A stretch of DNA of 64,000 nucleotides, from positions 1-64,000 of the forward strand of contig JAUSNM010000113.1 of NCBI GenBank assembly GCA_030645535.1. Reading direction: 5' to 3'. The stretch comes from Gallionella sp. (GTDB lineage Bacteria > Pseudomonadota > Gammaproteobacteria > Burkholderiales > Gallionellaceae). The notes beneath the pieces were generated by a model. It did not search any database and had not been told where the DNA came from. It saw only the letters and a program-made list of their open reading frames with translations. Both the position numbers and the translations under genes were made by a program. Position 1 is the stretch's first letter, and each line of letters begins with the position of its first letter. Positions 1 to 64,000 of this stretch are shown here, in pieces.

Positions 1-874
1 GCTGGTTATCCGCAGTACAGAAGGCCAGAGCGGGCAAGCCCAGACAACAGCGCTCCCATGTTGCCGAACCACCTGCTCCTATCGCAAGGTCAGCAGCCGC
101 CATCAATTCCGCCATGCGGTTTGTTTGCACATGGCAAACAAACCCATTCGCTGCACACATCCCCTCGATTTCTGCAAGGCGCGGATGCTGCGCACCGATT
201 ACCACATCGATATGAAAACCAGAAACATCTATCTCGGACAGTGCTTCAATTGCGCGACCTGTATAGTTATCGGCATCGACACCGCCAAAAAATACCAGGA
301 TTCGTTTGACCGCCCCTGTGCGCGGCTTGACCTGATCACGAAATCTTCGAAACTCGTCCCGCAACAACGCATAGCGAGGGCCAAGCAGCAACTGACAATG
401 CGACGGCACTTTGCCGGCATAGCGCGTCTGCATATCTGCATAAAAATTCTGATCCAGCAGCACATCGCAATCGTGTTGACGGTCGGCGATATCGTCAATG
501 ACCATAATCTGCCTGGCAGTTCCGCGTAAGGCGCTTTCCCAACGCGCATCCAGTGCATAGTGGTCAACGACCAGACTATCCCATGATTGATCAGACAGCG
601 CCTGAATGGTAGCTTGAGCGTCCTGTTTCTGGCTGGCTCCCAGCCAATGCGCGTGAGCCAGATCGCCGGTAACCGGCGGGGTTAAATCACTTTCCAGCGA
701 TACGAACTCCACGTCTTTTGCTGCCAGCATATCTCGCAAATGCAACGGCAGGTCGCGGCTGACAAAGCGAATCTGCGCACCGCGCTGTTTCAGCGCATCC
801 GCCAGGGTCAGGCAGCGCATGAAATGCCCTGTGCCGATCTGGCCGGTTGCATCGGTGCGAAAAACAATCCTCAT
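1..874 (-). CDS. pseG: PseG, UDP-sugar hydrolase of pseudaminic acid synthesis (3' end beyond window)
   Basis: Partial gene: the reading frame is open from an ATG at 874 to the window edge, so only the first 291 residues are seen. PseG removes UDP from UDP-2,4-diacetamido-2,4,6-trideoxy-L-altrose in CMP-pseudaminic acid synthesis (family knowledge). Visible motifs are GQIGTGHFMRC near the N-terminus, whose His17 matches the catalytic His of the family, a DHY motif near residue 100, an FFGG turn, and a GAGGSATWERC nucleotide-binding loop near the visible end. It lies just downstream of the cytidylyltransferase/aminotransferase gene, separated by 10 nt. The remaining pathway genes (acetyltransferase PseH, synthase PseI) would be expected beyond the left edge; that is inference. 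Confidence 0.9.
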   Translation of the reverse strand, partial: MRIVFRTDATGQIGTGHFMRCLTLADALKQRGAQIRFVSRDLPLHLRDMLAAKDVEFVSLESDLTPPVTGDLAHAHWLGASQKQDAQATIQALSDQSWDSLVVDHYALDARWESALRGTARQIMVIDDIADRQHDCDVLLDQNFYADMQTRYAGKVPSHCQLLLGPRYALLRDEFRRFRDQVKPRTGAVKRILVFFGGVDADNYTGRAIEALSEIDVSGFHIDVVIGAQHPRLAEIEGMCAANGFVCHVQTNRMAELMAAADLAIGAGGSATWERCCLGLPALAFCTADNQ

Positions 875-884
875 TCCTGCTTTC

Positions 885-2912
885 TCAATTCAACCGTTTA
901 AATCCGCCATGACACACAGGTCCGTTAAGCAAGCTCATCACATCCCTGCCCTCTTCGCACTCTTTAATCAATGCAAATACAGGGGCTAGTGCGTCAAAGA
1001 AACCCGCCACCACGTCCGGCGTATGATCAATGCAGACATACACGCTGTTACCCGCCAGATAACCTTTGGCCAGCATTTCCTGAGTGATGAGTGTCTTGTA
1101 GGCCAACGCATCAGGGCTTTGGAACGTAAAGCCCGTAAGCGACGGCAAACCCCAGTGATCGATCTTGAGATCGTGCTTGTCGGCGAGTTTTTGCCAGCCC
1201 TGACGAATGTTCAAGCCGGTCTGGGTAATGGTGTCCCAGGACTTGATCCGTTCCATGACCTCCAAAGTCTTGAGGGCGGCAGTCGGGCCGATGCGCTCCG
1301 TCCAGAACGTGCTGCTGATAAAAGTCGTCTGCGCCGCTTCCATGACTTCACGCCTGCCGATGGTAGCGGTAATACCGTAGCCGTTGCCCAATGCCTTGCC
1401 GAACATCGCCATGTCCGGTTCAACGCCGTATTTTTTATGCAGACCGCCAAATGTTTCACGGAAGCCGGAAGTGCATTCGTCAAAAATCAGCACAATGCCG
1501 CGGTCGGTGGCAAGCTTGCGCACCTTATGCAGGAAATTGTCCTCGGGACCCATGTTGCGAACCACTTCCATCTTGATCACGCCGATGTCGTGAGCAATGA
1601 CCAGCGCTTCCAGCTCGGCATAGTTGTTGTAGTTGAACGGGAATACCGTGCCGCGCAGATTTTGCGGTACGCCATTGGGCGCCAGACCCGGCAACAGGTG
1701 ACCCGCCAAGCTCTTGTCATCGCCAAGGTTTGCGGACAAGTACCAGTCATGCCATCCGTGATAGCCACAAATGGCTACGTTGTCCTTGCCGGAAGCCGCG
1801 CGTGCAATGCGAATCGCAATGGCGTTGGCCTCACCACCTGAGCGTGCAAGCCGCACCATATCCGCCCACGGGTGTATCTCGATCAGTTTTTCCGCCAGAT
1901 ACACTTCTTCCGGACAATTGAAAGTAGACATATTTCCGGCATCAATGGTCTTGCGGACTGCGTCATCAACTTCCTGATGTCCATACCCCAATATATTGGT
2001 ACCGATACCCATGATAAACATGTCAGTAAATTCGTTGCCGTCCAGATCCCAGACCTTGCAACCTTTAGCCTTGCTGAAATATGCAGGCCACTGATCCGGC
2101 AGAAACATTTCAGCGCGTTTTGAGAGCAGCATGTTGCCGCCGGGGATGATTTGTTTAGCGCGTTTCCAAAGTTTTTGGCCCGTACCCATGGTAGCTCCTT
2201 CGTTTCTAATCAAATGTTTGTTTATATTAAATATTTCCGGCTGACGCAGTTGTAAATCAAGCACCTCGCCCCAGGTAAAATTGGTACGCGGGGAAAAATA
2301 TTGGAATACCTGTTCGATCACCACGAAGTCAGCGGGCTCATCGACTGTCCAGCGCAACGCTGAATAATCCTGACTGTGTTGCATGGCCGCAGTAATAAAT
2401 CTGCCCTGTTCACGCAGGTAAGGCGTGACATGTTCCCGATCAAAGGGTTTGCTGGTCTCCTGGCTGGCTTGTTCCAGCGCTTTGAACGTGCAGACCTCAA
2501 TATCCAATCCATCCGGGTAAGTCGGGGGTGCAATATTACTGAAGTAATCCACACCGGCGGCCTTGAAGCTGCGAATGACTTCGTCCACCAACTCGGGATC
2601 CACCAGCGGACAGTCACCGGTAATGCGCACCACCACATCTGCATGGTGCTTTCGTGCAGCCTGCACAAAACGGTCGAGCACATCATTTTCGCTGCCTTGT
2701 TCGCAGGCATAGCCCAGCTTGCGGACATGTTCAACCAGCGGTTGGTTGCGTTCGTCAACCGATGAAGCGACGACAATTTCATCCAGCTCTTTGGCGCGCG
2801 ACAAGCGGGAGAGCAACAGTTCGATCATCGGGACGCCGCCTATTGGTTTCATCACCTTGTCAGGCAAACGAGTGGAACCCATGCGGGCTTGAACCAGCGC
2901 AACAATTTTCAT
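885..2912 (-). CDS. SpsF/PseF-like cytidylyltransferase fused to a class III aminotransferase
   Basis: 675 residues from the ATG at 2912, which overlaps the preceding stop as ATGA; a TTG four codons earlier is less likely. Residues 1-245 form an SpsF-type nucleotidyltransferase (ALVQARMGSTRLPDKV at the N-terminus, RITGDCPLVDP in the middle) expected to make a CMP-sugar. Residues 246-675 form a class III PLP aminotransferase resembling glutamate-1-semialdehyde aminomutase; the PLP lysine is in MFGKALGNG, Lys506. The junction has no stop, yet Met246 (ATG at 2189) is preceded by a strong AAGGAG seven bases upstream, so the second half may also be made separately. It sits between an aldo/keto reductase and pseG. 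CMP activation of the nonulosonic acid plus an amino-transfer step is inferred; the exact substrate is unknown. Confidence 0.88.
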   Translation of the reverse strand: MKIVALVQARMGSTRLPDKVMKPIGGVPMIELLLSRLSRAKELDEIVVASSVDERNQPLVEHVRKLGYACEQGSENDVLDRFVQAARKHHADVVVRITGDCPLVDPELVDEVIRSFKAAGVDYFSNIAPPTYPDGLDIEVCTFKALEQASQETSKPFDREHVTPYLREQGRFITAAMQHSQDYSALRWTVDEPADFVVIEQVFQYFSPRTNFTWGEVLDLQLRQPEIFNINKHLIRNEGATMGTGQKLWKRAKQIIPGGNMLLSKRAEMFLPDQWPAYFSKAKGCKVWDLDGNEFTDMFIMGIGTNILGYGHQEVDDAVRKTIDAGNMSTFNCPEEVYLAEKLIEIHPWADMVRLARSGGEANAIAIRIARAASGKDNVAICGYHGWHDWYLSANLGDDKSLAGHLLPGLAPNGVPQNLRGTVFPFNYNNYAELEALVIAHDIGVIKMEVVRNMGPEDNFLHKVRKLATDRGIVLIFDECTSGFRETFGGLHKKYGVEPDMAMFGKALGNGYGITATIGRREVMEAAQTTFISSTFWTERIGPTAALKTLEVMERIKSWDTITQTGLNIRQGWQKLADKHDLKIDHWGLPSLTGFTFQSPDALAYKTLITQEMLAKGYLAGNSVYVCIDHTPDVVAGFFDALAPVFALIKECEEGRDVMSLLNGPVCHGGFKRLN

Positions 2913-3778
2913 AATTTGGACCAACTTGCAGGGTTTATCAAATTCTCATCTTCGCATTGCAAATCGGGAAAATCATCTGGTGCGACACTGGCCGCAGCAC
3001 TGATAATTTGCTGCAACTGGTTCACGCTGTCCGCCCCGACGACGACACGGTCGATTTCGGGAAAAGAAAGCGGAAACGCCAGACACGCCTGAACAGCCAA
3101 TACATTGTTGCGCGAAAGCCAGCCATGCCATTTACCCCATAAATCGGACCAGGGTGAAAATTTGTCCGGAATAGCGCCTTTCGACATCAACAGCAAGCCC
3201 TGTAAAAATGCCGAACGAATATGGATTTCAACACCTTCGTCCTTCAGGCGCTGCAACCAGCCAGAGGCGTGCAAGCGCCGATCGGCCAGATTGAATGGTG
3301 CTTGCACCAGATCAAAACGGTAGCGTTGAGTGAGCGCTTCCAATTCATCAGGTGCGTAGATGGAAACACCCAACTTTTGCACTTGCCCCGCTTCTTTTAA
3401 ACCTTGCAAAGCGTGATAGAGTGTTTCGCCGCCTGACTCCAGCAACTGCTGCGGGCGATGCAGCAACAGTCCATACACAGAACTCACACCAAGGCGGGAC
3501 AGCGATGCGGCAACTTGCTCTTCGACCCAGCCGCTTACATCAGCACATCCGTCCGGTACTGCAGGCAATTTAGTCACCAGCTTGAAACCTTGTGTGCCCA
3601 CTTCACCCAGGCAGGTTTCGCTCTCACCGTAAGCAATGGCGGTATCGAGTGTGTCAATGCCATTGGTCGCGGCCAATTGCAGCATGGCCTTCGCGTTCGA
3701 CCGCGTGACCTGACCGTCCTGATTGGCAATGCCATAGGGCAGGCCAAATTGGGCCGTGCCGAGAGCAAGCCTGCTCAT
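2909..3778 (-). CDS. Aldo/keto reductase of the nonulosonic acid cluster
   Basis: 289-residue aldo/keto reductase. The N-terminus LALGTAQFGLPYGIAN and the segment DTLDTAIAYGESE give the catalytic Asp and Tyr; a Lys follows in LVTKLPAV and a His in LLLHRP, completing the AKR tetrad. These enzymes reduce carbonyls with NADPH. The gene overlaps both neighbours by ATGA (start within the pseC stop, stop within the start of the transferase fusion), so it is translationally coupled to the pathway. AKRs are not part of the minimal six-step pseudaminic acid route, so it probably serves a tailoring or alternative-sugar branch together with the adjacent class III aminotransferase; that role is inferred. 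Confidence 0.85.
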   Translation of the reverse strand: MSRLALGTAQFGLPYGIANQDGQVTRSNAKAMLQLAATNGIDTLDTAIAYGESETCLGEVGTQGFKLVTKLPAVPDGCADVSGWVEEQVAASLSRLGVSSVYGLLLHRPQQLLESGGETLYHALQGLKEAGQVQKLGVSIYAPDELEALTQRYRFDLVQAPFNLADRRLHASGWLQRLKDEGVEIHIRSAFLQGLLLMSKGAIPDKFSPWSDLWGKWHGWLSRNNVLAVQACLAFPLSFPEIDRVVVGADSVNQLQQIISAAASVAPDDFPDLQCEDENLINPASWSKL

Positions 3779-4941
3779 CGAACCGCCTCGGTCAATGCGC
3801 TCAAAACGTCCTTTTGCTGTTTCTCCGTCATTCCCGGGTACATCGGCAGACTGATCGCTTCGGCGTAATATCGCTCGCCCTCAGGACAATACCCGGCCTT
3901 GAACCCCAAACCTTCATAGTAAGGCTGGCAAGGCACCGGAATGTAGTGCAGGTTTACGCCGACGCCTGCCGCACGCAATGCCTCGAATACCTGGCGATGT
4001 GTCTTAACTATTTCACCAAGTTTCAGACGGATCACATACAGATGCAAACCTGAATAGCCGTCTGCATGCTGCCAGGGAATAACCACCGGCAGGTCGGCCA
4101 GTAACTGGTCATAGCGCCTGGCGATGGCATGCCGCCTGGTGACAAATTCGTCCAGCCGCTGCATCTGGCTCAGGCCTAAAGCTGCCTGCAAATCGGTCAT
4201 GCGATAGTTGAAACCAAGGTCGATCTGCTGGTAGTACCACGGGCCATCCGGCGCATGGGTCATATCGTTCACGTCGCGGGTGATGCCGTGGCTGCGCAGC
4301 AGCTGCATGCGCTTAGCCAACGCTGCGCTATTAGTCATCGCCATGCCGCCTTCGGCAGTGGTGATGATCTTGACCGGGTGGAAGCTGAATACGGTGATGT
4401 CGCTGTAACGACAATTACCGATCGGTTCGCCGCGATATTTCCCGCCGATCGCATGCGACGCGTCTTCGATAATCTTGAAACCGTATCGCTGGCTGAGCGC
4501 GTGAATGCCCGCCATGTCGCAGGGCTGTCCGCACAGATGCACAGGAATCACTACTTTAGGAAGTTTTCCGGCATGCTCAGCTTGCGCCAGTTTCTCTGCC
4601 AGGCGCTCCAAACTCATGTTGTAGGTGTGTGGATCGATATCGACGAAATCGACACTCGCACCGCAATAGAGCGCACAGTTTGCGCTCGCCACGAAGGTGA
4701 TCGGTGTCGTCCAGACCACATCGCCCTTGCCCACGCCCAACGCCAAACAGGCTATGTGCAGCGCGCTGGTGGCGCTGTTCACCGCAACTGCATGCTGCGC
4801 ACCGCAGTAGTCTGCAAGGGTTCTTTCAAAAGCGGGAACTGCCGGGCCCTGGGTCAGGAAGTCGGAGCGCAGCACTTCCACGACCGCCTGGATGTCTGCC
4901 TCTGATATGTCCTGGCGGCCGTAGGGAATCACCGTTGTCAT
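3775..4941 (-). CDS. pseC: PseC, UDP-4-amino-4,6-dideoxy-N-acetyl-altrosamine transaminase
   Basis: 388-residue DegT/DnrJ/EryC1/StrS sugar aminotransferase. It begins IPYGRQDISEADIQAV, typical of PseC, and carries the internal-aldimine lysine in SFHPVKIITTAEGG (Lys191) and the EDASHAIGG motif. It transfers an amino group from glutamate to C4 of the keto-sugar made by PseB. It overlaps pseB by ATGA and the downstream aldo/keto reductase likewise. Length and placement directly after pseB match the family. Related DegT enzymes act on other 4-keto sugars, but the PseB partner makes PseC the best call. Confidence 0.93.
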   Translation of the reverse strand: MTTVIPYGRQDISEADIQAVVEVLRSDFLTQGPAVPAFERTLADYCGAQHAVAVNSATSALHIACLALGVGKGDVVWTTPITFVASANCALYCGASVDFVDIDPHTYNMSLERLAEKLAQAEHAGKLPKVVIPVHLCGQPCDMAGIHALSQRYGFKIIEDASHAIGGKYRGEPIGNCRYSDITVFSFHPVKIITTAEGGMAMTNSAALAKRMQLLRSHGITRDVNDMTHAPDGPWYYQQIDLGFNYRMTDLQAALGLSQMQRLDEFVTRRHAIARRYDQLLADLPVVIPWQHADGYSGLHLYVIRLKLGEIVKTHRQVFEALRAAGVGVNLHYIPVPCQPYYEGLGFKAGYCPEGERYYAEAISLPMYPGMTEKQQKDVLSALTEAVR

Positions 4942-5936
4942 ATCTTGCCGACTTTTTCACGGTTCTGCGCGATCCACGCCTGCAACGAAGCAACGCTCAT
5001 CCATTCGGTGTTGTTGTCCGAGCAATAAGTAAAGTTTTCAGCCACCCTGATACCATCCTTGATGCGGTATTGGTCATTGCACCACTCGTGTATGGCTGGC
5101 AATATTTTAAAGTGTTCGGGATATTCGTAGGTGTAGAGCGCGTCTTCCGTACCGATCATTTGCTCGTGGAGCTTTTCACCGGGACGGATGCCAACAACCT
5201 CGTGCTCCGCACCAGGAACTGAGGCAGTCGCGACATCCGTCACTTTCATCGAGGGGATTTTCTTGACGTAGATTTCCCCGCCGACCATGTCTTCAAAGGC
5301 GTGCCACACCAGCTCCACGCCTTGCTCCAGCGTGATCATGAAGCGGGTCATGCGGGGATCCGTGATTGGCAATGTACCCTTGTCTGCAATCGACAAGAAG
5401 AATGGAATGACGGAACCGCGCGAGCCCATCACGTTGCCATAACGCACCACAGCAAAACGGCTGTCGTGTGACCCCGCATAGGAATTGCCGGCCACAAACA
5501 GCTTGTCGGATGCCAGTTTTGTCGCGCCGTAAAGATTAGCCGGGCTGCTGGCTTTGTCAGTCGAGAGTGCAACGACACGTTTAACACCCCGATCAATACA
5601 CGCATCGATCAGATTCATCGCGCCGATCACGTTGGTCTTGACGCACTCGAATGGATTGTATTCGGCAGTGGGTACAATCTTGGTTGCGGCGGCATGAACC
5701 ACATAATCGATACCATCCAGTGCACGTGACAAGCGGTCCTTGTCGCGCACATCGCCGATGAAAAAACGCACGCGCGGGTCATCGGCATAGAGTTTGGCCA
5801 TTTCCCACTGCTTCATCTCGTCGCGCGAGTAGATAACCAGACGGCGCGGGTTATATTTGGCTAGTGTAAGCGGAACAAAAGTATGTCCGAATGAGCCTGT
5901 ACCGCCGGTAATCAGGATGGATGAATTTGTTAACAT
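4938..5936 (-). CDS. pseB: PseB, UDP-GlcNAc 4,6-dehydratase (C5-inverting)
   Basis: 332 residues from the ATG at 5936 (MLTNSSILITGGTGSFG), which begins one base after the stop of the upstream ABC transporter; a longer in-frame start at 6026 would lie inside that gene and is rejected. It is an extended SDR with a GGTGSFGHTF NAD-binding loop and the PseB-style STDKASSPANLYGATK active-site segment that carries the dehydratase Asp-Lys pair and the Tyr-x3-Lys. It converts UDP-GlcNAc to a 4-keto-6-deoxy-L-arabino-hexulose, the first committed step towards pseudaminic acid. It heads the ATGA-coupled chain pseB-pseC-AKR-fusion. Confidence 0.94.
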   Translation of the reverse strand: MLTNSSILITGGTGSFGHTFVPLTLAKYNPRRLVIYSRDEMKQWEMAKLYADDPRVRFFIGDVRDKDRLSRALDGIDYVVHAAATKIVPTAEYNPFECVKTNVIGAMNLIDACIDRGVKRVVALSTDKASSPANLYGATKLASDKLFVAGNSYAGSHDSRFAVVRYGNVMGSRGSVIPFFLSIADKGTLPITDPRMTRFMITLEQGVELVWHAFEDMVGGEIYVKKIPSMKVTDVATASVPGAEHEVVGIRPGEKLHEQMIGTEDALYTYEYPEHFKILPAIHEWCNDQYRIKDGIRVAENFTYCSDNNTEWMSVASLQAWIAQNREKVGKI

Positions 5937-5937
5937 G

Positions 5938-7734
5938 TCATAAGTCCGTATTATTTTGAAAATTATTTTTAGACTGTAAATCAGACTTGGGGGAGGAAAG
6001 CATTTCTGCCGGGCACCCTTCTTCAACTACCTTGCCATGCTCCAGACGAAATAAACGGTCGCAATTCTCAACTGTGGACAGTCTGTGTGCGACGATAATG
6101 ATCGTCTTACTGCCCTGCAGCGCCGCAACGGCTTCCATTACCTCATGCTCAGTCTCACCATCCAATGCACTGGTGGCTTCATCGAGCACCAATACGGCGG
6201 GGTCATGATAGAGCGCCCTTGCAACACCGATACGCTGACGCTGACCGCCGGAAAGCCGGACGCCTCTTTCGCCCACCATTGTTTCGAGTCCTTCCGGCAG
6301 AGCGGAGACGAATTCATCAAGCTGTGCTGCCTTGACAGCACGGTGTACGGCCAGATCATCAATCAGCTCTTCGGTGAGGCCAAATGCCACATTACGCCTG
6401 AGCGTATCATCCGTCAGATAAATGGATTGGGGCACGTACCCGATATGATCCTGCCATTGACGCAATCCCTGCTGAATATCGTGCCCATCCACCTCAACCA
6501 GCCCGGAACTCGGCGCGAGAAGCCCCAGGATCACATCGATCAGGGTACTCTTGCCCGAACCGCTGGCTCCGATGAAACCGACACATTCACCTTTTCTGAT
6601 ATCGATGGAGATGCCGTCGAGTGCCGGCAATGTTGCTGCGGGATAGTAATATTCGATGTCAGTCAGACGTAGTTGATTTTTTAATTCTTGCTGACTGCCG
6701 GTTTGCCGGCTGGCAAGGTCGGGAGAAGTCAGCTTTAATTCTTCATAGAGCGTGTTGACAACGGGTAAGCTGTAACGCAACGCTTGAACCGAAACCAACA
6801 CTCGATTTATCGAAGGCATAAGACGGAAAGCTGCTGCGGCAAATAGTCCGAGCGTAGGGATGATACTCGTCATGTCGCGCCCCTGACTGAGCATACTAAA
6901 CACCAGAATTGCCAAACCGGTTACTGCGAGCAGTTCAAATATCAGGCGCGGAAAGTTCTGGAAGGTGGATTGAAGCTTCCCTACACGTGTACTTTTGATA
7001 TTGTGCGTATTGAACTGTTCCAGGAAATCAATCTCGCGGCCGAGCAACTTGACGTCTTTGGCGCCGCCCAATCCCTGCTGAAGATGCTGGATACACAGAC
7101 CATCATGAATCTGACGCTCAACGCCCCACCTGGAGATACGTTCACGCGTCAAACGGTGAAAACCCCAGGCAGCCCCGCCAAGCACGACAACCACAATCAA
7201 TGCTCCCAATGGCTCTACAAGCAACAGCAGAATGGCAATACCGGCAAGCACCATAAGCTCGGTGAACAACATCAGCGAGCTGGTCATTACCCCCGCAAAA
7301 ATACTCACTTCACCAATCACATTACGAACCAGTTGTGCCGAATTCCGCTGCAAATGGAACGTGTAAGGCTGGCGCAAATAGATGGCAAACAGCCGCTGAG
7401 AAAGTGTTGCCTGCACATCAAAAGCAAAATGAGTTTGCCTCCAGATAAGAAAAGCGAGAAAAAGGTTTTTGACGAGGTAAACACCTACAAGACCGAGCAT
7501 GGCGGCAGTGATCAACTCTCTTTGCGAGGGTTTTCCCAAAAAGCCGAGGATGGGTGCAATTGCCGGATATCTGGCAACAAGATCGCCTTGCATCATGAGT
7601 GTTATAGCCGGAATGACCAGTCCGACACCCAGCGTTTCCAATAGCATTCCCACTATCATCAGAGCGAACAGCACTGCTGCTCCCCGGCGCTCTGTATGGG
7701 TGAGCAAAGCATATATTTTGGCAAAAGTGTTCAT
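5938..7734 (-). CDS. ABC transporter with fused permease and ATPase domains, PglK-like lipid-linked glycan flippase
   Basis: 598 residues: an N-terminal six-helix ABC exporter domain (roughly residues 15-320) followed by an ATPase domain with Walker A GASGSGKST near 390, signature LSGGQRQRIG near 495 and Walker B VLVLDEATSALD near 515, then the VAHRLSTV switch. The start resembles PglK flippases, with two hydrophobic helices and the LGVGLVIPAI segment. Its place inside a sugar-nucleotide and glycosyltransferase locus suggests it flips an undecaprenyl-linked glycan across the inner membrane. It is followed by pseB with a one-base gap. Lipid A or peptide export by MsbA-like relatives is the alternative. 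Confidence 0.85.
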   Translation of the reverse strand: MNTFAKIYALLTHTERRGAAVLFALMIVGMLLETLGVGLVIPAITLMMQGDLVARYPAIAPILGFLGKPSQRELITAAMLGLVGVYLVKNLFLAFLIWRQTHFAFDVQATLSQRLFAIYLRQPYTFHLQRNSAQLVRNVIGEVSIFAGVMTSSLMLFTELMVLAGIAILLLLVEPLGALIVVVVLGGAAWGFHRLTRERISRWGVERQIHDGLCIQHLQQGLGGAKDVKLLGREIDFLEQFNTHNIKSTRVGKLQSTFQNFPRLIFELLAVTGLAILVFSMLSQGRDMTSIIPTLGLFAAAAFRLMPSINRVLVSVQALRYSLPVVNTLYEELKLTSPDLASRQTGSQQELKNQLRLTDIEYYYPAATLPALDGISIDIRKGECVGFIGASGSGKSTLIDVILGLLAPSSGLVEVDGHDIQQGLRQWQDHIGYVPQSIYLTDDTLRRNVAFGLTEELIDDLAVHRAVKAAQLDEFVSALPEGLETMVGERGVRLSGGQRQRIGVARALYHDPAVLVLDEATSALDGETEHEVMEAVAALQGSKTIIIVAHRLSTVENCDRLFRLEHGKVVEEGCPAEMLSSPKSDLQSKNNFQNNTDL

Positions 7735-7830
7735 GCGACGCTACTTATTCTGGTTATATTCATAAACTTCTGCAAATAACTACTGTGTAGCCAACGCCCC
7801 GGTGCAGGAAATAAAAGAAGGTTGTCATCG

Positions 7831-8649
7831 CTAACTGGTCAGTTGTTTCTTCATGAAATCATTTTCCAAATGCTTTTCAATCTTTATAAAATCAATATCC
7901 ACAAATTCGCGCAATCTGGTTATATCTGCCCGGGAATATTCAGCCTCTTTCGCCTGTGCGTGCCGAATAGATAAGTCGGGAAATCGTTTAATAACCAACT
8001 CGACCAATGTTGATATTTTAGTTGCAACGCCTGTACCAATGTTCAAATGCGTGTAAGGGATATTTCTCTTCAGCAACTTCAACACCACTGATGCCACATC
8101 TGATACATGAATAAAATCGCGCTGTGCAATCCCCATATTATTCAAGGTGAAAGGCGCGCCAGTTTCTAATGCGCGTTCTAAGCGACTAATGATGGAAAAT
8201 TTATCTTGCCCGCCATACATGTTGAAAACTCGAAGGATCTCGAACTTTATTCCATGTACCGAACAGAACTCGGCAATCAATTTTTCATTCAGTAACTTGC
8301 TAATTCCATTGATGCTGACCGGACAACATTGATTATCTTCATTGGTGCGCATGTCTTCTCCATACACAGCGCAACTACTCAAAAAAATGAAACGTGGAAC
8401 TTGATGTTTGTGCATTGCCTCCAGCAAGGCTGCAGTTGAAAGCAAATTGGAATTAAACAGGCTTACTGGAGAAATGGATGCCTGAGTATGCAAATCGCTC
8501 GCAGCGTGAATCACCACATCAATATTCTGAGCAAGCTTAATATCAATGTCATCCCAGTCACTGCGGTTAAGTTGAATAACCTCAAAGTCTGCCTGCTTGA
8601 GAAACTCGCGTCCGAAATTGCCGCCAGCTCCAGTTAATAGAATTTTCAT
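7831..8649 (-). CDS. NAD-dependent epimerase/dehydratase (extended SDR) lacking the catalytic Tyr
   Basis: 272-residue extended SDR. The nucleotide-binding loop is GAGGNFGREF and the active-site Ser lies in FLSSCAVYGED. The position normally held by the catalytic tyrosine of YGxSK is asparagine: it reads NGISKLLNE, with Asn114 and Lys118. The rest of the fold (RVFNMYGG, RDFIHVSDVA) looks intact. It overlaps the upstream glycosyltransferase by ATGA, so it belongs to the glycan operon. It probably acts on a nucleotide sugar or has become non-catalytic; the substrate is unknown. Confidence 0.82.
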   Translation of the reverse strand: MKILLTGAGGNFGREFLKQADFEVIQLNRSDWDDIDIKLAQNIDVVIHAASDLHTQASISPVSLFNSNLLSTAALLEAMHKHQVPRFIFLSSCAVYGEDMRTNEDNQCCPVSINGISKLLNEKLIAEFCSVHGIKFEILRVFNMYGGQDKFSIISRLERALETGAPFTLNNMGIAQRDFIHVSDVASVVLKLLKRNIPYTHLNIGTGVATKISTLVELVIKRFPDLSIRHAQAKEAEYSRADITRLREFVDIDFIKIEKHLENDFMKKQLTS

Positions 8650-9920
8650 GCTCTGCTGTTTACCAATCTGGTGAAAATTTCTTCATACTGACCGGCAACT
8701 TTTCCCCATGTAAAACGTTCTTGCCAATTTTTCTTACCTGTAACGCCCATTGTTTCCAGTAAATCATTTTGCTTCATCAACGATGCCATTGTTTGCGCCA
8801 ATACACCTTCATTCACTCGCGTATATCCTTTAGCATCAACCTCAGACGGACACATCACTCCGGCACCTGTCCACCGTGCAATTTCTTCTGCATTTCCAAC
8901 ATAAACAGAAAGAAATGGCGTGCCTGCGGCTGCGGCCTCAAATAATACCAACGGCGAATGCTCTATATTTGATGCAAAGACAAATAAATCCGCAGCTATA
9001 AATGCTTGCGTCAATTCTTTACGCGGAAGGTCAGTCACCAGCACCAACTTGTTGGATTGTAACTTGTTTATTGACTCAGCCACGGTTCTGGGAGAGGAGC
9101 TCGACCCGATCATTCTTCTTACAGCTTGCTTCAGCGAGTAAATTAATCCATGAGTTTTTACCAGGCCGACAAATTTTCTTGATATGTCGCCTAAGCCTTT
9201 TTCTAAACTCTGCACTTCATTTCCATTGAGAATCAACGTGGCGTGCTGATTCTCCGGCAAGTGCATTCGAGCAAAGGCGTTAACTAACTCATGATGCCCT
9301 TTCAAACCGGTGAAACTCCCTACCGTGAGAAATAAAAATGATTGCAGTGGAATTCCATGTCGCACTCTGAATGTTGGATCAGGAACCACATCAAATTCGA
9401 CTTCATTAGCACCGTTGGACAGAATCGAAAACCCGCCTATTCCAAGATCCCGCACATAATCAATATCACGATATTTCGTCGCATTAAAAATCAGATGGTC
9501 GAATTTTCTTAGTACTTCCGGAAGATCCTGATAATACTTTGCATACCCGGACTCATATAAACCCGAAAATCCACATGGACCAAAAACTTTAGCGTATTTG
9601 ATGTTATCCAGCACCGGCCATAATGCATCGAATGTCCATTGCTGTGCTGCATAGATCATGACAACGTCAAAATCGCCTCTTTGAACATATTCCTGATACT
9701 CACGGACCTCGCCGGTCATTCCGCTTACGCGATTTCCTTTGACATCGAACCCCTGGATGTCTACCCCGTTGAGCGTATCAAAATCTCGCGCTGGCAAGGT
9801 GGTCGTTGCCACCGTTACTTGATGCCCCCGTGCAACAAAGCGTTCAGCAAGCTGACGAATAACTTCCTGCACCCCTCCCACGCTTGGCGCATAGAATTGA
9901 CAACAAAACAATATTCGCAT
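8646..9920 (-). CDS. GT4-family glycosyltransferase
   Basis: 424 residues with the two-domain GT-B layout: N-terminal CQFYAPSVGGVQEVIRQLAE acceptor-side motif, a central LFLTVGSFTGLKGHHEL turn, and a C-terminal LFEAAAAGTPFLS donor-binding motif with the E-x7-E spacing typical of the GT4 family. It should transfer an activated sugar to a lipid-linked intermediate or glycan at the inner face of the cytoplasmic membrane. It overlaps the downstream SDR by ATGA. Donor and acceptor cannot be read from sequence; fucose or the nonulosonic acid of this locus are candidates only. Confidence 0.87.
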   Translation of the reverse strand: MRILFCCQFYAPSVGGVQEVIRQLAERFVARGHQVTVATTTLPARDFDTLNGVDIQGFDVKGNRVSGMTGEVREYQEYVQRGDFDVVMIYAAQQWTFDALWPVLDNIKYAKVFGPCGFSGLYESGYAKYYQDLPEVLRKFDHLIFNATKYRDIDYVRDLGIGGFSILSNGANEVEFDVVPDPTFRVRHGIPLQSFLFLTVGSFTGLKGHHELVNAFARMHLPENQHATLILNGNEVQSLEKGLGDISRKFVGLVKTHGLIYSLKQAVRRMIGSSSSPRTVAESINKLQSNKLVLVTDLPRKELTQAFIAADLFVFASNIEHSPLVLFEAAAAGTPFLSVYVGNAEEIARWTGAGVMCPSEVDAKGYTRVNEGVLAQTMASLMKQNDLLETMGVTGKKNWQERFTWGKVAGQYEEIFTRLVNSRA

Positions 9921-10016
9921 GAATGAGCTATCCTAATCTTCTCGAACAATCGCTCTCACAACGGCCTAGATATTGGCTGTAATGCCGAGCATTTATTTGC
10001 CCCGTCAAACCTGAAA

Positions 10017-10721
10017 TTACAACCTGTAAAGCAAGGTCATACCAGGCAGACCAGTCGTCGTAGACATTACCCGATATTTTCCAGGCATCTCAGCAAGCAA
10101 TTCTGCGACGGCCTTGTGCGGGCCAATGTTGTAACCGGATTGTTCGGACTGACAAAAGGTGTCATGTAGCAAAATCGCCGCATCAGGCATTGCCTCGACT
10201 ATGCCTGCCAATTCCCGGCGAACAGATTCGTAGCTATGATCGCCATCAATAAAAACCAAAGTTCTGTCTTGAGATCGGCGCTGATATAGCTCTATCGATT
10301 TCGACAGGCCATCCGCCTGATAAAGCGATACGCCGGAATACCCCTTGACCATACGGCCGCGCGTGGATCTAGGATGCTCTTGATGATCCAGATCATCAGG
10401 CAAGTCAATCGAATGAATTTCTAATGGCAGACTGAACCGCTTACTTATCTCATAAAAAATTCGTGCGGATTTTCCAATATTCGTACCCCATTCAAAAATT
10501 TGCTGCGGCTTCAGTCGGCATACGGCCGACACCATCAAGCTTAACTCCGTGATGGGATAAGGATGCGTACCTACAATAGGGATCAGCTTCTTGACAATAA
10601 ACTCAGAAATAACCCAGTTATCAACTTCAAATTCAGAGCATTCAATATTCTTTGCTGGATCATTATGATCAGCGCCAATCATTTGTTTTAACTTGCGTTT
10701 CAATTTGCTATAAATTTTCAT
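10017..10721 (-). CDS. Class I SAM methyltransferase-like protein (CmcI/Methyltransf_24 type)
   Basis: 234 residues. The central part shows a Rossmann methyltransferase pattern: IFEWGTNIGKSARIF as motif I, LEIHSIDLPDD as the next strand with an acidic residue, then TLVFIDGDHSYESVRREL and AILLHDTF, which are typical of the cephalosporin-hydroxylase/Methyltransf_24 group often found in glycan clusters. The N-terminus is basic (KIYSKLKRKLKQM) and may associate with membranes. It probably methylates a sugar or glycan, but the acceptor is not evident. It is followed after about 95 nt by the GT4 gene; upstream is a 490-nt region without a convincing gene. Confidence 0.72.
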   Translation of the reverse strand: MKIYSKLKRKLKQMIGADHNDPAKNIECSEFEVDNWVISEFIVKKLIPIVGTHPYPITELSLMVSAVCRLKPQQIFEWGTNIGKSARIFYEISKRFSLPLEIHSIDLPDDLDHQEHPRSTRGRMVKGYSGVSLYQADGLSKSIELYQRRSQDRTLVFIDGDHSYESVRRELAGIVEAMPDAAILLHDTFCQSEQSGYNIGPHKAVAELLAEMPGKYRVMSTTTGLPGMTLLYRL

Positions 10722-11213
10722 TTTTTACCTTGTAGATATTTCTCACAAACATACGCTTCAACGCTGAATCCATATCACGTTGCCAGACTGCACAGCACCT
10801 TATACCAATTATGGGTAATCCCGTCATCCACAATTACGTGTTTTGGCCGAATGGCGCATACTCCCATTCTTTTCAACAAATCAATGCTCATTCTCGCAAT
10901 AAAAACTACTGCTGCCAAAAAAACAAAGTGCCATCAGTTCGATCTGGTGAAATGCCGCAACTGGACCTTCAAAACAGCCCGGCGAGTTTTTGCCAAATTG
11001 TCTTGGCCCTGATCCGATAACCGAATAAAACGTCGTCTATTTTCTGAACCATTCTACCTGACCCATCCAGGTCGGGTGTGGAAAATCCCCCCACGGCCAG
11101 TTGCATATCGTTTCATGCACTAGTGCTCAGGAAAATAATCCAGTTACCTTATTGTCTTCATCAATCATAATGGCCCGTACCGCCGATTACCAGAGTGTTG
11201 GTTAGTTTGTATT
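10722..11213. other. Intergenic region inside the glycan locus, no convincing gene
   Basis: About 490 bases between the methyltransferase-like gene and the fucosyltransferase. The longest sensible reading frame is a 38-codon minus-strand ORF at 10775-10891 (starts MSIDLLKRMG, contains VIVDDGITHNW), preceded in frame by a stop; it may be a worn gene remnant. Base composition is more A/T-rich than the neighbouring genes. It may contain the promoter of the methyltransferase-GT4-SDR genes, but no clear -10/-35 pair was seen. Confidence 0.5.
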
Positions 11214-12092
11214 TCACAGCCTCACCCAACCCTGCGGTAATAAGTCCCGCACATCTGTTTGACTGGCAAACCAACGCTTCGGGGCAACAACGATTTTGTC
11301 TGCCCTTGGATTGAGCCATGCGCCCCACCAGCTGAATGAGCTGTTAGCAATGATATGATGCTTGCACATACTCATCAACCTCATATCGTTATAGCTTTCT
11401 TCACCATAATTGTGTTCAACATACTGGTGAGGGTAATCTATTTTCAAATTATTTTTTACCCAGGCAATATCGTCGGAAAAAACGAAAAAATGCGGGTTCT
11501 GCGCTTGCTCAGAAACATGCTGAATTGCTGCACGATAATAATCCAGCGAGCAAAGGCCGTGCGTCGCCGCAGTCTTCGGATTGTTTGCGTAGTCACCACG
11601 CCGCACATGCAAACTCACAGCGTTCACCTGGTTTATTTGTTTAGCGCATTCGGCATTCTTGTTTAGCAATGGCGACTTAAAAGTAAAATCAGATCTGATA
11701 ACAGATGCCACCTCCTGAAAATACTTTTCGGACTGCCAATAGCCGGCAAGATAACAGTTTTCCGGAACTTTTTTTATTTCCGACCAGTAGTGAAAACATG
11801 GTTCAACAACAAAGCCACGACGACGAAACGCCGCCATCCCGGGACGTGCCATCATGCGCCGGATGCCAGGCGCAATCTGCCAGCCCAGAATATTGCGCAC
11901 CTCTGTTTCGGTAGCGATTTCTGCCGGAATATTGAAAACCCGCTGAAGCTCAAATCCCTGATGCAATCCATAGCCAACAAACCCTGCAATATCCAGCTTT
12001 AATGACTGGCCCCGCTCTAAAGCCAGAGCGCGGCCAGCCGCGTACTGAAACATCTGGTTGCCCAGACCGCCAATAATGTGAAATAAAATCAT
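11214..12092 (-). CDS. Alpha-1,2-fucosyltransferase, GT11 family
   Basis: 292 residues. The N-terminus GGLGNQMFQYAAGRALA and the central LHVRRGDYANN (HxRRGDY) are hallmark motifs of GT11 alpha-1,2-fucosyltransferases, and ANSSFSWWGAWLN near the C-terminus is the third conserved block. It should transfer L-fucose from GDP-fucose to a galactose-type acceptor in an O-antigen or exopolysaccharide. It lies two bases downstream of the GDP-fucose synthase gene and so shares the transcript that makes its donor. A related role with another GDP-sugar is possible but less likely. Confidence 0.92.
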   Translation of the reverse strand: MILFHIIGGLGNQMFQYAAGRALALERGQSLKLDIAGFVGYGLHQGFELQRVFNIPAEIATETEVRNILGWQIAPGIRRMMARPGMAAFRRRGFVVEPCFHYWSEIKKVPENCYLAGYWQSEKYFQEVASVIRSDFTFKSPLLNKNAECAKQINQVNAVSLHVRRGDYANNPKTAATHGLCSLDYYRAAIQHVSEQAQNPHFFVFSDDIAWVKNNLKIDYPHQYVEHNYGEESYNDMRLMSMCKHHIIANSSFSWWGAWLNPRADKIVVAPKRWFASQTDVRDLLPQGWVRL

Positions 12093-12094
12093 TT

Positions 12095-13054
12095 CTATAA
12101 AATAGCCTTACAAAACATCTTATAAGTTAACTTGATTCCTTCTTCCAGGCTGATGCTTGGCTTCCAACCTAATCCTCGAATTCTGGAAACATCCATGATT
12201 TTGCGCATCGTGCCATCTGGCTTGCTGGTATCCTGCACGAATCTGCCCTGGTATCCCACAACATCGGCTACCATTTCTGCCAATTCACGGATGGTCAGGT
12301 CTACGCCTGAGCCAACGTTGATGAGCGGACAATGCGATGGTTCGACAAGCGCATCGTAGCGCGCGTCATCCAACGTAGCCAAAAATACCAGCGCATTCGC
12401 CAGGTCATTCACATACAGAAACTCGCGCTTAGGTGTACCGCTGCCCCACAGCACCACTTCACTCGCTCCGGATACTTTGGCTTCATGCATCTTCCGGATC
12501 AACGCGGGCAGGACGTGGGAGTTATTCAGATCGTAGCTGTCGCCCGGACCATACAGATTGGTCGGCATCGCTGCCAGCCATTTAGTACCGTATTGGCGGT
12601 TATATGACCAGCACATTTCAATACCTGCAATTTTGGCCAATGCGTATGGTCGGTTGGTTGGCTCCAGCGGGCCGGTGAGCAGATATTCTTCCTTTATCGG
12701 CTGCGGACAGTCGCGCGGGTAGATACAGGAACTACCCAGAAAGATCAGACGATCAACTCCGGTCGAATGAGCGGCACGGCAGATATTGGCTTCGATGAGC
12801 AGATTGCTCATCAGAAAGTCCACCGGATATGTATTGTTGGCATGAATACCGCCGACCTTGGCTGCGGCCAGAAACACCAACTCCGGCTTTTCCTGTTCAA
12901 AGAATTGCTGAGTGGCAACAGCGTCTTCCAGGTCAAGTTCGGCATGCGTGCGCGTCACAAGGTTGGTGTATTCCTGACGCTGCAATTCGCGCACAATCGC
13001 GCTGCCTGCCAGGCCGCGATGTCCGGCGACGTAGATTTTAGTGTTCTTATTCAT
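12095..13054 (-). CDS. fcl: GDP-L-fucose synthase
   Basis: 319-residue SDR. The N-terminal [12 protein letters not shown] loop binds [24 protein letters not shown] is the family signature, and Tyr-x3-Lys occurs in [10 protein letters not shown]. It epimerises and reduces GDP-4-keto-6-deoxy-mannose to GDP-L-fucose in the cytoplasm. It lies 11 bases downstream of gmd and just upstream of the fucosyltransferase, completing the pathway manC-gmd-fcl. Confidence 0.96.
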
Positions 13055-13065
13055 CGACAGACGGC

Positions 13066-14211
13066 CTATTCGTTGTAGTCGTAAGCTGCGTAGCCGTGTT
13101 TCTTGACCAGCTCATCGCGCTCGGCACCCTTAAGGTCTTCGCGCACCATTTCTGCAACCAGCTCATGGAAGGTGATCCTGGGTTTCCAGCCGAGCTTTTG
13201 GTGCGCCTTGGTCGGGTCGCCCAGCAGCGTCTCGACTTCGGTAGGGCGGAAATAACGAGGGTCAACCTGAACGATACAGCGTCCCTGTTCGTCATAACCC
13301 TTCTCTTCTACGCCCTCGCCCTGCCAGCTGATGTTGATACCCAATTCTTTGCCTGCGATCTCGACAAACTGACGCACGCTGTATTGCACGCCGGTGGCGA
13401 TGACAAAATCTTCTGCCTGTTCCTGTTGCAGCATCAGCCATTGCATTTCAACGTAATCTTTGGCATGGCCCCAGTCGCGCAACGAATCCATGTTGCCAAG
13501 GTACAGACAGTCTTGCAGGTTGAGTTTTATACGTGCCAGCGCACGGGTGATCTTGCGGGTGACGAAAGTTTCGCCGCGTATCGGCGATTCGTGATTGAAC
13601 AGGATACCGTTGCAGGCGTAAATTCCATAGGCTTCACGATAATTTACTGTAATCCAGTAAGCGTAAAGTTTGGCTACTGCGTAGGGACTGCGCGGATAGA
13701 ACGGCGTAGTTTCCTTTTGCGGCGTTTCTTGCACCAACCCGTACAACTCAGAGGTCGACGCCTGATAGAAACGGGTCTTCTTCTCGAGACCAAGGATGCG
13801 AATGGCTTCAAGAATACGCAACGTGCCGATCCCGTCCGCATTGGCGGTGTATTCCGGCGTTTCAAACGATACAGCAACATGGCTCATCGCGGCGAGGTTG
13901 TAGATCTCGTCCGGTTGCACTTGCTGGATGATTCGAATAAGGTTGGTGGAGTCGGTAAGGTCGCCGTAGTGCAGTTTGAATTTGGCGTTATCGACATGCG
14001 GATCCTGGTACAGATGATCAATACGGTCGGTGTTGAACAGCGAAGAACGGCGTTTGACGCCATGAACGATGTAACCCTTCTTCAGCAAGAACTCGGCCAG
14101 ATAGGCACCGTCTTGTCCGGTGATACCCGTGATTAACGCAACCTTTGGTTGCGACGAGGACTGAGTAGATTCAGTGCTGAGGGCTGAGTGCTGTGTACTG
14201 TGCTTGGTCAT
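13066..14211 (-). CDS. gmd: GDP-mannose 4,6-dehydratase
   Basis: 381 residues. The core begins at [21 protein letters not shown] (NADP-binding) and includes [10 protein letters not shown] with the dehydratase Thr-Ser-Glu, the Tyr-x3-Lys in [10 protein letters not shown], and [17 protein letters not shown], all typical. It converts GDP-mannose to the 4-keto-6-deoxy intermediate. The start overlaps the upstream four-helix-bundle gene as ATGA. Residues 4-17, rich in Ser/Thr/His/Gln, form an extension encoded by degenerate heptanucleotide repeats (14161-14202) and are not expected in the family; an initiation point closer to the core was not found. Confidence 0.95.
14161..14202. repeat. Degenerate heptanucleotide repeats in the gmd 5' end
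   Basis: Six consecutive seven-base units can be lined up on the plus strand (CTGAGTA, GATTCAG, TGCTGAG, GGCTGAG, TGCTGTG, TACTGTG). They encode residues 4-17 of gmd on the minus strand. A further unit-like stretch reaches the start codon. Confidence 0.6.
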
Positions 14212-14585
14212 TTGTTATCTCTTTGTTTTTGAACGGCGGCGCGCAGCCCACCTAAAATTCGCGAAAGCTCTTCAGTGTTGCTGTTTAAACTACTAAAAAC
14301 GTCATGGTCAATATATCCCACATCTTGCGCAACATAAAGCTGCGATCGCACTTCGGCGCACGATGCTTTTGCAATCACCAGAAACTGGTGAAATTCACTT
14401 CTTGAACCTCGATCAAAACCTTCAGCAATATTCGACATAATGGACACCGCAGCCCTGCGTATCTGGTCTCGCAAGCCGAAGTCCCTGACAAACCCACCGT
14501 GATTGGTAATTCAATAAATCTCAACCGCAAGTTGGCGCGCCTTCTGCCAGGCAATCAAATCTTCAAATCGCTCAACTTTCCCACT
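14208..14585 (-). pseudogene. Four-helix-bundle (S23/IVP-type) protein broken by an in-frame TGA
   Basis: Reading from a GTG at 14585 gives GKVERFEDLIAWQKARQ, the usual N-terminus of this roughly 125-residue family, but codon 25 is TGA (14511-14513) where the family has Arg; one C-to-T change from CGA would explain it. After the stop the same frame continues without any shift through [16 protein letters not shown] and [11 protein letters not shown] to a TGA that overlaps gmd. A TTG at 14474 could restart the C-terminal 88 residues. The family is common beside glycan genes and has no known enzymatic role. Most likely a recent pseudogene; readthrough or restart is possible. Confidence 0.8.
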
Positions 14586-14591
14586 CATCTC

Positions 14592-14625
14592 TCAGTCCTC
14601 AGCACTTTTATTTCTCAGTCCTGTT
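14592..14625. repeat. Degenerate heptanucleotide repeats across the manC stop codon
   Basis: Units resembling CTCAGTC and CTCAGCA, a T-rich spacer unit, then another CTCAGTCC lie between manC and the four-helix-bundle gene; the last unit includes the manC stop (14615-14617). Confidence 0.5.
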
Positions 14626-16045
14626 TTTGCCTGCCGTAATTGTCATCAAAACGTTGAATGTCATCTTCGCCCAGATATTCGCCCACTTGTATTTCAACGA
14701 TGTGTAGCGGTACATTGCCGCGATTTTCCAGGCGATGTTTTGTGCCTATCGGTATATAGGTGCTTTGGTTTTTCTGCACCGTCATTATTTCTTCGCCATT
14801 GGTGACGGTAGCTGTCCCGGAAACCACCACCCAGTGTTCGGAACGATGCGCATGACTTTGCAGACTGAGCCGCGCACCGGGAGCAACCTCAATGCGTTTC
14901 AGCTTGAAGCCCTCAGGATCTTCTTCCAGCACGGTGTAGCTACCCCAGGGACGATTCACCTTGATATGACAAACATGTTCAGTTGCGCCGCGTTCTTGCA
15001 ACACATCCACCACTTCCCGCACCCGCTGGGTTTGATCGCTTCTGGAGATGAGAATGGCATCGGTAGTCTCTATCACGCAAAGGTCTTCTATTCCAATGGC
15101 AGCCACAAGACGTTTTTCGGCACGGATCAGGCTGTTCTTGCAGCCAATCGCAATCACGTTTCCTTGCAAGACATTACCATCGGCATCCTTTGCGGAAATC
15201 TCGTGCACGGCATGCCAACTGCCGACATCGTTCCAGCCGAAATCGCAGGGAATCAATGACACACGAGCGGACTTCTCCAGCACCCCATAGTCGATGGAGA
15301 TTGAAGGCATCGCCGCAAAGTGCATCTCTACAGCTTGCTGAAAAGTTCCTGCAATAGCGCTCTCGGCAAGAATAGCCTGGACCACACGATAAACATCAGG
15401 CAAGTGCAGTTCAATTTCAGCCAGTATCACCGAGGCGCGCCAGACAAACATGCCGGAATTCCAGAAATAGCCGCCTTCTGCGAGGAATTGCTCGGCGGTC
15501 GCGTGGTCAGGCTTTTCGGTGAAACGTTCGACATCTAAAATACAGGATTCAGGATTCAGGATACTGGAGTCAGGCTTAGTTTTTATATAGCCAAAACCCG
15601 TATCAGGCCGGGTGGGCTTAATCCCGAAAGTAACCAACTTACCACTTTCCGCGACTGCAATAGCACGCTGCAAGCATGCCCTGAACTCAACCGCGTCCTG
15701 AATAACGTGATCTGCCGGCAGCACAACCATGATGGGATCTGAACCATCCGTCATCAAACGAGCCGCTGCCAGTGCGATTGCGGGGGCTGTGTTACGTCCG
15801 ACCGGCTCAAACAGCGACTGGTAAGCCAGCAATGAATGATAAGCCTCGCCCTTCGCATGAGACTCTTGCGTAACGATCAACACATTCCCGACAGCAATGA
15901 CAGGTGACAACCGGTCGATGGTAGTTTGCAGCATCGTTGCATCGCCATCCAGCGCCAAAAATTGCTTGGGCAAGTTTTGACGCGATAGCGGCCACAAGCG
16001 GCTTCCGCTGCCTCCGGCGAGAATAACCGCATAAACACTACTCAT
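14615..16045 (-). CDS. manC: Mannose-1-phosphate guanylyltransferase / mannose-6-phosphate isomerase
   Basis: 476 residues, the usual length of the bifunctional type II enzyme. The N-terminal nucleotidyltransferase has ILAGGSGSRLWPLSR followed by LPKQFLAL; the C-terminal third is a cupin-type isomerase (RPWGSYTVLEE, SLQSHAHRSEHW with metal-binding His, EIQVGEYLGEDDI). It makes GDP-mannose, the precursor used by gmd. An unusual feature is the loop PDSSILNPESCILD after GFGYIKTK, encoded by five heptanucleotide units. The start overlaps the end of the EPS MarR-type regulator by 8 bases. Confidence 0.96.
   Translation of the reverse strand: MSSVYAVILAGGSGSRLWPLSRQNLPKQFLALDGDATMLQTTIDRLSPVIAVGNVLIVTQESHAKGEAYHSLLAYQSLFEPVGRNTAPAIALAAARLMTDGSDPIMVVLPADHVIQDAVEFRACLQRAIAVAESGKLVTFGIKPTRPDTGFGYIKTKPDSSILNPESCILDVERFTEKPDHATAEQFLAEGGYFWNSGMFVWRASVILAEIELHLPDVYRVVQAILAESAIAGTFQQAVEMHFAAMPSISIDYGVLEKSARVSLIPCDFGWNDVGSWHAVHEISAKDADGNVLQGNVIAIGCKNSLIRAEKRLVAAIGIEDLCVIETTDAILISRSDQTQRVREVVDVLQERGATEHVCHIKVNRPWGSYTVLEEDPEGFKLKRIEVAPGARLSLQSHAHRSEHWVVVSGTATVTNGEEIMTVQKNQSTYIPIGTKHRLENRGNVPLHIVEIQVGEYLGEDDIQRFDDNYGRQKQD
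15545..15579. repeat. Heptanucleotide repeat inside manC
   Basis: Five adjacent seven-base units on the plus strand (GGATTCA, GGATTCA, GGATACT, GGAGTCA, GGCTTAG). They encode an extra loop in the nucleotidyltransferase domain of manC. Five units are 35 bases, so gain or loss of one unit would shift the reading frame. Confidence 0.75.
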
Positions 16046-16379
16046 AGATTTTTTCCGTAACTTGTTCTGTTTCGCGCTTAAGCTCTGCTATCTCTGCGCG
16101 CAGGCACTCGTACTCCTGCATTTTGAATTGCAGAAACCCTATGGTCATGCGCGCTTTTTGTTCGACCCCATGCGGGGTAAGCAGGTAGACATATGCCAGC
16201 TTGTTGTTATTGTTGCGGAAATTTTCGACTTTCAGACAGCCTTTTTCGACCAGCGCGTTCAGGCAATAATTTACCTTCCCAAGACTGACGCCCAGGCGTT
16301 TCGCCAAATCTCTTTGGGAAAGGCTCGGGTTATCTTTTAGCGTTTTAAGCAAACCGTAGCTGATGGTATCGTCTAGCAT
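16038..16379 (-). CDS. EPS-associated MarR-family transcriptional regulator
   Basis: 113 residues. A winged helix-turn-helix occupies the N-terminal two thirds (LLKTLKDNPSLSQRDLAKRL and GKVNYCLNALVEKG), followed by a C-terminal heptad-rich stretch (EYECLRAEIAELKRETEQ) that looks like a short coiled coil. Such small MarR-like regulators accompany exopolysaccharide loci in proteobacteria. It is the first gene of the minus-strand glycan transcript and overlaps manC by 8 bases, consistent with autoregulation of the locus (inference). Confidence 0.85.
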   Translation of the reverse strand: MLDDTISYGLLKTLKDNPSLSQRDLAKRLGVSLGKVNYCLNALVEKGCLKVENFRNNNNKLAYVYLLTPHGVEQKARMTIGFLQFKMQEYECLRAEIAELKRETEQVTEKIYE

Positions 16380-16444
16380 GAGGTGCGTTCATTTGGTGAA
16401 CGCGCATTTAACCAGTCGCACCCAGCGACTGTCAATCTGAAAAG

Positions 16445-17779
16445 TTAGTTGAGCGCCTGATTAACCTTGGCCAGTTCCGCTTCGTCCAGCACGCCTACTG
16501 CTGCTTTCAGGCGCAGCTGACTCAACAGGTAGCTGTATTCGGCCTGATACAAGTCGCGGCGGGTCGAATAGAGTTGTTGTTGGGCGTTCAGCACGTCCAG
16601 ATTAGTTCGAACGCCCACTTCCTGTCCCAGTTTGCTGGCTTCCAGCACGCTTTCGCTGGAGGTGAGCGCTTGCTGCAAAGCCTTGACCTGTGCGATGCCG
16701 CTCACCACGCCGAGATAGGCCTGACGGGTTTGCAACGCGACGTTACGGCGGGCGTTTTCCAGCTCCTGACGGGCGCGTTCACTGTTGGCTTCCGCCTCGC
16801 GCCACTTGGAATTGACCGCGCCGCCCTGGAACAGCGGCAGGTTGAGCTGCACGCCGACACTCTTGTTGGTGCTGTCGCTACCCACGCCGAAACTGCTGCC
16901 ATTGGCGGAATTTTTTGAATAATTCGCCACCAGATCCACAGTTGGGTAATGTCCGCCGCGATTCCTCGCCACTTCCTTTTCGGCCAACTCGGCACCTGCC
17001 TGGGCGATAGCGAGTTGCGGACTGTTCAGTTGTGCGTCATTGACCCACTTTTCCATATCGGCAGGTTGCGGCGCTTCCAGCTTGAACTGTGGGCCTAACG
17101 GCTTGAGGTCTTGCGGCAGCGCATTGATCAGCTGTTGCAACGCGCTGCGCTTGATTTCCAGATTATTCTGCGCGGCAATCTGTTGCGCACTGGTCAAATC
17201 ATGGCGCGCCTGCGCTTCATGAGTATCGGTAATGGTGGCGCTGCCGACTTCAAAATTGCGTTTCGCCTGGGCAAGCTGTTCGGAAATGGCGGTCTTTTGC
17301 GCTTCGGACAACTGCACGCTGTCCTGGGCGATCAGCACGTCAAAGTAGGCCTGGGCTGCGCGCAGCACCAGATCCTGCTCGGCTACTCTGAATTGCGCGT
17401 CGGTCTGTGCGACCTGCAATTCGGCCTCAGAATAAGCCAGCCAGTTTTGCTGACGAAGCAAGGGCTGAACCAGCGTCACGCCGTAACCATTGCTGTTATA
17501 GCGATGATTGCCGCTCGCACCCGGAATCGGGAAAGCGCCGCGATATTGCGTCGTTAAATCGTTAAACGTGCTGTTCGCACTGAGATTCACACTCGGCATC
17601 AGCAAGGAGCGTCCTTGCGGCAACTTCTCCTGTCCGGCCTGTTGCGTGGCACGCGCGGCAGCGAACACCGGGTCGTTGCTCTGTGCGCTGCGGTAAATAT
17701 TCAGCAGATCGGCCGCCTGCGCGCAGCCGGAGGCACTGAGCGCCGTGACCAGAAAAAATGATAGCGTCTTAGTTTTCAT
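16445..17779 (-). CDS. tolC: TolC-family outer-membrane channel protein
   Basis: 444 residues with an N-terminal signal peptide (KTLSFFLVTALSASGCAQA; cleavage likely after AQA rather than at the Cys). The two internally repeated halves of the OEP family are visible, with the conserved AQAYFDVLIAQD block in the first and RQAYLGVVSGIAQVKAL in the second, and VGVRTNLDVLNAQQQLY, typical of type I secretion TolC proteins. It forms the outer-membrane duct of efflux and type I secretion systems. It lies 58 bases downstream of the pcm-like gene on the same strand, an arrangement common in betaproteobacteria. Confidence 0.9.
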   Translation of the reverse strand: MKTKTLSFFLVTALSASGCAQAADLLNIYRSAQSNDPVFAAARATQQAGQEKLPQGRSLLMPSVNLSANSTFNDLTTQYRGAFPIPGASGNHRYNSNGYGVTLVQPLLRQQNWLAYSEAELQVAQTDAQFRVAEQDLVLRAAQAYFDVLIAQDSVQLSEAQKTAISEQLAQAKRNFEVGSATITDTHEAQARHDLTSAQQIAAQNNLEIKRSALQQLINALPQDLKPLGPQFKLEAPQPADMEKWVNDAQLNSPQLAIAQAGAELAEKEVARNRGGHYPTVDLVANYSKNSANGSSFGVGSDSTNKSVGVQLNLPLFQGGAVNSKWREAEANSERARQELENARRNVALQTRQAYLGVVSGIAQVKALQQALTSSESVLEASKLGQEVGVRTNLDVLNAQQQLYSTRRDLYQAEYSYLLSQLRLKAAVGVLDEAELAKVNQALN

Positions 17780-17837
17780 CGGTTTTGCACCGTATTAGAT
17801 TTTTCTAATATTATCGCTTGACGCCACATTGCGCCAG

Positions 17838-18494
17838 TTAAAAAACGAAACGCTTGGGTTGTTGTGCATTTTGCAGCGGCGCAACGCAGGTTTCCATGAT
17901 ATTGACGGTTTCATAGATATCCGCCGCAACACGCGTGATCAGCTTTGCCTCCATCACCGGCGCCTCACCAACGATAGCAAACAAACGCCCGCCGATGTTG
18001 AGACTGTTTTGGAAGGCCACCGGCAGCACCGGCGTAGAACCCGTCAGCACGATCACGTCATATTTCGCACCATTCCCCCAGCCATGAGATGCATCGCCGA
18101 CTTCCAGTGTCACATTCTCACGATGATAGGGCAGCAAGTGCGACTTTGCCATCTCGCTCAGTGCAGGCTCGATCTCGACCGAAGTGACATGCCCCGCCAG
18201 CGCCGACAACAATGCAGTCAGATAACCGCTGCCGGTGCCGACTTCCAGCACGCGGTCCGAACGATTCAGATGCAATTCCTGTAACGCACGCGCCTCCAGC
18301 TTGGGCTGCCACATGGACACGCCGTAACCTAACGGGATTTCCATATCCATAAAGGCCATGGCCTTTTTCCCCTCCGGCACGAACTGTTCGCGGCGAACGT
18401 GATGGAGCAGCTCCAGAATCCGCGCTTCCAACACGTCACATGGGCGAATTTGCTGTTCAATCATATTGAAGCGTGCCTGTTCCATATTCTGCAT
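17838..18494 (-). CDS. pcm: Protein-L-isoaspartate O-methyltransferase family protein
   Basis: 218 residues from the ATG at 18494, which has GGAG eight bases upstream; an ATG four codons earlier lies within that ribosome site. The motif VLEVGTGSGYLTALLSALAG binds SAM, preceded by the PCMT-type stretch REQFVPEGKKAMAF and followed by VTSVEIEP. Classical Pcm repairs isoaspartyl residues; this shorter relative lacks part of the usual C-terminus and in many betaproteobacteria is simply the gene beside tolC, so enzymatic repair activity is likely but not certain. Confidence 0.82.
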   Translation of the reverse strand: MQNMEQARFNMIEQQIRPCDVLEARILELLHHVRREQFVPEGKKAMAFMDMEIPLGYGVSMWQPKLEARALQELHLNRSDRVLEVGTGSGYLTALLSALAGHVTSVEIEPALSEMAKSHLLPYHRENVTLEVGDASHGWGNGAKYDVIVLTGSTPVLPVAFQNSLNIGGRLFAIVGEAPVMEAKLITRVAADIYETVNIMETCVAPLQNAQQPKRFVF

Positions 18495-18545
18495 TTTGAT
18501 CTCCATCCGTGTGTAATTAACGCGAATTCCGCGTAGCGAAACATT

Positions 18546-18585
18546 GTCCCCCTCGCCCGTTTACGGGAGAGGGCGGGGTGAGGGA
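18546..18585. repeat. C/G-rich palindromic repeat, copy A
   Basis: Palindromic element of the type CCCTCGCCC - loop - GGGAGAGGGCGGGG, followed by GTGAGGG. It belongs to the family also found at 20741, 32722, 41173 and 50035, and lies between pcm and the thiC leader. Confidence 0.65.
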
Positions 18586-18594
18586 AAGGATCAG

Positions 18595-18633
18595 GGCAAA
18601 TCGCTATTCCTTAACTTTAAGCGGCGATTTGCC
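18595..18633. other. Stem-loop with perfect 10-bp arms
   Basis: GGCAAATCGC and its exact complement GCGATTTGCC are separated by 19 bases. There is no T-run, so it is not an obvious terminator. It lies between the divergent pcm and thiC transcripts next to palindromic repeat A; function unknown. Confidence 0.5.
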
Positions 18634-18741
18634 ATGACCGTTAGATTTTATCCGGGCAGTATAACAACACACCCCGCAAGGCTCAACACAACTACAGCAG
18701 CAAGGGTTGCTTTTCCCCTACTTTTCCAGTAACTTGCGCAA

Positions 18742-18830
18742 CTCGCTGGGGGTCTTTGCCAACTTTTGATGGCGAAGTGAGATACACCCTTTGAACCTGT
18801 ACGGGTAATGCCGTCGTAGGGAAGCATCTG
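18742..18830 (+). promoter_or_regulatory. TPP riboswitch (THI element) upstream of thiC
   Basis: The conserved thi-box core is present: GTGAGATACACCCTTTGAAC, then CTGTACGGGTAATGCCG and TCGTAGGGAAGC, with flanking stem sequences CGCTGGGGGTC before it. The element ends about 30 bases before the thiC start, near its Shine-Dalgarno AGGAGC. Binding of thiamine pyrophosphate should switch off thiC expression, most likely by blocking translation or ending transcription. Confidence 0.93.
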
Positions 18831-18850
18831 CCGATGCCCCTCAATTTTAG

Positions 18851-20731
<1,881 letters not shown>

Positions 20732-20740
20732 TGCCAGACG

Positions 20741-20777
20741 CCCTCTCCCCAACCCTCTCCCGCAAACAGGAGAGGGC
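20741..20777. repeat. C/G-rich palindromic repeat, copy B
   Basis: CCCTCTCCCC, then AACCCTCTCCCGC, a short loop and AGGAGAGGGC. Its right arm lies just before the GTG start of the DUF1289 gene and looks like its ribosome-binding site. Confidence 0.75.
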
Positions 20778-20781
20778 GATT

Positions 20782-20958
20782 GTGACTGCAGAAAGCCCCT
20801 GTGTTGGCCACTGCACCACGGTGCTGGGCGATGATGTGTGTCGCAGCTGTCTGCGCACCTTCGAGGAGATTACGCACTGGGTGGAAATGAATGATGAGGA
20901 GCGCTGCGCGGTGAATCAGCGTATCGCGATACTCACGACTGCTTTGATGGTGGGCTGA
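20782..20958 (+). CDS. DUF1289 (Fe-S-type small Cys protein)
   Basis: 58 residues from a GTG at 20782, chosen because AGGAGAGGG lies about six bases upstream and because the family starts directly with SPCVGHC. An ATG at 20731 overlapping the thiC stop would add 17 residues encoded by the palindromic repeat. Four cysteines (CVGHC and VCRSC) followed by TFEEITHW and a Met/Asn-Asp-Glu turn are the DUF1289 pattern. Function is unknown; the Cys arrangement suggests metal or cluster binding. It is probably cotranscribed with thiC and uppP. Confidence 0.82.
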   Translation: MTAESPCVGHCTTVLGDDVCRSCLRTFEEITHWVEMNDEERCAVNQRIAILTTALMVG

Positions 20959-20982
20959 AGCCCACCCTACATACGGAAAACT

Positions 20983-21801
20983 ATGGACATTATTCTTTTA
21001 CTCAAAGCCGCCATCCTCGGCATCGTCGAAGGACTGACTGAATTTCTGCCGATTTCCTCCACCGGCCATCTGATCGTGGTCGGCAGCCTGCTCGATTTCA
21101 ACGACGAGCGGGGCAAGCTATTCGAGATCGTCATTCAGTCAGCGGCTATCCTCGCCGTGATGTGGGAATATCGCGCCAAAATCACCTCCGTATTGGGCGG
21201 TTTGCAGCGGGGTGAAGCCGCCGCACAACGCTTCACTGCCAATGTTGCGATTGCCTTTTTGCCGTTGGCACTGATCGGTTTCGCCTTCGGCAAGCACATC
21301 AAGGCGGCGCTGTTCAACCCGATCACAGTCGCCGTCACCTCCATCGTAGGCGCCTTATTCATCCTGTGGGCGGAGAAACGCAAACACACCGTGACTGTGG
21401 AATCCGTGGACGACCTGACATGGCGCGATGCGTTAAAAGTAGGATTTGCACAGGCACTGGCGCTGATCCCCGGCACCTCGCGTTCCGGGGCTACCATCAT
21501 CGGCGGCCTGTTCTTCGGCTTGTCGCGCAAAGCTGCAACGGAATTCACCTTCTTTCTCGCCATGCCCACGCTGATCGCCGCGACACTGTATGAGATGTAC
21601 AAGGAACGCGCGCTGCTCAGCTTTGATGATCTGGGCATGTGGGCGGCGGGCTTCATCGCCTCATTCATCTCGGCGTTCCTGTGCGTGCGCTGGTTGCTGC
21701 GCTATATCAGCAGCCACGATTTCACCGTATTTGCCTGGTATCGCATCGCCTTTGGCCTGATGGTGCTGGTCACTTACTACAGCGGCCTGGTTAAATGGTA
21801 G
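20983..21801 (+). CDS. uppP: Undecaprenyl-diphosphatase UppP (BacA)
   Basis: 272-residue integral membrane protein with about eight hydrophobic helices. The signature [19 protein letters not shown] carries the catalytic Glu-rich motif, and [14 protein letters not shown] carries the catalytic Ser/Arg. It recycles undecaprenyl diphosphate to the monophosphate carrier used for peptidoglycan and glycans, and confers bacitracin tolerance. It is followed by a strong rho-independent terminator. Confidence 0.97.
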
Positions 21802-21819
21802 ACGGCTGGATCGTCACTT

Positions 21820-21847
21820 AAAAAACCGCCCTCGGGCGGTTTTTTTG
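21820..21847 (+). terminator. Rho-independent terminator after uppP
   Basis: AAAAAACCGCC, a short CTC turn centre and GGGCGGTTTTTTT form a perfect G/C stem followed by a run of T; the A-run on the other side could also act on the minus strand. Confidence 0.93.
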
Positions 21848-21885
21848 TTTTTCTCGCCTCTGCAGCACATTTTTTCACCCGACGA

Positions 21886-21919
21886 CATTAACCTGACACG
21901 CGTGACCGTCACGTTAATG
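21886..21919. promoter_or_regulatory. 34-bp interrupted palindrome upstream of yggX
   Basis: CATTAAC and GTTAATG are exact inverted 7-mers with further matching TGAC / GTCA positions inside. It is centred about 60 bases before the yggX start and looks like a dimeric operator. No regulator can be named. Confidence 0.5.
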
Positions 21920-21962
21920 TCATAATTACGTCACATAATCACATACATCGGAGATATACATC

Positions 21963-22238
21963 ATGACAAGAATGGTTCAATGCGTAAAACTGGGTCGTGA
22001 AGCCGAAGGACTGGATCGCCTGCCCTACCCCGGCCCGCTGGGTCAGCGGATTTTTGAGAATGTATCAAAAGAAGCCTGGCAGGGATGGATCAAGTTCCAG
22101 ACCATGCTGGTGAACGAAAACCGCCTCAATCTGGCCGATCTGGCAGCACGCAAATATCTGGCTGCGCAAATGGAAAACTATTTCTTCGGTTCAGGTACGC
22201 AAATGCCGGAAGGTTATGTACCTCCAAGCGGGCATTAA
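21963..22238 (+). CDS. yggX: Fe(2+)-trafficking / oxidative damage protection protein YggX
   Basis: 91 residues, the family length. It opens [20 protein letters not shown] with the conserved Cys, continues [17 protein letters not shown] and ends with PEGYVPP. The family helps protect Fe-S proteins and handles labile iron. GGAG precedes the ATG by eight bases. A 34-bp interrupted palindrome lies upstream and suggests its own regulated promoter. Confidence 0.96.
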
Positions 22239-22369
22239 AACAATATGCCCCTGCGAATGAAGCCTGTAATGCCCGCTCCCTCTTCTCTTCCCTGCCCTCT
22301 TCCGTTTGCGGGCGATGGAGATAAAGATTCGCTGCGCGAGCTTCATGATTAATATTAAGGTTTAACAAC

Positions 22370-24448
22370 TTGCCTAATAAATTCACCCCGCAACAGTTCC
22401 TCAACCGGGAACTGGGTCAACTCGAATTCAATCGTCGCGTGCTTGCGCAAGCCGAGGATTCCCGCATTCCACTGCTGGAACGGCTGAAGTATCTGTGTAT
22501 TTGCAGCAGCAATCTCGATGAGTTTTTTGAAATCCGCGTGGCCGGATTGATGGAACAGATCAAGCTTGGCGGGATTGCAACCGGTGCGGATGGCATGACC
22601 GCCCAGCAGACACTCAAGCGGGTGCGCGAACAGGCACATCAACTGATTGAACACCAGTATCAGTTATTCAATACCGAAATCACGCCGGCCTTAGCCTCGC
22701 AGGGAATCAAGTTCCTGCGCCGCACCCATTGGAACGAGGCACAACATGCCTGGATGAAGGATTACTTCATTCGCGAAGTGATGCCGGTGTTGACGCCGAT
22801 CGGACTGGATCCTGCGCATCCGTTCCCGCGCGTACTCAACAAGAGCCTGAATTTTGCCGTTGAATTACAAGGCAAGGATGCGTTCGGACGAAATTCCACC
22901 CGTGCCATCGTGCAGGCACCGCGCGTGTTGCCGCGCACTATTTTGTTGCCACCGGAAGTGAGCGGCTGCGAATATGGATTCGTGTTTCTTTCTTCGATTT
23001 TGCACGCGCATGTCGGTGAACTGTTCAGCGGCATGGAAGTACTCGGCTGTTTCCAGTTCCGTGTGACGCGCAACAGCAACCTGTTCGTTGATGAAGAAGA
23101 AGTCAAAAATTTACGCCTCAGCCTGCAAGGTGAGTTGCCGCAACGCCATTTCGGCGATGCGGTGCGCCTGGAAATTGCTGACAACTGCTCGCCGCAGATC
23201 GAAGCCTTGCTGCTCAAAGAATTCAAATTGACGCCTGACGATTTGTATCGCGTGCACGGGCCGGTGAATCTGGTTCGTTTGATGGAAATACCGGGGCTGG
23301 TTGCGCGTGACGACCTCAAATTCCCGGCCTTTGTACCTGGCGTGCCCGGCGTGTTGCAGAAGAAGGGCGCGGACATGTTCAAGGTGATCCGCAAGAGCGA
23401 TATCTTGCTGCACCACCCTTACCAATCCTTCAAACCGGTGATCGATTTCATCCAGCAGGCCGCCAGCGATCCTGCCGTGGTCGCAATCAAGCAGACCGTG
23501 TACCGCACCGGGGCTGATTCCGCACTGATGGAGGCGTTGATCGCCGCCGCCCAGCGCGGCAAGGAAGTAACCGTCGTGGTGGAATTGCTGGCCAGATTCG
23601 ACGAAGAAGCCAACATCAACTGGGCTAACCGTCTGGAAGAAGTAGGCGCACATGTGGTGTATGGCGTGGTCGGACACAAGACACACGCCAAGATGTTGAT
23701 GGTGGTACGCCGCGAAGATGGAAAACTAAAAAGGTACGTGCATCTGGGCACCGGGAACTACCATCCGCGCACCGCACGGCTCTATACCGACTTCGGCCTG
23801 TTCACCAGCAACGAAGATATCTGCGCCGATGCCAACGAGGTGTTCAGCCAGCTCACCAGTTTGGGGAAGGTGCGCGAACTCAATCATCTGTGGCAATCAC
23901 CGTTCTCACTTCACACCGAAGTGCTGCGCGCCATCAAGAATGAGACACAGCTTGCAAAGTCGGGAAAACGCGGACATATCATCGCCAAGATGAACGCATT
24001 GCTGGAACCTGACACCATCGCAGCGCTTTATGATGCTTCACAGGCCGGCGTAAAAGTGGATCTGATCGTGCGCGGGGTATGTGCGCTGCGCCCCGGCGTG
24101 GCGGGCCTGTCCGAAAACATCAAGGTGCGCTCTATCATCGGACGTTTTCTGGAACATACCCGCATCTTCTATTTCCGCAATGATTTGCAACATAACGTGT
24201 ATCTGGCCAGCGCTGACTGGATGGACAGAAATTTCTTCCGTCGCATCGAAGTGTGCTTCCCGGTACTCGACAAGAAGCTCAAGAAGCGTGTGATCGACGA
24301 AGGCCTGAAGGCCTACCTGCAGGACAATTGTCAGGCCTGGGACATGGATGGTGATGGACAATATCGCCACAAGCAACCACGCCTGGCTGCCAGAAAATGT
24401 GCACAGAGCGAGTTACTAGGGCAACTCGCCGGCACAACAACCAGTTAA
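22370..24448 (+). CDS. ppk: Polyphosphate kinase 1
   Basis: 692 residues from a TTG start (family-like N-terminus FLNRELGQLEFNRRVLAQA). It makes inorganic polyphosphate from ATP. The autophosphorylated histidine lies in HLGTGNYHPRTARLY, His465, and the region VVVELLARFDEEANI and PRVLNKSLNFAV are family blocks. The stop codon lies within the first unit of a GTTAACG tandem array. With sixA and a PPK2 enzyme downstream this forms a polyphosphate module. Confidence 0.96.
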   Translation: MPNKFTPQQFLNRELGQLEFNRRVLAQAEDSRIPLLERLKYLCICSSNLDEFFEIRVAGLMEQIKLGGIATGADGMTAQQTLKRVREQAHQLIEHQYQLFNTEITPALASQGIKFLRRTHWNEAQHAWMKDYFIREVMPVLTPIGLDPAHPFPRVLNKSLNFAVELQGKDAFGRNSTRAIVQAPRVLPRTILLPPEVSGCEYGFVFLSSILHAHVGELFSGMEVLGCFQFRVTRNSNLFVDEEEVKNLRLSLQGELPQRHFGDAVRLEIADNCSPQIEALLLKEFKLTPDDLYRVHGPVNLVRLMEIPGLVARDDLKFPAFVPGVPGVLQKKGADMFKVIRKSDILLHHPYQSFKPVIDFIQQAASDPAVVAIKQTVYRTGADSALMEALIAAAQRGKEVTVVVELLARFDEEANINWANRLEEVGAHVVYGVVGHKTHAKMLMVVRREDGKLKRYVHLGTGNYHPRTARLYTDFGLFTSNEDICADANEVFSQLTSLGKVRELNHLWQSPFSLHTEVLRAIKNETQLAKSGKRGHIIAKMNALLEPDTIAALYDASQAGVKVDLIVRGVCALRPGVAGLSENIKVRSIIGRFLEHTRIFYFRNDLQHNVYLASADWMDRNFFRRIEVCFPVLDKKLKKRVIDEGLKAYLQDNCQAWDMDGDGQYRHKQPRLAARKCAQSELLGQLAGTTTS

Positions 24449-24500
24449 CGGTTAACGGTTAACGGTTTTGAACGCTGAACTGAAAAACGCAAACTGTAAA
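24444..24500. repeat. Heptanucleotide repeat at the ppk stop codon
   Basis: Three perfect GTTAACG units (24444-24464), the first containing the ppk stop codon, followed by degenerate units such as GAACGCT, GAACTGA, AAACTGT. Confidence 0.8.
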
Positions 24501-24507
24501 CCTGGTT

Positions 24508-24927
24508 TTAGTGCTTGTTCGGGCGCCCGGTCTTGATTTTATCCAGACGGCTCAATGCCGTGTTCAGTTGCGCCTCACTCATTGCACACAACGCAATCAC
24601 ACCGGCTCGCAACACTTCGCTTTTCTTTACCTGCAACCCGGCCTTCAGGCACAAAGCCTTGATCTCAGCTATCTTCTGATATTCACTTTGTGGCATTGTG
24701 AAACTGTCGCGCACCACTTTTGGTTTTTTGACCGCCTTCGCTTTAAGCGCTTTTTCTACTTTAGCGGTTTCCACTGGTGCAGAAGTAGCTTTCTTGGCGA
24801 CCGGCTTAACTGCCTTAACGACAGGCCTGCTCACCTTAACAGGCGTTGTTTTACTCAGCGGCTTGGCAGCGGCTGGCGCTTGGTTTACGATGACATTAGC
24901 AGTCTTGTCGGTTTTCTTGGTAGTCAT
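24508..24927 (-). CDS. Histone-like Lys/Ala-rich protein with a helical C-terminal domain
   Basis: 139 residues. The N-terminal half (to about residue 70) is an unordered Lys/Ala/Pro/Val repeat (VKAVKPVAKKATS and similar), resembling the tails of bacterial H1-like DNA-binding proteins. The C-terminal half (MPQSEYQKIAEIKALCLKAG, KKSEVLRAGVIALCAM) is predicted helical and could be a small ribbon-helix-helix-like domain. It is transcribed divergently from sixA. DNA binding is inferred from composition; the family was not recognised. Confidence 0.72.
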   Translation of the reverse strand: MTTKKTDKTANVIVNQAPAAAKPLSKTTPVKVSRPVVKAVKPVAKKATSAPVETAKVEKALKAKAVKKPKVVRDSFTMPQSEYQKIAEIKALCLKAGLQVKKSEVLRAGVIALCAMSEAQLNTALSRLDKIKTGRPNKH

Positions 24928-24947
24928 TTCACACCCCGTTGATTAAA

Positions 24948-24974
24948 TTGTGTATATAGTATATACGGTATAAT
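24948..24974 (+). promoter_or_regulatory. Candidate sixA promoter with overlapping palindrome
   Basis: A perfect TATAAT (24969-24974) follows an inverted repeat GTATAT-AGT-ATATAC (24952-24966) in an A/T-rich divergent region. A weak TTGTGT lies upstream at slightly short spacing. The palindrome overlaps the spacer, so a repressor could act there. Confidence 0.4.
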
Positions 24975-25004
24975 TTCAACCTGTAAATGTAATATTCGGG
25001 GGTC

Positions 25005-25454
25005 ATGATGGACTTGATTTTATGGCGTCACGCTGAAGCTGAGGATGGTATGGCCGACCACTCTCGCGAATTGACTGAAAAGGGTCATAAACAAGCCAGT
25101 AAAATGGCTGCATTCCTGCGCCAGCATTTACCCGCCGACGCACAGATACTGGTGAGCCCTGCGATCCGCACGCAACAAACTGCAGCGGCGCTCACTGCTG
25201 ATTTCACAACGGTACCCGCCATCGCGCCCGGTGCGTCCGTACACGCCTTGCTGCAGGCAGTACGCTGGCCAAACGCAGGTGGTACAGTGCTGGTGGTCGG
25301 ACATCAACCCACGCTGGGCTCGGTCGCCGCGCAATTGCTGGGCTGTGAGCATGAATCCTTGCGCATCAAGAAAAGCGGGCTATGGTGGCTGAGCCGCCGT
25401 GAAGGCTCATCTGAGACCACCTTGCGACTGGTTATCACACCGGAATTTTTGTAA
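25005..25454 (+). CDS. sixA: Phosphohistidine phosphatase SixA
   Basis: 149 residues of the histidine phosphatase superfamily. The catalytic RH motif is at the very N-terminus (LILWRHAEAED, His9), followed by SPAIRTQQTA and VLVVGHQPTLG, which carries the second active-site His. SixA removes phosphate from histidine in phosphotransfer proteins. Its position between ppk and a PPK2 enzyme is common and suggests a link to polyphosphate or phosphate signalling. Confidence 0.93.
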   Translation: MMDLILWRHAEAEDGMADHSRELTEKGHKQASKMAAFLRQHLPADAQILVSPAIRTQQTAAALTADFTTVPAIAPGASVHALLQAVRWPNAGGTVLVVGHQPTLGSVAAQLLGCEHESLRIKKSGLWWLSRREGSSETTLRLVITPEFL

Positions 25455-25483
25455 GCGTATTTCTGTAAACCCAGGAGGATGCC

Positions 25484-26992
25484 ATGTTTGAATCTGCTGA
25501 ACTCGGTCACAAGATAGACAAGGAGACTTACGACAAGGAGGTTCCGCAGTTGCGCGAGGCCTTGCTGGACGCACAGATTGATCTGGCAAAGCTGGCTAAA
25601 TTCCCGGTTCTTATTCTGGTTGGCGGAGTTGACGGCGCGGGGCGCGGAGAAACTGTCAACCTGCTCAATGAATGGCTGGACCCGCGCTATATCCAGACTC
25701 ATGCCATGGGAGAGCCATCGGATGAGGAACTCGACCGCCCGATGATGTGGCGTTTCTGGCGCGAGTTGCCGCCCAAAGGCAGAATCGGCATTTTCCTGGG
25801 CTCCTGGTACACATGGCCGATTATCAACCGGGTGCAAGGCCGCACCAAATTGGCCGAACTCGATCAGAGCCTGGAACGAGCTGCACGCATGGAAAAGATG
25901 CTGACCGAAGAAGGCGCATTGATCATCAAGTTCTGGTTGCATCTGTCCAAGGACAAACAACGCAAACGCCTCAGACTCCTCGAAAAAGATCCGAAAACCC
26001 GCTGGCGCGTTTCCGAACGCGACTGGGAACATTACAAGAAATATGACAAGTTTCGTGTCGTGAGTGAAAGCGTAATCCGCCACACCAGCACGGCTGAGGC
26101 GCCGTGGATCATCGTTGAGGGTTTCGATTCACACTATCGCAGCCTGACGGTCGGCCGTGTCATTCTTGATGCCATCCACAAACGTCTGGCAGACGCTGAC
26201 AAGACCATATCGGAGGTCTCAGCGCCTCCGCCGCTTCCTTCGATAGACAACCTGGACATTCTGAAGACGCTGGATCTGGGCCAGCAAATTGACAAAAAAG
26301 ACTATCAGTCTGAGCTGGAAAAGTACCAGGGCAAGCTCGCGCTGCTGACTCGCGACCCGAAGTTCAAGAACATCACCGTCATCGCCATGTTCGAGGGGAA
26401 CGATGCCGCGGGCAAGGGCGGCGCCATTCGCCGCATCACCGGCGCACTGGATGCGCGCGATTACAACATCATTCCGGTCGCAGCCCCCACCGAAGAAGAA
26501 CGCGCCCAGCCCTACCTGTGGCGATTCTGGCGGCACATCCCGAGGCGCGGCCGCGTCACGATTTTCGACCGGTCATGGTATGGCCGCGTACTGGTAGAAC
26601 GTGTCGAGCAATTCTGCACCGAAGCCGACTGGATGCGCGCTTACAGCGAAATCAACGAATTCGAAGCACAGCTGGTGCGCCACAATATCGTCGTGGTCAA
26701 ATTCTGGCTGTCCATCAGCAAGGAGGAACAGCTGAAGCGCTTCAAGGCGCGCGAAATGATCGGCTTCAAGCACTTCAAGATCACCGAGGAAGACTGGCGA
26801 AATCGGGAAAAATGGGATGATTACGAACAGGCCATATCCGACATGGTGGACCGGACCAGCACTGAGATCGCGCCGTGGACACTGGTCGAAGCCAATGACA
26901 AGAACTTCGCTCGCATCAAGATTCTGAAGACGATGTGCCGGCAGATTGAAACCATGCTGAAGAAAAAGGGCATCGAGTTCAAGAAGAACTAG
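25484..26992 (+). CDS. pap: Polyphosphate:AMP phosphotransferase (two-domain PPK2)
   Basis: 502 residues made of two PPK2 domains in tandem, about 20-240 and 265-495. The C-terminal domain has an intact P-loop-like EGNDAAGKGGAIRR near residue 303 and the lid region RSWYGRVLVERV; the N-terminal one has the altered GGVDGAGRGETVN, as known for this family where the second domain is catalytic. It phosphorylates AMP to ADP using polyphosphate. An AGGAGG lies just before the start. It follows sixA by 29 bases. Confidence 0.94.
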   Translation: MFESAELGHKIDKETYDKEVPQLREALLDAQIDLAKLAKFPVLILVGGVDGAGRGETVNLLNEWLDPRYIQTHAMGEPSDEELDRPMMWRFWRELPPKGRIGIFLGSWYTWPIINRVQGRTKLAELDQSLERAARMEKMLTEEGALIIKFWLHLSKDKQRKRLRLLEKDPKTRWRVSERDWEHYKKYDKFRVVSESVIRHTSTAEAPWIIVEGFDSHYRSLTVGRVILDAIHKRLADADKTISEVSAPPPLPSIDNLDILKTLDLGQQIDKKDYQSELEKYQGKLALLTRDPKFKNITVIAMFEGNDAAGKGGAIRRITGALDARDYNIIPVAAPTEEERAQPYLWRFWRHIPRRGRVTIFDRSWYGRVLVERVEQFCTEADWMRAYSEINEFEAQLVRHNIVVVKFWLSISKEEQLKRFKAREMIGFKHFKITEEDWRNREKWDDYEQAISDMVDRTSTEIAPWTLVEANDKNFARIKILKTMCRQIETMLKKKGIEFKKN

Positions 26993-27061
26993 CAGTTTCA
27001 ACCTCCTCCGGACACGACCGCTAAACTAATAATAGGGTACTTAGCACGATTAGCCTTTTGT

Positions 27062-27091
27062 AATGCGCCCTTTGCGCACCGGGGGCGCATT
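27062..27091. terminator. Stem-loop after pap
   Basis: Perfect 9-bp arms AATGCGCCC / GGGCGCATT with a 12-base loop, followed by CTTTC. It lies between the convergent pap and EamA genes and may end transcription from either side. Confidence 0.6.
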
Positions 27092-27146
27092 CTTTCAGTT
27101 ACCTTTCCTGTCCAGACGAGATAACCGGCTGCGGGGCCGCACTCCG

Positions 27147-27581
27147 CTACCTTCTAAAACTCAGCACCATGACGCCTGCGGTTACCAGCAGAATCCCCAG
27201 CCAGTCTCTGATGCCGGGACGTTCGCCCAGAAAAATAGCGGCAAAGATGGCGACCAGCACCACGCTGAATTTGTCCACGGGGGCGACTTTGGAGGCCTCG
27301 CCCATCTGGAGTGCGCGAAAGTAGCAGACCCAGGATGCGCCGGTAGCCAGACCTGACAGCGTCAGGAATAGCCAGGTTTTTGATCCCAGCGCGAAGGGAT
27401 CGCTCCACTTTCCGGTGAAGTAAACGAAACCCGACAACACCAGCAGAATGACGAAGGTGCGTATCAGCGTGGCGTAATCTGAATTAACCCCTTGCAGCCC
27501 GATTTTGGCGAATATCGCGGTCATTGCCGCGAATACCGCCGAGAGCAACGCCCAGTAGAACCAGCCATGCGCTGATAACAT
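27147..27581 (-). CDS. EamA-domain half-size transporter
   Basis: 144 residues from the ATG at 27581, which is preceded by CGGAGG six bases upstream; a longer frame to 27638 has no such site. Five hydrophobic segments are visible (WFYWALLSAVFAAMTAIFAK, TFVILLVLSGFVYF, LSGLATGASWVCYFRAL, FSVVLVAIFAAIFLGE, WLGILLVTAGVMVL). The conserved ALQMGEASKVAPVDKFS is the EamA signature. Such single-domain members usually work as dimers in place of the ten-helix DMT transporters. Substrate unknown. Confidence 0.88.
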   Translation of the reverse strand: MLSAHGWFYWALLSAVFAAMTAIFAKIGLQGVNSDYATLIRTFVILLVLSGFVYFTGKWSDPFALGSKTWLFLTLSGLATGASWVCYFRALQMGEASKVAPVDKFSVVLVAIFAAIFLGERPGIRDWLGILLVTAGVMVLSFRR

Positions 27582-27608
27582 CGTCACCTCCGTTAAACCA
27601 AAAACATT

Positions 27609-27798
27609 GTCCACGAAAGACACGAAAAGCACGAACAAGACTACACAACGCCCACCTTCAGACTGCTGCGCTTATGAAATCCCTGGTTTTGAGCTTGTCA
27701 TATCTGATAGAAAGCGTCCAGAAAACAACTTCCCGAAACATTTCAAGCACGACGAACCCACTAAACTAGTTCTCATTTTTTCGTGTATTTCGTGGATA
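27609..27798. repeat. Inverted-repeat-bounded intergenic element
   Basis: A left arm GTCCACGAAAGACACGAAAA at 27609-27628 is matched by the complement of 27779-27798 at 18 of 20 positions. About 150 bases of non-coding DNA lie between. It fills the gap between the EamA gene and the DUF2288 gene. Confidence 0.65.
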
Positions 27799-27802
27799 GT
27801 AG

Positions 27803-28108
27803 TTACTTGACAGGTTGCACCAGAACCCACGGGCTGACGACCACGGCCCACAGCGATGCATCGGCCTCAAGCCAGGCGCGCGCCTGCTCATCCGTGACCC
27901 GGCCGAACTGGCCGGCGGCCATCCATTGTGCAATTTGCGTGGCATTGTCCTCGGACATCTGGAAAGCCGTCTCGACCAGATCCAACTCGGGCGAGACGAA
28001 TAACGCGGCACCGCTGGCGAAATAACGCTGCATGTCGCTCCAAGCCATTTGCGCAGTTTCAAGATTCACCTTGGCGCGTATGATTTCTTGTTGATTAGTT
28101 GCTGTCAT
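27803..28108 (-). CDS. DUF2288 family protein
   Basis: 101 residues. The pattern KVNLETAQMAWSDMQRYFASG, LDLVETAFQMSEDN and the C-terminal LWAVVVSPWVLVQ matches the DUF2288 family of small proteobacterial proteins. No known function and no visible catalytic or membrane motif. It lies 18 bases downstream of the gamma carbonic anhydrase gene and is probably cotranscribed with it. Confidence 0.8.
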   Translation of the reverse strand: MTATNQQEIIRAKVNLETAQMAWSDMQRYFASGAALFVSPELDLVETAFQMSEDNATQIAQWMAAGQFGRVTDEQARAWLEADASLWAVVVSPWVLVQPVK

Positions 28109-28126
28109 TTTATAGTTCCATCTAAT

Positions 28127-28666
28127 TCACATTGTTGATTCGGCAAGGTAATTATCTTTCACCCGCATGTAATGTTCGGCAGAATAACGCAGGTTGGCAA
28201 TTTCCGCCTCCGTCAGCGGGCGTACGGCACGTGCAGGACGCCCCATGTAGAGCATGCCGCTCTCCAACACTTTACCCGGGGACACCAGACTGCCAGCCCC
28301 TATCATCACCCGGTCGGGAATCACCACATCGTCCATCACGATGGAGCCCATGCCGATCAGGCATTCGTCCCCTACAGTGCAACCGTGCAGGATCACCGAG
28401 TGACCGACCGTCACATAGTCCCCGATGATCAGCGGCGAACCCTCCGGTTTGTCCGCCGTCCTGTGCGACACATGCCCCATCGTCATATCCTGCACGTTGC
28501 TGCCGCGCCCGATCACGATGCGGTTCACGTCGCCGCGCAACACCGTGTTGCACCAGATTGAACTGTCGTCACCTATCGTCACATCGCCGATGACCTGGCA
28601 GGAGGGATGCAGGTAAACGCGGTTACCTATGACGGGCTTGGTGTTGAGGTAAGAAGATAGAGACAT
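28127..28666 (-). CDS. Gamma-class carbonic anhydrase family protein
   Basis: 179 residues built of left-handed beta-helix hexapeptide repeats. NTVLRGDVNRIVIGRGSNVQD, the metal-ligand His of TMGHVSH, and the two of TVGHSVILHGC fit the YrdA/gamma-CA family, which binds Zn or Fe. Many members are weakly active or act as scaffold proteins. It follows the toxin-antitoxin pair on the same strand. Confidence 0.9.
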   Translation of the reverse strand: MSLSSYLNTKPVIGNRVYLHPSCQVIGDVTIGDDSSIWCNTVLRGDVNRIVIGRGSNVQDMTMGHVSHRTADKPEGSPLIIGDYVTVGHSVILHGCTVGDECLIGMGSIVMDDVVIPDRVMIGAGSLVSPGKVLESGMLYMGRPARAVRPLTEAEIANLRYSAEHYMRVKDNYLAESTM

Positions 28667-28667
28667 A

Positions 28668-28952
28668 TCAAAAACTTTCCGGCCACATTCTGGCCGTGTG
28701 GATCACCGACAAAATCTGCACTTCATTCGCATCAATGCGATATGCCAACATAAAAGGAAAGCGACCAACGGTTAATTCGCGGGTTCCGGCGATTCGCCCT
28801 GCTCTGCCGATGTGAGGATTTTGCGGCAGTGTTTCCGCTGCACGGCGAATGATAAGAACCACTCGCCTTGCTGCCTGTGAATTTTCTTGCGCGATGTAAT
28901 CGTGTATCTCCGCAAGATCCAGTTTGGCTCGCGGTGTGTAGCGTAGCCTCAT
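28668..28952 (-). CDS. RelE/ParE-superfamily toxin
   Basis: 94 residues: MRLRYTPRAKLDLAEIHDYI, RRAAETLPQNPHIGR, RELTVGRFPFMLAYRI and VIHTARMWP are the conserved blocks of ParE-type toxins. The start overlaps the antitoxin stop as ATGA, so production is coupled. ParE members poison gyrase while RelE members cut mRNA; the sequence favours ParE-like. Confidence 0.9.
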   Translation of the reverse strand: MRLRYTPRAKLDLAEIHDYIAQENSQAARRVVLIIRRAAETLPQNPHIGRAGRIAGTRELTVGRFPFMLAYRIDANEVQILSVIHTARMWPESF

Positions 28953-29188
28953 GCCTGCGGCTCGGTATAGCGCGCGAAGAAAGCCTCCATATCGTCGTCC
29001 GTCACAAACTCGCCGCGTTGTGCCTGAGCCAACCCTTCCTGAATGCGCCCGATTATGCGGTGCTGCTGTGCCAGATACAACGTCACAGCTTCATTTGCCA
29101 AATCGCTTTCGCTTCGATGGACTTCATCTGCCAGATGATCCAGCTGCATTTTCAGGTCTGGCCTGATTTCAAGCGTGTTTGCGATCAT
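28949..29188 (-). CDS. Antitoxin of the RelE/ParE pair
   Basis: 79 residues. The N-terminus TLEIRPDLKMQLDHLADEV and RSESDLANEAVTLYLAQQ is typical of a CopG/RHH DNA-binding antitoxin, and the acidic C-terminus (DDDMEAFFARYTEPQA) should bind the toxin. It precedes the toxin and overlaps it by 4 bases, the normal TA layout, with likely autoregulation. Confidence 0.88.
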   Translation of the reverse strand: MIANTLEIRPDLKMQLDHLADEVHRSESDLANEAVTLYLAQQHRIIGRIQEGLAQAQRGEFVTDDDMEAFFARYTEPQA

Positions 29189-29246
29189 GGGAGTCTCCGA
29201 ACGGTTTTCATAGCAAGAATGTTACACCAGAACACGTAATCACCTT

Positions 29247-30281
29247 TCAACCCGCCAGCTTCCACTTCATCGTCTCCCCCGCCCTCAGCGGCACCAGACG
29301 ATGTTCGCCGAAGCCCACCGAGTCCGGCACTTGCCAGCTTTCGCGGCGCAACGTTATCGTTCCGGTGTTGCGCGGCAGGCGATAAAAATCCGCGCCATAA
29401 AAACTGGCGAAACCTTCCAGCTTGTCCAGCGCGCCCGCTGCTTCGAACGCTTCTGCATACAGCTCGATAGCGGTATGGGCGGAGTAGCATCCGGCGCAGC
29501 CGCAGGCGTTCTCTTTGGTGTGTTGTGCGTGCGGGGCACTATCGGTGCCGAGAAAGAATTTTGAGCTTCCGCTGGTGGCAGCGTTTACCAGTGCCTCGCG
29601 GTGCGTCTCGCGCTTAAGTATCGGCAGGCAGTAGAAGTGCGGGCGGATGCCGCCGACCAGCATCGCGTTGCGGTTGTACAGCAGGTGTTGCGGGGTGAGG
29701 GTCGCGGCGATGTTATCAGGTGCAGCTGTCACGAATTGCACCGCTTCAGTGGTGGTAATGTGCTCGAATACTACGCGCAGTTCAGGCATGTCGCGCAGCA
29801 GCGGCAGCAGAACACGTTCGATGAACACCGCCTCGCGGTCAAACACGTCGATGTGGCTGTCCGTTACTTCGCCGTGCACCAGCAACGGCATGCCCAGCTT
29901 TTGCATTTCTGCCAAAGCGGGATAGGTCTTGCGGATATCGGTCACGCCCGCATCGGAATTGGTGGTCGCCCCGGCCGGATACAGCTTCACCCCATGCACT
30001 ATCCCGCTGGCTTTTGCCTGGCGTATTTCCTCTGCTGTTGTGTTATCCGTCAGATACAGCGTCATCAGCGGCTCAAACGCAGCCCCTGAGGGCAGCGCGG
30101 CAAGGATGCGCTGCCGGTATTCCTGCGCCAGTGAGGTGCTGGTCACCGGCGGCCTGAGATTGGGCATCACGACTGCGCGGGCGAACTGCCGCGCTGTATC
30201 AGGCAACACCGATTGCATCAGCGCGCCATCGCGCAGGTGCAGGTGCCAGTCATCGGGACGGGTAAGGGTGAGTTGCTGCAT
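29247..30281 (-). CDS. pyrC: Dihydroorotase PyrC
   Basis: 344 residues from the ATG at 30281, with AGGA upstream (two earlier ATGs exist but give an unusual N-terminus). It cyclises carbamoyl-aspartate in pyrimidine synthesis. [10 protein letters not shown] holds the metal His pair, the carbamylated Lys is in [13 protein letters not shown], and [13 protein letters not shown] holds the catalytic Asp. Length agrees with the class II dihydroorotases of Gram-negatives. Confidence 0.97.
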
Positions 30282-30368
30282 GATGGTTTCCTGCATGATA
30301 AGCAACTGCGATTATAAATCAAAGGCCGCCCTCACAAGAATACAGTTCATGCCTGCATTGCCGCCTTG

Positions 30369-30683
30369 CTAGGAATAGAAAATTGCCAGCCAGACTGTGA
30401 GGACATCCGGATCAGTCCACGTCACTTTGTGCCTTGCATGTGAAGGGATATTTATATAGTCGCCTTTGTGGAGGGTTACCTCGGCACCATCTTCAAACAG
30501 AACGACGCCGGCGCCGTCGAGAACAATAATCCATTCATTTTCAATCTGGTCATACCAGCCCTGCTCGGGAGAAATGTGGCCTTTGGAAATTATCCGCTCT
30601 ATCCTGACATTTTCAGCCCGGACCAGTTCCTCGAATAGCTCCTTTTCAAGCCGAAGCGGTAATTCTGAATAAATATTAGCCAT
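30369..30683 (-). CDS. Cupin-domain protein
   Basis: 104 residues from the ATG at 30683, which overlaps the TetR stop by 8 bases. The cupin beta-barrel is seen in NEWIIVLDGAGVVLFEDG and KGDYINIPSHARHKVTWT; the first motif lacks the usual His pair but the second has a His. Metal binding is likely but its role is unknown. Coupling to the efflux regulator suggests it belongs to the same response. Confidence 0.8.
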   Translation of the reverse strand: MANIYSELPLRLEKELFEELVRAENVRIERIISKGHISPEQGWYDQIENEWIIVLDGAGVVLFEDGAEVTLHKGDYINIPSHARHKVTWTDPDVLTVWLAIFYS

Positions 30684-31305
30684 TTCTTTTGGCAAGCAAT
30701 GCCGCGAGTGAAAAATCCGCGATGTGCCCGGCTATCGCCTCGATCTCATTACGGTCGTAGCGCAGCTCAGGCGTCAGGCGTTGCAATACGGGTTCCGAGT
30801 GGTAATAGAACGAACATTGACCCAGAACGCTGATCACACAGCGGCGGCATTCTGTTTCGCTCACCTTGCTGCCCACGATCTCGCGCACCAGACGACCCAG
30901 AAATTCATGCAGCGGCGCGATGGCCTCTGTCACGATCTTGTCCAGCGCAGGCGTCGGGTCAGCCAGCTCGCGCGCCATCATCCGGCATTGCCGTGAGGCG
31001 CTTTTCTCGTCGAGCAGCATCAACATGAAATCATGCACGAACAGGCGCAAGCGCTTTTCAGGACATTTATCTGCCGTGGCATTTTCTGTTTGCAGTGCTT
31101 TTAGCTGTGCAAAGTTTAACGCTTCGGCGAGCAGGCCATCCTTGCTGCCAAAATGATAGTTCACCGCAGCGACGTTGGCATCGGCGCGACGGCAGATCTC
31201 GCGCACCGTGGCCCCCTGAAAACCGCATTGCGAAAACACCTCGCGTGCGGCTTCCAGCAGGCGTGCGCGGGTCTGTTCACAGGCCGTGATGGTCTGGTCT
31301 GTCAT
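30676..31305 (-). CDS. TetR-family regulator with CerR-type C-terminal domain
   Basis: 209 residues. The N-terminal helix-turn-helix is seen in EAAREVFSQCGFQGATVREIC and VAAVNYHFGSKDGLLAEAL, the best-conserved TetR block. The C-terminal ligand domain resembles the CerR family. It is the fourth gene of an MFP-RND-OMF operon on the same strand and adjoins the outer-membrane factor gene, so it most likely represses that operon in response to a pumped compound. Confidence 0.92.
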   Translation of the reverse strand: MTDQTITACEQTRARLLEAAREVFSQCGFQGATVREICRRADANVAAVNYHFGSKDGLLAEALNFAQLKALQTENATADKCPEKRLRLFVHDFMLMLLDEKSASRQCRMMARELADPTPALDKIVTEAIAPLHEFLGRLVREIVGSKVSETECRRCVISVLGQCSFYYHSEPVLQRLTPELRYDRNEIEAIAGHIADFSLAALLAKRNG

Positions 31306-32714
31306 CAGTTTGCTTTTTCAGCTGTATCACCGGCCAGGGCTTTATACAGTTGCGCTTGAGCCGACAACTGCGCACGGCGGACTTGCACCTCACCCTGTTC
31401 GGCGGCATAGGCGTCGCGCTGCGCATCCAGCAACTCAAGATGATTGGCGATTCCCGCCTGATAGCGCGCCTCAATCAGGGTCAGACGCCGGTGCTGAACG
31501 CGGGCATTGGCCTGCTGGGCATCCAGTTGCCCGGTCAAACTGTCGCGCGCATTAAGCAAATCCGCCACCTCACGAAACGCCAGCTGAATGGTTTTTTCAT
31601 ACTCGGCCACCGCAATCACACGGCGTGCCTGTGCCACATCCAGATTGGCAGAATTTCGTCCGGCGTCGAACAGCGGCAGCGTCAACGCGGGCTGAAAACT
31701 CCAGGCATCGCTGCCCGCACCGAACAATCCGCTAAGCTGACGGCTGGCCGTACCAAATGCACCGGTCAGACTGATGCGTGGCAAGAAGGCTGCGCGAGCC
31801 GCACCGATGTTGGCATTCGACGCGATCAGTCGCTGCTCTGCGGCCAGCACATCAGGGCGTTGCAGCAGCACCTCACTGGGTACGCCTGCGATCAGGTCAG
31901 GCGTTATGCCCTGATCTGCAAGGTTGCGCCCCGCTGGCAGGACTGCCGGCATCTGACCTACCAGCTGGCCCAACAGATTTTCTGCCGCGGCCAGTTGCCG
32001 TTGCAGATTCGCCTGATCGGCCAACGTGGCCTGATAGATGCCTTCCGCCTGCAAGGAATCCAGGTCGCTGGACACGCCCGCATCACGACGGTGTCCGGTC
32101 AATTCCATCACGTCCCTGCGTCCCTTTGCGGTGGAAACCGCTAATTGAACGCGCTGCTGCAATTCCAGCACCGACAAATAGGCATTGGCCACGTCGCTGA
32201 TCAGCGACAAACGAAACGCATGTTGTGCGGATTCGGTCGCCAGATAGCTGGCCTTGGCCGCCGCGTTAAGACTGCTCACCCGCCCCCAGAAATCCAGCTC
32301 GAACGACACCAGGTTTGCATTCACATCATAGCGTTGCGCCTGAAATGGACGGCCGGTGAACGACGTGCTGGCCGGAGACAACGAAGCGGTGCGCGACGCG
32401 TTCAGACTCACATTCGGCAAGCGATCGGCCTGCTGTATGCCATATTGCGCACGCGCTTCAGCGATGCGTGCGGTGGCAATGCGCAGGTCACGGTTGTTTT
32501 CCAGCGCCGCCGCTATCAACGCCTGCAAGCGCGGATCCGGGAAGTAGACTTGCCAGTCCGGCATGAGACTTACTGCACCCGGTTTTACGGCAGCAGAATC
32601 TGGCCACGTAGCAGGCACAGGCGCGGCAGGACGCTGATAAGTCGGTGCCAGCGAGCAGCCACCCAGGGCGGCCAGCAGGATGATCGCAACAGTTTTGTAC
32701 GGTTTAATGAACAT
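31305..32714 (-). CDS. RND efflux outer-membrane lipoprotein (NodT/OprM family)
   Basis: 469 residues from the ATG at 32714; a longer frame would run through palindromic repeat D. A lipoprotein signal (IILLAALGGC) is followed by SLAPTYQRP, typical of the OprM/CusC family, and two OEP repeats (SFELDFWGRVSSLNAAAKAS and ISLTGAFGTASRQ). It forms the outer-membrane exit duct of the pump. AGGAGAGAGGG upstream, from the repeat, is the likely ribosome site. Confidence 0.93.
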   Translation of the reverse strand: MFIKPYKTVAIILLAALGGCSLAPTYQRPAAPVPATWPDSAAVKPGAVSLMPDWQVYFPDPRLQALIAAALENNRDLRIATARIAEARAQYGIQQADRLPNVSLNASRTASLSPASTSFTGRPFQAQRYDVNANLVSFELDFWGRVSSLNAAAKASYLATESAQHAFRLSLISDVANAYLSVLELQQRVQLAVSTAKGRRDVMELTGHRRDAGVSSDLDSLQAEGIYQATLADQANLQRQLAAAENLLGQLVGQMPAVLPAGRNLADQGITPDLIAGVPSEVLLQRPDVLAAEQRLIASNANIGAARAAFLPRISLTGAFGTASRQLSGLFGAGSDAWSFQPALTLPLFDAGRNSANLDVAQARRVIAVAEYEKTIQLAFREVADLLNARDSLTGQLDAQQANARVQHRRLTLIEARYQAGIANHLELLDAQRDAYAAEQGEVQVRRAQLSAQAQLYKALAGDTAEKAN

Positions 32715-32721
32715 GCATGAT

Positions 32722-32757
32722 CCCTCTCTCCTAGCTCTCCCCCGCAAGGGGAGAGTG
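32722..32757. repeat. C/G-rich palindromic repeat, copy D
   Basis: Left part CCCTCTCTCC, then CTCTCCCCCGC, loop, GGGGAGAG. On the minus strand its purine-rich side lies just before the start of the efflux outer-membrane gene. Confidence 0.75.
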
Positions 32758-32784
32758 ATGGTGTGTCGCTTCGCTACGCGCTGG

Positions 32785-35700
32785 TTAATCATGATGGCTC
32801 TCCTCGCCTTCAACATGTTTACGCGCATGTCCCGGGAAGATTTTCCGCACCACGACGAAGAACACCGGCACCAGAAACACCGCCAGCAGGGTTGCCGCGA
32901 TCATCCCGCCCATTACGCCGGTACCGATTGCATGACGGCTTTGTGCTCCGGCGCCGGTTGAAATTGCCAGCGGCAACACACCGACGATGAAGGCGATGGA
33001 GGTCATCAGAATCGGCCTGAAACGCAATCGACAGGCTTCCAGCGTGGCATCGATCAGACTCATGCCGTCATCCTGCAACTTGCGTGCAAACTCGATAATC
33101 AGAATGGCGTTCTTGGATGACAAGCCGATGATCGCGATCAGGCCGACCTTGAAATACACGTCATTGGGCAGGCCGCGCAACGTCACCGCCAGCACTGCGC
33201 CGAAGACGCCCAGCGGCACGACCAGCAGCACCGCGAACGGAATAGACCAGCTCTCATAGAGCGCTGCCAGACACAGGAACACCACGATCAGTGAGATGCC
33301 GAACAGAAGCGGTGCCTGAGCGCCTGACTGCCGCTCCTCGTATGACGTCCCCGACCATTCGAAACCGAATCCAGGCGGCAATTTCCTGGCAACCTCTTCC
33401 ATCGCCGCGACCGCTTCACCTGTACTTCTTCCGGGGGCAGGCCCTCCCGAAATTTTCATCGCAGCCAGTCCGTTGTAGCGATCCAGTTTGGGCGAGCCCA
33501 CTACCCAGCGCGGTGTCGCCAGTTCCGACAACGGCACCATGCCGCCTTTGTTGTTGCGCACCGTCAGTTTCATGATGTCTTCCGGTGTACGGCGCAGATC
33601 GGCTTCTGCCTGCATCTGTACACGCAGGATGCGCCCTTGCCGCACGAAGTCGTTGATGTAGGCGACCCCTAAAGCTGATTGCAATGTTTCGTTCAGATCA
33701 GCGATGGAAACGCCCAGCGTCTGGGCTTTGAGCCTGTCCACATCCAGCAACAGCTGCGGCCCTGCCTCCTGACCTTCCGGACGCAGCCCTGCCAATACCG
33801 GGTTCTGCATTGCCATGCCCAGCGCCATGTTGCGCGCTTCCAGCAACTTTTCGCGCCCCTGTCCGCCTCTGTCCTGCAAGCGGAAATCGAAGCCGCCCAC
33901 TGCCGCCAGTTCCGGTATCGGAGGGGGATTGATCGCGAAAATCATCGCCTGTTTGATGCGGAAGAACATCATGTTGGCCTTCTTCACCATGGCGGGTGCG
34001 GCACTGTCGGCATTTGGCCGCTGATCCCAGCCTTTCAGCCGCACAAAGGCGATGGCAGCATTCTGCCCGCGCCCGAAAAACGAGAATCCCGCCACGCCGA
34101 TGACATGCTCGACTTCCGGCTGTTTCAGGTAGAACTGCTCAACCTGGGACAGCGCTTCCAGTGTGCGCGCTTGCGTCGCACCGGCGGGCAACTGAACCAT
34201 GTTGATGAAATAGCCCTGATCTTCTTCAGGCAGGAAGCTGCCCGGCAACTTGCTGAACAACCAGCCCATCGCGATTAAAATCACTGCATAAACCAGCAGA
34301 TAGCGCGATGTTTTCCTGACGTTTTTGCTCACATTGGCCGTGTAGCGCGTCGTGGTGCGTGCAAATAAACGGTTGAACCAGCCGAAAAATCCGCGGCTCG
34401 GCATCATTTCCCGGCCCGGCTCATGTTTGAGCAGGGTCGCGCACAGGGCGGGGGTGAGTGTCAGCGCCATCAATGCCGAGAACATCATGGTCAGCACCAG
34501 CGTGACGGCAAACTGCCGGTAGATCGCACCCGTCGAGCCGGGGAAAAAGGCCATCGGAATGAACACCGCCATCAGCACCAGCGTGATCGCGATGATTGCG
34601 CCGACGATCTGATCCATCGCCTTGCGCGTCGCATCGCGCGGCGACAAGCCTTCCGTGGTCATGATGCGCTCGACGTTTTCCACCACCACGATGGCATCAT
34701 CCACCACAATGCCGATCGCCAGCACCATCGCAAACAAGGTCAGCACATTGATCGAATAGCCCAGCAGGTAAAGACCTACCAGGGCGCCTACCAGCGCAAT
34801 CGGAATAACGATGGCCGGGATCAGCGTCGCGCGCCAGTTTTCCAGGAACAGATACATCACCAGCACCACCAGCACCAGCGCTTCCGCCAGACTTTTGAGT
34901 ACTTCGCTTATCGATACGTCAATGAACTTGGAGGTGTCATAGGGCACCACCCAGTCTATGGATTTCGGGAAGAATTTTGCCAGCTCGGTCATCTTGGCAT
35001 TGACCGCCTTCACCGTGTCCAGCGCGTTGGCACCCGGGGAGAGGCGAATTGCCACCGCTGCGGTCGGATTTCCATCAATGCGAGCCGTGCGGGAGTAATC
35101 CTGCGCACCCAGCTCGACACGCGCCACATCCTTGACGCGCAACGACGAACCATCTGGATTGGTGCGCACGATAATGTTGCCGAATTCTTCAGGCGTGGAA
35201 AGACGGCTTCTTGTGACAATCACCGCATTGAGTTCCTGCCCCGGTGCGGACGGCAATTGTCCCAGTTCACCGGTTGCCAGTTGCGAATTCTGTGCGCGAA
35301 CAGCAACAGACACATCGCCAGGCGACAGATTGTAATGTTGCAGCTTATCGGGCTTGAGCCACAGGCGCATCGAGTATTCGGTACCGAACATCAGCACTTC
35401 GCCCACGCCCGGCACGCGGCGCAGACTATCGACCACGTTGGCTGTGGCATAGCTGCCCAGTGCCACATCGTTCAGGCTCTTGTCTGGCGAGAACAGGGCG
35501 ACGATCATCACATAATTGCGCGCGGTCTTGGTAACGGTGATTCCCAATCGACGCACATCTTCCGGCAGGCGCGCCTCAGCACGCTTGATGCGGTTTTGCG
35601 CCTCAACGGACGCCAGATCGAGGTTCGAACCCGCCTCGAACGTCAGCGTGATGCTGCCGGTACCCAGCTCGGAAGCCGACTCCATGTAGAGCAGATGCTC

Positions 35701-35919
35701 GATGCCGTTCATTTCCTGTTCAAGCAATGCTACCGCCGTTTCCTCGATGACCTGTGCCGAGGCACCCGGATAATTGACAGTGATCGTCAAAGCCGGGGGA
35801 GCTACGGACGGATACTGGGAGACCGGCAGATTCTTCAATGCCAGCGCACCGCCCAGCAAAATAACCAGCGCGATAACCCAAGCAAAAATGGGGCGGTCAA
35901 TAAAAAATTTTGCGAACAT
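32785..35919 (-). CDS. RND multidrug efflux permease (HAE1 family)
   Basis: 1044 residues with twelve hydrophobic helices and two large periplasmic loops. The start FFIDRPIFAWVIAL, the proton-relay Asp pair in GIVVDDAIVVVENVER, and GLSSKNAILIIEFA are those of AcrB/MexB-type transporters. It exports drugs or other amphiphiles using proton movement. It lies between the adaptor gene (9 bases upstream) and the outer-membrane gene. Confidence 0.96.
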   Translation of the reverse strand: MFAKFFIDRPIFAWVIALVILLGGALALKNLPVSQYPSVAPPALTITVNYPGASAQVIEETAVALLEQEMNGIEHLLYMESASELGTGSITLTFEAGSNLDLASVEAQNRIKRAEARLPEDVRRLGITVTKTARNYVMIVALFSPDKSLNDVALGSYATANVVDSLRRVPGVGEVLMFGTEYSMRLWLKPDKLQHYNLSPGDVSVAVRAQNSQLATGELGQLPSAPGQELNAVIVTRSRLSTPEEFGNIIVRTNPDGSSLRVKDVARVELGAQDYSRTARIDGNPTAAVAIRLSPGANALDTVKAVNAKMTELAKFFPKSIDWVVPYDTSKFIDVSISEVLKSLAEALVLVVLVMYLFLENWRATLIPAIVIPIALVGALVGLYLLGYSINVLTLFAMVLAIGIVVDDAIVVVENVERIMTTEGLSPRDATRKAMDQIVGAIIAITLVLMAVFIPMAFFPGSTGAIYRQFAVTLVLTMMFSALMALTLTPALCATLLKHEPGREMMPSRGFFGWFNRLFARTTTRYTANVSKNVRKTSRYLLVYAVILIAMGWLFSKLPGSFLPEEDQGYFINMVQLPAGATQARTLEALSQVEQFYLKQPEVEHVIGVAGFSFFGRGQNAAIAFVRLKGWDQRPNADSAAPAMVKKANMMFFRIKQAMIFAINPPPIPELAAVGGFDFRLQDRGGQGREKLLEARNMALGMAMQNPVLAGLRPEGQEAGPQLLLDVDRLKAQTLGVSIADLNETLQSALGVAYINDFVRQGRILRVQMQAEADLRRTPEDIMKLTVRNNKGGMVPLSELATPRWVVGSPKLDRYNGLAAMKISGGPAPGRSTGEAVAAMEEVARKLPPGFGFEWSGTSYEERQSGAQAPLLFGISLIVVFLCLAALYESWSIPFAVLLVVPLGVFGAVLAVTLRGLPNDVYFKVGLIAIIGLSSKNAILIIEFARKLQDDGMSLIDATLEACRLRFRPILMTSIAFIVGVLPLAISTGAGAQSRHAIGTGVMGGMIAATLLAVFLVPVFFVVVRKIFPGHARKHVEGEESHHD

Positions 35920-35928
35920 GTCCGGGCC

Positions 35929-37080
35929 TTATTTCTTGTCAGCCGGCTTTGCAGCAGGGGATATCAGCAAGGGAGCGGCGGCATCCCAGGGAACGGGTTT
36001 GACCACGGTTCCCGGGCGCGCCTTTTGCAGCCCGTTAACGATGACCTGCTCGCCGCCCTTCAACCCGTCGGCGATAATGAAATCAGTACCTGCCATGCCG
36101 CCCGTCTTGACCGGCATCGGTGTGGCCTTGCTCTCCGCGCCCACCACCATCACAAACTGCCCCTGAGCGCCGGATTGCACGGCGCGCTGCGGCACACGTA
36201 TCGCGTTCTCAGACATCGCTTCGGGGAAACGAATCCGTGCAAACATACCCGGCAGCAAATCATGCTGCGGATTGGCAAACTCGGCGCGCAACGACACCGA
36301 ACCGGTCGTAGGATCAACCGCGAGGTCGGTGAAGAAAATCTTGCCCGCCTGCGGGTAGACACTGCCATCTTCGAGCAGCAATTCAACCTTGGCAGATTCG
36401 GCTCGCTTCAGACGACCGCTCTTGATGGCTTGTCTGAGGCGCAGCAGATCGGCTCCCGGCTGGGTGAAATTGACATAAATAGGATCAATCTGTTCGATGG
36501 TCGCAAGCAAGGTAGGCTCGCCCTTGCCGACTAACGCACCCTCCGTCACCAGTGCGCGGCCTATGTGACCGGAAATGGCCGCAGGAACGCTGGCATGCTC
36601 CAGATCTTCGTTGGCACGCGCCAAAGCCGCCTCAGATTGCTTGACGCGCGCTACCGCAATATCGTACTCCTGCTGGCTGACCGCCTTGATCGGCAGCAAC
36701 GGCTGGTAACGTTCGACCGTTTGCCTTGCAATCGCCAGATCCGCCTCTGCCGCAGCGGCTGTCGCCTTGTAAGTGCGCGCGTTGATCTGGAACAGAGGCG
36801 CACCTGCTTTTACATCAGTACCTTCCTCAAACAGCCGCTTTTCGATCACGCCTTCTACCCGCGCCCGCACCTGCGCGGTGCGATAAGCCTGCAACCTTCC
36901 TGCCAAATCCTGGGTGAGCGTCGCGCGGCCTGTGCCCACGGTAATCACATCCACTTCAGGCGGTGGCATTGCGCCACCCGGGCCCGGACCCGCAGCAGGC
37001 TTGCCGGCTCCGCCGCCACAAGCGCTCAGCAGGCTAATTAACAGGAGTAAAGGTGCAAAGGGTTTGGCAAATAAGTTCAT
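35929..37080 (-). CDS. RND efflux periplasmic adaptor (MFP)
   Basis: 383 residues from the ATG at 37080; the ATG at 37119 would add a tail with no signal character. The lipoprotein signal LLLLISLLSACGGG precedes the barrel-sandwich domain, in which VRARVEGVIEKRLFEEGTDV and SAAISGHIGRALV type strands, and the hairpin of about 120 residues are visible. It bridges permease and outer-membrane duct and leads the five-gene operon. Confidence 0.94.
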   Translation of the reverse strand: MNLFAKPFAPLLLLISLLSACGGGAGKPAAGPGPGGAMPPPEVDVITVGTGRATLTQDLAGRLQAYRTAQVRARVEGVIEKRLFEEGTDVKAGAPLFQINARTYKATAAAAEADLAIARQTVERYQPLLPIKAVSQQEYDIAVARVKQSEAALARANEDLEHASVPAAISGHIGRALVTEGALVGKGEPTLLATIEQIDPIYVNFTQPGADLLRLRQAIKSGRLKRAESAKVELLLEDGSVYPQAGKIFFTDLAVDPTTGSVSLRAEFANPQHDLLPGMFARIRFPEAMSENAIRVPQRAVQSGAQGQFVMVVGAESKATPMPVKTGGMAGTDFIIADGLKGGEQVIVNGLQKARPGTVVKPVPWDAAAPLLISPAAKPADKK

Positions 37081-37726
37081 GTCTGTTCCATGGGGACAAT
37101 GGGTTACCGGGTGCGGCACGATTAGTCGAATTGAATCGGATAATCAAACCCGAAACAAGGAACGCAAGATATCAAACGCTTGTTTGAAAGTAAAGCAGAA
37201 CCGGCAGATTCAGCTGCACATACGGCGGCTGAGCCGATGAAAGCAAAAATAACCGCCGTCATTTTATCCGCAGATCCGCTGAGGAATACTTGTCTGGAAT
37301 CGATCATCCGCATTCCCTGCCTTTCGGAAACACACCACACAGAACGTTATTGTCGGGACGTATAGTGCTGGCTATCCATGTATACAGAACAGGGTAAGAA
37401 GCCCAGTGTTGCAAAAACCGTTACCACTGCCATTTCTCTGCAGCCGACTGTTTTTACGAGTTATTTATCATGGTGGTCAATATCACTCTGTGGTCTCTGT
37501 GCTCTCGGTGGCTAACTGCCTCTTGTAGAGCAATGCGTATCCATTTGACTCCCGTGGTTTTGGCGTTACCATTAACAACTCGGATGAAACGAACTTCGGA
37601 TGGAGCCGTTGGCACGCCAGAACGTATCCCGATTTATGGCACGCGATGCGGCCGGATGAAAACCAAATAAAATGCCCGGCACACCGACCGGACAGATCAT
37701 AATAAGCACCAAAACAGGGAGAAGTT
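37081..37726. other. Intergenic region between the efflux operon and the chemoreceptor
   Basis: About 650 bases without a convincing gene. Near the left end is a 16-bp inverted repeat (37172-37187) suited to a TetR-type operator. Further right (37475-37520) is a run GTGGTCTCTGTGCTCTCGG of a common degenerate intergenic repeat type. Short ORFs of 60-72 codons on both strands have no family character and were not called. Confidence 0.6.
37172..37187. promoter_or_regulatory. Candidate TetR operator upstream of the efflux operon
   Basis: TCAAAC-GCTT-GTTTGA, a perfect 6-4-6 inverted repeat about 90 bases before the adaptor start on the minus strand, in the right place for the TetR/CerR repressor encoded in the same operon. 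Confidence 0.5.
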
Positions 37727-39793
37727 GTGCAGAACAAGAATGCCTATGTTTCACAAAAGGAAGTGCCGTTTCCGCCAAACGCCGTGCTGATTTCCAGAAC
37801 AGACACCAAGGGCATTATCACCTACGCCAACGATGCATTCGTCGCAATATCCGGTTATACACACGAAGAGTTGATCGGCAAGAGTCACAACATTGTGCGT
37901 CATCCGGATATGCCGCCACAGGCTTTCAAGTGGCTTTGGGATACGCTGAAAGAAAGGCGTCCATGGCGCGGCACCGTCAAGAATCGCTGCAAGAACGGCG
38001 ATTACTACTGGGTGCGTGCGACAGTAGCGCCCATCTTCGAGAACGGCGAGGTCAGCGGTTATTCGTCGGTGCGCAGGCCCAACACCCGCGAGCAGCTGGT
38101 CCATGCCGAAGCCCTGTATCGTCAGCTGAATCAAAGCGGCAAGCAGATCGAGTCCCGATTCGAGCGCTACAAGTTCAGCAACTGGTCGCTTTCACGCAAG
38201 TTGCAATTCGCGATCCAGGTCACCTTGCTGATCGCGCTGACTTACGGACAATATTCCGTATTCCAGCACATGAAGGAGGATGCCAGAACGACCGCCGTGC
38301 ACGACGCCCGCAATCTATCCAATGAAATCATTGATAGCGCCAACATGCTGATGGTCGCGGGCCAGATCAGCAATCCCGACATGCGCCGGCTGCTGATGAA
38401 AAAAATCGGCATGACCGAAGGAGTCAGATCGGTACAGCTGGTACGCGCCAAACCAGTGATCGATTTATACGGAGCAGGTTTGCCTGAGGAACAGTTCGCC
38501 AACGACTTGCAACGGCAAGTGCTTGAAAGCAAACAACAGGTCGTAGCCTTCAATGAGGACGGCATGCATGTCCATGTCGTGACTCCCTATATGGCTAGCC
38601 GTGATTTTCACGGCACGGATTGCACCGGCTGCCATCAGGTAGCGGAAGGAACGGTGCTCGGCGTGTCGGAGCTGGAGATCGACGTGACACCCCAGTTCGA
38701 GGCCATTGAGACGCTTGAGAAACGTACGCTGATCGGCCAGATCATCTTGCAGGTATTTCTGTTCTTCTATCTGGCTTTTCTGGTCAAAAAATATGTCTCC
38801 AATCCTGCCAAAATTGCACAACGCGATTTCGAGAAGCTGATGCAAGGCGATCTGAACGAGGAGATCAATATTGCCGGGCGAGATGAACTGGGTGTGCTGT
38901 TGTGCGGCGTACAGACCATGCAGTCCTATTTGCGCACCATCGTCGACGAGGTGGTGACGCCGGTTGGAAATATGCAGAAGCGCATCAAAGACATGGGCGA
39001 CAGGGTTTCCGGCGTCGCGGACAATGCGGCGAACGAGCACCGCCACATCCAGCAGATCGTAGGCACGATGGAAGGTTTCAGCAAGTCGGTTGCCGAGGTC
39101 GCCGACATGGCCGGAAATTCGCTTGGCGATGCAAAGGCGATGCAGCGGGTAGTCGAGGAAAACAACCGGAATATGGAACTCAGCATCGCCGCGACCAGCA
39201 AGGTGGCAACTACCGTGCAGAACACCAGCATGACAATCTCAGACCTGGGCGGCGCTATAGAGAACATCGGCTCCATTGCCAACACCATCAAGGAGATCGC
39301 CGAGCAGACCAATTTGCTGGCGCTGAACGCAGCTATTGAAGCGGCACGAGCCGGCGAACAGGGGCGTGGTTTCGCCGTGGTGGCGGACGAAGTGCGCAAA
39401 CTTGCGGAACGCACTGCGACCAGCACCAAGGACATCGCGCGCACGATCAGCGAGATCAATACCATCGCGGATGCGGCTGTTGCATCCATGCATGATGCAG
39501 TCTCCGAAGTGGAGACTGGCATCGCGCTGATTCGCAAGAACGGCGACGGACTGAAGGAGATCATGGGGGCAACCGACAGCGTCTCGCAGCGCATCGAGCA
39601 CATCGCCCAGGCTTCGAAAAAACAATCCGAAGCAGGGCTCAGCATGTCGAGCAGCATGTCGAGCATCAGCACGCTGGTGGACAGCAATGCGCAAGCCGCC
39701 AACGAGGCCAAGAGCGAGGCCGAGGAGTTGGCGATGGCAGCCATCGAGTTGAAGAAAGCGGGCTATCCGCTGACAAAATGCGCGATCGGCTGA
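37727..39793 (+). CDS. PAS chemoreceptor with a c-type haem motif in the periplasmic domain
   Basis: 688 residues from a GTG with AGGGAGA upstream. Order: PAS domain of Aer type (residues 15-125: [32 protein letters not shown]), a first membrane helix near 165-182, a periplasmic domain of about 150 residues, a second helix near 340-360, HAMP, and the methyl-accepting signalling domain ending near 670 (core [20 protein letters not shown]). The periplasmic part contains CTGCH (Cys299, Cys302, His303), a haem-c site. It should signal to CheA/CheW; a redox or gas ligand is inferred from the haem and the PAS. Confidence 0.92.
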
Positions 39794-39803
39794 ATCCGGG
39801 GAA

Positions 39804-39826
39804 CGCTCCCGCAGTCGGCGGGAGCG
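39804..39826. terminator. Stem-loop after the chemoreceptor gene
   Basis: CGCTCCCGC-AGTCG-GCGGGAGCG, a 9-bp perfect stem with a 5-base loop between convergent genes. It lacks a T-run, so terminator function is likely but not proven. Confidence 0.6.
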
Positions 39827-39883
39827 GCTTAATCGTCAGACGCTCTGTCGGATAGCGCCGTTTTCAGGCTCAACGGCCACGCG

Positions 39884-41500
39884 TTAAATCAGCTCAGTTA
39901 ATCCGGAAACCGCAGATAGTTGCGTGACTACGTTCATCTCGTCCGCACCCAGTGGCTGGACGGATTCCAGTTGATGTTGCAGGACGCGCAAATCCGCCTC
40001 GGAAGCATCCCTGTGTTCAATCTGTCGCTGCCTGACACGTTCGCGCAAGGTGGCAGGATCGGCCTGAATGTGCAGTATCTGAAAATCCACGCCAAGGCGT
40101 TGCGCCAGATCGCGGAACAGATCGCGTTGATCGCGTTCGAGGAAAGCGGCATCGACGATCACCGGCCAGCCAGCCGCAAGCAACCCTTCGGCAAGTTGCG
40201 CCAGATGCTCATAGGTGCGGCGACTTGAGTCCTGGCTGTAGAGACCTTCACCGATATCGCCGCCGCTCTTTGCCTGCGCGGCCAATCCCGCCAGCCGCTT
40301 GCGCTCGACATCGGAACGCAGTCTTATCATGCCGCGCTTTTCAAGCAAGGTTTGGCTAAGCGTGGTCTTGCCGGAACCGGACAGGCCGTGGGTAATATAC
40401 AGAGAAGGGGGAAGAGAGAAGGGGGAATGGATACGTGCAAGTTGTTCGGCCAGTTGCATGCAGCTTGTCACCTCTGCACGGGCGGATTGTAAGAACGTTT
40501 TATCGGCAACCTGCTCTGCGCGCAATGCCGCCACTTTTGCGCGCACCAGCGCGCGGTACACCGCGTAATAACGCAGCAACGCCACGCCCTGATAGTCGCC
40601 GGCAGCTTCCAGCCAGGCATTGAGAAAGCGCTGCGCCAGGCCGGCATATTTCCGGTGCAACAAGTCCATGTAACAGAAGGCCACTTCCGAAATCACGTCT
40701 ATCCAGCGCAACGCGGGATTGAATTCGAGGCAGTCGAATATCACCAGTCGCCCGTCAACCCAGGCCAGGTTGGCCAGATGCAGGTCGCCGTGGCATTCGC
40801 GCACCCAACCTTGGCGTTTGCGTTCGCGCATTAACGATGCAAGGCGCGCATGCTCAGTCTCGCACCAGCTTTGCAGCGCCGCCAAAAGTCGGCACTCAGT
40901 CGGTTCTTCCAGCCGGGATGACAATAGCTGAAAGTTTTCTACAACTGGCCGGGCGATTGCCGCCGCGTCACCCCACGGACTATCGGCAGGAGCCTTCTCG
41001 CACTCAAACATGTGGAAATGCGCCAGACGCGCGGCCAGCGCATCTATCTGCATATTGCCCAGCTCACCTCGTTCTGCCAGATGATCCATCGTGGCGTCAC
41101 CCGGGAACTGGCGCATCTTCACCGCGTATTCCAGAATTTCGTTATCATTAACCTCGCGCTGCGATTCGTTTGCCCCCTCCCCCGCATGCGGGGGAGGGTT
41201 GAGGAGAGGGGGGGCATTGATGCGCGGCGCATCGATGCTTCCTGTGATCGCAACCACGTCCAGATAGATGTCGGCAGCCAGCCGCCTGTTCAGGCGCAGC
41301 TCGTCGATACAATCCTGCTGCCGCAGCTCCAGCGTGCTGAAATCCAGAAAACCCAGATTGACCGGCTTCTTGATCTTGTAGGCATATACGCCAGTCAGCA
41401 CCACCCAGGAAATGTGCGTCTCGACCAGCTCCAGCATTTCTACCGGATGGTCATAGCAGGCCGGATCAGTCAGCAGCGCACGGATCAAGGGCGGCACCAT
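39884..41500 (-). CDS. Phosphotransferase (APH fold) fused to an AAA P-loop kinase
   Basis: 538 residues. The N-terminal two thirds is an aminoglycoside-phosphotransferase-like kinase with the Brenner motif HGDLHLANLAW and the metal motif VIFDCLEF. The C-terminal third is a P-loop kinase with Walker A GLSGSGKTTL and a later VIVDAAFLERDQR. Such bifunctional proteins are widespread and of unknown substrate. Palindromic repeat E (41173-41214) is translated within it as residues about 96-110 (NPPPHAGEGA), an apparent insertion. Confidence 0.86.
   Translation of the reverse strand: MVPPLIRALLTDPACYDHPVEMLELVETHISWVVLTGVYAYKIKKPVNLGFLDFSTLELRQQDCIDELRLNRRLAADIYLDVVAITGSIDAPRINAPPLLNPPPHAGEGANESQREVNDNEILEYAVKMRQFPGDATMDHLAERGELGNMQIDALAARLAHFHMFECEKAPADSPWGDAAAIARPVVENFQLLSSRLEEPTECRLLAALQSWCETEHARLASLMRERKRQGWVRECHGDLHLANLAWVDGRLVIFDCLEFNPALRWIDVISEVAFCYMDLLHRKYAGLAQRFLNAWLEAAGDYQGVALLRYYAVYRALVRAKVAALRAEQVADKTFLQSARAEVTSCMQLAEQLARIHSPFSLPPSLYITHGLSGSGKTTLSQTLLEKRGMIRLRSDVERKRLAGLAAQAKSGGDIGEGLYSQDSSRRTYEHLAQLAEGLLAAGWPVIVDAAFLERDQRDLFRDLAQRLGVDFQILHIQADPATLRERVRQRQIEHRDASEADLRVLQHQLESVQPLGADEMNVVTQLSAVSGLTELI
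41173..41214. repeat. C/G-rich palindromic repeat, copy E, inside a coding gene
   Basis: CCCCCTCCCCCGC-ATGC-GGGGGAGGG followed by TTGAGGAGAGGGG. Present in frame in the APH/AAA gene. Confidence 0.8.
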
Positions 41501-41505
41501 GACGC

Positions 41506-42369
41506 TTAGCCGGCGTCTTTCATTTCCAGCGCCAGCTGATACAACTCGCTGCGGTTGGCGCCGGTGATCTTGGTGGCGAGTTGCACGGCCTGTTTGAGCG
41601 GCAGCTCTGCCAGAAGCAGGGATAGCGTACTCAGCGTTTCGGCAGACAATCCTGTTTCAGGCTGCGCGCCGGATACCAGCACGACAAATTCGCCGCGCTG
41701 CTGGTTGGAGTCCGACAGCAGCCAGGCTTCGGCGTCGGATAACTTACAGGCATGGATCGTCTCAAACAACTTGGTGACTTCGCGCGCCAGCACGATTTTT
41801 CGATCGCCCCCTAGTACTGCGTGCAAGTCGGCAATGCACTCGACGATGCGGTGCGGCGCCTCATAAAACACCAGCGTGTAGGGATGGCTGATCAAACCTT
41901 GCATCACGGTGCGGCGTGCGGCGGATTTATTGGGCAGAAAGCCGTAAAACAGAAAATGTGGCTCACTCATACCCGATGCCGACAAAGCCGCCACCACAGC
42001 ACTCGCGCCGGGAATCGGGATCACGCGCAATCCGGCTGCCAGCACCGCTTGCACCAGCAATGCGCCGGGATCGCTGACGGCAGGCGTGCCCGCATCGCTG
42101 ACGAAGGCTACACTTTGCCCGGATTGAATCGAGGCGACCAGCTTTTCTGCCGCGCCGCGTTCATTGTGCTGATGCACCGCAATCAGCTGTTTGGCATGTA
42201 TGCCGTGATGCTTCAATAAATGCGAGGTGTTACGCGTGTCTTCTGCCGCGACCACATCTGCGCCCGCCAGCACATCGAGCGCACGCAGGGTAATGTCGCG
42301 CAAATTCCCTATCGGGGTGGCAACTACATATAATGCGGGTTCCAACTTTTGCGGATGTTCGATATGCAA
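41506..42369 (-). CDS. rsmI: 16S rRNA (cytidine-1402-2'-O)-methyltransferase RsmI
   Basis: 287 residues from a TTG at 42369, chosen because AAGGGA lies about seven bases upstream and the resulting length equals the family's; the upstream ATG at 42426 lies across the 15-bp repeats. ALYVVATPIGNLRDITLRAL at the N-terminus, GADVVAAEDTRNTSHLL, and FVSDAGTPAVSDPG are the tetrapyrrole-methylase motifs of RsmI. It 2'-O-methylates C1402 of 16S rRNA. It is divergent from lpoA, as in enterobacteria (yraL/yraM). Confidence 0.92.
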   Translation of the reverse strand: MHIEHPQKLEPALYVVATPIGNLRDITLRALDVLAGADVVAAEDTRNTSHLLKHHGIHAKQLIAVHQHNERGAAEKLVASIQSGQSVAFVSDAGTPAVSDPGALLVQAVLAAGLRVIPIPGASAVVAALSASGMSEPHFLFYGFLPNKSAARRTVMQGLISHPYTLVFYEAPHRIVECIADLHAVLGGDRKIVLAREVTKLFETIHACKLSDAEAWLLSDSNQQRGEFVVLVSGAQPETGLSAETLSTLSLLLAELPLKQAVQLATKITGANRSELYQLALEMKDAG

Positions 42370-43542
42370 CGTATGTTCCCTTTTCAGTGGTTTCGGGTAC
42401 AGTGGTTTCGAGTACGGTGTTTTCAAGTCTGCGCCTTGCTCGCACTATACGTGAGCGGGTTTGCCAGCGCTACCGCTGAGATACTCTTGCCCGCTGCGGA
42501 TAAGCCTGTACCGCATATTGCGTTGTTATTGCCGTTGAATTCACCTGCACTGGGCGCTGCGGCGTCAGCCGTGCATCAGGGCATCCTGTCCGCCGCAAGC
42601 CTCCAGAGTCAGGGGCTGCCCGTGCGCGTGTACAGCGACTATGACGAGGCTGGCAGTGTAGTCGCAACATACAAACGTGCCATCAACAATGGCGCGGTCG
42701 CGGTGCTGGGGCCGCTGACCCGAAATGGCATACGCCAGCTGGCCGATGAAAAAACCATGCCTGTTCCTACCCTCGCACTGAACATCATCGAGGGTCAGGC
42801 GCCGCCGCGGCTCTATTTCTTCGGTATGGCGATCGAAACGGAGGCGCGGCAAATCGCCATGCTGGCAAGGAAACAAGGCTTGAAGCAGGCCATCGTGATC
42901 ACCGCCCCCGACACCCTCACCCGTCGTTTGCAATTCGCTTTCGAAGAACAATGGACGGCGCAAGGCGGGTCGATATTGCATGAAATCGAATATAGCGGTG
43001 ACACGATGGTGTTTGCGGGTATCGCAGCCACACCGGACACGATGGTGTTTTTTGCGACCGATGTCGAAATATCGCGCACGATACGTCCCTATCTGCCGAA
43101 CAATCTGGCGGCCTATGCCACTTCGCAGCTGTTCGCAGGCAATAAAGACACCCTGCTCAATTTCGATTTTGACGGCATCCGTTTCGTCGACATGCCCTGG
43201 CTGATGCAAACCGACCAGGCTGCCGTGATGGCCTATCCGCGCGCCTACCCCCCGCTTTCTACAGATCAGGAACGGCTCTACGCGCTGGGCATAGACGCAT
43301 TTCGCCTGATTCGCATGCTGTTAGCCGGCCAGATGGCACAACCTCTGGACGGCGTAACCGGGCGGATACGGCTCAATGGACAGACCTTCCGGCGCGAGGC
43401 GCTGCCGGCGCTGTTCGTGCAGGGACACGGGCAAGCGGCTGACACGCCGGTTGCCCAGGCAGTACAGATGTTCCCCGATCAGTTCAAGAATATTCCACAG
43501 GCGGAAGCCGCGCTGCCAATGAGCACGCATCCCAAACCTTGA
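42355..43542 (+). CDS. lpoA: LpoA-type penicillin-binding protein activator (short, LppC family)
   Basis: About 395 residues depending on start (ATGs at 42355, 42364 and 42373 are all possible). The N-terminal part holds a hydrophobic signal (VCALLALYVSGFASA). The rest is a periplasmic-binding-protein fold (IALLLPLNSPALGAAASAV, PVLALNI-type strands), the C-terminal half of LpoA. E. coli LpoA is almost twice as long and lipid-anchored; here the TPR half and an obvious lipobox Cys are missing. Gene order lpoA-yraN-diaA-yraP is conserved. It should help activate PBP1a. Confidence 0.85.
   Translation: MFDMQRMFPFQWFRVQWFRVRCFQVCALLALYVSGFASATAEILLPAADKPVPHIALLLPLNSPALGAAASAVHQGILSAASLQSQGLPVRVYSDYDEAGSVVATYKRAINNGAVAVLGPLTRNGIRQLADEKTMPVPTLALNIIEGQAPPRLYFFGMAIETEARQIAMLARKQGLKQAIVITAPDTLTRRLQFAFEEQWTAQGGSILHEIEYSGDTMVFAGIAATPDTMVFFATDVEISRTIRPYLPNNLAAYATSQLFAGNKDTLLNFDFDGIRFVDMPWLMQTDQAAVMAYPRAYPPLSTDQERLYALGIDAFRLIRMLLAGQMAQPLDGVTGRIRLNGQTFRREALPALFVQGHGQAADTPVAQAVQMFPDQFKNIPQAEAALPMSTHPKP
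42385..42429. repeat. 15-bp tandem repeat between rsmI and lpoA
   Basis: Three 15-base units: CAGTGGTTTCGGGTA, CAGTGGTTTCGAGTA, CGGTGTTTTCAAGTC. They lie in the divergent start region and are read as FQWFRVQWFRV in lpoA if its earlier starts are used. Confidence 0.75.
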
Positions 43543-43877
43543 ACGGTGCCGAAGCCGAACTCTGGGCTGCGAATTTTTTGCAGCGACAGGGTTTGCAGCT
43601 GGTAACGCAAAACTATCGCAGCCGTTTTGGCGAGATTGACCTGATCATGCAGGACGGCGGCACGCTGGTCTTCGTCGAAGTGCGGCAGCGCAGCGGCGCC
43701 GATTTTGGTGGTGCGGCGGAGAGCATTGACAGGCACAAACAACATCGCCTGATCCGCTCCGCGCAATACTATCTCGCCAAGCTGGGTCGCACCCCGCCGT
43801 GCCGCTTCGATGTGCTGCTGATGGATGATACAAAAGGCCTTAACGTGCAATGGCTCAAGAATGCGTTTGATGCCTGA
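43539..43877 (+). CDS. yraN: UPF0102 family protein YraN
   Basis: 112 residues from a TTG that overlaps the lpoA stop (TTGA). NGAEAELWAANFLQRQG, NYRSRFGEIDLIMQDGGTLVFVEV is the UPF0102 pattern, a nuclease-like fold with the conserved Glu-Ile-Asp-Leu and Glu-Val-Arg. Function is not established. Conserved position between lpoA and diaA. Confidence 0.93.
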   Translation: MNGAEAELWAANFLQRQGLQLVTQNYRSRFGEIDLIMQDGGTLVFVEVRQRSGADFGGAAESIDRHKQHRLIRSAQYYLAKLGRTPPCRFDVLLMDDTKGLNVQWLKNAFDA

Positions 43878-43894
43878 GGCCGTCTTGCGCATGA

Positions 43895-44536
<642 letters not shown>

Positions 44537-44538
44537 CA

Positions 44539-45099
44539 ATGCGTAATATTTTGTTTATATTGATAATTTCAGCTTCATTGCAAGGTTGTTTCCCGGTTGT
44601 GGCAGCGGGTGCGGGCGCCGGCGCACTGATGGTGCAGGATCGCCGCACCAGTGGCGCCTATGTTGAAGATGCGGCGATTGAAACCAAGGCGTTCGACCGT
44701 ATCGGCAAACAATTCAAGAACACCGTGCATGTGAATGTCACCAGCTACAACCGCAATGTCCTGATCAGCGGTGAAGTGCCCGATGAAACCACCAAATCTC
44801 AGGTCGAACGCATCATCACCAATATCCAGAATGCAGGCAAAATATACAACGAACTGGTCGTTGCAGGCCAAAGCTCGCTGACTGCGCGCAGCAACGACAG
44901 CCTGATAACCTCAAACGTGAAGATGCGCTTCGTCGGTGACAAACGCTTCAGCGCCACCAGCATCAAGGTCGTCACGGAAAACGGCACCGTGTATTTGATG
45001 GGTATCGTTAATCGCGCCGAGGCGCTTGCCGCCTCCGAAGTGGCCAGCGGCAGCAAAGGCGTGTCACGCGTCGTCGAACTCTTCGAATACGTGGATTAA
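44539..45099 (+). CDS. BON-domain outer-membrane lipoprotein (YraP/DolP-like)
   Basis: 186 residues from the ATG three bases after the diaA stop. Lipoprotein signal IISASLQGC, a small Gly/Ala-rich linker, then two BON domains (IETKAFDRIGKQFKNTVHVN and SNVKMRFVGDKRFSATSIKV). Homologues anchor to the outer membrane and support its integrity and efflux or assembly. Part of the conserved yraN-diaA-yraP block; the next gene begins directly after its stop. Confidence 0.93.
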   Translation: MRNILFILIISASLQGCFPVVAAGAGAGALMVQDRRTSGAYVEDAAIETKAFDRIGKQFKNTVHVNVTSYNRNVLISGEVPDETTKSQVERIITNIQNAGKIYNELVVAGQSSLTARSNDSLITSNVKMRFVGDKRFSATSIKVVTENGTVYLMGIVNRAEALAASEVASGSKGVSRVVELFEYVD

Positions 45100-45585
45100 A
45101 TGTATTCTCCCCCTGCTTTCGAAGCCAAGCTGTGCAACGCGGAGCAACTCGCGATGCGCATTGCCGCCCTGCCTCGCCCGCTGGTGTTCACCAACGGCTG
45201 CTTTGATGTGTTGCATCGCGGCCATGTGACCTATCTGGCGCAAGCCCGCGCGCTGGGTGCATCGCTGGTGGTGGGCGTGAACAGCGATGCATCGGTGAAA
45301 CGCCAGGGCAAGGGCGATGACCGCCCGATCAACACAGAACAGGATCGCATGGCGGTACTCGCAGCCCTTGAATCCGTCAGCCTGGTCATTCAGTTCGATG
45401 AAGATACGCCGCTGAACCTGATTCTCGCCTGCCGCCCCGACATGCTGGTGAAAGGCGGCGACTGGAAACCTGAAAACATCGTCGGCAGCCGCGAAGTACA
45501 GGGATGGGGCGGCACGGTTCACAGCATCCCGTTCCGGCATGAACGCTCCACTACCGCTTTATTGAAGAAAATCAGATCATTATGA
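45100..45585 (+). CDS. hldE: D-glycero-beta-D-manno-heptose 1-phosphate adenylyltransferase
   Basis: 161 residues, the C-terminal (RfaE2/HldC) half of the bifunctional HldE found elsewhere. VFTNGCFDVLHRGHVTYLAQA holds the HxGH nucleotidyltransferase motif, and KGGDWKPENIVG and HSIPFRHERSTTALL are family blocks. It activates heptose for the LPS inner core. It begins immediately after the BON gene stop and overlaps the DUF971 gene by ATGA. Confidence 0.93.
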   Translation: MYSPPAFEAKLCNAEQLAMRIAALPRPLVFTNGCFDVLHRGHVTYLAQARALGASLVVGVNSDASVKRQGKGDDRPINTEQDRMAVLAALESVSLVIQFDEDTPLNLILACRPDMLVKGGDWKPENIVGSREVQGWGGTVHSIPFRHERSTTALLKKIRSL

Positions 45586-45986
45586 ACACGACGCCAATCC
45601 CGACCGAAATCACCTTGCACCAGCAATCGAAAATGCTGGAAGTCGCCTTCGATGACGGGGCGCGCTACAAGCTGCCCTTCGAATTTTTGCGCGTGTTCTC
45701 GCCGTCAGCCGAAGTGCGCGGCCACGGCCCCGGACAGGAAGTACTGCAAACCGGCAAGCTTAATGTGATGCTCACCGGCGTCGAGCCTGTCGGCAGCTAT
45801 GCGATCAAACTGACCTTCGACGACGGTCACGATTCAGGCCTGTATACCTGGGAATACCTGCATGATCTGGGCCAATACCAGAGCGGCATGTGGCACGATT
45901 ATCTGAACAAACTGGAAGCTGCGGGCGCGAGCCGCGACCCCGGGCTGAATCAAACTGCCGCGCCAGCCAAGAGCTGCGGTCGATAG
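45582..45986 (+). CDS. DUF971 / gamma-butyrobetaine-hydroxylase-like N-terminal domain protein
   Basis: 134 residues. [35 protein letters not shown], and [13 protein letters not shown] are the DUF971 pattern. The domain also occurs at the N-terminus of carnitine hydroxylases and in Mrp/ApbC ATPases, with unknown role. Start overlaps hldE by ATGA, and it ends 10 bases before ubiE. Confidence 0.9.
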
Positions 45987-45996
45987 GAGATATGCG

Positions 45997-46731
45997 ATGA
46001 GCAAAACCACCCATTTCGGTTTCGAGACCGTTGACGAAAAAGATAAGGCAAAACGCGTCGCGGGCGTGTTCACCTCGGTTGCCAGCAAATACGACATCAT
46101 GAACGATCTGATGTCGGCAGGATTACACCGCATCTGGAAGCGTTTCGCGGTCAGCGTCAGCGGCGTGCGCGCAGGTGGGCGCGTGCTGGACGTGGCGGGC
46201 GGTTCAGCCGATTTGTCGCGATTGTTCCTGAAGAAAGTCGGCAGCACCGGTCAAGTCGTGCTCACCGACATCAACAACGCGATGTTGCGCGTGGGGCGCG
46301 ACCGCCTGCTCGACGAAGGCATCAGCACGCCGGTTGCGCAATGCGATGCCGAACACCTGCCCTTCCCGGACAACTACTTTGATTGTGTCAGTATCGCCTT
46401 CGGTCTGCGCAACGTCACGCACAAGGATGCCGCACTACAAGAAATGAAGCGCGTGTTAAAGCCCGGCGGACGCGTTATCGTGCTGGAGTTTTCAAAAGTC
46501 GCCAAACCGCTGGAAAAAGCCTACGATTTGTACTCCTTCAAGTTGCTGCCGAAGATGGGCCAGCTGATTGCCGGCGATGCGGAAAGCTACAAGTATCTGG
46601 CCGAATCCATCCGCATGCATCCGGGACAGGAAGAGCTGAAACAGATGATGGTGGATGCAGGACTGGAACGCGTCGAATACTTCAATCTGACCGGCGGCGT
46701 GGTCGCGGTGCACAGAGGATATAAACTGTAA
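45997..46731 (+). CDS. ubiE: Ubiquinone/menaquinone methyltransferase UbiE
   Basis: 244 residues. [20 protein letters not shown] at the start, [20 protein letters not shown] as SAM motif I, and [20 protein letters not shown] and [10 protein letters not shown] are family signatures. It C-methylates the quinone ring. AGGAGA precedes the ATG. A heptanucleotide array (AGGACTG) begins just after its stop. Confidence 0.96.
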
Positions 46732-46735
46732 AGGC

Positions 46736-46756
46736 AGGACTGAGGACTGAGGACTC
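46736..46756. repeat. Heptanucleotide repeat after ubiE
   Basis: Three units AGGACTG, AGGACTG, AGGACTC, starting four bases after the ubiE stop codon. Confidence 0.75.
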
Positions 46757-46829
46757 GAAAAAGATGCCCTGGCGGATGTGCTGAACAAGATTCACCCGCT
46801 GGAACGGATCGCGGCATAAGCGGGAATCT

Positions 46830-47024
46830 ATGAACACGAATAAAAATGAAATGCGTGCCGGGGATAAGCGCGAAGACTTGGGCAAAGGGTTGCGCGGTAA
46901 ATATGCGGATCGGGTTGCAAAAGATTCGAATCTTGCTCTGCTAAAAAATCTATGTTTGTTGCACAAGACATTGCCGCAAACCGACAGCGTCATCGACACT
47001 CTGCGAGAAGATGCTCGCTACTGA
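46830..47024 (+). CDS. Small protein with the KREDLGKGLRGKYADRV motif
   Basis: 64 residues. NEMRAGDKREDLGKGLRGKY is a pattern I recall from many small bacterial proteins of unknown function, sometimes beside toxin genes, but no partner is present. A short frame just upstream (46754-46819, reading ALADVLNKIHPLERIAA) may be the end of a lost gene. The C-terminus (TLPQTDSVIDTLRE) fits the same family. Possibly a relic antitoxin-like gene. Confidence 0.55.
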   Translation: MNTNKNEMRAGDKREDLGKGLRGKYADRVAKDSNLALLKNLCLLHKTLPQTDSVIDTLREDARY

Positions 47025-47074
47025 TGGCTCAATTTATCTAATCGACTATTAATCAATCAACTACAGGAAATAAC

Positions 47075-47416
47075 ATGAGCGGTTTACCAAAATGTCCACA
47101 ATGCGGTTCGGAATATACCTACGATGACGGCAGTCAGTATGTCTGCCCGGAGTGCGCGCACGAATGGTCTAAAGAGAGTTCCGGCGAAGCAGCAGATCAG
47201 CAGCGCGTGTACAAAGATGCCTTCGGCAATGTGCTCGTCGACGGTGATTCGGTCACGGTGATCAAGGATCTGAAGGTCAAGGGTTCCTCTTCGGTCGTCA
47301 AGGTGGGCACCAAGGTCAAAAACATCCGTCTGGTCGACGGCGACCACGACATCGACTGCAAGATCGATGGCATCGGCTCAATGCAGCTGAAGACCGAGTT
47401 CGTAAAGAAGGCATAG
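47075..47416 (+). CDS. phnA: PhnA/YjdM zinc-ribbon protein
   Basis: 113 residues. N-terminal zinc ribbon ([28 protein letters not shown]) then a compact beta domain ([21 protein letters not shown]). Historically tied to phosphonate use, but now seen as a small family of uncertain role. AGGAAA upstream of the ATG. Single gene between small ORF and RluA gene. Confidence 0.94.
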
Positions 47417-47442
47417 TACCTGTCGGAGCGAACAGGATCGAG

Positions 47443-48081
47443 ATGCTTTATGTCCCGCCTGCCGATAACGGCCTGGAACTGATCTACTGCGACGAGTCGC
47501 TGCTGGTGGTGAACAAGCCAGCCGGGCTGTTGTCCGTGCCTGGGCGAGGGGCGGACAAGCAGGATTGTCTGTCCGCGCGCCTCCAGCGCGAGTTCCCCGA
47601 TGCGCTGATCGTGCACCGGCTGGACATGGCGACTTCCGGTTTGCTGGTGTTCGCACGCGGTATTGAAATGCAGCGCCGCCTTTGTGAAATTTTCCGCGAG
47701 CGTGAGGTGGAAAAACGCTACGTAGCCGTAGTGGCGGGGCAAGTGCAGCCTGAAACCGGCGAGGTGGATCTGCCTGTCGCCGCCGACTGGCCGAACCGCC
47801 CCTTACGCAAAATCGACGCCGAGACGGGAAAACCCTCGCTGACGCGCTACCGGGTACTGGCACAAGGCACCGATACCACCCGCATGGAACTTGAGCCGGT
47901 CACAGGTCGCACGCATCAGTTACGCGTACACATGACGGCAATTGGTCACCCGATTCTGGGAGATGGCTTGTATGGTGATCCTGCAAGTGCGCCACGGCTG
48001 CTGTTACATGCGCTGTCGTTAAGTTTGCCTCACCCGGAAAGTCATGCGCCGCTCAACTTTGTCTGCCCTGCTGCGTTCTGA
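47443..48081 (+). CDS. RluA-family rRNA/tRNA pseudouridine synthase
   Basis: 212 residues, without an S4 domain, like E. coli RluA. IYCDESLLVVNKPAGLLSVP, the catalytic Asp in HRLDMATSGLLVFA, GRTHQLRVHMTAIGHPILGD are all family motifs. It isomerises uridine to pseudouridine in 23S rRNA and tRNA. It follows phnA by 26 bases. Confidence 0.92.
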   Translation: MLYVPPADNGLELIYCDESLLVVNKPAGLLSVPGRGADKQDCLSARLQREFPDALIVHRLDMATSGLLVFARGIEMQRRLCEIFREREVEKRYVAVVAGQVQPETGEVDLPVAADWPNRPLRKIDAETGKPSLTRYRVLAQGTDTTRMELEPVTGRTHQLRVHMTAIGHPILGDGLYGDPASAPRLLLHALSLSLPHPESHAPLNFVCPAAF

Positions 48082-48130
48082 ATGGCATTGGTTATAATGC
48101 GCCCTGCCCATCACTGATCAGGAATCACCC

Positions 48131-48502
48131 ATGTCCGCCCCTAACCGTGCCGCAATATTCGGCCTGAGCTTTATCGCCGTAATCATCGCAGGCTTCGCCG
48201 CCTATATCTGGATAGCCTTGCACTGGAGTTACTCCGAAGGTGAACGCGCAGGTTTTATGCAAAAGCTGTCGCATAAAGGATGGCTGTGCAAGACATGGGA
48301 AGGTGAGCTGTCTCTGGTAGCCCTCCCCGGCGCCGCACCCGAGAAATTCAACTTCTCGGTGCGGGACGAGGCCATCGCTCGGCAAATCAATGCGAGTGTC
48401 GGCCAACGCGTCGCGCTCACCTATCAGCAGCACAAGGGGCTGCCGACTTCCTGCTTCGGTGAAACTGAATATTTCGTGACTGAGGTCAAGGTCGTCAAGT
48501 GA
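48131..48502 (+). CDS. Membrane-anchored periplasmic protein of unknown function
   Basis: 123 residues. One N-terminal membrane helix (IFGLSFIAVIIAGFAAYIWI) followed by a periplasmic domain (WLCKTWEGELSLVALPG, RVALTYQQHKGLPTSCFGET) with two cysteines that could form a disulfide. I recall similar sequences in other betaproteobacteria but no known function. Probably alone in its transcription unit, before the Tim44-like gene. Confidence 0.72.
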   Translation: MSAPNRAAIFGLSFIAVIIAGFAAYIWIALHWSYSEGERAGFMQKLSHKGWLCKTWEGELSLVALPGAAPEKFNFSVRDEAIARQINASVGQRVALTYQQHKGLPTSCFGETEYFVTEVKVVK

Positions 48503-48559
48503 AATAATCGCGCCGGGATGAAACTTATCCCCAACCGGGTTGCCTGATGCCACGCAACC

Positions 48560-48589
48560 TTCTGGCAATGGTAGCGTTGCTGTTATACT
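48560..48589 (+). promoter_or_regulatory. Candidate sigma-70 promoter for the Tim44-like gene
   Basis: TTCTGG (48560-48565) and TATACT (48584-48589) with 18-base spacing, about 30 bases before the start codon; weak -35. Confidence 0.4.
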
Positions 48590-48621
48590 CCGCCCAGTAT
48601 CAACCGACGAATGAGGAATAC

Positions 48622-49482
48622 ATGAAAAAATTATTGATGTTGTTGACGATTGCTTTAACTTGTTTGAGTTTATTTGCCACGACCGCTGAAGCCAAGCGTT
48701 TTGGCGGCGGCAGCAGTTCCGGCAAGCAGCGCACGATGGCGCCGCAACAGGCACAAAAAGCGCCGACAGCAGCGCCTGCCGCAGCACCTGCAGCGCCCGC
48801 TTCGACCGGCAACAAGTGGATGGGCCCTCTGGCAGGCCTGGCAATCGGCGCGGGCTTGGCCACGATGTTCGCTGGCGGCATGGGCGGAATGGGTGGTTTA
48901 GGCGGTGCGATGAGCAGCATTCTGATGGCACTGCTCGCAGCCGGCGCCGTGATGTTCGCGATTTCGATGTTCCGCAAGAAGCAGCAACAACCAGCCATGC
49001 AGTCGATGCAATACGCAGGAGCGGGTGCACCTTACCAGGCACCTGAACCCATGCAGTACACAGGTGGCTCGGCAGCCGTTGCAGCCCCGGTAGCCGGCCA
49101 CATTCCAGCGGATTTCCCGGTGGATAGTTTCCTGCGCAGCGCCAAGACTTCGTTCATCCGCCTGCAAGCCGCGAATGACCGCAAGGACTTGAACGACATC
49201 CGCGAATACACCACGCCGGAAATGTTTGCTGAAATCTCCATGCAGATGCATGAGCGCGACAACACGCCGCAAACCACCAACGTGATCGCGATCAACGGCG
49301 AATTGCTGGAAGTGGCAAATGAAGGCGACTGGGCAATTGCCAGCGTGCGTTTCACCGGCCAGCTGAGTGAAAACAACGGCGTTGCAGAAAACGTGGATGA
49401 AATCTGGCACGTGCAGAAGAATCTGAAAGATGACAAGTCAGTCTGGCTGCTGTCGGGTATTCAGCAAACCAACCTGCACTAA
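48622..49482 (+). CDS. Tim44-like domain protein
   Basis: 286 residues from the ATG at 48622 with GAGGAA upstream. Signal peptide (LLMLLTIALTCLSLFATTAEA), an Ala/Pro/Gln-rich linker, a Gly/Met-rich hydrophobic segment (GLATMFAGGMGGMGGLGGA) with a membrane helix after it, then a Tim44-like C-terminal domain (FLRSAKTSFIRLQAANDRKDL, DEIWHVQKNL). Bacterial members are membrane-associated and often lie near ubiJ/ubiB, as here; function unknown. Confidence 0.88.
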   Translation: MKKLLMLLTIALTCLSLFATTAEAKRFGGGSSSGKQRTMAPQQAQKAPTAAPAAAPAAPASTGNKWMGPLAGLAIGAGLATMFAGGMGGMGGLGGAMSSILMALLAAGAVMFAISMFRKKQQQPAMQSMQYAGAGAPYQAPEPMQYTGGSAAVAAPVAGHIPADFPVDSFLRSAKTSFIRLQAANDRKDLNDIREYTTPEMFAEISMQMHERDNTPQTTNVIAINGELLEVANEGDWAIASVRFTGQLSENNGVAENVDEIWHVQKNLKDDKSVWLLSGIQQTNLH

Positions 49483-49484
49483 GC

Positions 49485-50078
49485 ATGATCGCCCGGCTCT
49501 CTGCGTCAGCATTGAATCATTTGCTCGCGCAGAACAGCTGGGCATTCGAGCGGCTGGTGCATTTTTCCGGCAAGACGGCGCGATTTGACATCGCGCCGTT
49601 ATCGTTTGCGTACACCATTCTTCCTGACGGCACACTTACCCGCGCAGACAAGACAGCCGGCGCAGATGCAGCATGCGTAATCGCCCCGTCGCTTTTGCCG
49701 CGCCTTGCACTGCACGACGAATTGGCGCACGCAGAAATCCAAAGCTCAGGAGACGCCGCGCTGCTTGCGGAAATTTTCTTCCTGTCGCGCAATTTGCGCT
49801 GGGATGCGGCGGAAGACTTGAGCCATGTAACCGGTGACATCGCGGCGGAACGCATCGTCCAGACAGTACAAAACAGGCCATTCGGCGCATCGGCTGTCAA
49901 TCTGGCGCAGGCTGCGGCGGAATACTTCACAGAAGAACAACCCCTGATCGCCAAACCACAGCAGATCAATTCATTCATGCAGCAGGTAGACACGTTGCGC
50001 GACGACATGGCAAGACTCGAACAGCGCATCAAAGCCCTCTCCCCCGGCCCCTCTCCCGCAAGCGGGCGAGGGGGGTAA
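49485..50078 (+). CDS. ubiJ: Ubiquinone biosynthesis accessory factor UbiJ (SCP2 domain)
   Basis: 197 residues. SCP2-like lipid-binding domain in the first 110 residues, then an amphipathic helical C-terminus ending in a coiled coil ([17 protein letters not shown]). It binds the Q intermediates for the Ubi complex. The last 14 residues ([14 protein letters not shown]) are read from palindromic repeat F and are not family-like. The start lies just after the Tim44-like stop. Confidence 0.9.
50035..50077. repeat. C/G-rich palindromic repeat, copy F
   Basis: CCCTCTCCCCC, GGCCCCTCTCCCGC-AA-GCGGGCGAGGGGGG. It encodes the end of ubiJ and its G-rich end precedes the ubiB start, likely as the ribosome site. 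Confidence 0.8.
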
Positions 50079-50083
50079 CTATC

Positions 50084-51598
50084 ATGCGCTTCTTTCGCCT
50101 CTTCAAAATCATCTTTGTCGTACTGAGCTTCGGGCTGGACGAGTTTTTGCTGGCACATGAACGGGTGCGCTGGTTACGTGCCCCGCTCAATCGACTGTTG
50201 TTCATGCGCGACATTTCACAACCGCGTGCAGTGCGTTTGCGGCTGGCGCTGGAAAGTCTGGGACCGATTTTCGTCAAGTTCGGACAAATGCTCTCGACAC
50301 GGCGCGACCTGATGCCGACTGATCTGGCCGATGAGCTGGCCAAGTTGCAGGATCAGGTACCGCCGTTTCCCTCCGCACAGGCCGTTGCCCTGCTGGAAGC
50401 CACCTACAAGAAGCCCCTGCTTGAAGTATTCAAGCGCTTCGATGAAACGCCGATCGCCAGCGCATCGGTAGCCCAGGTGCATTTCGCCGAGCTGCACGAT
50501 GGGCGCGAAGTGGCGGTTAAAATCCTGCGTCCCGGCATCACACTCACCATTGCGCATGACATCGCACTGATCAAGATCGCAGCCGATTTGATTGCTTTGG
50601 TTTGGGCCGATGGCCGCCGCCTGAAACCACGCCGCGTGATCGAGGAATTCGAGAAGCATCTGTCAGACGAACTCGATCTGACACGCGAAGCCGCCAACGG
50701 CAGCCAGCTCAGACGCAACTTCGCCAGTTCAGGACTGCTGCTGGTTCCCGAAATGTTCTGGGATTACTGCACCAGCGACGTGATGGTCATGGAACGCATG
50801 TACGGCATGCCGGTCAGCCAGGTGGATGCTTTGCGCTGCGCGGGCGTGGATATCCCGAAGCTGGCGGCGAACGGGGTCGAGATTTTCTACACTCAGGTCT
50901 TCCGTGACGGGTTCTTTCACGCCGACATGCACCCTGGCAACGTTCAGGTGGCGTCAGATGGTCGTTATATCGCGCTGGATTTCGGCATCATGGGCACGCT
51001 GACCGATATCGACAAAAACTATCTCGCGCAGAATTTCATTGCCTTCTTTCAGCGCGATTACAAACGCGTCGCCGAAGTCCATATCGAATCCGGCTGGGCG
51101 CCTGCTAATACCCGCGTGGATGAGCTCGAATCGGCAATCCGTGCGGTATGTGAACCGATCTTTGACAGGCCATTACGCGAAGTCTCTTTCGGGCGTGTGC
51201 TGCTGCGTCTGTTCCAGACCTCGCGCCGTTTCGGCATCGAGATTCAGCCGCAGCTGGTGTTGCTGCAAAAGACACTGCTCAACATCGAAGGACTGGGATT
51301 GCAGCTCGATCCCGAACTGGACTTATGGAAGACCGCCAAGCCCTGGCTGGAACGCTGGATGAGCGAACAGGTAGGCTGGCGCGGCTTTTTCAAGTCCTTG
51401 CGCGAAGAAGCGCCGCGTTATGCCACACTGCTGCCACACCTGCCGCGTTTGCTGCATCAACGCCTGATCGACAACCCTTCTGCCGGGCTTGAATCATCCA
51501 TGCAACAGCTTCTGGTGCAGCAGCAACGCCGCAACACCTTGCTGACCATTATCGTCGGGATTATGCTGCTGCAGATGGTCTGGATGCTGCTGGGTTAA
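50084..51598 (+). CDS. ubiB: Ubiquinone biosynthesis protein UbiB
   Basis: 504 residues of the ABC1/ADCK atypical kinase family. [21 protein letters not shown] is the KxGQ motif, [17 protein letters not shown] the invariant Lys, [20 protein letters not shown] the catalytic loop with the DFG-like ALDFGIMG, and two membrane helices at the C-terminus. It uses ATPase activity to extract Q intermediates from membranes. The start follows the end of repeat F. Confidence 0.97.
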
Positions 51599-51624
51599 TT
51601 CCGGGTCATTGCGACTCACGCGGA

Positions 51625-54330
51625 TCAAATCACGGATTCACTGAGCTCAACTGTCTGTGCTCGCAGCATCTGCGCATACTCTTCAAAACCTTCCAGCGGC
51701 AATGGCCGGCTGAAGAAATAACCCTGATAGTTATTGCAGCCGGCATCGGCCAGAAAGTCTCGTTGCGATACTGTTTCCACGCCCTCGGCGATTACGCCCA
51801 TGCCGAGGGAGTTCGCCAGCGCAATGATGGTATTGGCAATGGCCGCATCGTTTGGATCGCTAAGCACGTCGCTGACAAAGGACCGGTCGATTTTCAACTG
51901 GTCCAGCGGCAGACGCTTCAGGTAAGAAAGCGACGAATATCCGGTGCCGAAATCGTCCAGCGAAAAACCAACGCCGCAGGCTTTGAGCGCAGACATCTTC
52001 TCGATTATCTTATCCACATTGGAGACGAGCAGGCTTTCGGTCAGCTCCAGCTTCAGTCGCTGCGGGTTGGCGCCGGTTTTTCCGAGTACCGCCAGTGCCT
52101 GCTCGACAAAATCGTTCTGGTGGAACTGGTGGGCGCTGACATTCACCGCCAGCGTGAGATGCGCCATTTCAGGCCGGGTCGCCCACATCGCCAATTGGGC
52201 GCATGCGGTTTCCATCACCCAGTTACCCAGAGGCATAATCAGCTTGGTATCTTCAGCCAATTGAATGAATTCGCCGGGCATCAACATGCCGCGTTTTGGA
52301 TGTTGCCAGCGTACCAGAACTTCGGCTCCCGTCAGGCGGTCTTCACCCTCAATCTGGGGTTGGTAGTGGAGCAAAAACTGTTTCTCATCGACAGCCCGTC
52401 GCAAATCATTCTCCAGCGTCGCGCGTTCCATCACGGCGGACTCCATGTCCGGATCAAAGAAATGAATCGCGTTACGACCCGCCTCCTTGGATCTGTACAT
52501 GGCAAGGTCGGCCTGCTTCATCAGGTTGTCGATCGAAGTATGCGGCCCCATGAACAGAGTCGCTCCGATACTCGGCGTATTGTGAAATTCGACATCATCC
52601 AGGTGATACTTCTGGTTGAGCGTGCTGAGAACAGTATTTCCCACAACCTCGGTCTGGGCAGCCGCACTAATCCTGCTATGGCTCAGGCAGGATAACACCA
52701 CCACGAATTCATCGCCGCCCAGCCGACCAACAGTATCGTCCGCACGAACACAACCGGTAAGACGTTGCGCTACCTGCTTCAACAGCAGGTCACCCACATG
52801 ATGACCCAGCGTATCGTTGATTGTTTTGAAGTTATCGAGATCAATAAAAATCAGCGCACTATAACCGCCGCTATGGGAATCGGTTATGGCCTGTCTTAAG
52901 CGTTCCATCAGGAGTGTACGGTTGGGCAGGCCGGTGAGCTGGTCATAGTAGGCGAGCTCGTTGATCCTGACCTCCGATTTTTTGCGCTCGGTAATGTCGT
53001 AATGTGAGCCGACATAATTGGTAACCTCGCCATTCTCATCCTTGACCGCCGAGATGGTCATCCATTTTGGAAACACCGTGCCATCTTTGCGCCGATCCCA
53101 GATTTCCCCTTGCCATAATCCCTGCTTGCCAATGGCATCCCACATCTCGCGATAAAACATGGCGTTGTGACGACCCGACTTGAAAATGCTCGGGGTCTTG
53201 CCCACGACCTCAGCAGGTGTGTAGCCGGTATTCTCGGTGAAGGCACGATTAATCTTCAGAATCACACTGTGGACATCGGTGACAATCATGGCTTCCTGAG
53301 AATCGAAGGCAGCTGCGGCGATGCGCAGGCTATTTTCTGTCTGCTTGCGCTCCGCAATCTCACGCAGATGGCTCTGATCAAGCTGCCACCGCGTGCGCGC
53401 CAGCAGGACGGCGAACAACATCAGCATGACGCTGCTGGCTGACGCCCACCACAAATAGAGTTGCACGTGGCGGTGATATTCCGCCAGTTGTTCCTCTTCG
53501 GATAATCCGGCAATGACGGTCAGGGGAAAATCATAAAGCTTGCGGGCACTGGTATATCGACGCACGCCGTCCCACGAACTGACCAGAACCTGGGGTGCGC
53601 TGTCATCCTGTTCCGCGCCCGGCGCCATCGACGAGTAATCGACCATATCGCCGACAGAAACCAGATCACCCGTGCGCCTTGCCCGGAATACGCCGTCTGT
53701 TCCCAGAAGCCCGATAACACCCTGCGCGCCCAATTGCGACAGCTCATAGCCGCTGACGAAATAGGCGGCGTCGACCGATACTGTCACCACGCCGGCGAAG
53801 GATCCATCGACGGCAAGGAGCCGGCGGCTGAACTGCAATTCTTCGAAACCAGGTGGAGGACGACTCACAGCGAGCGCATCGCTCTGGCGCGCCATCTTGA
53901 AGTTATCCTGTTCGGCGATATTCGTCATGACGTTCGTCCGGGTGCTTGCCACGACATCGCCATGACGATCCGCGATGCTGACGACGAATAACAGGTCCGC
54001 CGGCAATAAGGCGCTTGACTTGAGTTCAAGCAGCGCGTCCTGCTCACCCTTGATTTCAAAAGTATATTTGACCAACTTCAGGGTCTGATCGATTTCACGC
54101 AGTGCACGCGCGGCCTGTGCCTGATAAGTCGCGACCAGCTCCTGGCTCAGGACAGTTGCGGTGCGCACGGCACCTGTGCGTTCGACGTCAATGAGGTGCA
54201 GGATCACAGCCCAGGCTGCGACCAGAATAAACAGTGCAAATACCGGGAACAGCATATAGGAATAAGTTGCTTCACTAATCCAGTGCCGGATTTTGCTGAC
54301 TGCAAGCCTTAAGAAACTAATCGAAAGCAT
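51625..54330 (-). CDS. Cache-PAS-GGDEF-EAL membrane sensor
   Basis: 901 residues. Two membrane helices (around 25-48 and 295-318) flank a periplasmic Cache-like domain (VVSIADRHGDVVASTRTNV, DGVFRARRTGDLVSVGD); then a PAS domain (residues 345-460), a GGDEF domain with intact GRLGGDEFVVVL near residue 538 and an EAL domain with EVLVR near residue 669. It may make and break c-di-GMP. It is the last of three genes with a porin and a periplasmic binding protein. Confidence 0.95.
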   Translation of the reverse strand: MLSISFLRLAVSKIRHWISEATYSYMLFPVFALFILVAAWAVILHLIDVERTGAVRTATVLSQELVATYQAQAARALREIDQTLKLVKYTFEIKGEQDALLELKSSALLPADLLFVVSIADRHGDVVASTRTNVMTNIAEQDNFKMARQSDALAVSRPPPGFEELQFSRRLLAVDGSFAGVVTVSVDAAYFVSGYELSQLGAQGVIGLLGTDGVFRARRTGDLVSVGDMVDYSSMAPGAEQDDSAPQVLVSSWDGVRRYTSARKLYDFPLTVIAGLSEEEQLAEYHRHVQLYLWWASASSVMLMLFAVLLARTRWQLDQSHLREIAERKQTENSLRIAAAAFDSQEAMIVTDVHSVILKINRAFTENTGYTPAEVVGKTPSIFKSGRHNAMFYREMWDAIGKQGLWQGEIWDRRKDGTVFPKWMTISAVKDENGEVTNYVGSHYDITERKKSEVRINELAYYDQLTGLPNRTLLMERLRQAITDSHSGGYSALIFIDLDNFKTINDTLGHHVGDLLLKQVAQRLTGCVRADDTVGRLGGDEFVVVLSCLSHSRISAAAQTEVVGNTVLSTLNQKYHLDDVEFHNTPSIGATLFMGPHTSIDNLMKQADLAMYRSKEAGRNAIHFFDPDMESAVMERATLENDLRRAVDEKQFLLHYQPQIEGEDRLTGAEVLVRWQHPKRGMLMPGEFIQLAEDTKLIMPLGNWVMETACAQLAMWATRPEMAHLTLAVNVSAHQFHQNDFVEQALAVLGKTGANPQRLKLELTESLLVSNVDKIIEKMSALKACGVGFSLDDFGTGYSSLSYLKRLPLDQLKIDRSFVSDVLSDPNDAAIANTIIALANSLGMGVIAEGVETVSQRDFLADAGCNNYQGYFFSRPLPLEGFEEYAQMLRAQTVELSESVI

Positions 54331-54384
54331 CGCTTTTATCCCCGAAAAACACCGGCCTGCATGTCCATTATGGCGTCTTTCGCG

Positions 54385-54828
54385 CTAATCCCGAGTCAAA
54401 GCCTTGACGCTGTCATCGACCATATTCCGCTGTATATATCCGATTGCATTGGGGTTTTCGACGAGCAGTCTTTTCACTTCGCTATCGTTCAATACCGCTT
54501 TCGGCGGCCGCCCTCTGCCGGTAAAAATAAGCTTAGCCCAACTGGCCTTGATTTGCGCGGCAGACTTTCCGGCGAATAGTAAGTAAAACTCGTTGCGCGA
54601 TGCCGCCCCCTCGGTCTGGTCGATAGGCAAGGCACGATCGCCATTGGGAAAGAGTGTGGTCTTGCCCATAAAAATATTCACGATCTGCTCATTACTGAGA
54701 GAAGTCACCGCACTTTTGGCCGAGACCACAGCAACCACGTCAGCCAGCGACGCGCTGCAATTCAGACTCAGCACAAGCCCTGCGGCAGCTAATGCAAGAC
54801 GGTTCAGAAGGGATAGGTTATTTTTCAT
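54385..54828 (-). CDS. Small PstS-like periplasmic binding protein
   Basis: 147 residues from the ATG at 54828, which shares one base with the porin stop. Signal peptide (NLSLLNRLALAAAGLVLSLN), then a short binding fold: SNEQIVNIFMGKTTLFPNG, IDQTEGAASRNEFYLLFAG and ENPNAIGYIQRN are PstS-type phosphate-binding blocks. About half the usual length of PstS; probably a ligand-sensing protein rather than part of an uptake ABC system. Confidence 0.84.
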   Translation of the reverse strand: MKNNLSLLNRLALAAAGLVLSLNCSASLADVVAVVSAKSAVTSLSNEQIVNIFMGKTTLFPNGDRALPIDQTEGAASRNEFYLLFAGKSAAQIKASWAKLIFTGRGRPPKAVLNDSEVKRLLVENPNAIGYIQRNMVDDSVKALTRD

Positions 54829-56123
54829 CAGAATACCCAATCCACAGTCGCGCTGACGAGGTTGAAACTGCTGCCTGTTTTAAATCCCGGCTGAAGGTTG
54901 ATCAACAGGCCGGAAGATCCTGCATCAAGGGTGACATGCTCATATTGCAGCTTGATGTCGGTATTCTTCATGATGTCCCAGCGGCAGCCGACGGTGACGG
55001 TCGTCCCGGTGGTGGGTTTCAGAAACCCGTTGAGTCCGGCATTGAGGCCGGCAGCATAACCTTGCATGAACGGGTTCACGAGTCCCAGGTTCAATCCGGG
55101 ATCGCTGGTGGTACTGAGTTTTTTTGACCTGCTATAGGCGACAAAAGGCGTGAACTCGCCTGTCCGGTAGCCGCTGCTGACATACCAGGCACGCTGTTCG
55201 CCCATGAACGAGGGCAGAATTTTACTTTGGCCGATTTCGCTCATCAGGAACCATTTGCCCGGATCGTAACTCGCGCTGGCCCCCCAGAAGGTTATGGGCA
55301 CCTTGTATGAACCGTATTTATTGGCGAGATTGATGCCTTGTGCGCCGAATGCGGGGTTCTTGAACAGATCAAAGAAGGCATTGACGCCGTCCAGGCTTAA
55401 ATTGGAGTGCTGGTACGCCAGACGCAGGATCGTCGGGCCGGATTCATAGGTATCGAAAACACCCCAGCTGTTCCTCGCCGGATTGTTTGATGCAGCCGGA
55501 TGGGATGCAGTGCCGGGACTTTTCAGATTATCCACGCCGTAAAAGCCCTGTATCGTGTTGGTTGCCTCGCCGAAGTGGAAGCGGTAACTGACATCCGCAC
55601 CATCATTGACATTGACCGGCATCATGTTGTAGACATCCAGCGGCGGGCGAACCCAGGGGTAGGCATAGCCGACATTGCGATAATCGGAGGCCAGAAAGGT
55701 CGACATCACGATCCGTCCCAGACGGACGCTCGAATCGGGGGTGAACTCGTATTTGATGTTCGCCCATTCCAGCGAGGGCGTATAGGTATTGTCGTAACGC
55801 AGTTGCGATATGGCTTGCACGACCGCTGATAACTGCGGGGTGAATTTGGCGTCAAGCTGCAAGGCGAACCGGCTGTCGACACCGCCGCTCCAGTTCTGGC
55901 TGTAGCCGGCGCCACTTGGCTTATACCAGGGACTGTTGGTGTAGTCCGCCTGGTGCTCGGTGGAATGAACAAAACCTACCGTGCCAAAGCCACTGACCGA
56001 AAATATTGACGTGTCATGCTCTTCCGCGCGGGCATCAACAGCGCAGACCATCATCGTCATCAGAGCGATGCTGGTCAGCATAGCTGACATGCGGTTAAAG
56101 GCTGGTTTACATAGCGCCGGCAT
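54828..56123 (-). CDS. Outer-membrane porin
   Basis: 431 residues. Signal (MLTSIALMTMMVCAVDARA) then a beta barrel with alternating hydrophobic/polar strands and the terminal Phe (SATVDWVF) required by the Bam system. Several earlier ATGs are possible. It leads the operon with a periplasmic binding protein and a c-di-GMP sensor, suggesting it delivers the sensed compound. Confidence 0.88.
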   Translation of the reverse strand: MPALCKPAFNRMSAMLTSIALMTMMVCAVDARAEEHDTSIFSVSGFGTVGFVHSTEHQADYTNSPWYKPSGAGYSQNWSGGVDSRFALQLDAKFTPQLSAVVQAISQLRYDNTYTPSLEWANIKYEFTPDSSVRLGRIVMSTFLASDYRNVGYAYPWVRPPLDVYNMMPVNVNDGADVSYRFHFGEATNTIQGFYGVDNLKSPGTASHPAASNNPARNSWGVFDTYESGPTILRLAYQHSNLSLDGVNAFFDLFKNPAFGAQGINLANKYGSYKVPITFWGASASYDPGKWFLMSEIGQSKILPSFMGEQRAWYVSSGYRTGEFTPFVAYSRSKKLSTTSDPGLNLGLVNPFMQGYAAGLNAGLNGFLKPTTGTTVTVGCRWDIMKNTDIKLQYEHVTLDAGSSGLLINLQPGFKTGSSFNLVSATVDWVF

Positions 56124-56617
56124 GCTTAGTCCCGTTTCAAATTTGATGTTTATTGCGCCTGGTCAGTCACGCTTAGATTAAACGTTTGCACCTGTATCCG
56201 ATGGTGACAATACCAGACAAATGCTGTCGGGACTAATGGGATACGCTTATTTTAAGTAGGGAAAATCCTAGCGACAAGCAAGACGGCCTTGGCAGTCCGA
56301 AGCTGTTCTGCAAGATGCTTTGGATGGTGGCTTGGATCTCCAGGCCTAAGAGTTAAGATATTGAGGATAAAACTTTGGAGCGCGCATCACCTGTCCATTC
56401 CCGGACGGGCATGAATGTTCGTTGATTCTGAAAACCGCAGTTCTATCCGCAGATTACGCAGATTCACACAGATTAACAACAAGTTATGAAATAACTGTTC
56501 GCCACCCCAATGGTGAGCCAAGTGTGCATATAAGTATTTGTTTAATCTGCGTTAATCCATTTAATCTGTGGATAACAGCTTTTCCAGGTTGATTAACGCG
56601 TGTTTGTTTTTTCAGAA
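56124..56617. other. Intergenic region between porin and parA
   Basis: About 490 bases without a gene. The half next to the porin should hold its promoter, although no clear -10/-35 was seen. The half next to parA is filled by an inverted-repeat-bounded element (56424-56622). Confidence 0.6.
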
Positions 56618-56622
56618 TCAGG
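56424..56622. repeat. Inverted-repeat-bounded element with internal CAGATTA repeats
   Basis: The ends TGATTCTGAAAA (left) and its complement (right) match, and inside each end there are imperfect copies of ATCCACAGATT / GCAGATT sequences in opposite orientation. The right end includes the parA stop codon. It resembles a non-autonomous mobile repeat. Confidence 0.6.
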
Positions 56623-57382
56623 AAAAAAAGCCGCTGTCCCACAATTCCCGGGTCAGGGCCTGATAGTCCACAGCGCCCGGGCTCTTGGGTGCATATTGAA
56701 ATATATCCTGCCCGTGCATCGGGCTGGTCGCCAGTCCCACCGTCTCGCTGATGCGCGCAGTGCAGACAATTTCGCCAAATCGGGCTTTCAGCTTGTCGTA
56801 TATCTCGAAGGAGAGTTTGCGCCGGGAATCGAAACGCGTCACCAGAATACGCCGCTCTATCTTGCGATTGAGTTTGGTTTCCAGCACATTCAGCGCGCTG
56901 TCCAGCCTGTGCACGCCTTGCAGTGACAGGAAATCGGCGGATACCGGAATCAGCACACGATCCGCCGCAAGCAAGGCATTCAAGGTGAGCACACCCAGCA
57001 TCGGACAGCAGTCGATCATGATCGGCGCACCCGTGAGTGACATATCCTCGTTCAGGCCTCGCTTCAACAAGGTCGCGGCTTGAGGATCACTGCCAAACAG
57101 CGCGTCTATCTTGGCCAATTCCAGCACCGCAGGGACAGCTTGCCAGCCCCGTGTCGTGTCGCGCAGCAAACTGGCCAGCGGAGCCTTATGTTTGAAAAAG
57201 GCCGCCATACTGATATCTGACCGGACATTCCTGATCCCGCTGGCCAGCGTCAGGTGGCCCTGCGGATCCATATCGAGGGCGATGGGATGCTTCTGCGCAA
57301 TACTCAGCGCAGCAGTCACGTTCAGACAGGTGGTGGTTTTGCCGACCCCACCCTTTTGATTAAATACGGCAATGACCGCCAT
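56618..57382 (-). CDS. ParA-family ATPase without an adjacent ParB
   Basis: 254 residues with a deviant Walker A (FNQKGGVGKTTTCLNV) at the N-terminus, Walker B-like MIDCCPMLG, and a C-terminal VTRFDSRRKLSFEIYDKL. It belongs to the ParA/MinD group that moves or positions cargo. No ParB or parS was recognised nearby; it may serve chromosome or protein positioning, or be a remnant of an island near the glmS end. Confidence 0.88.
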   Translation of the reverse strand: MAVIAVFNQKGGVGKTTTCLNVTAALSIAQKHPIALDMDPQGHLTLASGIRNVRSDISMAAFFKHKAPLASLLRDTTRGWQAVPAVLELAKIDALFGSDPQAATLLKRGLNEDMSLTGAPIMIDCCPMLGVLTLNALLAADRVLIPVSADFLSLQGVHRLDSALNVLETKLNRKIERRILVTRFDSRRKLSFEIYDKLKARFGEIVCTARISETVGLATSPMHGQDIFQYAPKSPGAVDYQALTRELWDSGFFS

Positions 57383-57410
57383 TTGCTATCCCATGTTCGG
57401 GTAATTGAAC

Positions 57411-57449
57411 CTATTCAACGGTCACAGACTTAGCCAGATTCCTGGGTTT
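57411..57449 (-). pseudogene. Second copy of the glmS 3' end (13 codons)
   Basis: On the minus strand it reads [12 protein letters not shown] and a stop, identical in protein to the end of the glmS just upstream, but with ten of twelve sense codons differing at synonymous positions (for example CCC/CCT, AGG/CGT, CTG/CTT), and a TAG instead of TGA. Upstream of it the reading frame is lost. It is the remnant of a different glmS allele. Confidence 0.85.
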
Positions 57450-57498
57450 GTAGCTTCAAGCCCAGACAAGCTTTTTGGCTCGCTGTAAACCTCGTATC

Positions 57499-59325
57499 TC
57501 ATTCGACCGTTACTGATTTGGCAAGGTTACGAGGTTTATCCACGTCGGTCCCCTTCTGCAAGGCAACATAATATGCCAGCAGTTGCAGCGGAATGGTGTG
57601 CAGAATAGGGCTTAAAAAACCTGCGTGTTCGGGCATTTGCATGATATGTACGCCATCATCTTCGCGTATGTGGGTATCCGCATCGGCAAAAACATACAGC
57701 TCGCCGCCACGCGCGCGGACTTCATGCAAGTTGGATTTTAGTTTTTCCAGCAGCACATCGTTGGGTGCGACCGAAATCACCGGCATATCCTTATCCACCA
57801 GCGCCAGCGGCCCATGTTTGAGCTCACCGGCAGGATAGGCTTCGGCGTGAATATAGGAGATCTCCTTGAGCTTGAGCGCGCCTTCCAGTGCAATCGGGTA
57901 ATGCAGGCCGCGTCCCAGGAACAACGCATGCTGCTTATCGGCGAACTGCTCGGCAAGTTTTGCAATCTGTGGTTCCAGATCCAGCACCTTTTGCGTGGCT
58001 GCAGGCAGATGACGCAAGGCGTGCAAATGTTTCTGCTCACACTCAACCGTCAGGCGATTACGCTGCTTGGCGAGCACCAGCGTCAACAGGAACAGCGCAA
58101 CCAGTTGCGTGGTGAAGGCCTTGGTAGAAGCCACGCCGATTTCCGGCCCCGCGCGCGTCAGAAAACGCAGCTTGCAAAGACGGACCAGCGCGCTTTCCGG
58201 GACGTTACAGATGGCAAGCGTGTGGATGTGACCCAGCGCCTTCGCGTGATTCAACGCAGCCTGAGTATCGGCGGTTTCACCCGACTGGGACAGCACCACC
58301 ACCAACGCCTTTGGATTGGGCACACTGGTGCGGTAACGGTACTCACTGGCGATTTCCACCGTACACTGAATTCCGGCAATCTCTTCCAGCCAATATCGCG
58401 CAACCAGCCCTGCATGATAGCTGGTACCGCAGGCCAGAATCAGTATGCTGTTGATATCAGCGAAAGATGCAGCCGCCTCGGCGCCGAAAATTCCCGGCAC
58501 GATGGACTGACTGTTGCAGACAGATTCGAGCGTGTCTGCTATAGCTTGCGGCTGTTCGTGAATTTCCTTCTGCATGTAGTGGCGATATTGGCCCAAGGAC
58601 ACGCTCTCATTGCTGATCTCGCTTACCTGGACCGGGCGTTCAACAATGCTGCCCGCCGCGTCGTAAATCCGATAGCTTAGCCGCTCGATTTCGACGACAT
58701 CGCCTTCTTCAAGATAGATCACTTTATTCGTGACCGGCAACAGCGCTGACACATCCGAGGCGATGAAGTTTTCCCCGATGCCAATTCCCATCAACAAGGG
58801 GCTGCCGCGCCGCGAACAAATAAGCTGATCGGGATTATCCGCCGCAATCACACCGATGGCATAGGCACCTATCAACTCGGCGAGTGCAGCTTTCGTGGCG
58901 TCAAGCAGTGAAACCCCGTTCACATAATGGCTGTGAACCAGATGCGCGATGACTTCCGTATCGGTATCTGAAGTAAATTCATAGCCACAGGCGCTCAGAC
59001 GGGTGCGCAGCGACTCGTAGTTTTCGATGATGCCGTTATGCACTACCGCGATCGAATCACGGCTCAGGTGCGGATGAGCATTGCGCTCGCTTGGCACGCC
59101 GTGCGTCGCCCAGCGGGTATGGGCTATGCCAAGCAAGCCTTGCGTTTCGGCACTCTTGATCGTAAGTTCAGCGACACGGCCGGTACTGCGCACGCGTTCC
59201 AGCTGAGCGTTGCGTACCACCACCAAGCCGGCGGAGTCATAACCTCGATATTCAAGTCGCTGCAATCCCTCAAGCAGGATGGGTACAACATTGCGTTGAG
59301 CTACTGCGCCTACGATTCCACACAT
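57499..59325 (-). CDS. glmS: Glutamine-fructose-6-phosphate aminotransferase GlmS
   Basis: 608 residues. [10 protein letters not shown] provides the N-terminal Cys nucleophile of the glutaminase domain, and two SIS domains in the second half carry the sugar isomerase site. It makes glucosamine-6-phosphate, the entry to cell wall precursors. The C-terminal [11 protein letters not shown] end is intact and is the region recognised by Tn7-like elements in other species. It follows glmU by 44 bases. Confidence 0.98.
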
Positions 59326-59338
59326 AATTCAAACCCAA

Positions 59339-59394
59339 TTGATAATTGATAGTTGATAGTTGAAAATTGTCACTTGTCACTTGTCACTTGCTTT
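59339..59394. repeat. Heptanucleotide repeat across the glmU stop codon
   Basis: Eight consecutive seven-base units all beginning with TTG on the plus strand (TTGATAA, TTGATAG x2, TTGAAAA, TTGTCAC x3, TTGCTTT). The glmU stop (59370-59372) lies in one of the TTGTCAC units. Confidence 0.85.
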
Positions 59395-60743
59395 TTCGGG
59401 CGCGACCATCCGGCAATGGTTACCTGCTTGGATCGGGACAGGGTAAGTTCGCCAGCGGGTGTATCCCGGGTGATGGTCGACCCGGCACCGATGGTCGAGC
59501 CTCGGGCGACCGTTACAGGCGCGACGAGTTGCGTATCCGAACCTATAAATACGTCGTCTTCGATCACGGTTCTGAACTTGTTCGCACCGTCATAATTACA
59601 GGTGATGGTACCCGCGCCGATATTGACCCGGCATCCGATTGTGGTGTCGCCGATATAGCTTAAGTGGTTAGCCTTGCTTCCCTTTTCGATTTCGCTGTTT
59701 TTGATCTCGACAAAGTTTCCCACGTGTACTTCGTTGTGCAAGCGGGTTCCGGGACGCAGGCGTGCATAAGGGCCGATACGGCAGTCAGCTCCGACATCGC
59801 TGCTGTCTATATGACTATATGGAGCAATTTGAGTCCCGTCGGCGATGGCGGCATTTTTGACAATGCAATACGCACCGATTTGAACGTTGTTGCCCAGCGT
59901 GACTAAACCTTCAAAGATGCAGCCGACATCGATTGAAACATCGCGTCCGCAGTTAAGTTTTCCGCGCACATCGAAACGTGCGGGATCGGCAAGCGTCACG
60001 CCCAGCGCTAGCTGCCGCTGAGCCTCGACTTGTTGCCAGGTGCGTTCAAGGACAGCCAACTGGGATTTACTGTTTATGCCGTGTATTTCCCATTCATGAT
60101 TGGGTTGTACGGTGTGAACCACGACACCCTCTTCAGCCGCCATAGCAATTATGTCAGTCAGGTAATATTCACCCTGAGTATTGTTGGTGCGCAGACCAGC
60201 CAGCCATTTTCGCAAATATTTGGTCGGAGCAAGCAGAATGCCGGTGTTCACCTCTCTGATTTCACGCTGCTCGGGAGTCGCATCCTTTTCTTCAACGATG
60301 CTGATCACATCGCCCTGCGCATTGCGCACGATGCGGCCGTATCCGGTGGGATTATCCAGGTTCACTGTCAGCAATGTCAGCCCGCTGCCCGCTTGCTGCA
60401 TCTGGTGCAGTGTGCTGCTTTGAATTAAAGGAACATCACCATACAGCACCAGCGTCTCCCCCTCGTCATCGAGGTGCGGCATGGCTTGCTGTACTGCGTG
60501 CCCCGTACCCAGCTGCGGCTCCTGCATGACAAATGTCGCACCTGTCGATTTGAGCGCTTCAGGTACGGCCTCCCCTCCATGTCCGTAGACGACGCAAATC
60601 CGCCGGGGGTCGAGCGCTTTAGCGCAATCCAGAACATGCTGAACCAGCGATTTTCCGGCCAGTGCGTGCAACACCTTGGGCTTATCGGAATGCATGCGCG
60701 TACCTTTACCCGCAGCAAGGATAACAACATTGATAGGATTCAT
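59370..60743 (-). CDS. glmU: Bifunctional N-acetylglucosamine-1-phosphate uridyltransferase / glucosamine-1-phosphate acetyltransferase
   Basis: 457 residues from the ATG at 60743 ([19 protein letters not shown]). The uridyltransferase domain has the LAAGKGTRM loop and the acetyltransferase domain a hexapeptide-repeat beta-helix. It makes UDP-GlcNAc, the substrate of pseB as well as of peptidoglycan and LPS. The C-terminus (QVTSDK) is read from heptanucleotide repeats, so it may differ between strains. Confidence 0.97.
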
Positions 60744-60841
60744 ATACACACGTTATCTGTTTACAGTTCTCAGTTTAAGTGCGTAGTTTACCTGAAACTG
60801 AAAACGGGAAACAGCAACTGAAAACTGTTTTTTTGGCACAA

Positions 60842-60865
60842 AAAAAGCAGCCTGGGCTGCTTTTT
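60842..60865 (-). terminator. Rho-independent terminator after atpC
   Basis: AAAAAGCAGCC-TG-GGCTGCTTTTT; on the minus strand the stem is followed by a run of T. It ends the ATP synthase operon before glmU. Confidence 0.92.
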
Positions 60866-60884
60866 CTGAATTTACTGCGTGAAA

Positions 60885-61313
60885 CTAATGCCCGACCTGC
60901 TTGCGAATTTGCTGTATCAGTCGCAACTGGGCAAGTGCTTGCGCCAGCTCTGCTTCTGCCTGAGCGTAATCAAGATCAGAAGTACGATTCTTCATCGATT
61001 CTTCGGCTGCTTGCTTCGCTTCCAATGCGCGCGATTCATCCAGATCCTTGCTACGAATAGCTGTGTCGGACAAAATCGTCACAAGATTAGGCTGTACCTC
61101 AAGCATTCCGCCGGATACATAGATCAACTCGTCTTCCGCCTGATCCGGACGCCTGATGCGTACCGAACCCGGCTTGATACGAGTCAACAAGGGCGTGTGC
61201 CGCGGATAGATGCCCAACTCGCCCATCTCTCCCGGAACAATGACTATTTCTGCAAGTCCGGAGAAAATCAATTCCTCCGCACTCACTACGTCGACGTGTA
61301 CTGTCATTGCCAT
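60885..61313 (-). CDS. atpC: ATP synthase epsilon subunit
   Basis: 142 residues from the ATG at 61313 with AAGGTG upstream. N-terminal beta-sandwich ([40 protein letters not shown]) and C-terminal helical hairpin ([21 protein letters not shown]) are typical. It is part of the central rotor stalk and inhibits ATP hydrolysis. Follows atpD by 14 bases. Confidence 0.96.
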
Positions 61314-61327
61314 GGCTGTCACCTTAA

Positions 61328-62740
<1,413 letters not shown>

Positions 62741-62789
62741 CTAAATTAATTTTGGTGTTATCGCTATATTCAACTATACAGTCAGGCGA

Positions 62790-63656
62790 TTAGCCTACTG
62801 CTGCCGCGCCGCTACAGATCTCGGAGATCTCACGCGTAATGGCTGCCTGACGTGCTTTGTTGTAGACCAACTTAAGATCAGCGATGACGCTTTTGGCATT
62901 GTCAGATGCGGATTTCATCGCCACCATACGCGAACTCTGCTCAGACGCCATGTTTTCAACGACGCCCTGATATACCAGTGATTCAACGTAACGCAACAAC
63001 AATTCGTCGATTACAACCTTGGCGTCCGGCTCATAAATATAATCCCAACTGCCCGTCGTCGCATCAAGTTGCTCACCATTAAGCGGCAGCAACTGCTCGA
63101 CGCAAGGCTCTTGCTTCATGGTGTTCACGAAATGGTTGTAGCAGATATGAATCGCATCAATCTCGCCGGAAACATAGGCATCCAGCATGACCTTTACCGC
63201 GCCGATCAAACTGGCCAGATGCGGAGCATCACCCAAACCGATCAGGTTTGACTTAACTTCAGCACCCATGCGATTCATGAAACCCAGGCCTTTATTGCCG
63301 ATGGCGCAAACTGCAATCTTTTTGCCTTCAGAGTCCCAGGTCTTCATTTGACCTACGACCAGACGCAGCAAGTTGCTGTTCAAACCGCCGCACAAGCCCT
63401 TGTCCGAGGTAATCAGAATTACGCCAACCTTCTTGATGCTTTCACGTTTTACCAGGAAAGCATGCTTATATTCAGGATTGGCGCGCGACAAATGAGCCGC
63501 CACTGCGCGGATCTTTTCAGCGTAAGGACGAGCAGCGCGCATGCGCTCCTGTGCCCTCCGCATCTTGGCAGCGGCAACCATTTCCATGGCGCGTGTAATC
63601 TTGCGTGTATTTTCTACACTCTTGATTTTCGTGCGGATTTCTTTACTGCCAGCCAT
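62790..63656 (-). CDS. atpG: ATP synthase gamma subunit
   Basis: 288 residues. [20 protein letters not shown] and the C-terminal [20 protein letters not shown] are the two coiled-coil helices of the rotor shaft. Located between atpA and atpD as in other bacteria. Confidence 0.98.
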
Positions 63657-63669
63657 TTCTCACCCCGCC

Positions 63670-64000
63670 TTAATAAACTGCAGTTGCTTTGAATTCCTCA
63701 ATCGCAGCAGACAACAGCTTCTCATTATCCGCACTCAGGTCTTTTTTGGATTCAATCGTATCCATCAATTCCTTGTTTTTGGACTTCAGGTAAGCGTGTA
63801 CTGCCGATTCGAATGCCAGCGCCTTAGGCACTGCAACGTCATCAAAGTAGCCTTTGTTCACGCAGAACAAAGTAACAGACATTTCAGCAACAGACAGAGG
63901 GCAGTATTGCAACTGCTTCATCAGTTCAGTTACCAGCTTGCCGCGTTCCAACTGCTTACGAGTCGCTTCATCCAGATCCGATGCAAACTGGGCAAAAGCC
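63670..64000 (-). CDS. atpA: ATP synthase alpha subunit (5' part beyond window)
   Basis: Only the last 109 residues are inside the window; the frame is open to the edge ([19 protein letters not shown], then [20 protein letters not shown]). This is the helical C-terminal domain of F1 alpha. It precedes atpG by 13 bases. Confidence 0.95.

Follow-up and report, generated by a model that had tools for sequence, protein, structure and literature searches.

The second glmS ending found just downstream of glmS in a 64,000-nt stretch of a Gallionella sp. genome (contig JAUSNM010000113.1; hereafter, the window) is probably the former ending of this gene, displaced by the insertion of a small, gene-free, cassette-like unit. 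The repeat differs from the present ending at 10 of the 12 sense codons, every change being silent, and the stop codon differs too, leaving 2 of 13 codons identical; a spacer of 49 nt (57450–57498) lies between the glmS stop codon and the repeat. A scan of both strands of the window for gene-tail copies (open frames of at least 60 codons; last 8, 10 or 12 residues, up to one mismatch, up to 300 nt downstream) found the glmS case alone, and the second tail is therefore not a chance match. The sequence-only reading had described the repeat as a silently diverged glmS 3′ end, once functional rather than recently duplicated, and had counted insertion among its possible origins; the divergence is borne out, and both the functional past and the insertion are supported, with a short insert separating the tails (Table 1).

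The glmS endings of the window and its relatives

Table 1. Features around the 3′ end of glmS in the window
Feature	Position	Strand	Basis
glmS (608 aa)	57499..59325	(-)	ORF list; SIS and glutamine amidotransferase domains
Tail 1, present functional glmS ending, 12 codons plus stop	57499..57537	(-)	
Inserted unit, 88 nt (own glmS tail, loop, arm, core)	57451..57538	(-)	Sequence; equal 88-nt period in G035
Predicted unit junctions (slash marks the junction)	GA/TAA at 57539/57538; GCTA/CAA at 57451/57450	(-)	Junction motif from 55 tail pairs
Left half of 11-bp inverted repeat, TAAACCTCGTA	57528..57538	(-)	11 outer pairs in DNA fold
Arm, reverse complement of tail 1 start, TACGAGGTTTA	57486..57496	(-)	Sequence; DNA fold
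Core, short and degenerate (outer stem AGC with GCT, internal loop, short tip)	57448..57488	(-)	R1 and R2 matches
Displaced tail, putative former functional glmS ending	57411..57449	(-)	Sequence; general tail-pair pattern
parA, ParA-type ATPase (PF13614)	56618..57382	(-)	

The window unit is a degenerate member of its family, recognized more by its position and parts than by its score, and we read it as old and partly decayed. An unfiltered R1 search of 181 nt recovered the core (10.2 bits, E = 0.0044), and a filtered R1 search of the window gave no match at E = 0.05. With R2, which was built from 12 short cores (the G035 homologue included, the window's own core excluded), the glmS core ranked second over the whole window (11.8 bits, E = 0.13) and had the same ends as with R1. 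The top R2 match (48699–48747) scored above the glmS core; it has no tail copy and was judged to be a chance match rather than another unit. Folded as DNA, a 141-nt stretch of the window forms an 11-pair stem (z = −2.01; 4 of 200 shuffles equally good), and both the stretch of arm, core and tail (z = −0.24; 77 of 200 shuffles equally good) and the core folded alone do no better than shuffles; for comparison, L247 has a z of −1.36 and the canonical units L048 and L102 have a z of −5.6. The window's own tail pair is not among the 55 that define the junction motif, as its core misfits the pattern used. As to which of the two tails is native, codon similarity to relatives gives a mixed picture: the nearest by DNA favour the displaced tail and G047 favours tail 1. 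The window genome contains two further units (L247 and, at nrdB, L252), both with silently diverged tails.

Two other repeats were seen by eye in the window. Downstream of parA (56430–56600), inverted AT-rich repeats (CAGATTAA and TTAATCTG) look like a small separate repeat element, and short tandem repeats (TTGATAGTTGATAGTTG and TCACTTGTCACTTG) lie between glmS and glmU (59335–59390).

We surveyed the glmS locus in 76 genomes of the genus, mostly draft assemblies and one per species. A glmS match was present in 62 genomes, at 65 places, 57 of which were read (G037, G068 and six partial genes excluded). Inserts with perfect extra glmS tails occur at 7 of these 57 loci (the window genome, G035, G043, G003, G030, G008 and G019)—with three tails each in G003 and G030—and decayed extra tails at at least two (G072, 9/12 residues; G005, 10/12 residues). 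Comparison with relatives at this locus, as the sequence-only reading had proposed, yielded the insert there too, and the description of parA as an orphan did not hold up: parA lies up to 600 nt downstream of glmS at 17 of the 57 loci and is a common neighbour in the genus. At 5 of these 17 loci, 24–41 nt separate the two genes, representing the empty state. On the other side of glmS, an integron integrase gene lies about 1.4–2.2 kb upstream on the same strand in G003:C8, G030:C7, G040:C5, G010:C99, G009:C79 and G073:C710 and is broken in G039:C58, which suggests that a chromosomal integron often lies beside the glmS region in this genus.

Architecture, fold and targets of the units

Searching with the core as DNA led to many loci at the ends of other genes, each with its own tail repeated; the same core recurs at over a dozen protein genes and also within the anticodon loops of tRNAs. 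A unit consists of a copy of the target's remaining coding tail, an arm that is the reverse complement of the first ~8–19 nucleotides of that tail, and a core with covarying stems. Units are ~75–180 nt long, contain no gene, are located between GA and MAA (M = A or C) and can occur in tandem. An arm match lies up to 131 nt before the core in 65 of 118 cores, and three matches lie 233–356 nt away, all in tandem arrays; the other 50 cores have no arm match within 2 of 14 bases. No cargo-bearing unit was found among the 118 cores, these 50 being uninformative on cargo, and as the measured units have no room for a gene, they would encode no integrase.

Targets identified by family search include proB, argF, acs, metK, dnaJ, nrdA, smpB, hisC, nrdB, ftsW, hypD and transketolase; the target gene in L141 had no family match, and that in L247 had a weak iron–sulfur oxidoreductase-like match below cut-offs. 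The dnaJ locus in L108 carries three tails (KVKDFFAQ plus stop) with silent differences. Most units that were read, among the matches listed, sit directly after stop codons, and by eye we also found an antisense unit at the start of nuoD and units in the anticodon loops of tRNA-Ser, tRNA-Leu and tRNA-Phe genes (L188, L192, L198, L144, L208 and L255). In the tRNA units, the hairpin before the core is unlike the target, which weakens the idea that the arm is a target-selecting guide, and a further tRNA copy adjoins. At G023:C85:36720-37060, G054:C5:475601-475732 and G027:C217:51-221, the units of a tandem are nearly the same in sequence or have equal scores, possibly reflecting recent amplification.

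R1 matches at E = 1e-3 or better are present in at least 60 of the 76 genus genomes, with up to 25 per genome among the matches listed; scoring more candidates and allowing E values up to 0.01 gave 29 matches in G005 and 2 in the window genome. In a class-wide draw, 2 of 370 genomes had an R1 match at E = 1e-5, so that the family looks clade-restricted at the sensitivity of R1. The exact core pattern was found in 61 stretches of named genomes, 33 with titles in Gallionella, Sideroxydans, Ferriphaselus, Ferrigenium, Gallionellaceae or Gallionellales and 11 in Nitrosomonadales; the remainder include Thiobacillus, Methylophilaceae, Rhodocyclaceae, Uliginosibacterium, Sulfurisoma and MAGs titled Gammaproteobacteria. 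Inspection of 21 of the 61 loci showed that a tail copy is not present at every one. The exact pattern was absent from viral contigs, and a blastn search of plasmids and phages with one 60-nt core gave no match.

Comparison of 55 distinct tail pairs (731 codons, duplicate loci removed by sequence key here and in the junction and ftsW counts) gave 290 silent and 56 residue-changing differences, a ratio biased toward silent changes by a search that required protein similarity and excluded decayed pairs, and at least three of the pairs (L155, L181 and L184) probably lie outside the gene's own frame. Given the many silent and few other changes, the displaced tails were probably working gene ends when most of the differences arose. 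The junction is well conserved across the 55 pairs: G at −2 in 46, A at −1 in 52, A (34) or C (18) at +1, A at +2 in 52 and A at +3 in 53. Among 41 informative pairs, the arm is closer to its own upstream tail in 33, closer to the displaced tail in 5 and tied in 3, indicating that the tail moves as one block with its arm and core. At 8 of 11 ftsW loci, the overlap with the murG start codon is retained by the displaced tail; this copy is thus native there, and the first copy arrived with the unit.

These patterns also bear on the earlier suggestion that glmS or its 3′ part was replaced by homologous recombination with another lineage and the old tail left behind. A divergent glmS, 64–66% identical to that of the window, is the one found in G005, G008, G025, G045 and G053, and twice in G044; because it adjoins parA in G005, G008 and G053, the native gene was possibly replaced in that clade, where glmS itself may thus have been exchanged as well, and the displaced tail of G008 belongs to the other sequence class. 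Homologous replacement, however, gives no reason for a covarying core, a matching arm or a GA/MAA junction, and explains neither the insert nor the same pattern at other genes and tRNAs, with the core between tails at many unrelated genes. We consider it an unlikely origin of the window's second tail.

The core comprises an outer stem (TTK-CGGY paired with RCC-A-MAA), a symmetric three-by-three internal loop (often GNA opposite GNA), a three-pair stem and a tip with none, one or two hairpins. In a set of 15 cores, both partners vary in 12 of the 22 pairs, and the values obtained lie beyond those of all 500 shuffles. With 110 distinct cores, aligned by fitting to the model (which favours a covariation result), 19 of 22 pairs were compensated and 327 double-change cells were counted versus 84.5 in shuffled alignments, again with none of 500 shuffles as high; slid versions of this alignment gave 20–27. 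Core base 3 covaries with the M of MAA (UA, 43; GC, 42; unpaired, 18). The 12 short cores alone exceed all 500 shuffles in pairing and in covariation score, but their number of compensated pairs, three, was reached by 149 of 500 shuffles. A1 and A4 were picked by eye. An Rfam scan of seven loci gave no match at a core that reached its gathering score.

The folded strand is probably single-stranded DNA. Of the 178 hairpin loops in the 110 cores, 126 are triloops, 83 of these being GNA and 121 closed by C–G; GNA triloops with C–G closure are characteristic of hairpins in DNA. In the core pairs, changes on one side alone are rare compared with double changes, as expected if G–T pairs are poorly tolerated, and it is these C-GNA-G triloops and the scarcity of G–T pairs that suggest DNA, although some G–U or G–T pairs do occur in the cores, which leaves RNA as the less probable alternative. 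A structured 3′-UTR RNA without mobility, its tail copies made by local duplication, would fit the strong covariation and the position of most listed units behind stop codons. We nevertheless regard this as quite unlikely: units also occur within tRNA genes and, as read by eye, in antisense orientation at the nuoD start, the triloops and few G–U pairs fit DNA better, and silent differences at 290 of 731 codons are unlike local duplication.

Proposed insertion and candidate movers

From these sequence comparisons, we infer that the units move. A site-specific recombinase would place the unit where a gene's tail begins; the unit, probably a circle in which core and tail are joined, would recombine at GA/MAA, so that the gene receives the unit's tail and the host's native tail ends behind the core. 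The gene would survive the insertion because the unit supplies a full coding ending. Arm, core and next tail may act together as a folded site, much as an attC does with its R and L boxes, its spacer and its variable tip. For tRNA units, the core could also stand in the gene copy that it does not repair.

Some tyrosine-integrase islands and integrative mobilizable elements (IMEs) restore a gene's or tRNA's 3′ end on integration, and tRNA anticodon loops are among the sites used. The units are like these integrative elements in that they bring a functional 3′ end for the target and push the native copy to the far side, but differ in being 75–180 nt long, in having no integrase gene and in sharing one core among many targets.

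Movement by IntI, with the units as cassettes of the chromosomal integrons of the genus, would have an enzyme at hand, as IntI scores above cut-off in at least 38 of the 76 genomes and lies near glmS in several. Units also resemble integron cassettes in their apparent block-wise insertion, newest unit first, giving arrays with cassette-like order, and in a foldable site made from one unit's end and the next unit's start, with a variable tip. They differ in having no gene, in an A/MAA rather than G/TTRRRY junction and in arms that follow the target's coding tail. The attC R boxes RYYYAAC and GTTRRRY were not found at unit junctions, which read CCA/MAA and GA/MAA. The attC site is described as a folded single strand with extrahelical bases on one side (PMC3053210); the unit core folds, with covariation, and its internal loop is symmetric.

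The genomic distribution also speaks against IntI. Several unit-rich genomes (G005, G065, G023 and G008) have no IntI above cut-off among the matches listed, and neither does the window genome (G000), although the assemblies of G023, G008 and G000 are 80–87% complete and G023 has a partial IntI match; G005 is a single contig and 99% complete. Mean R1 matches per genome, among the matches listed, are 7.1 with IntI (270 in 38 genomes) and 5.7 without (215 in 38 genomes). In L283 and L280, the repeats that flank intI and were taken by eye for attC sites look unlike the unit core, and in 20 stretches around intI, R1 found units solely at glmS in two, plus one weak match. A strict attC heuristic gave no match on intI-flanking stretches and is uninformative. 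Taken with the junction, these results leave us giving IntI-moved cassettes little credence.

We attach similarly low probability to a REP/RAYT or other HUH-type element, or a retroelement. The units share with REP/BIME (RAYT) sequences and MITEs that they are short, non-coding, hairpin-forming and multicopy, and they lie mostly behind genes; a Y1_Tnp match is present in at least 63 of the 76 genomes. G005, however, has no Y1_Tnp among the matches listed and no match to RVT_1 (reverse transcriptase), yet it has 29 R1 matches; it has no IS110 match either. To our knowledge, no REP/BIME or MITE family restores the coding tail of its target. G005 encodes a single serine recombinase and only two PF00589 tyrosine recombinases, which score as XerC/XerD-like. 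The mover would be a host enzyme or one from outside the families searched, unless the units of G005 are fossils.

That the extra tail is the scar of a Tn7-like element or TnsD/TniQ island, as the sequence-only reading had suggested, is very improbable: the window has no TnsB-type end repeat, none of the nine loci in the genus with such repeats has a perfect extra tail nearby, and tails and core occur likewise at genes other than glmS. The motif applied, at up to two mismatches in the window, came from the glmS loci of relatives and from Tn7 ends. Such repeats follow glmS at 9 of the 57 loci, where no perfect extra tail lies within 500 nt (one locus having just 373 nt to inspect); these include G072, with its decayed tail of 9/12 residues, a point in favour of a scar. 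The other such point is that the 39-bp second tail overlaps the segment of glmS bound by TnsD, an overlap that would arise because the GA/MAA site lies there. Tn7-like elements at attTn7 likewise sit just downstream of glmS; the units differ by their many other targets and by the lack of Tns-type repeats in the window, where a generic insert accompanies the extra tail as it does elsewhere, and we know of no Tn7-like element that carries a glmS tail.

At G021, Tn7-type repeats begin inside a unit, and the remainder of a unit, with a glmS tail, lies ~31 kb away on the same contig; the unit therefore seems older than the Tn7-type island, which also speaks against a scar. Tn7-type elements and units look like separate systems that share an address. 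Five ORFs of the G021 island (L060, downstream of glmS) were scanned by Pfam and comprise an AbiJ-like abortive infection gene, a histidine-kinase-type ATPase, a DNA methylase, a weak response-regulator match and one unmatched ORF, with no Tns protein among them.

Standing and meaning of the units

The units match none of the element families tested: they lack defining features of Tn7 elements, of integron cassettes and, in G005, of repeats moved by RAYT. In the open-access literature covered, we found no account of units of this kind. The mechanism given above is hypothetical. A more far-reaching and tentative proposal, which we think possible but doubtful, is that the units are a novel type of mobile element, cassettes without a gene that would move as folded single-stranded DNA, be harmless through the gene ending they carry and perhaps use the host's XerC/XerD as recombinase. 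XerC/XerD is suggested by G005, which combines 29 matches with just two PF00589 recombinases, both Xer-like, and one serine recombinase.

Tail duplicates at glmS, then, need not be Tn7 scars. If the displacement reading is true, the units would be insertion elements that escape purging by carrying the coding end of their target, pairing target-matched arms with a fixed folded core. They would leave a readable record of former gene endings, and they would silently rewrite the ends of core genes, apparently across species.
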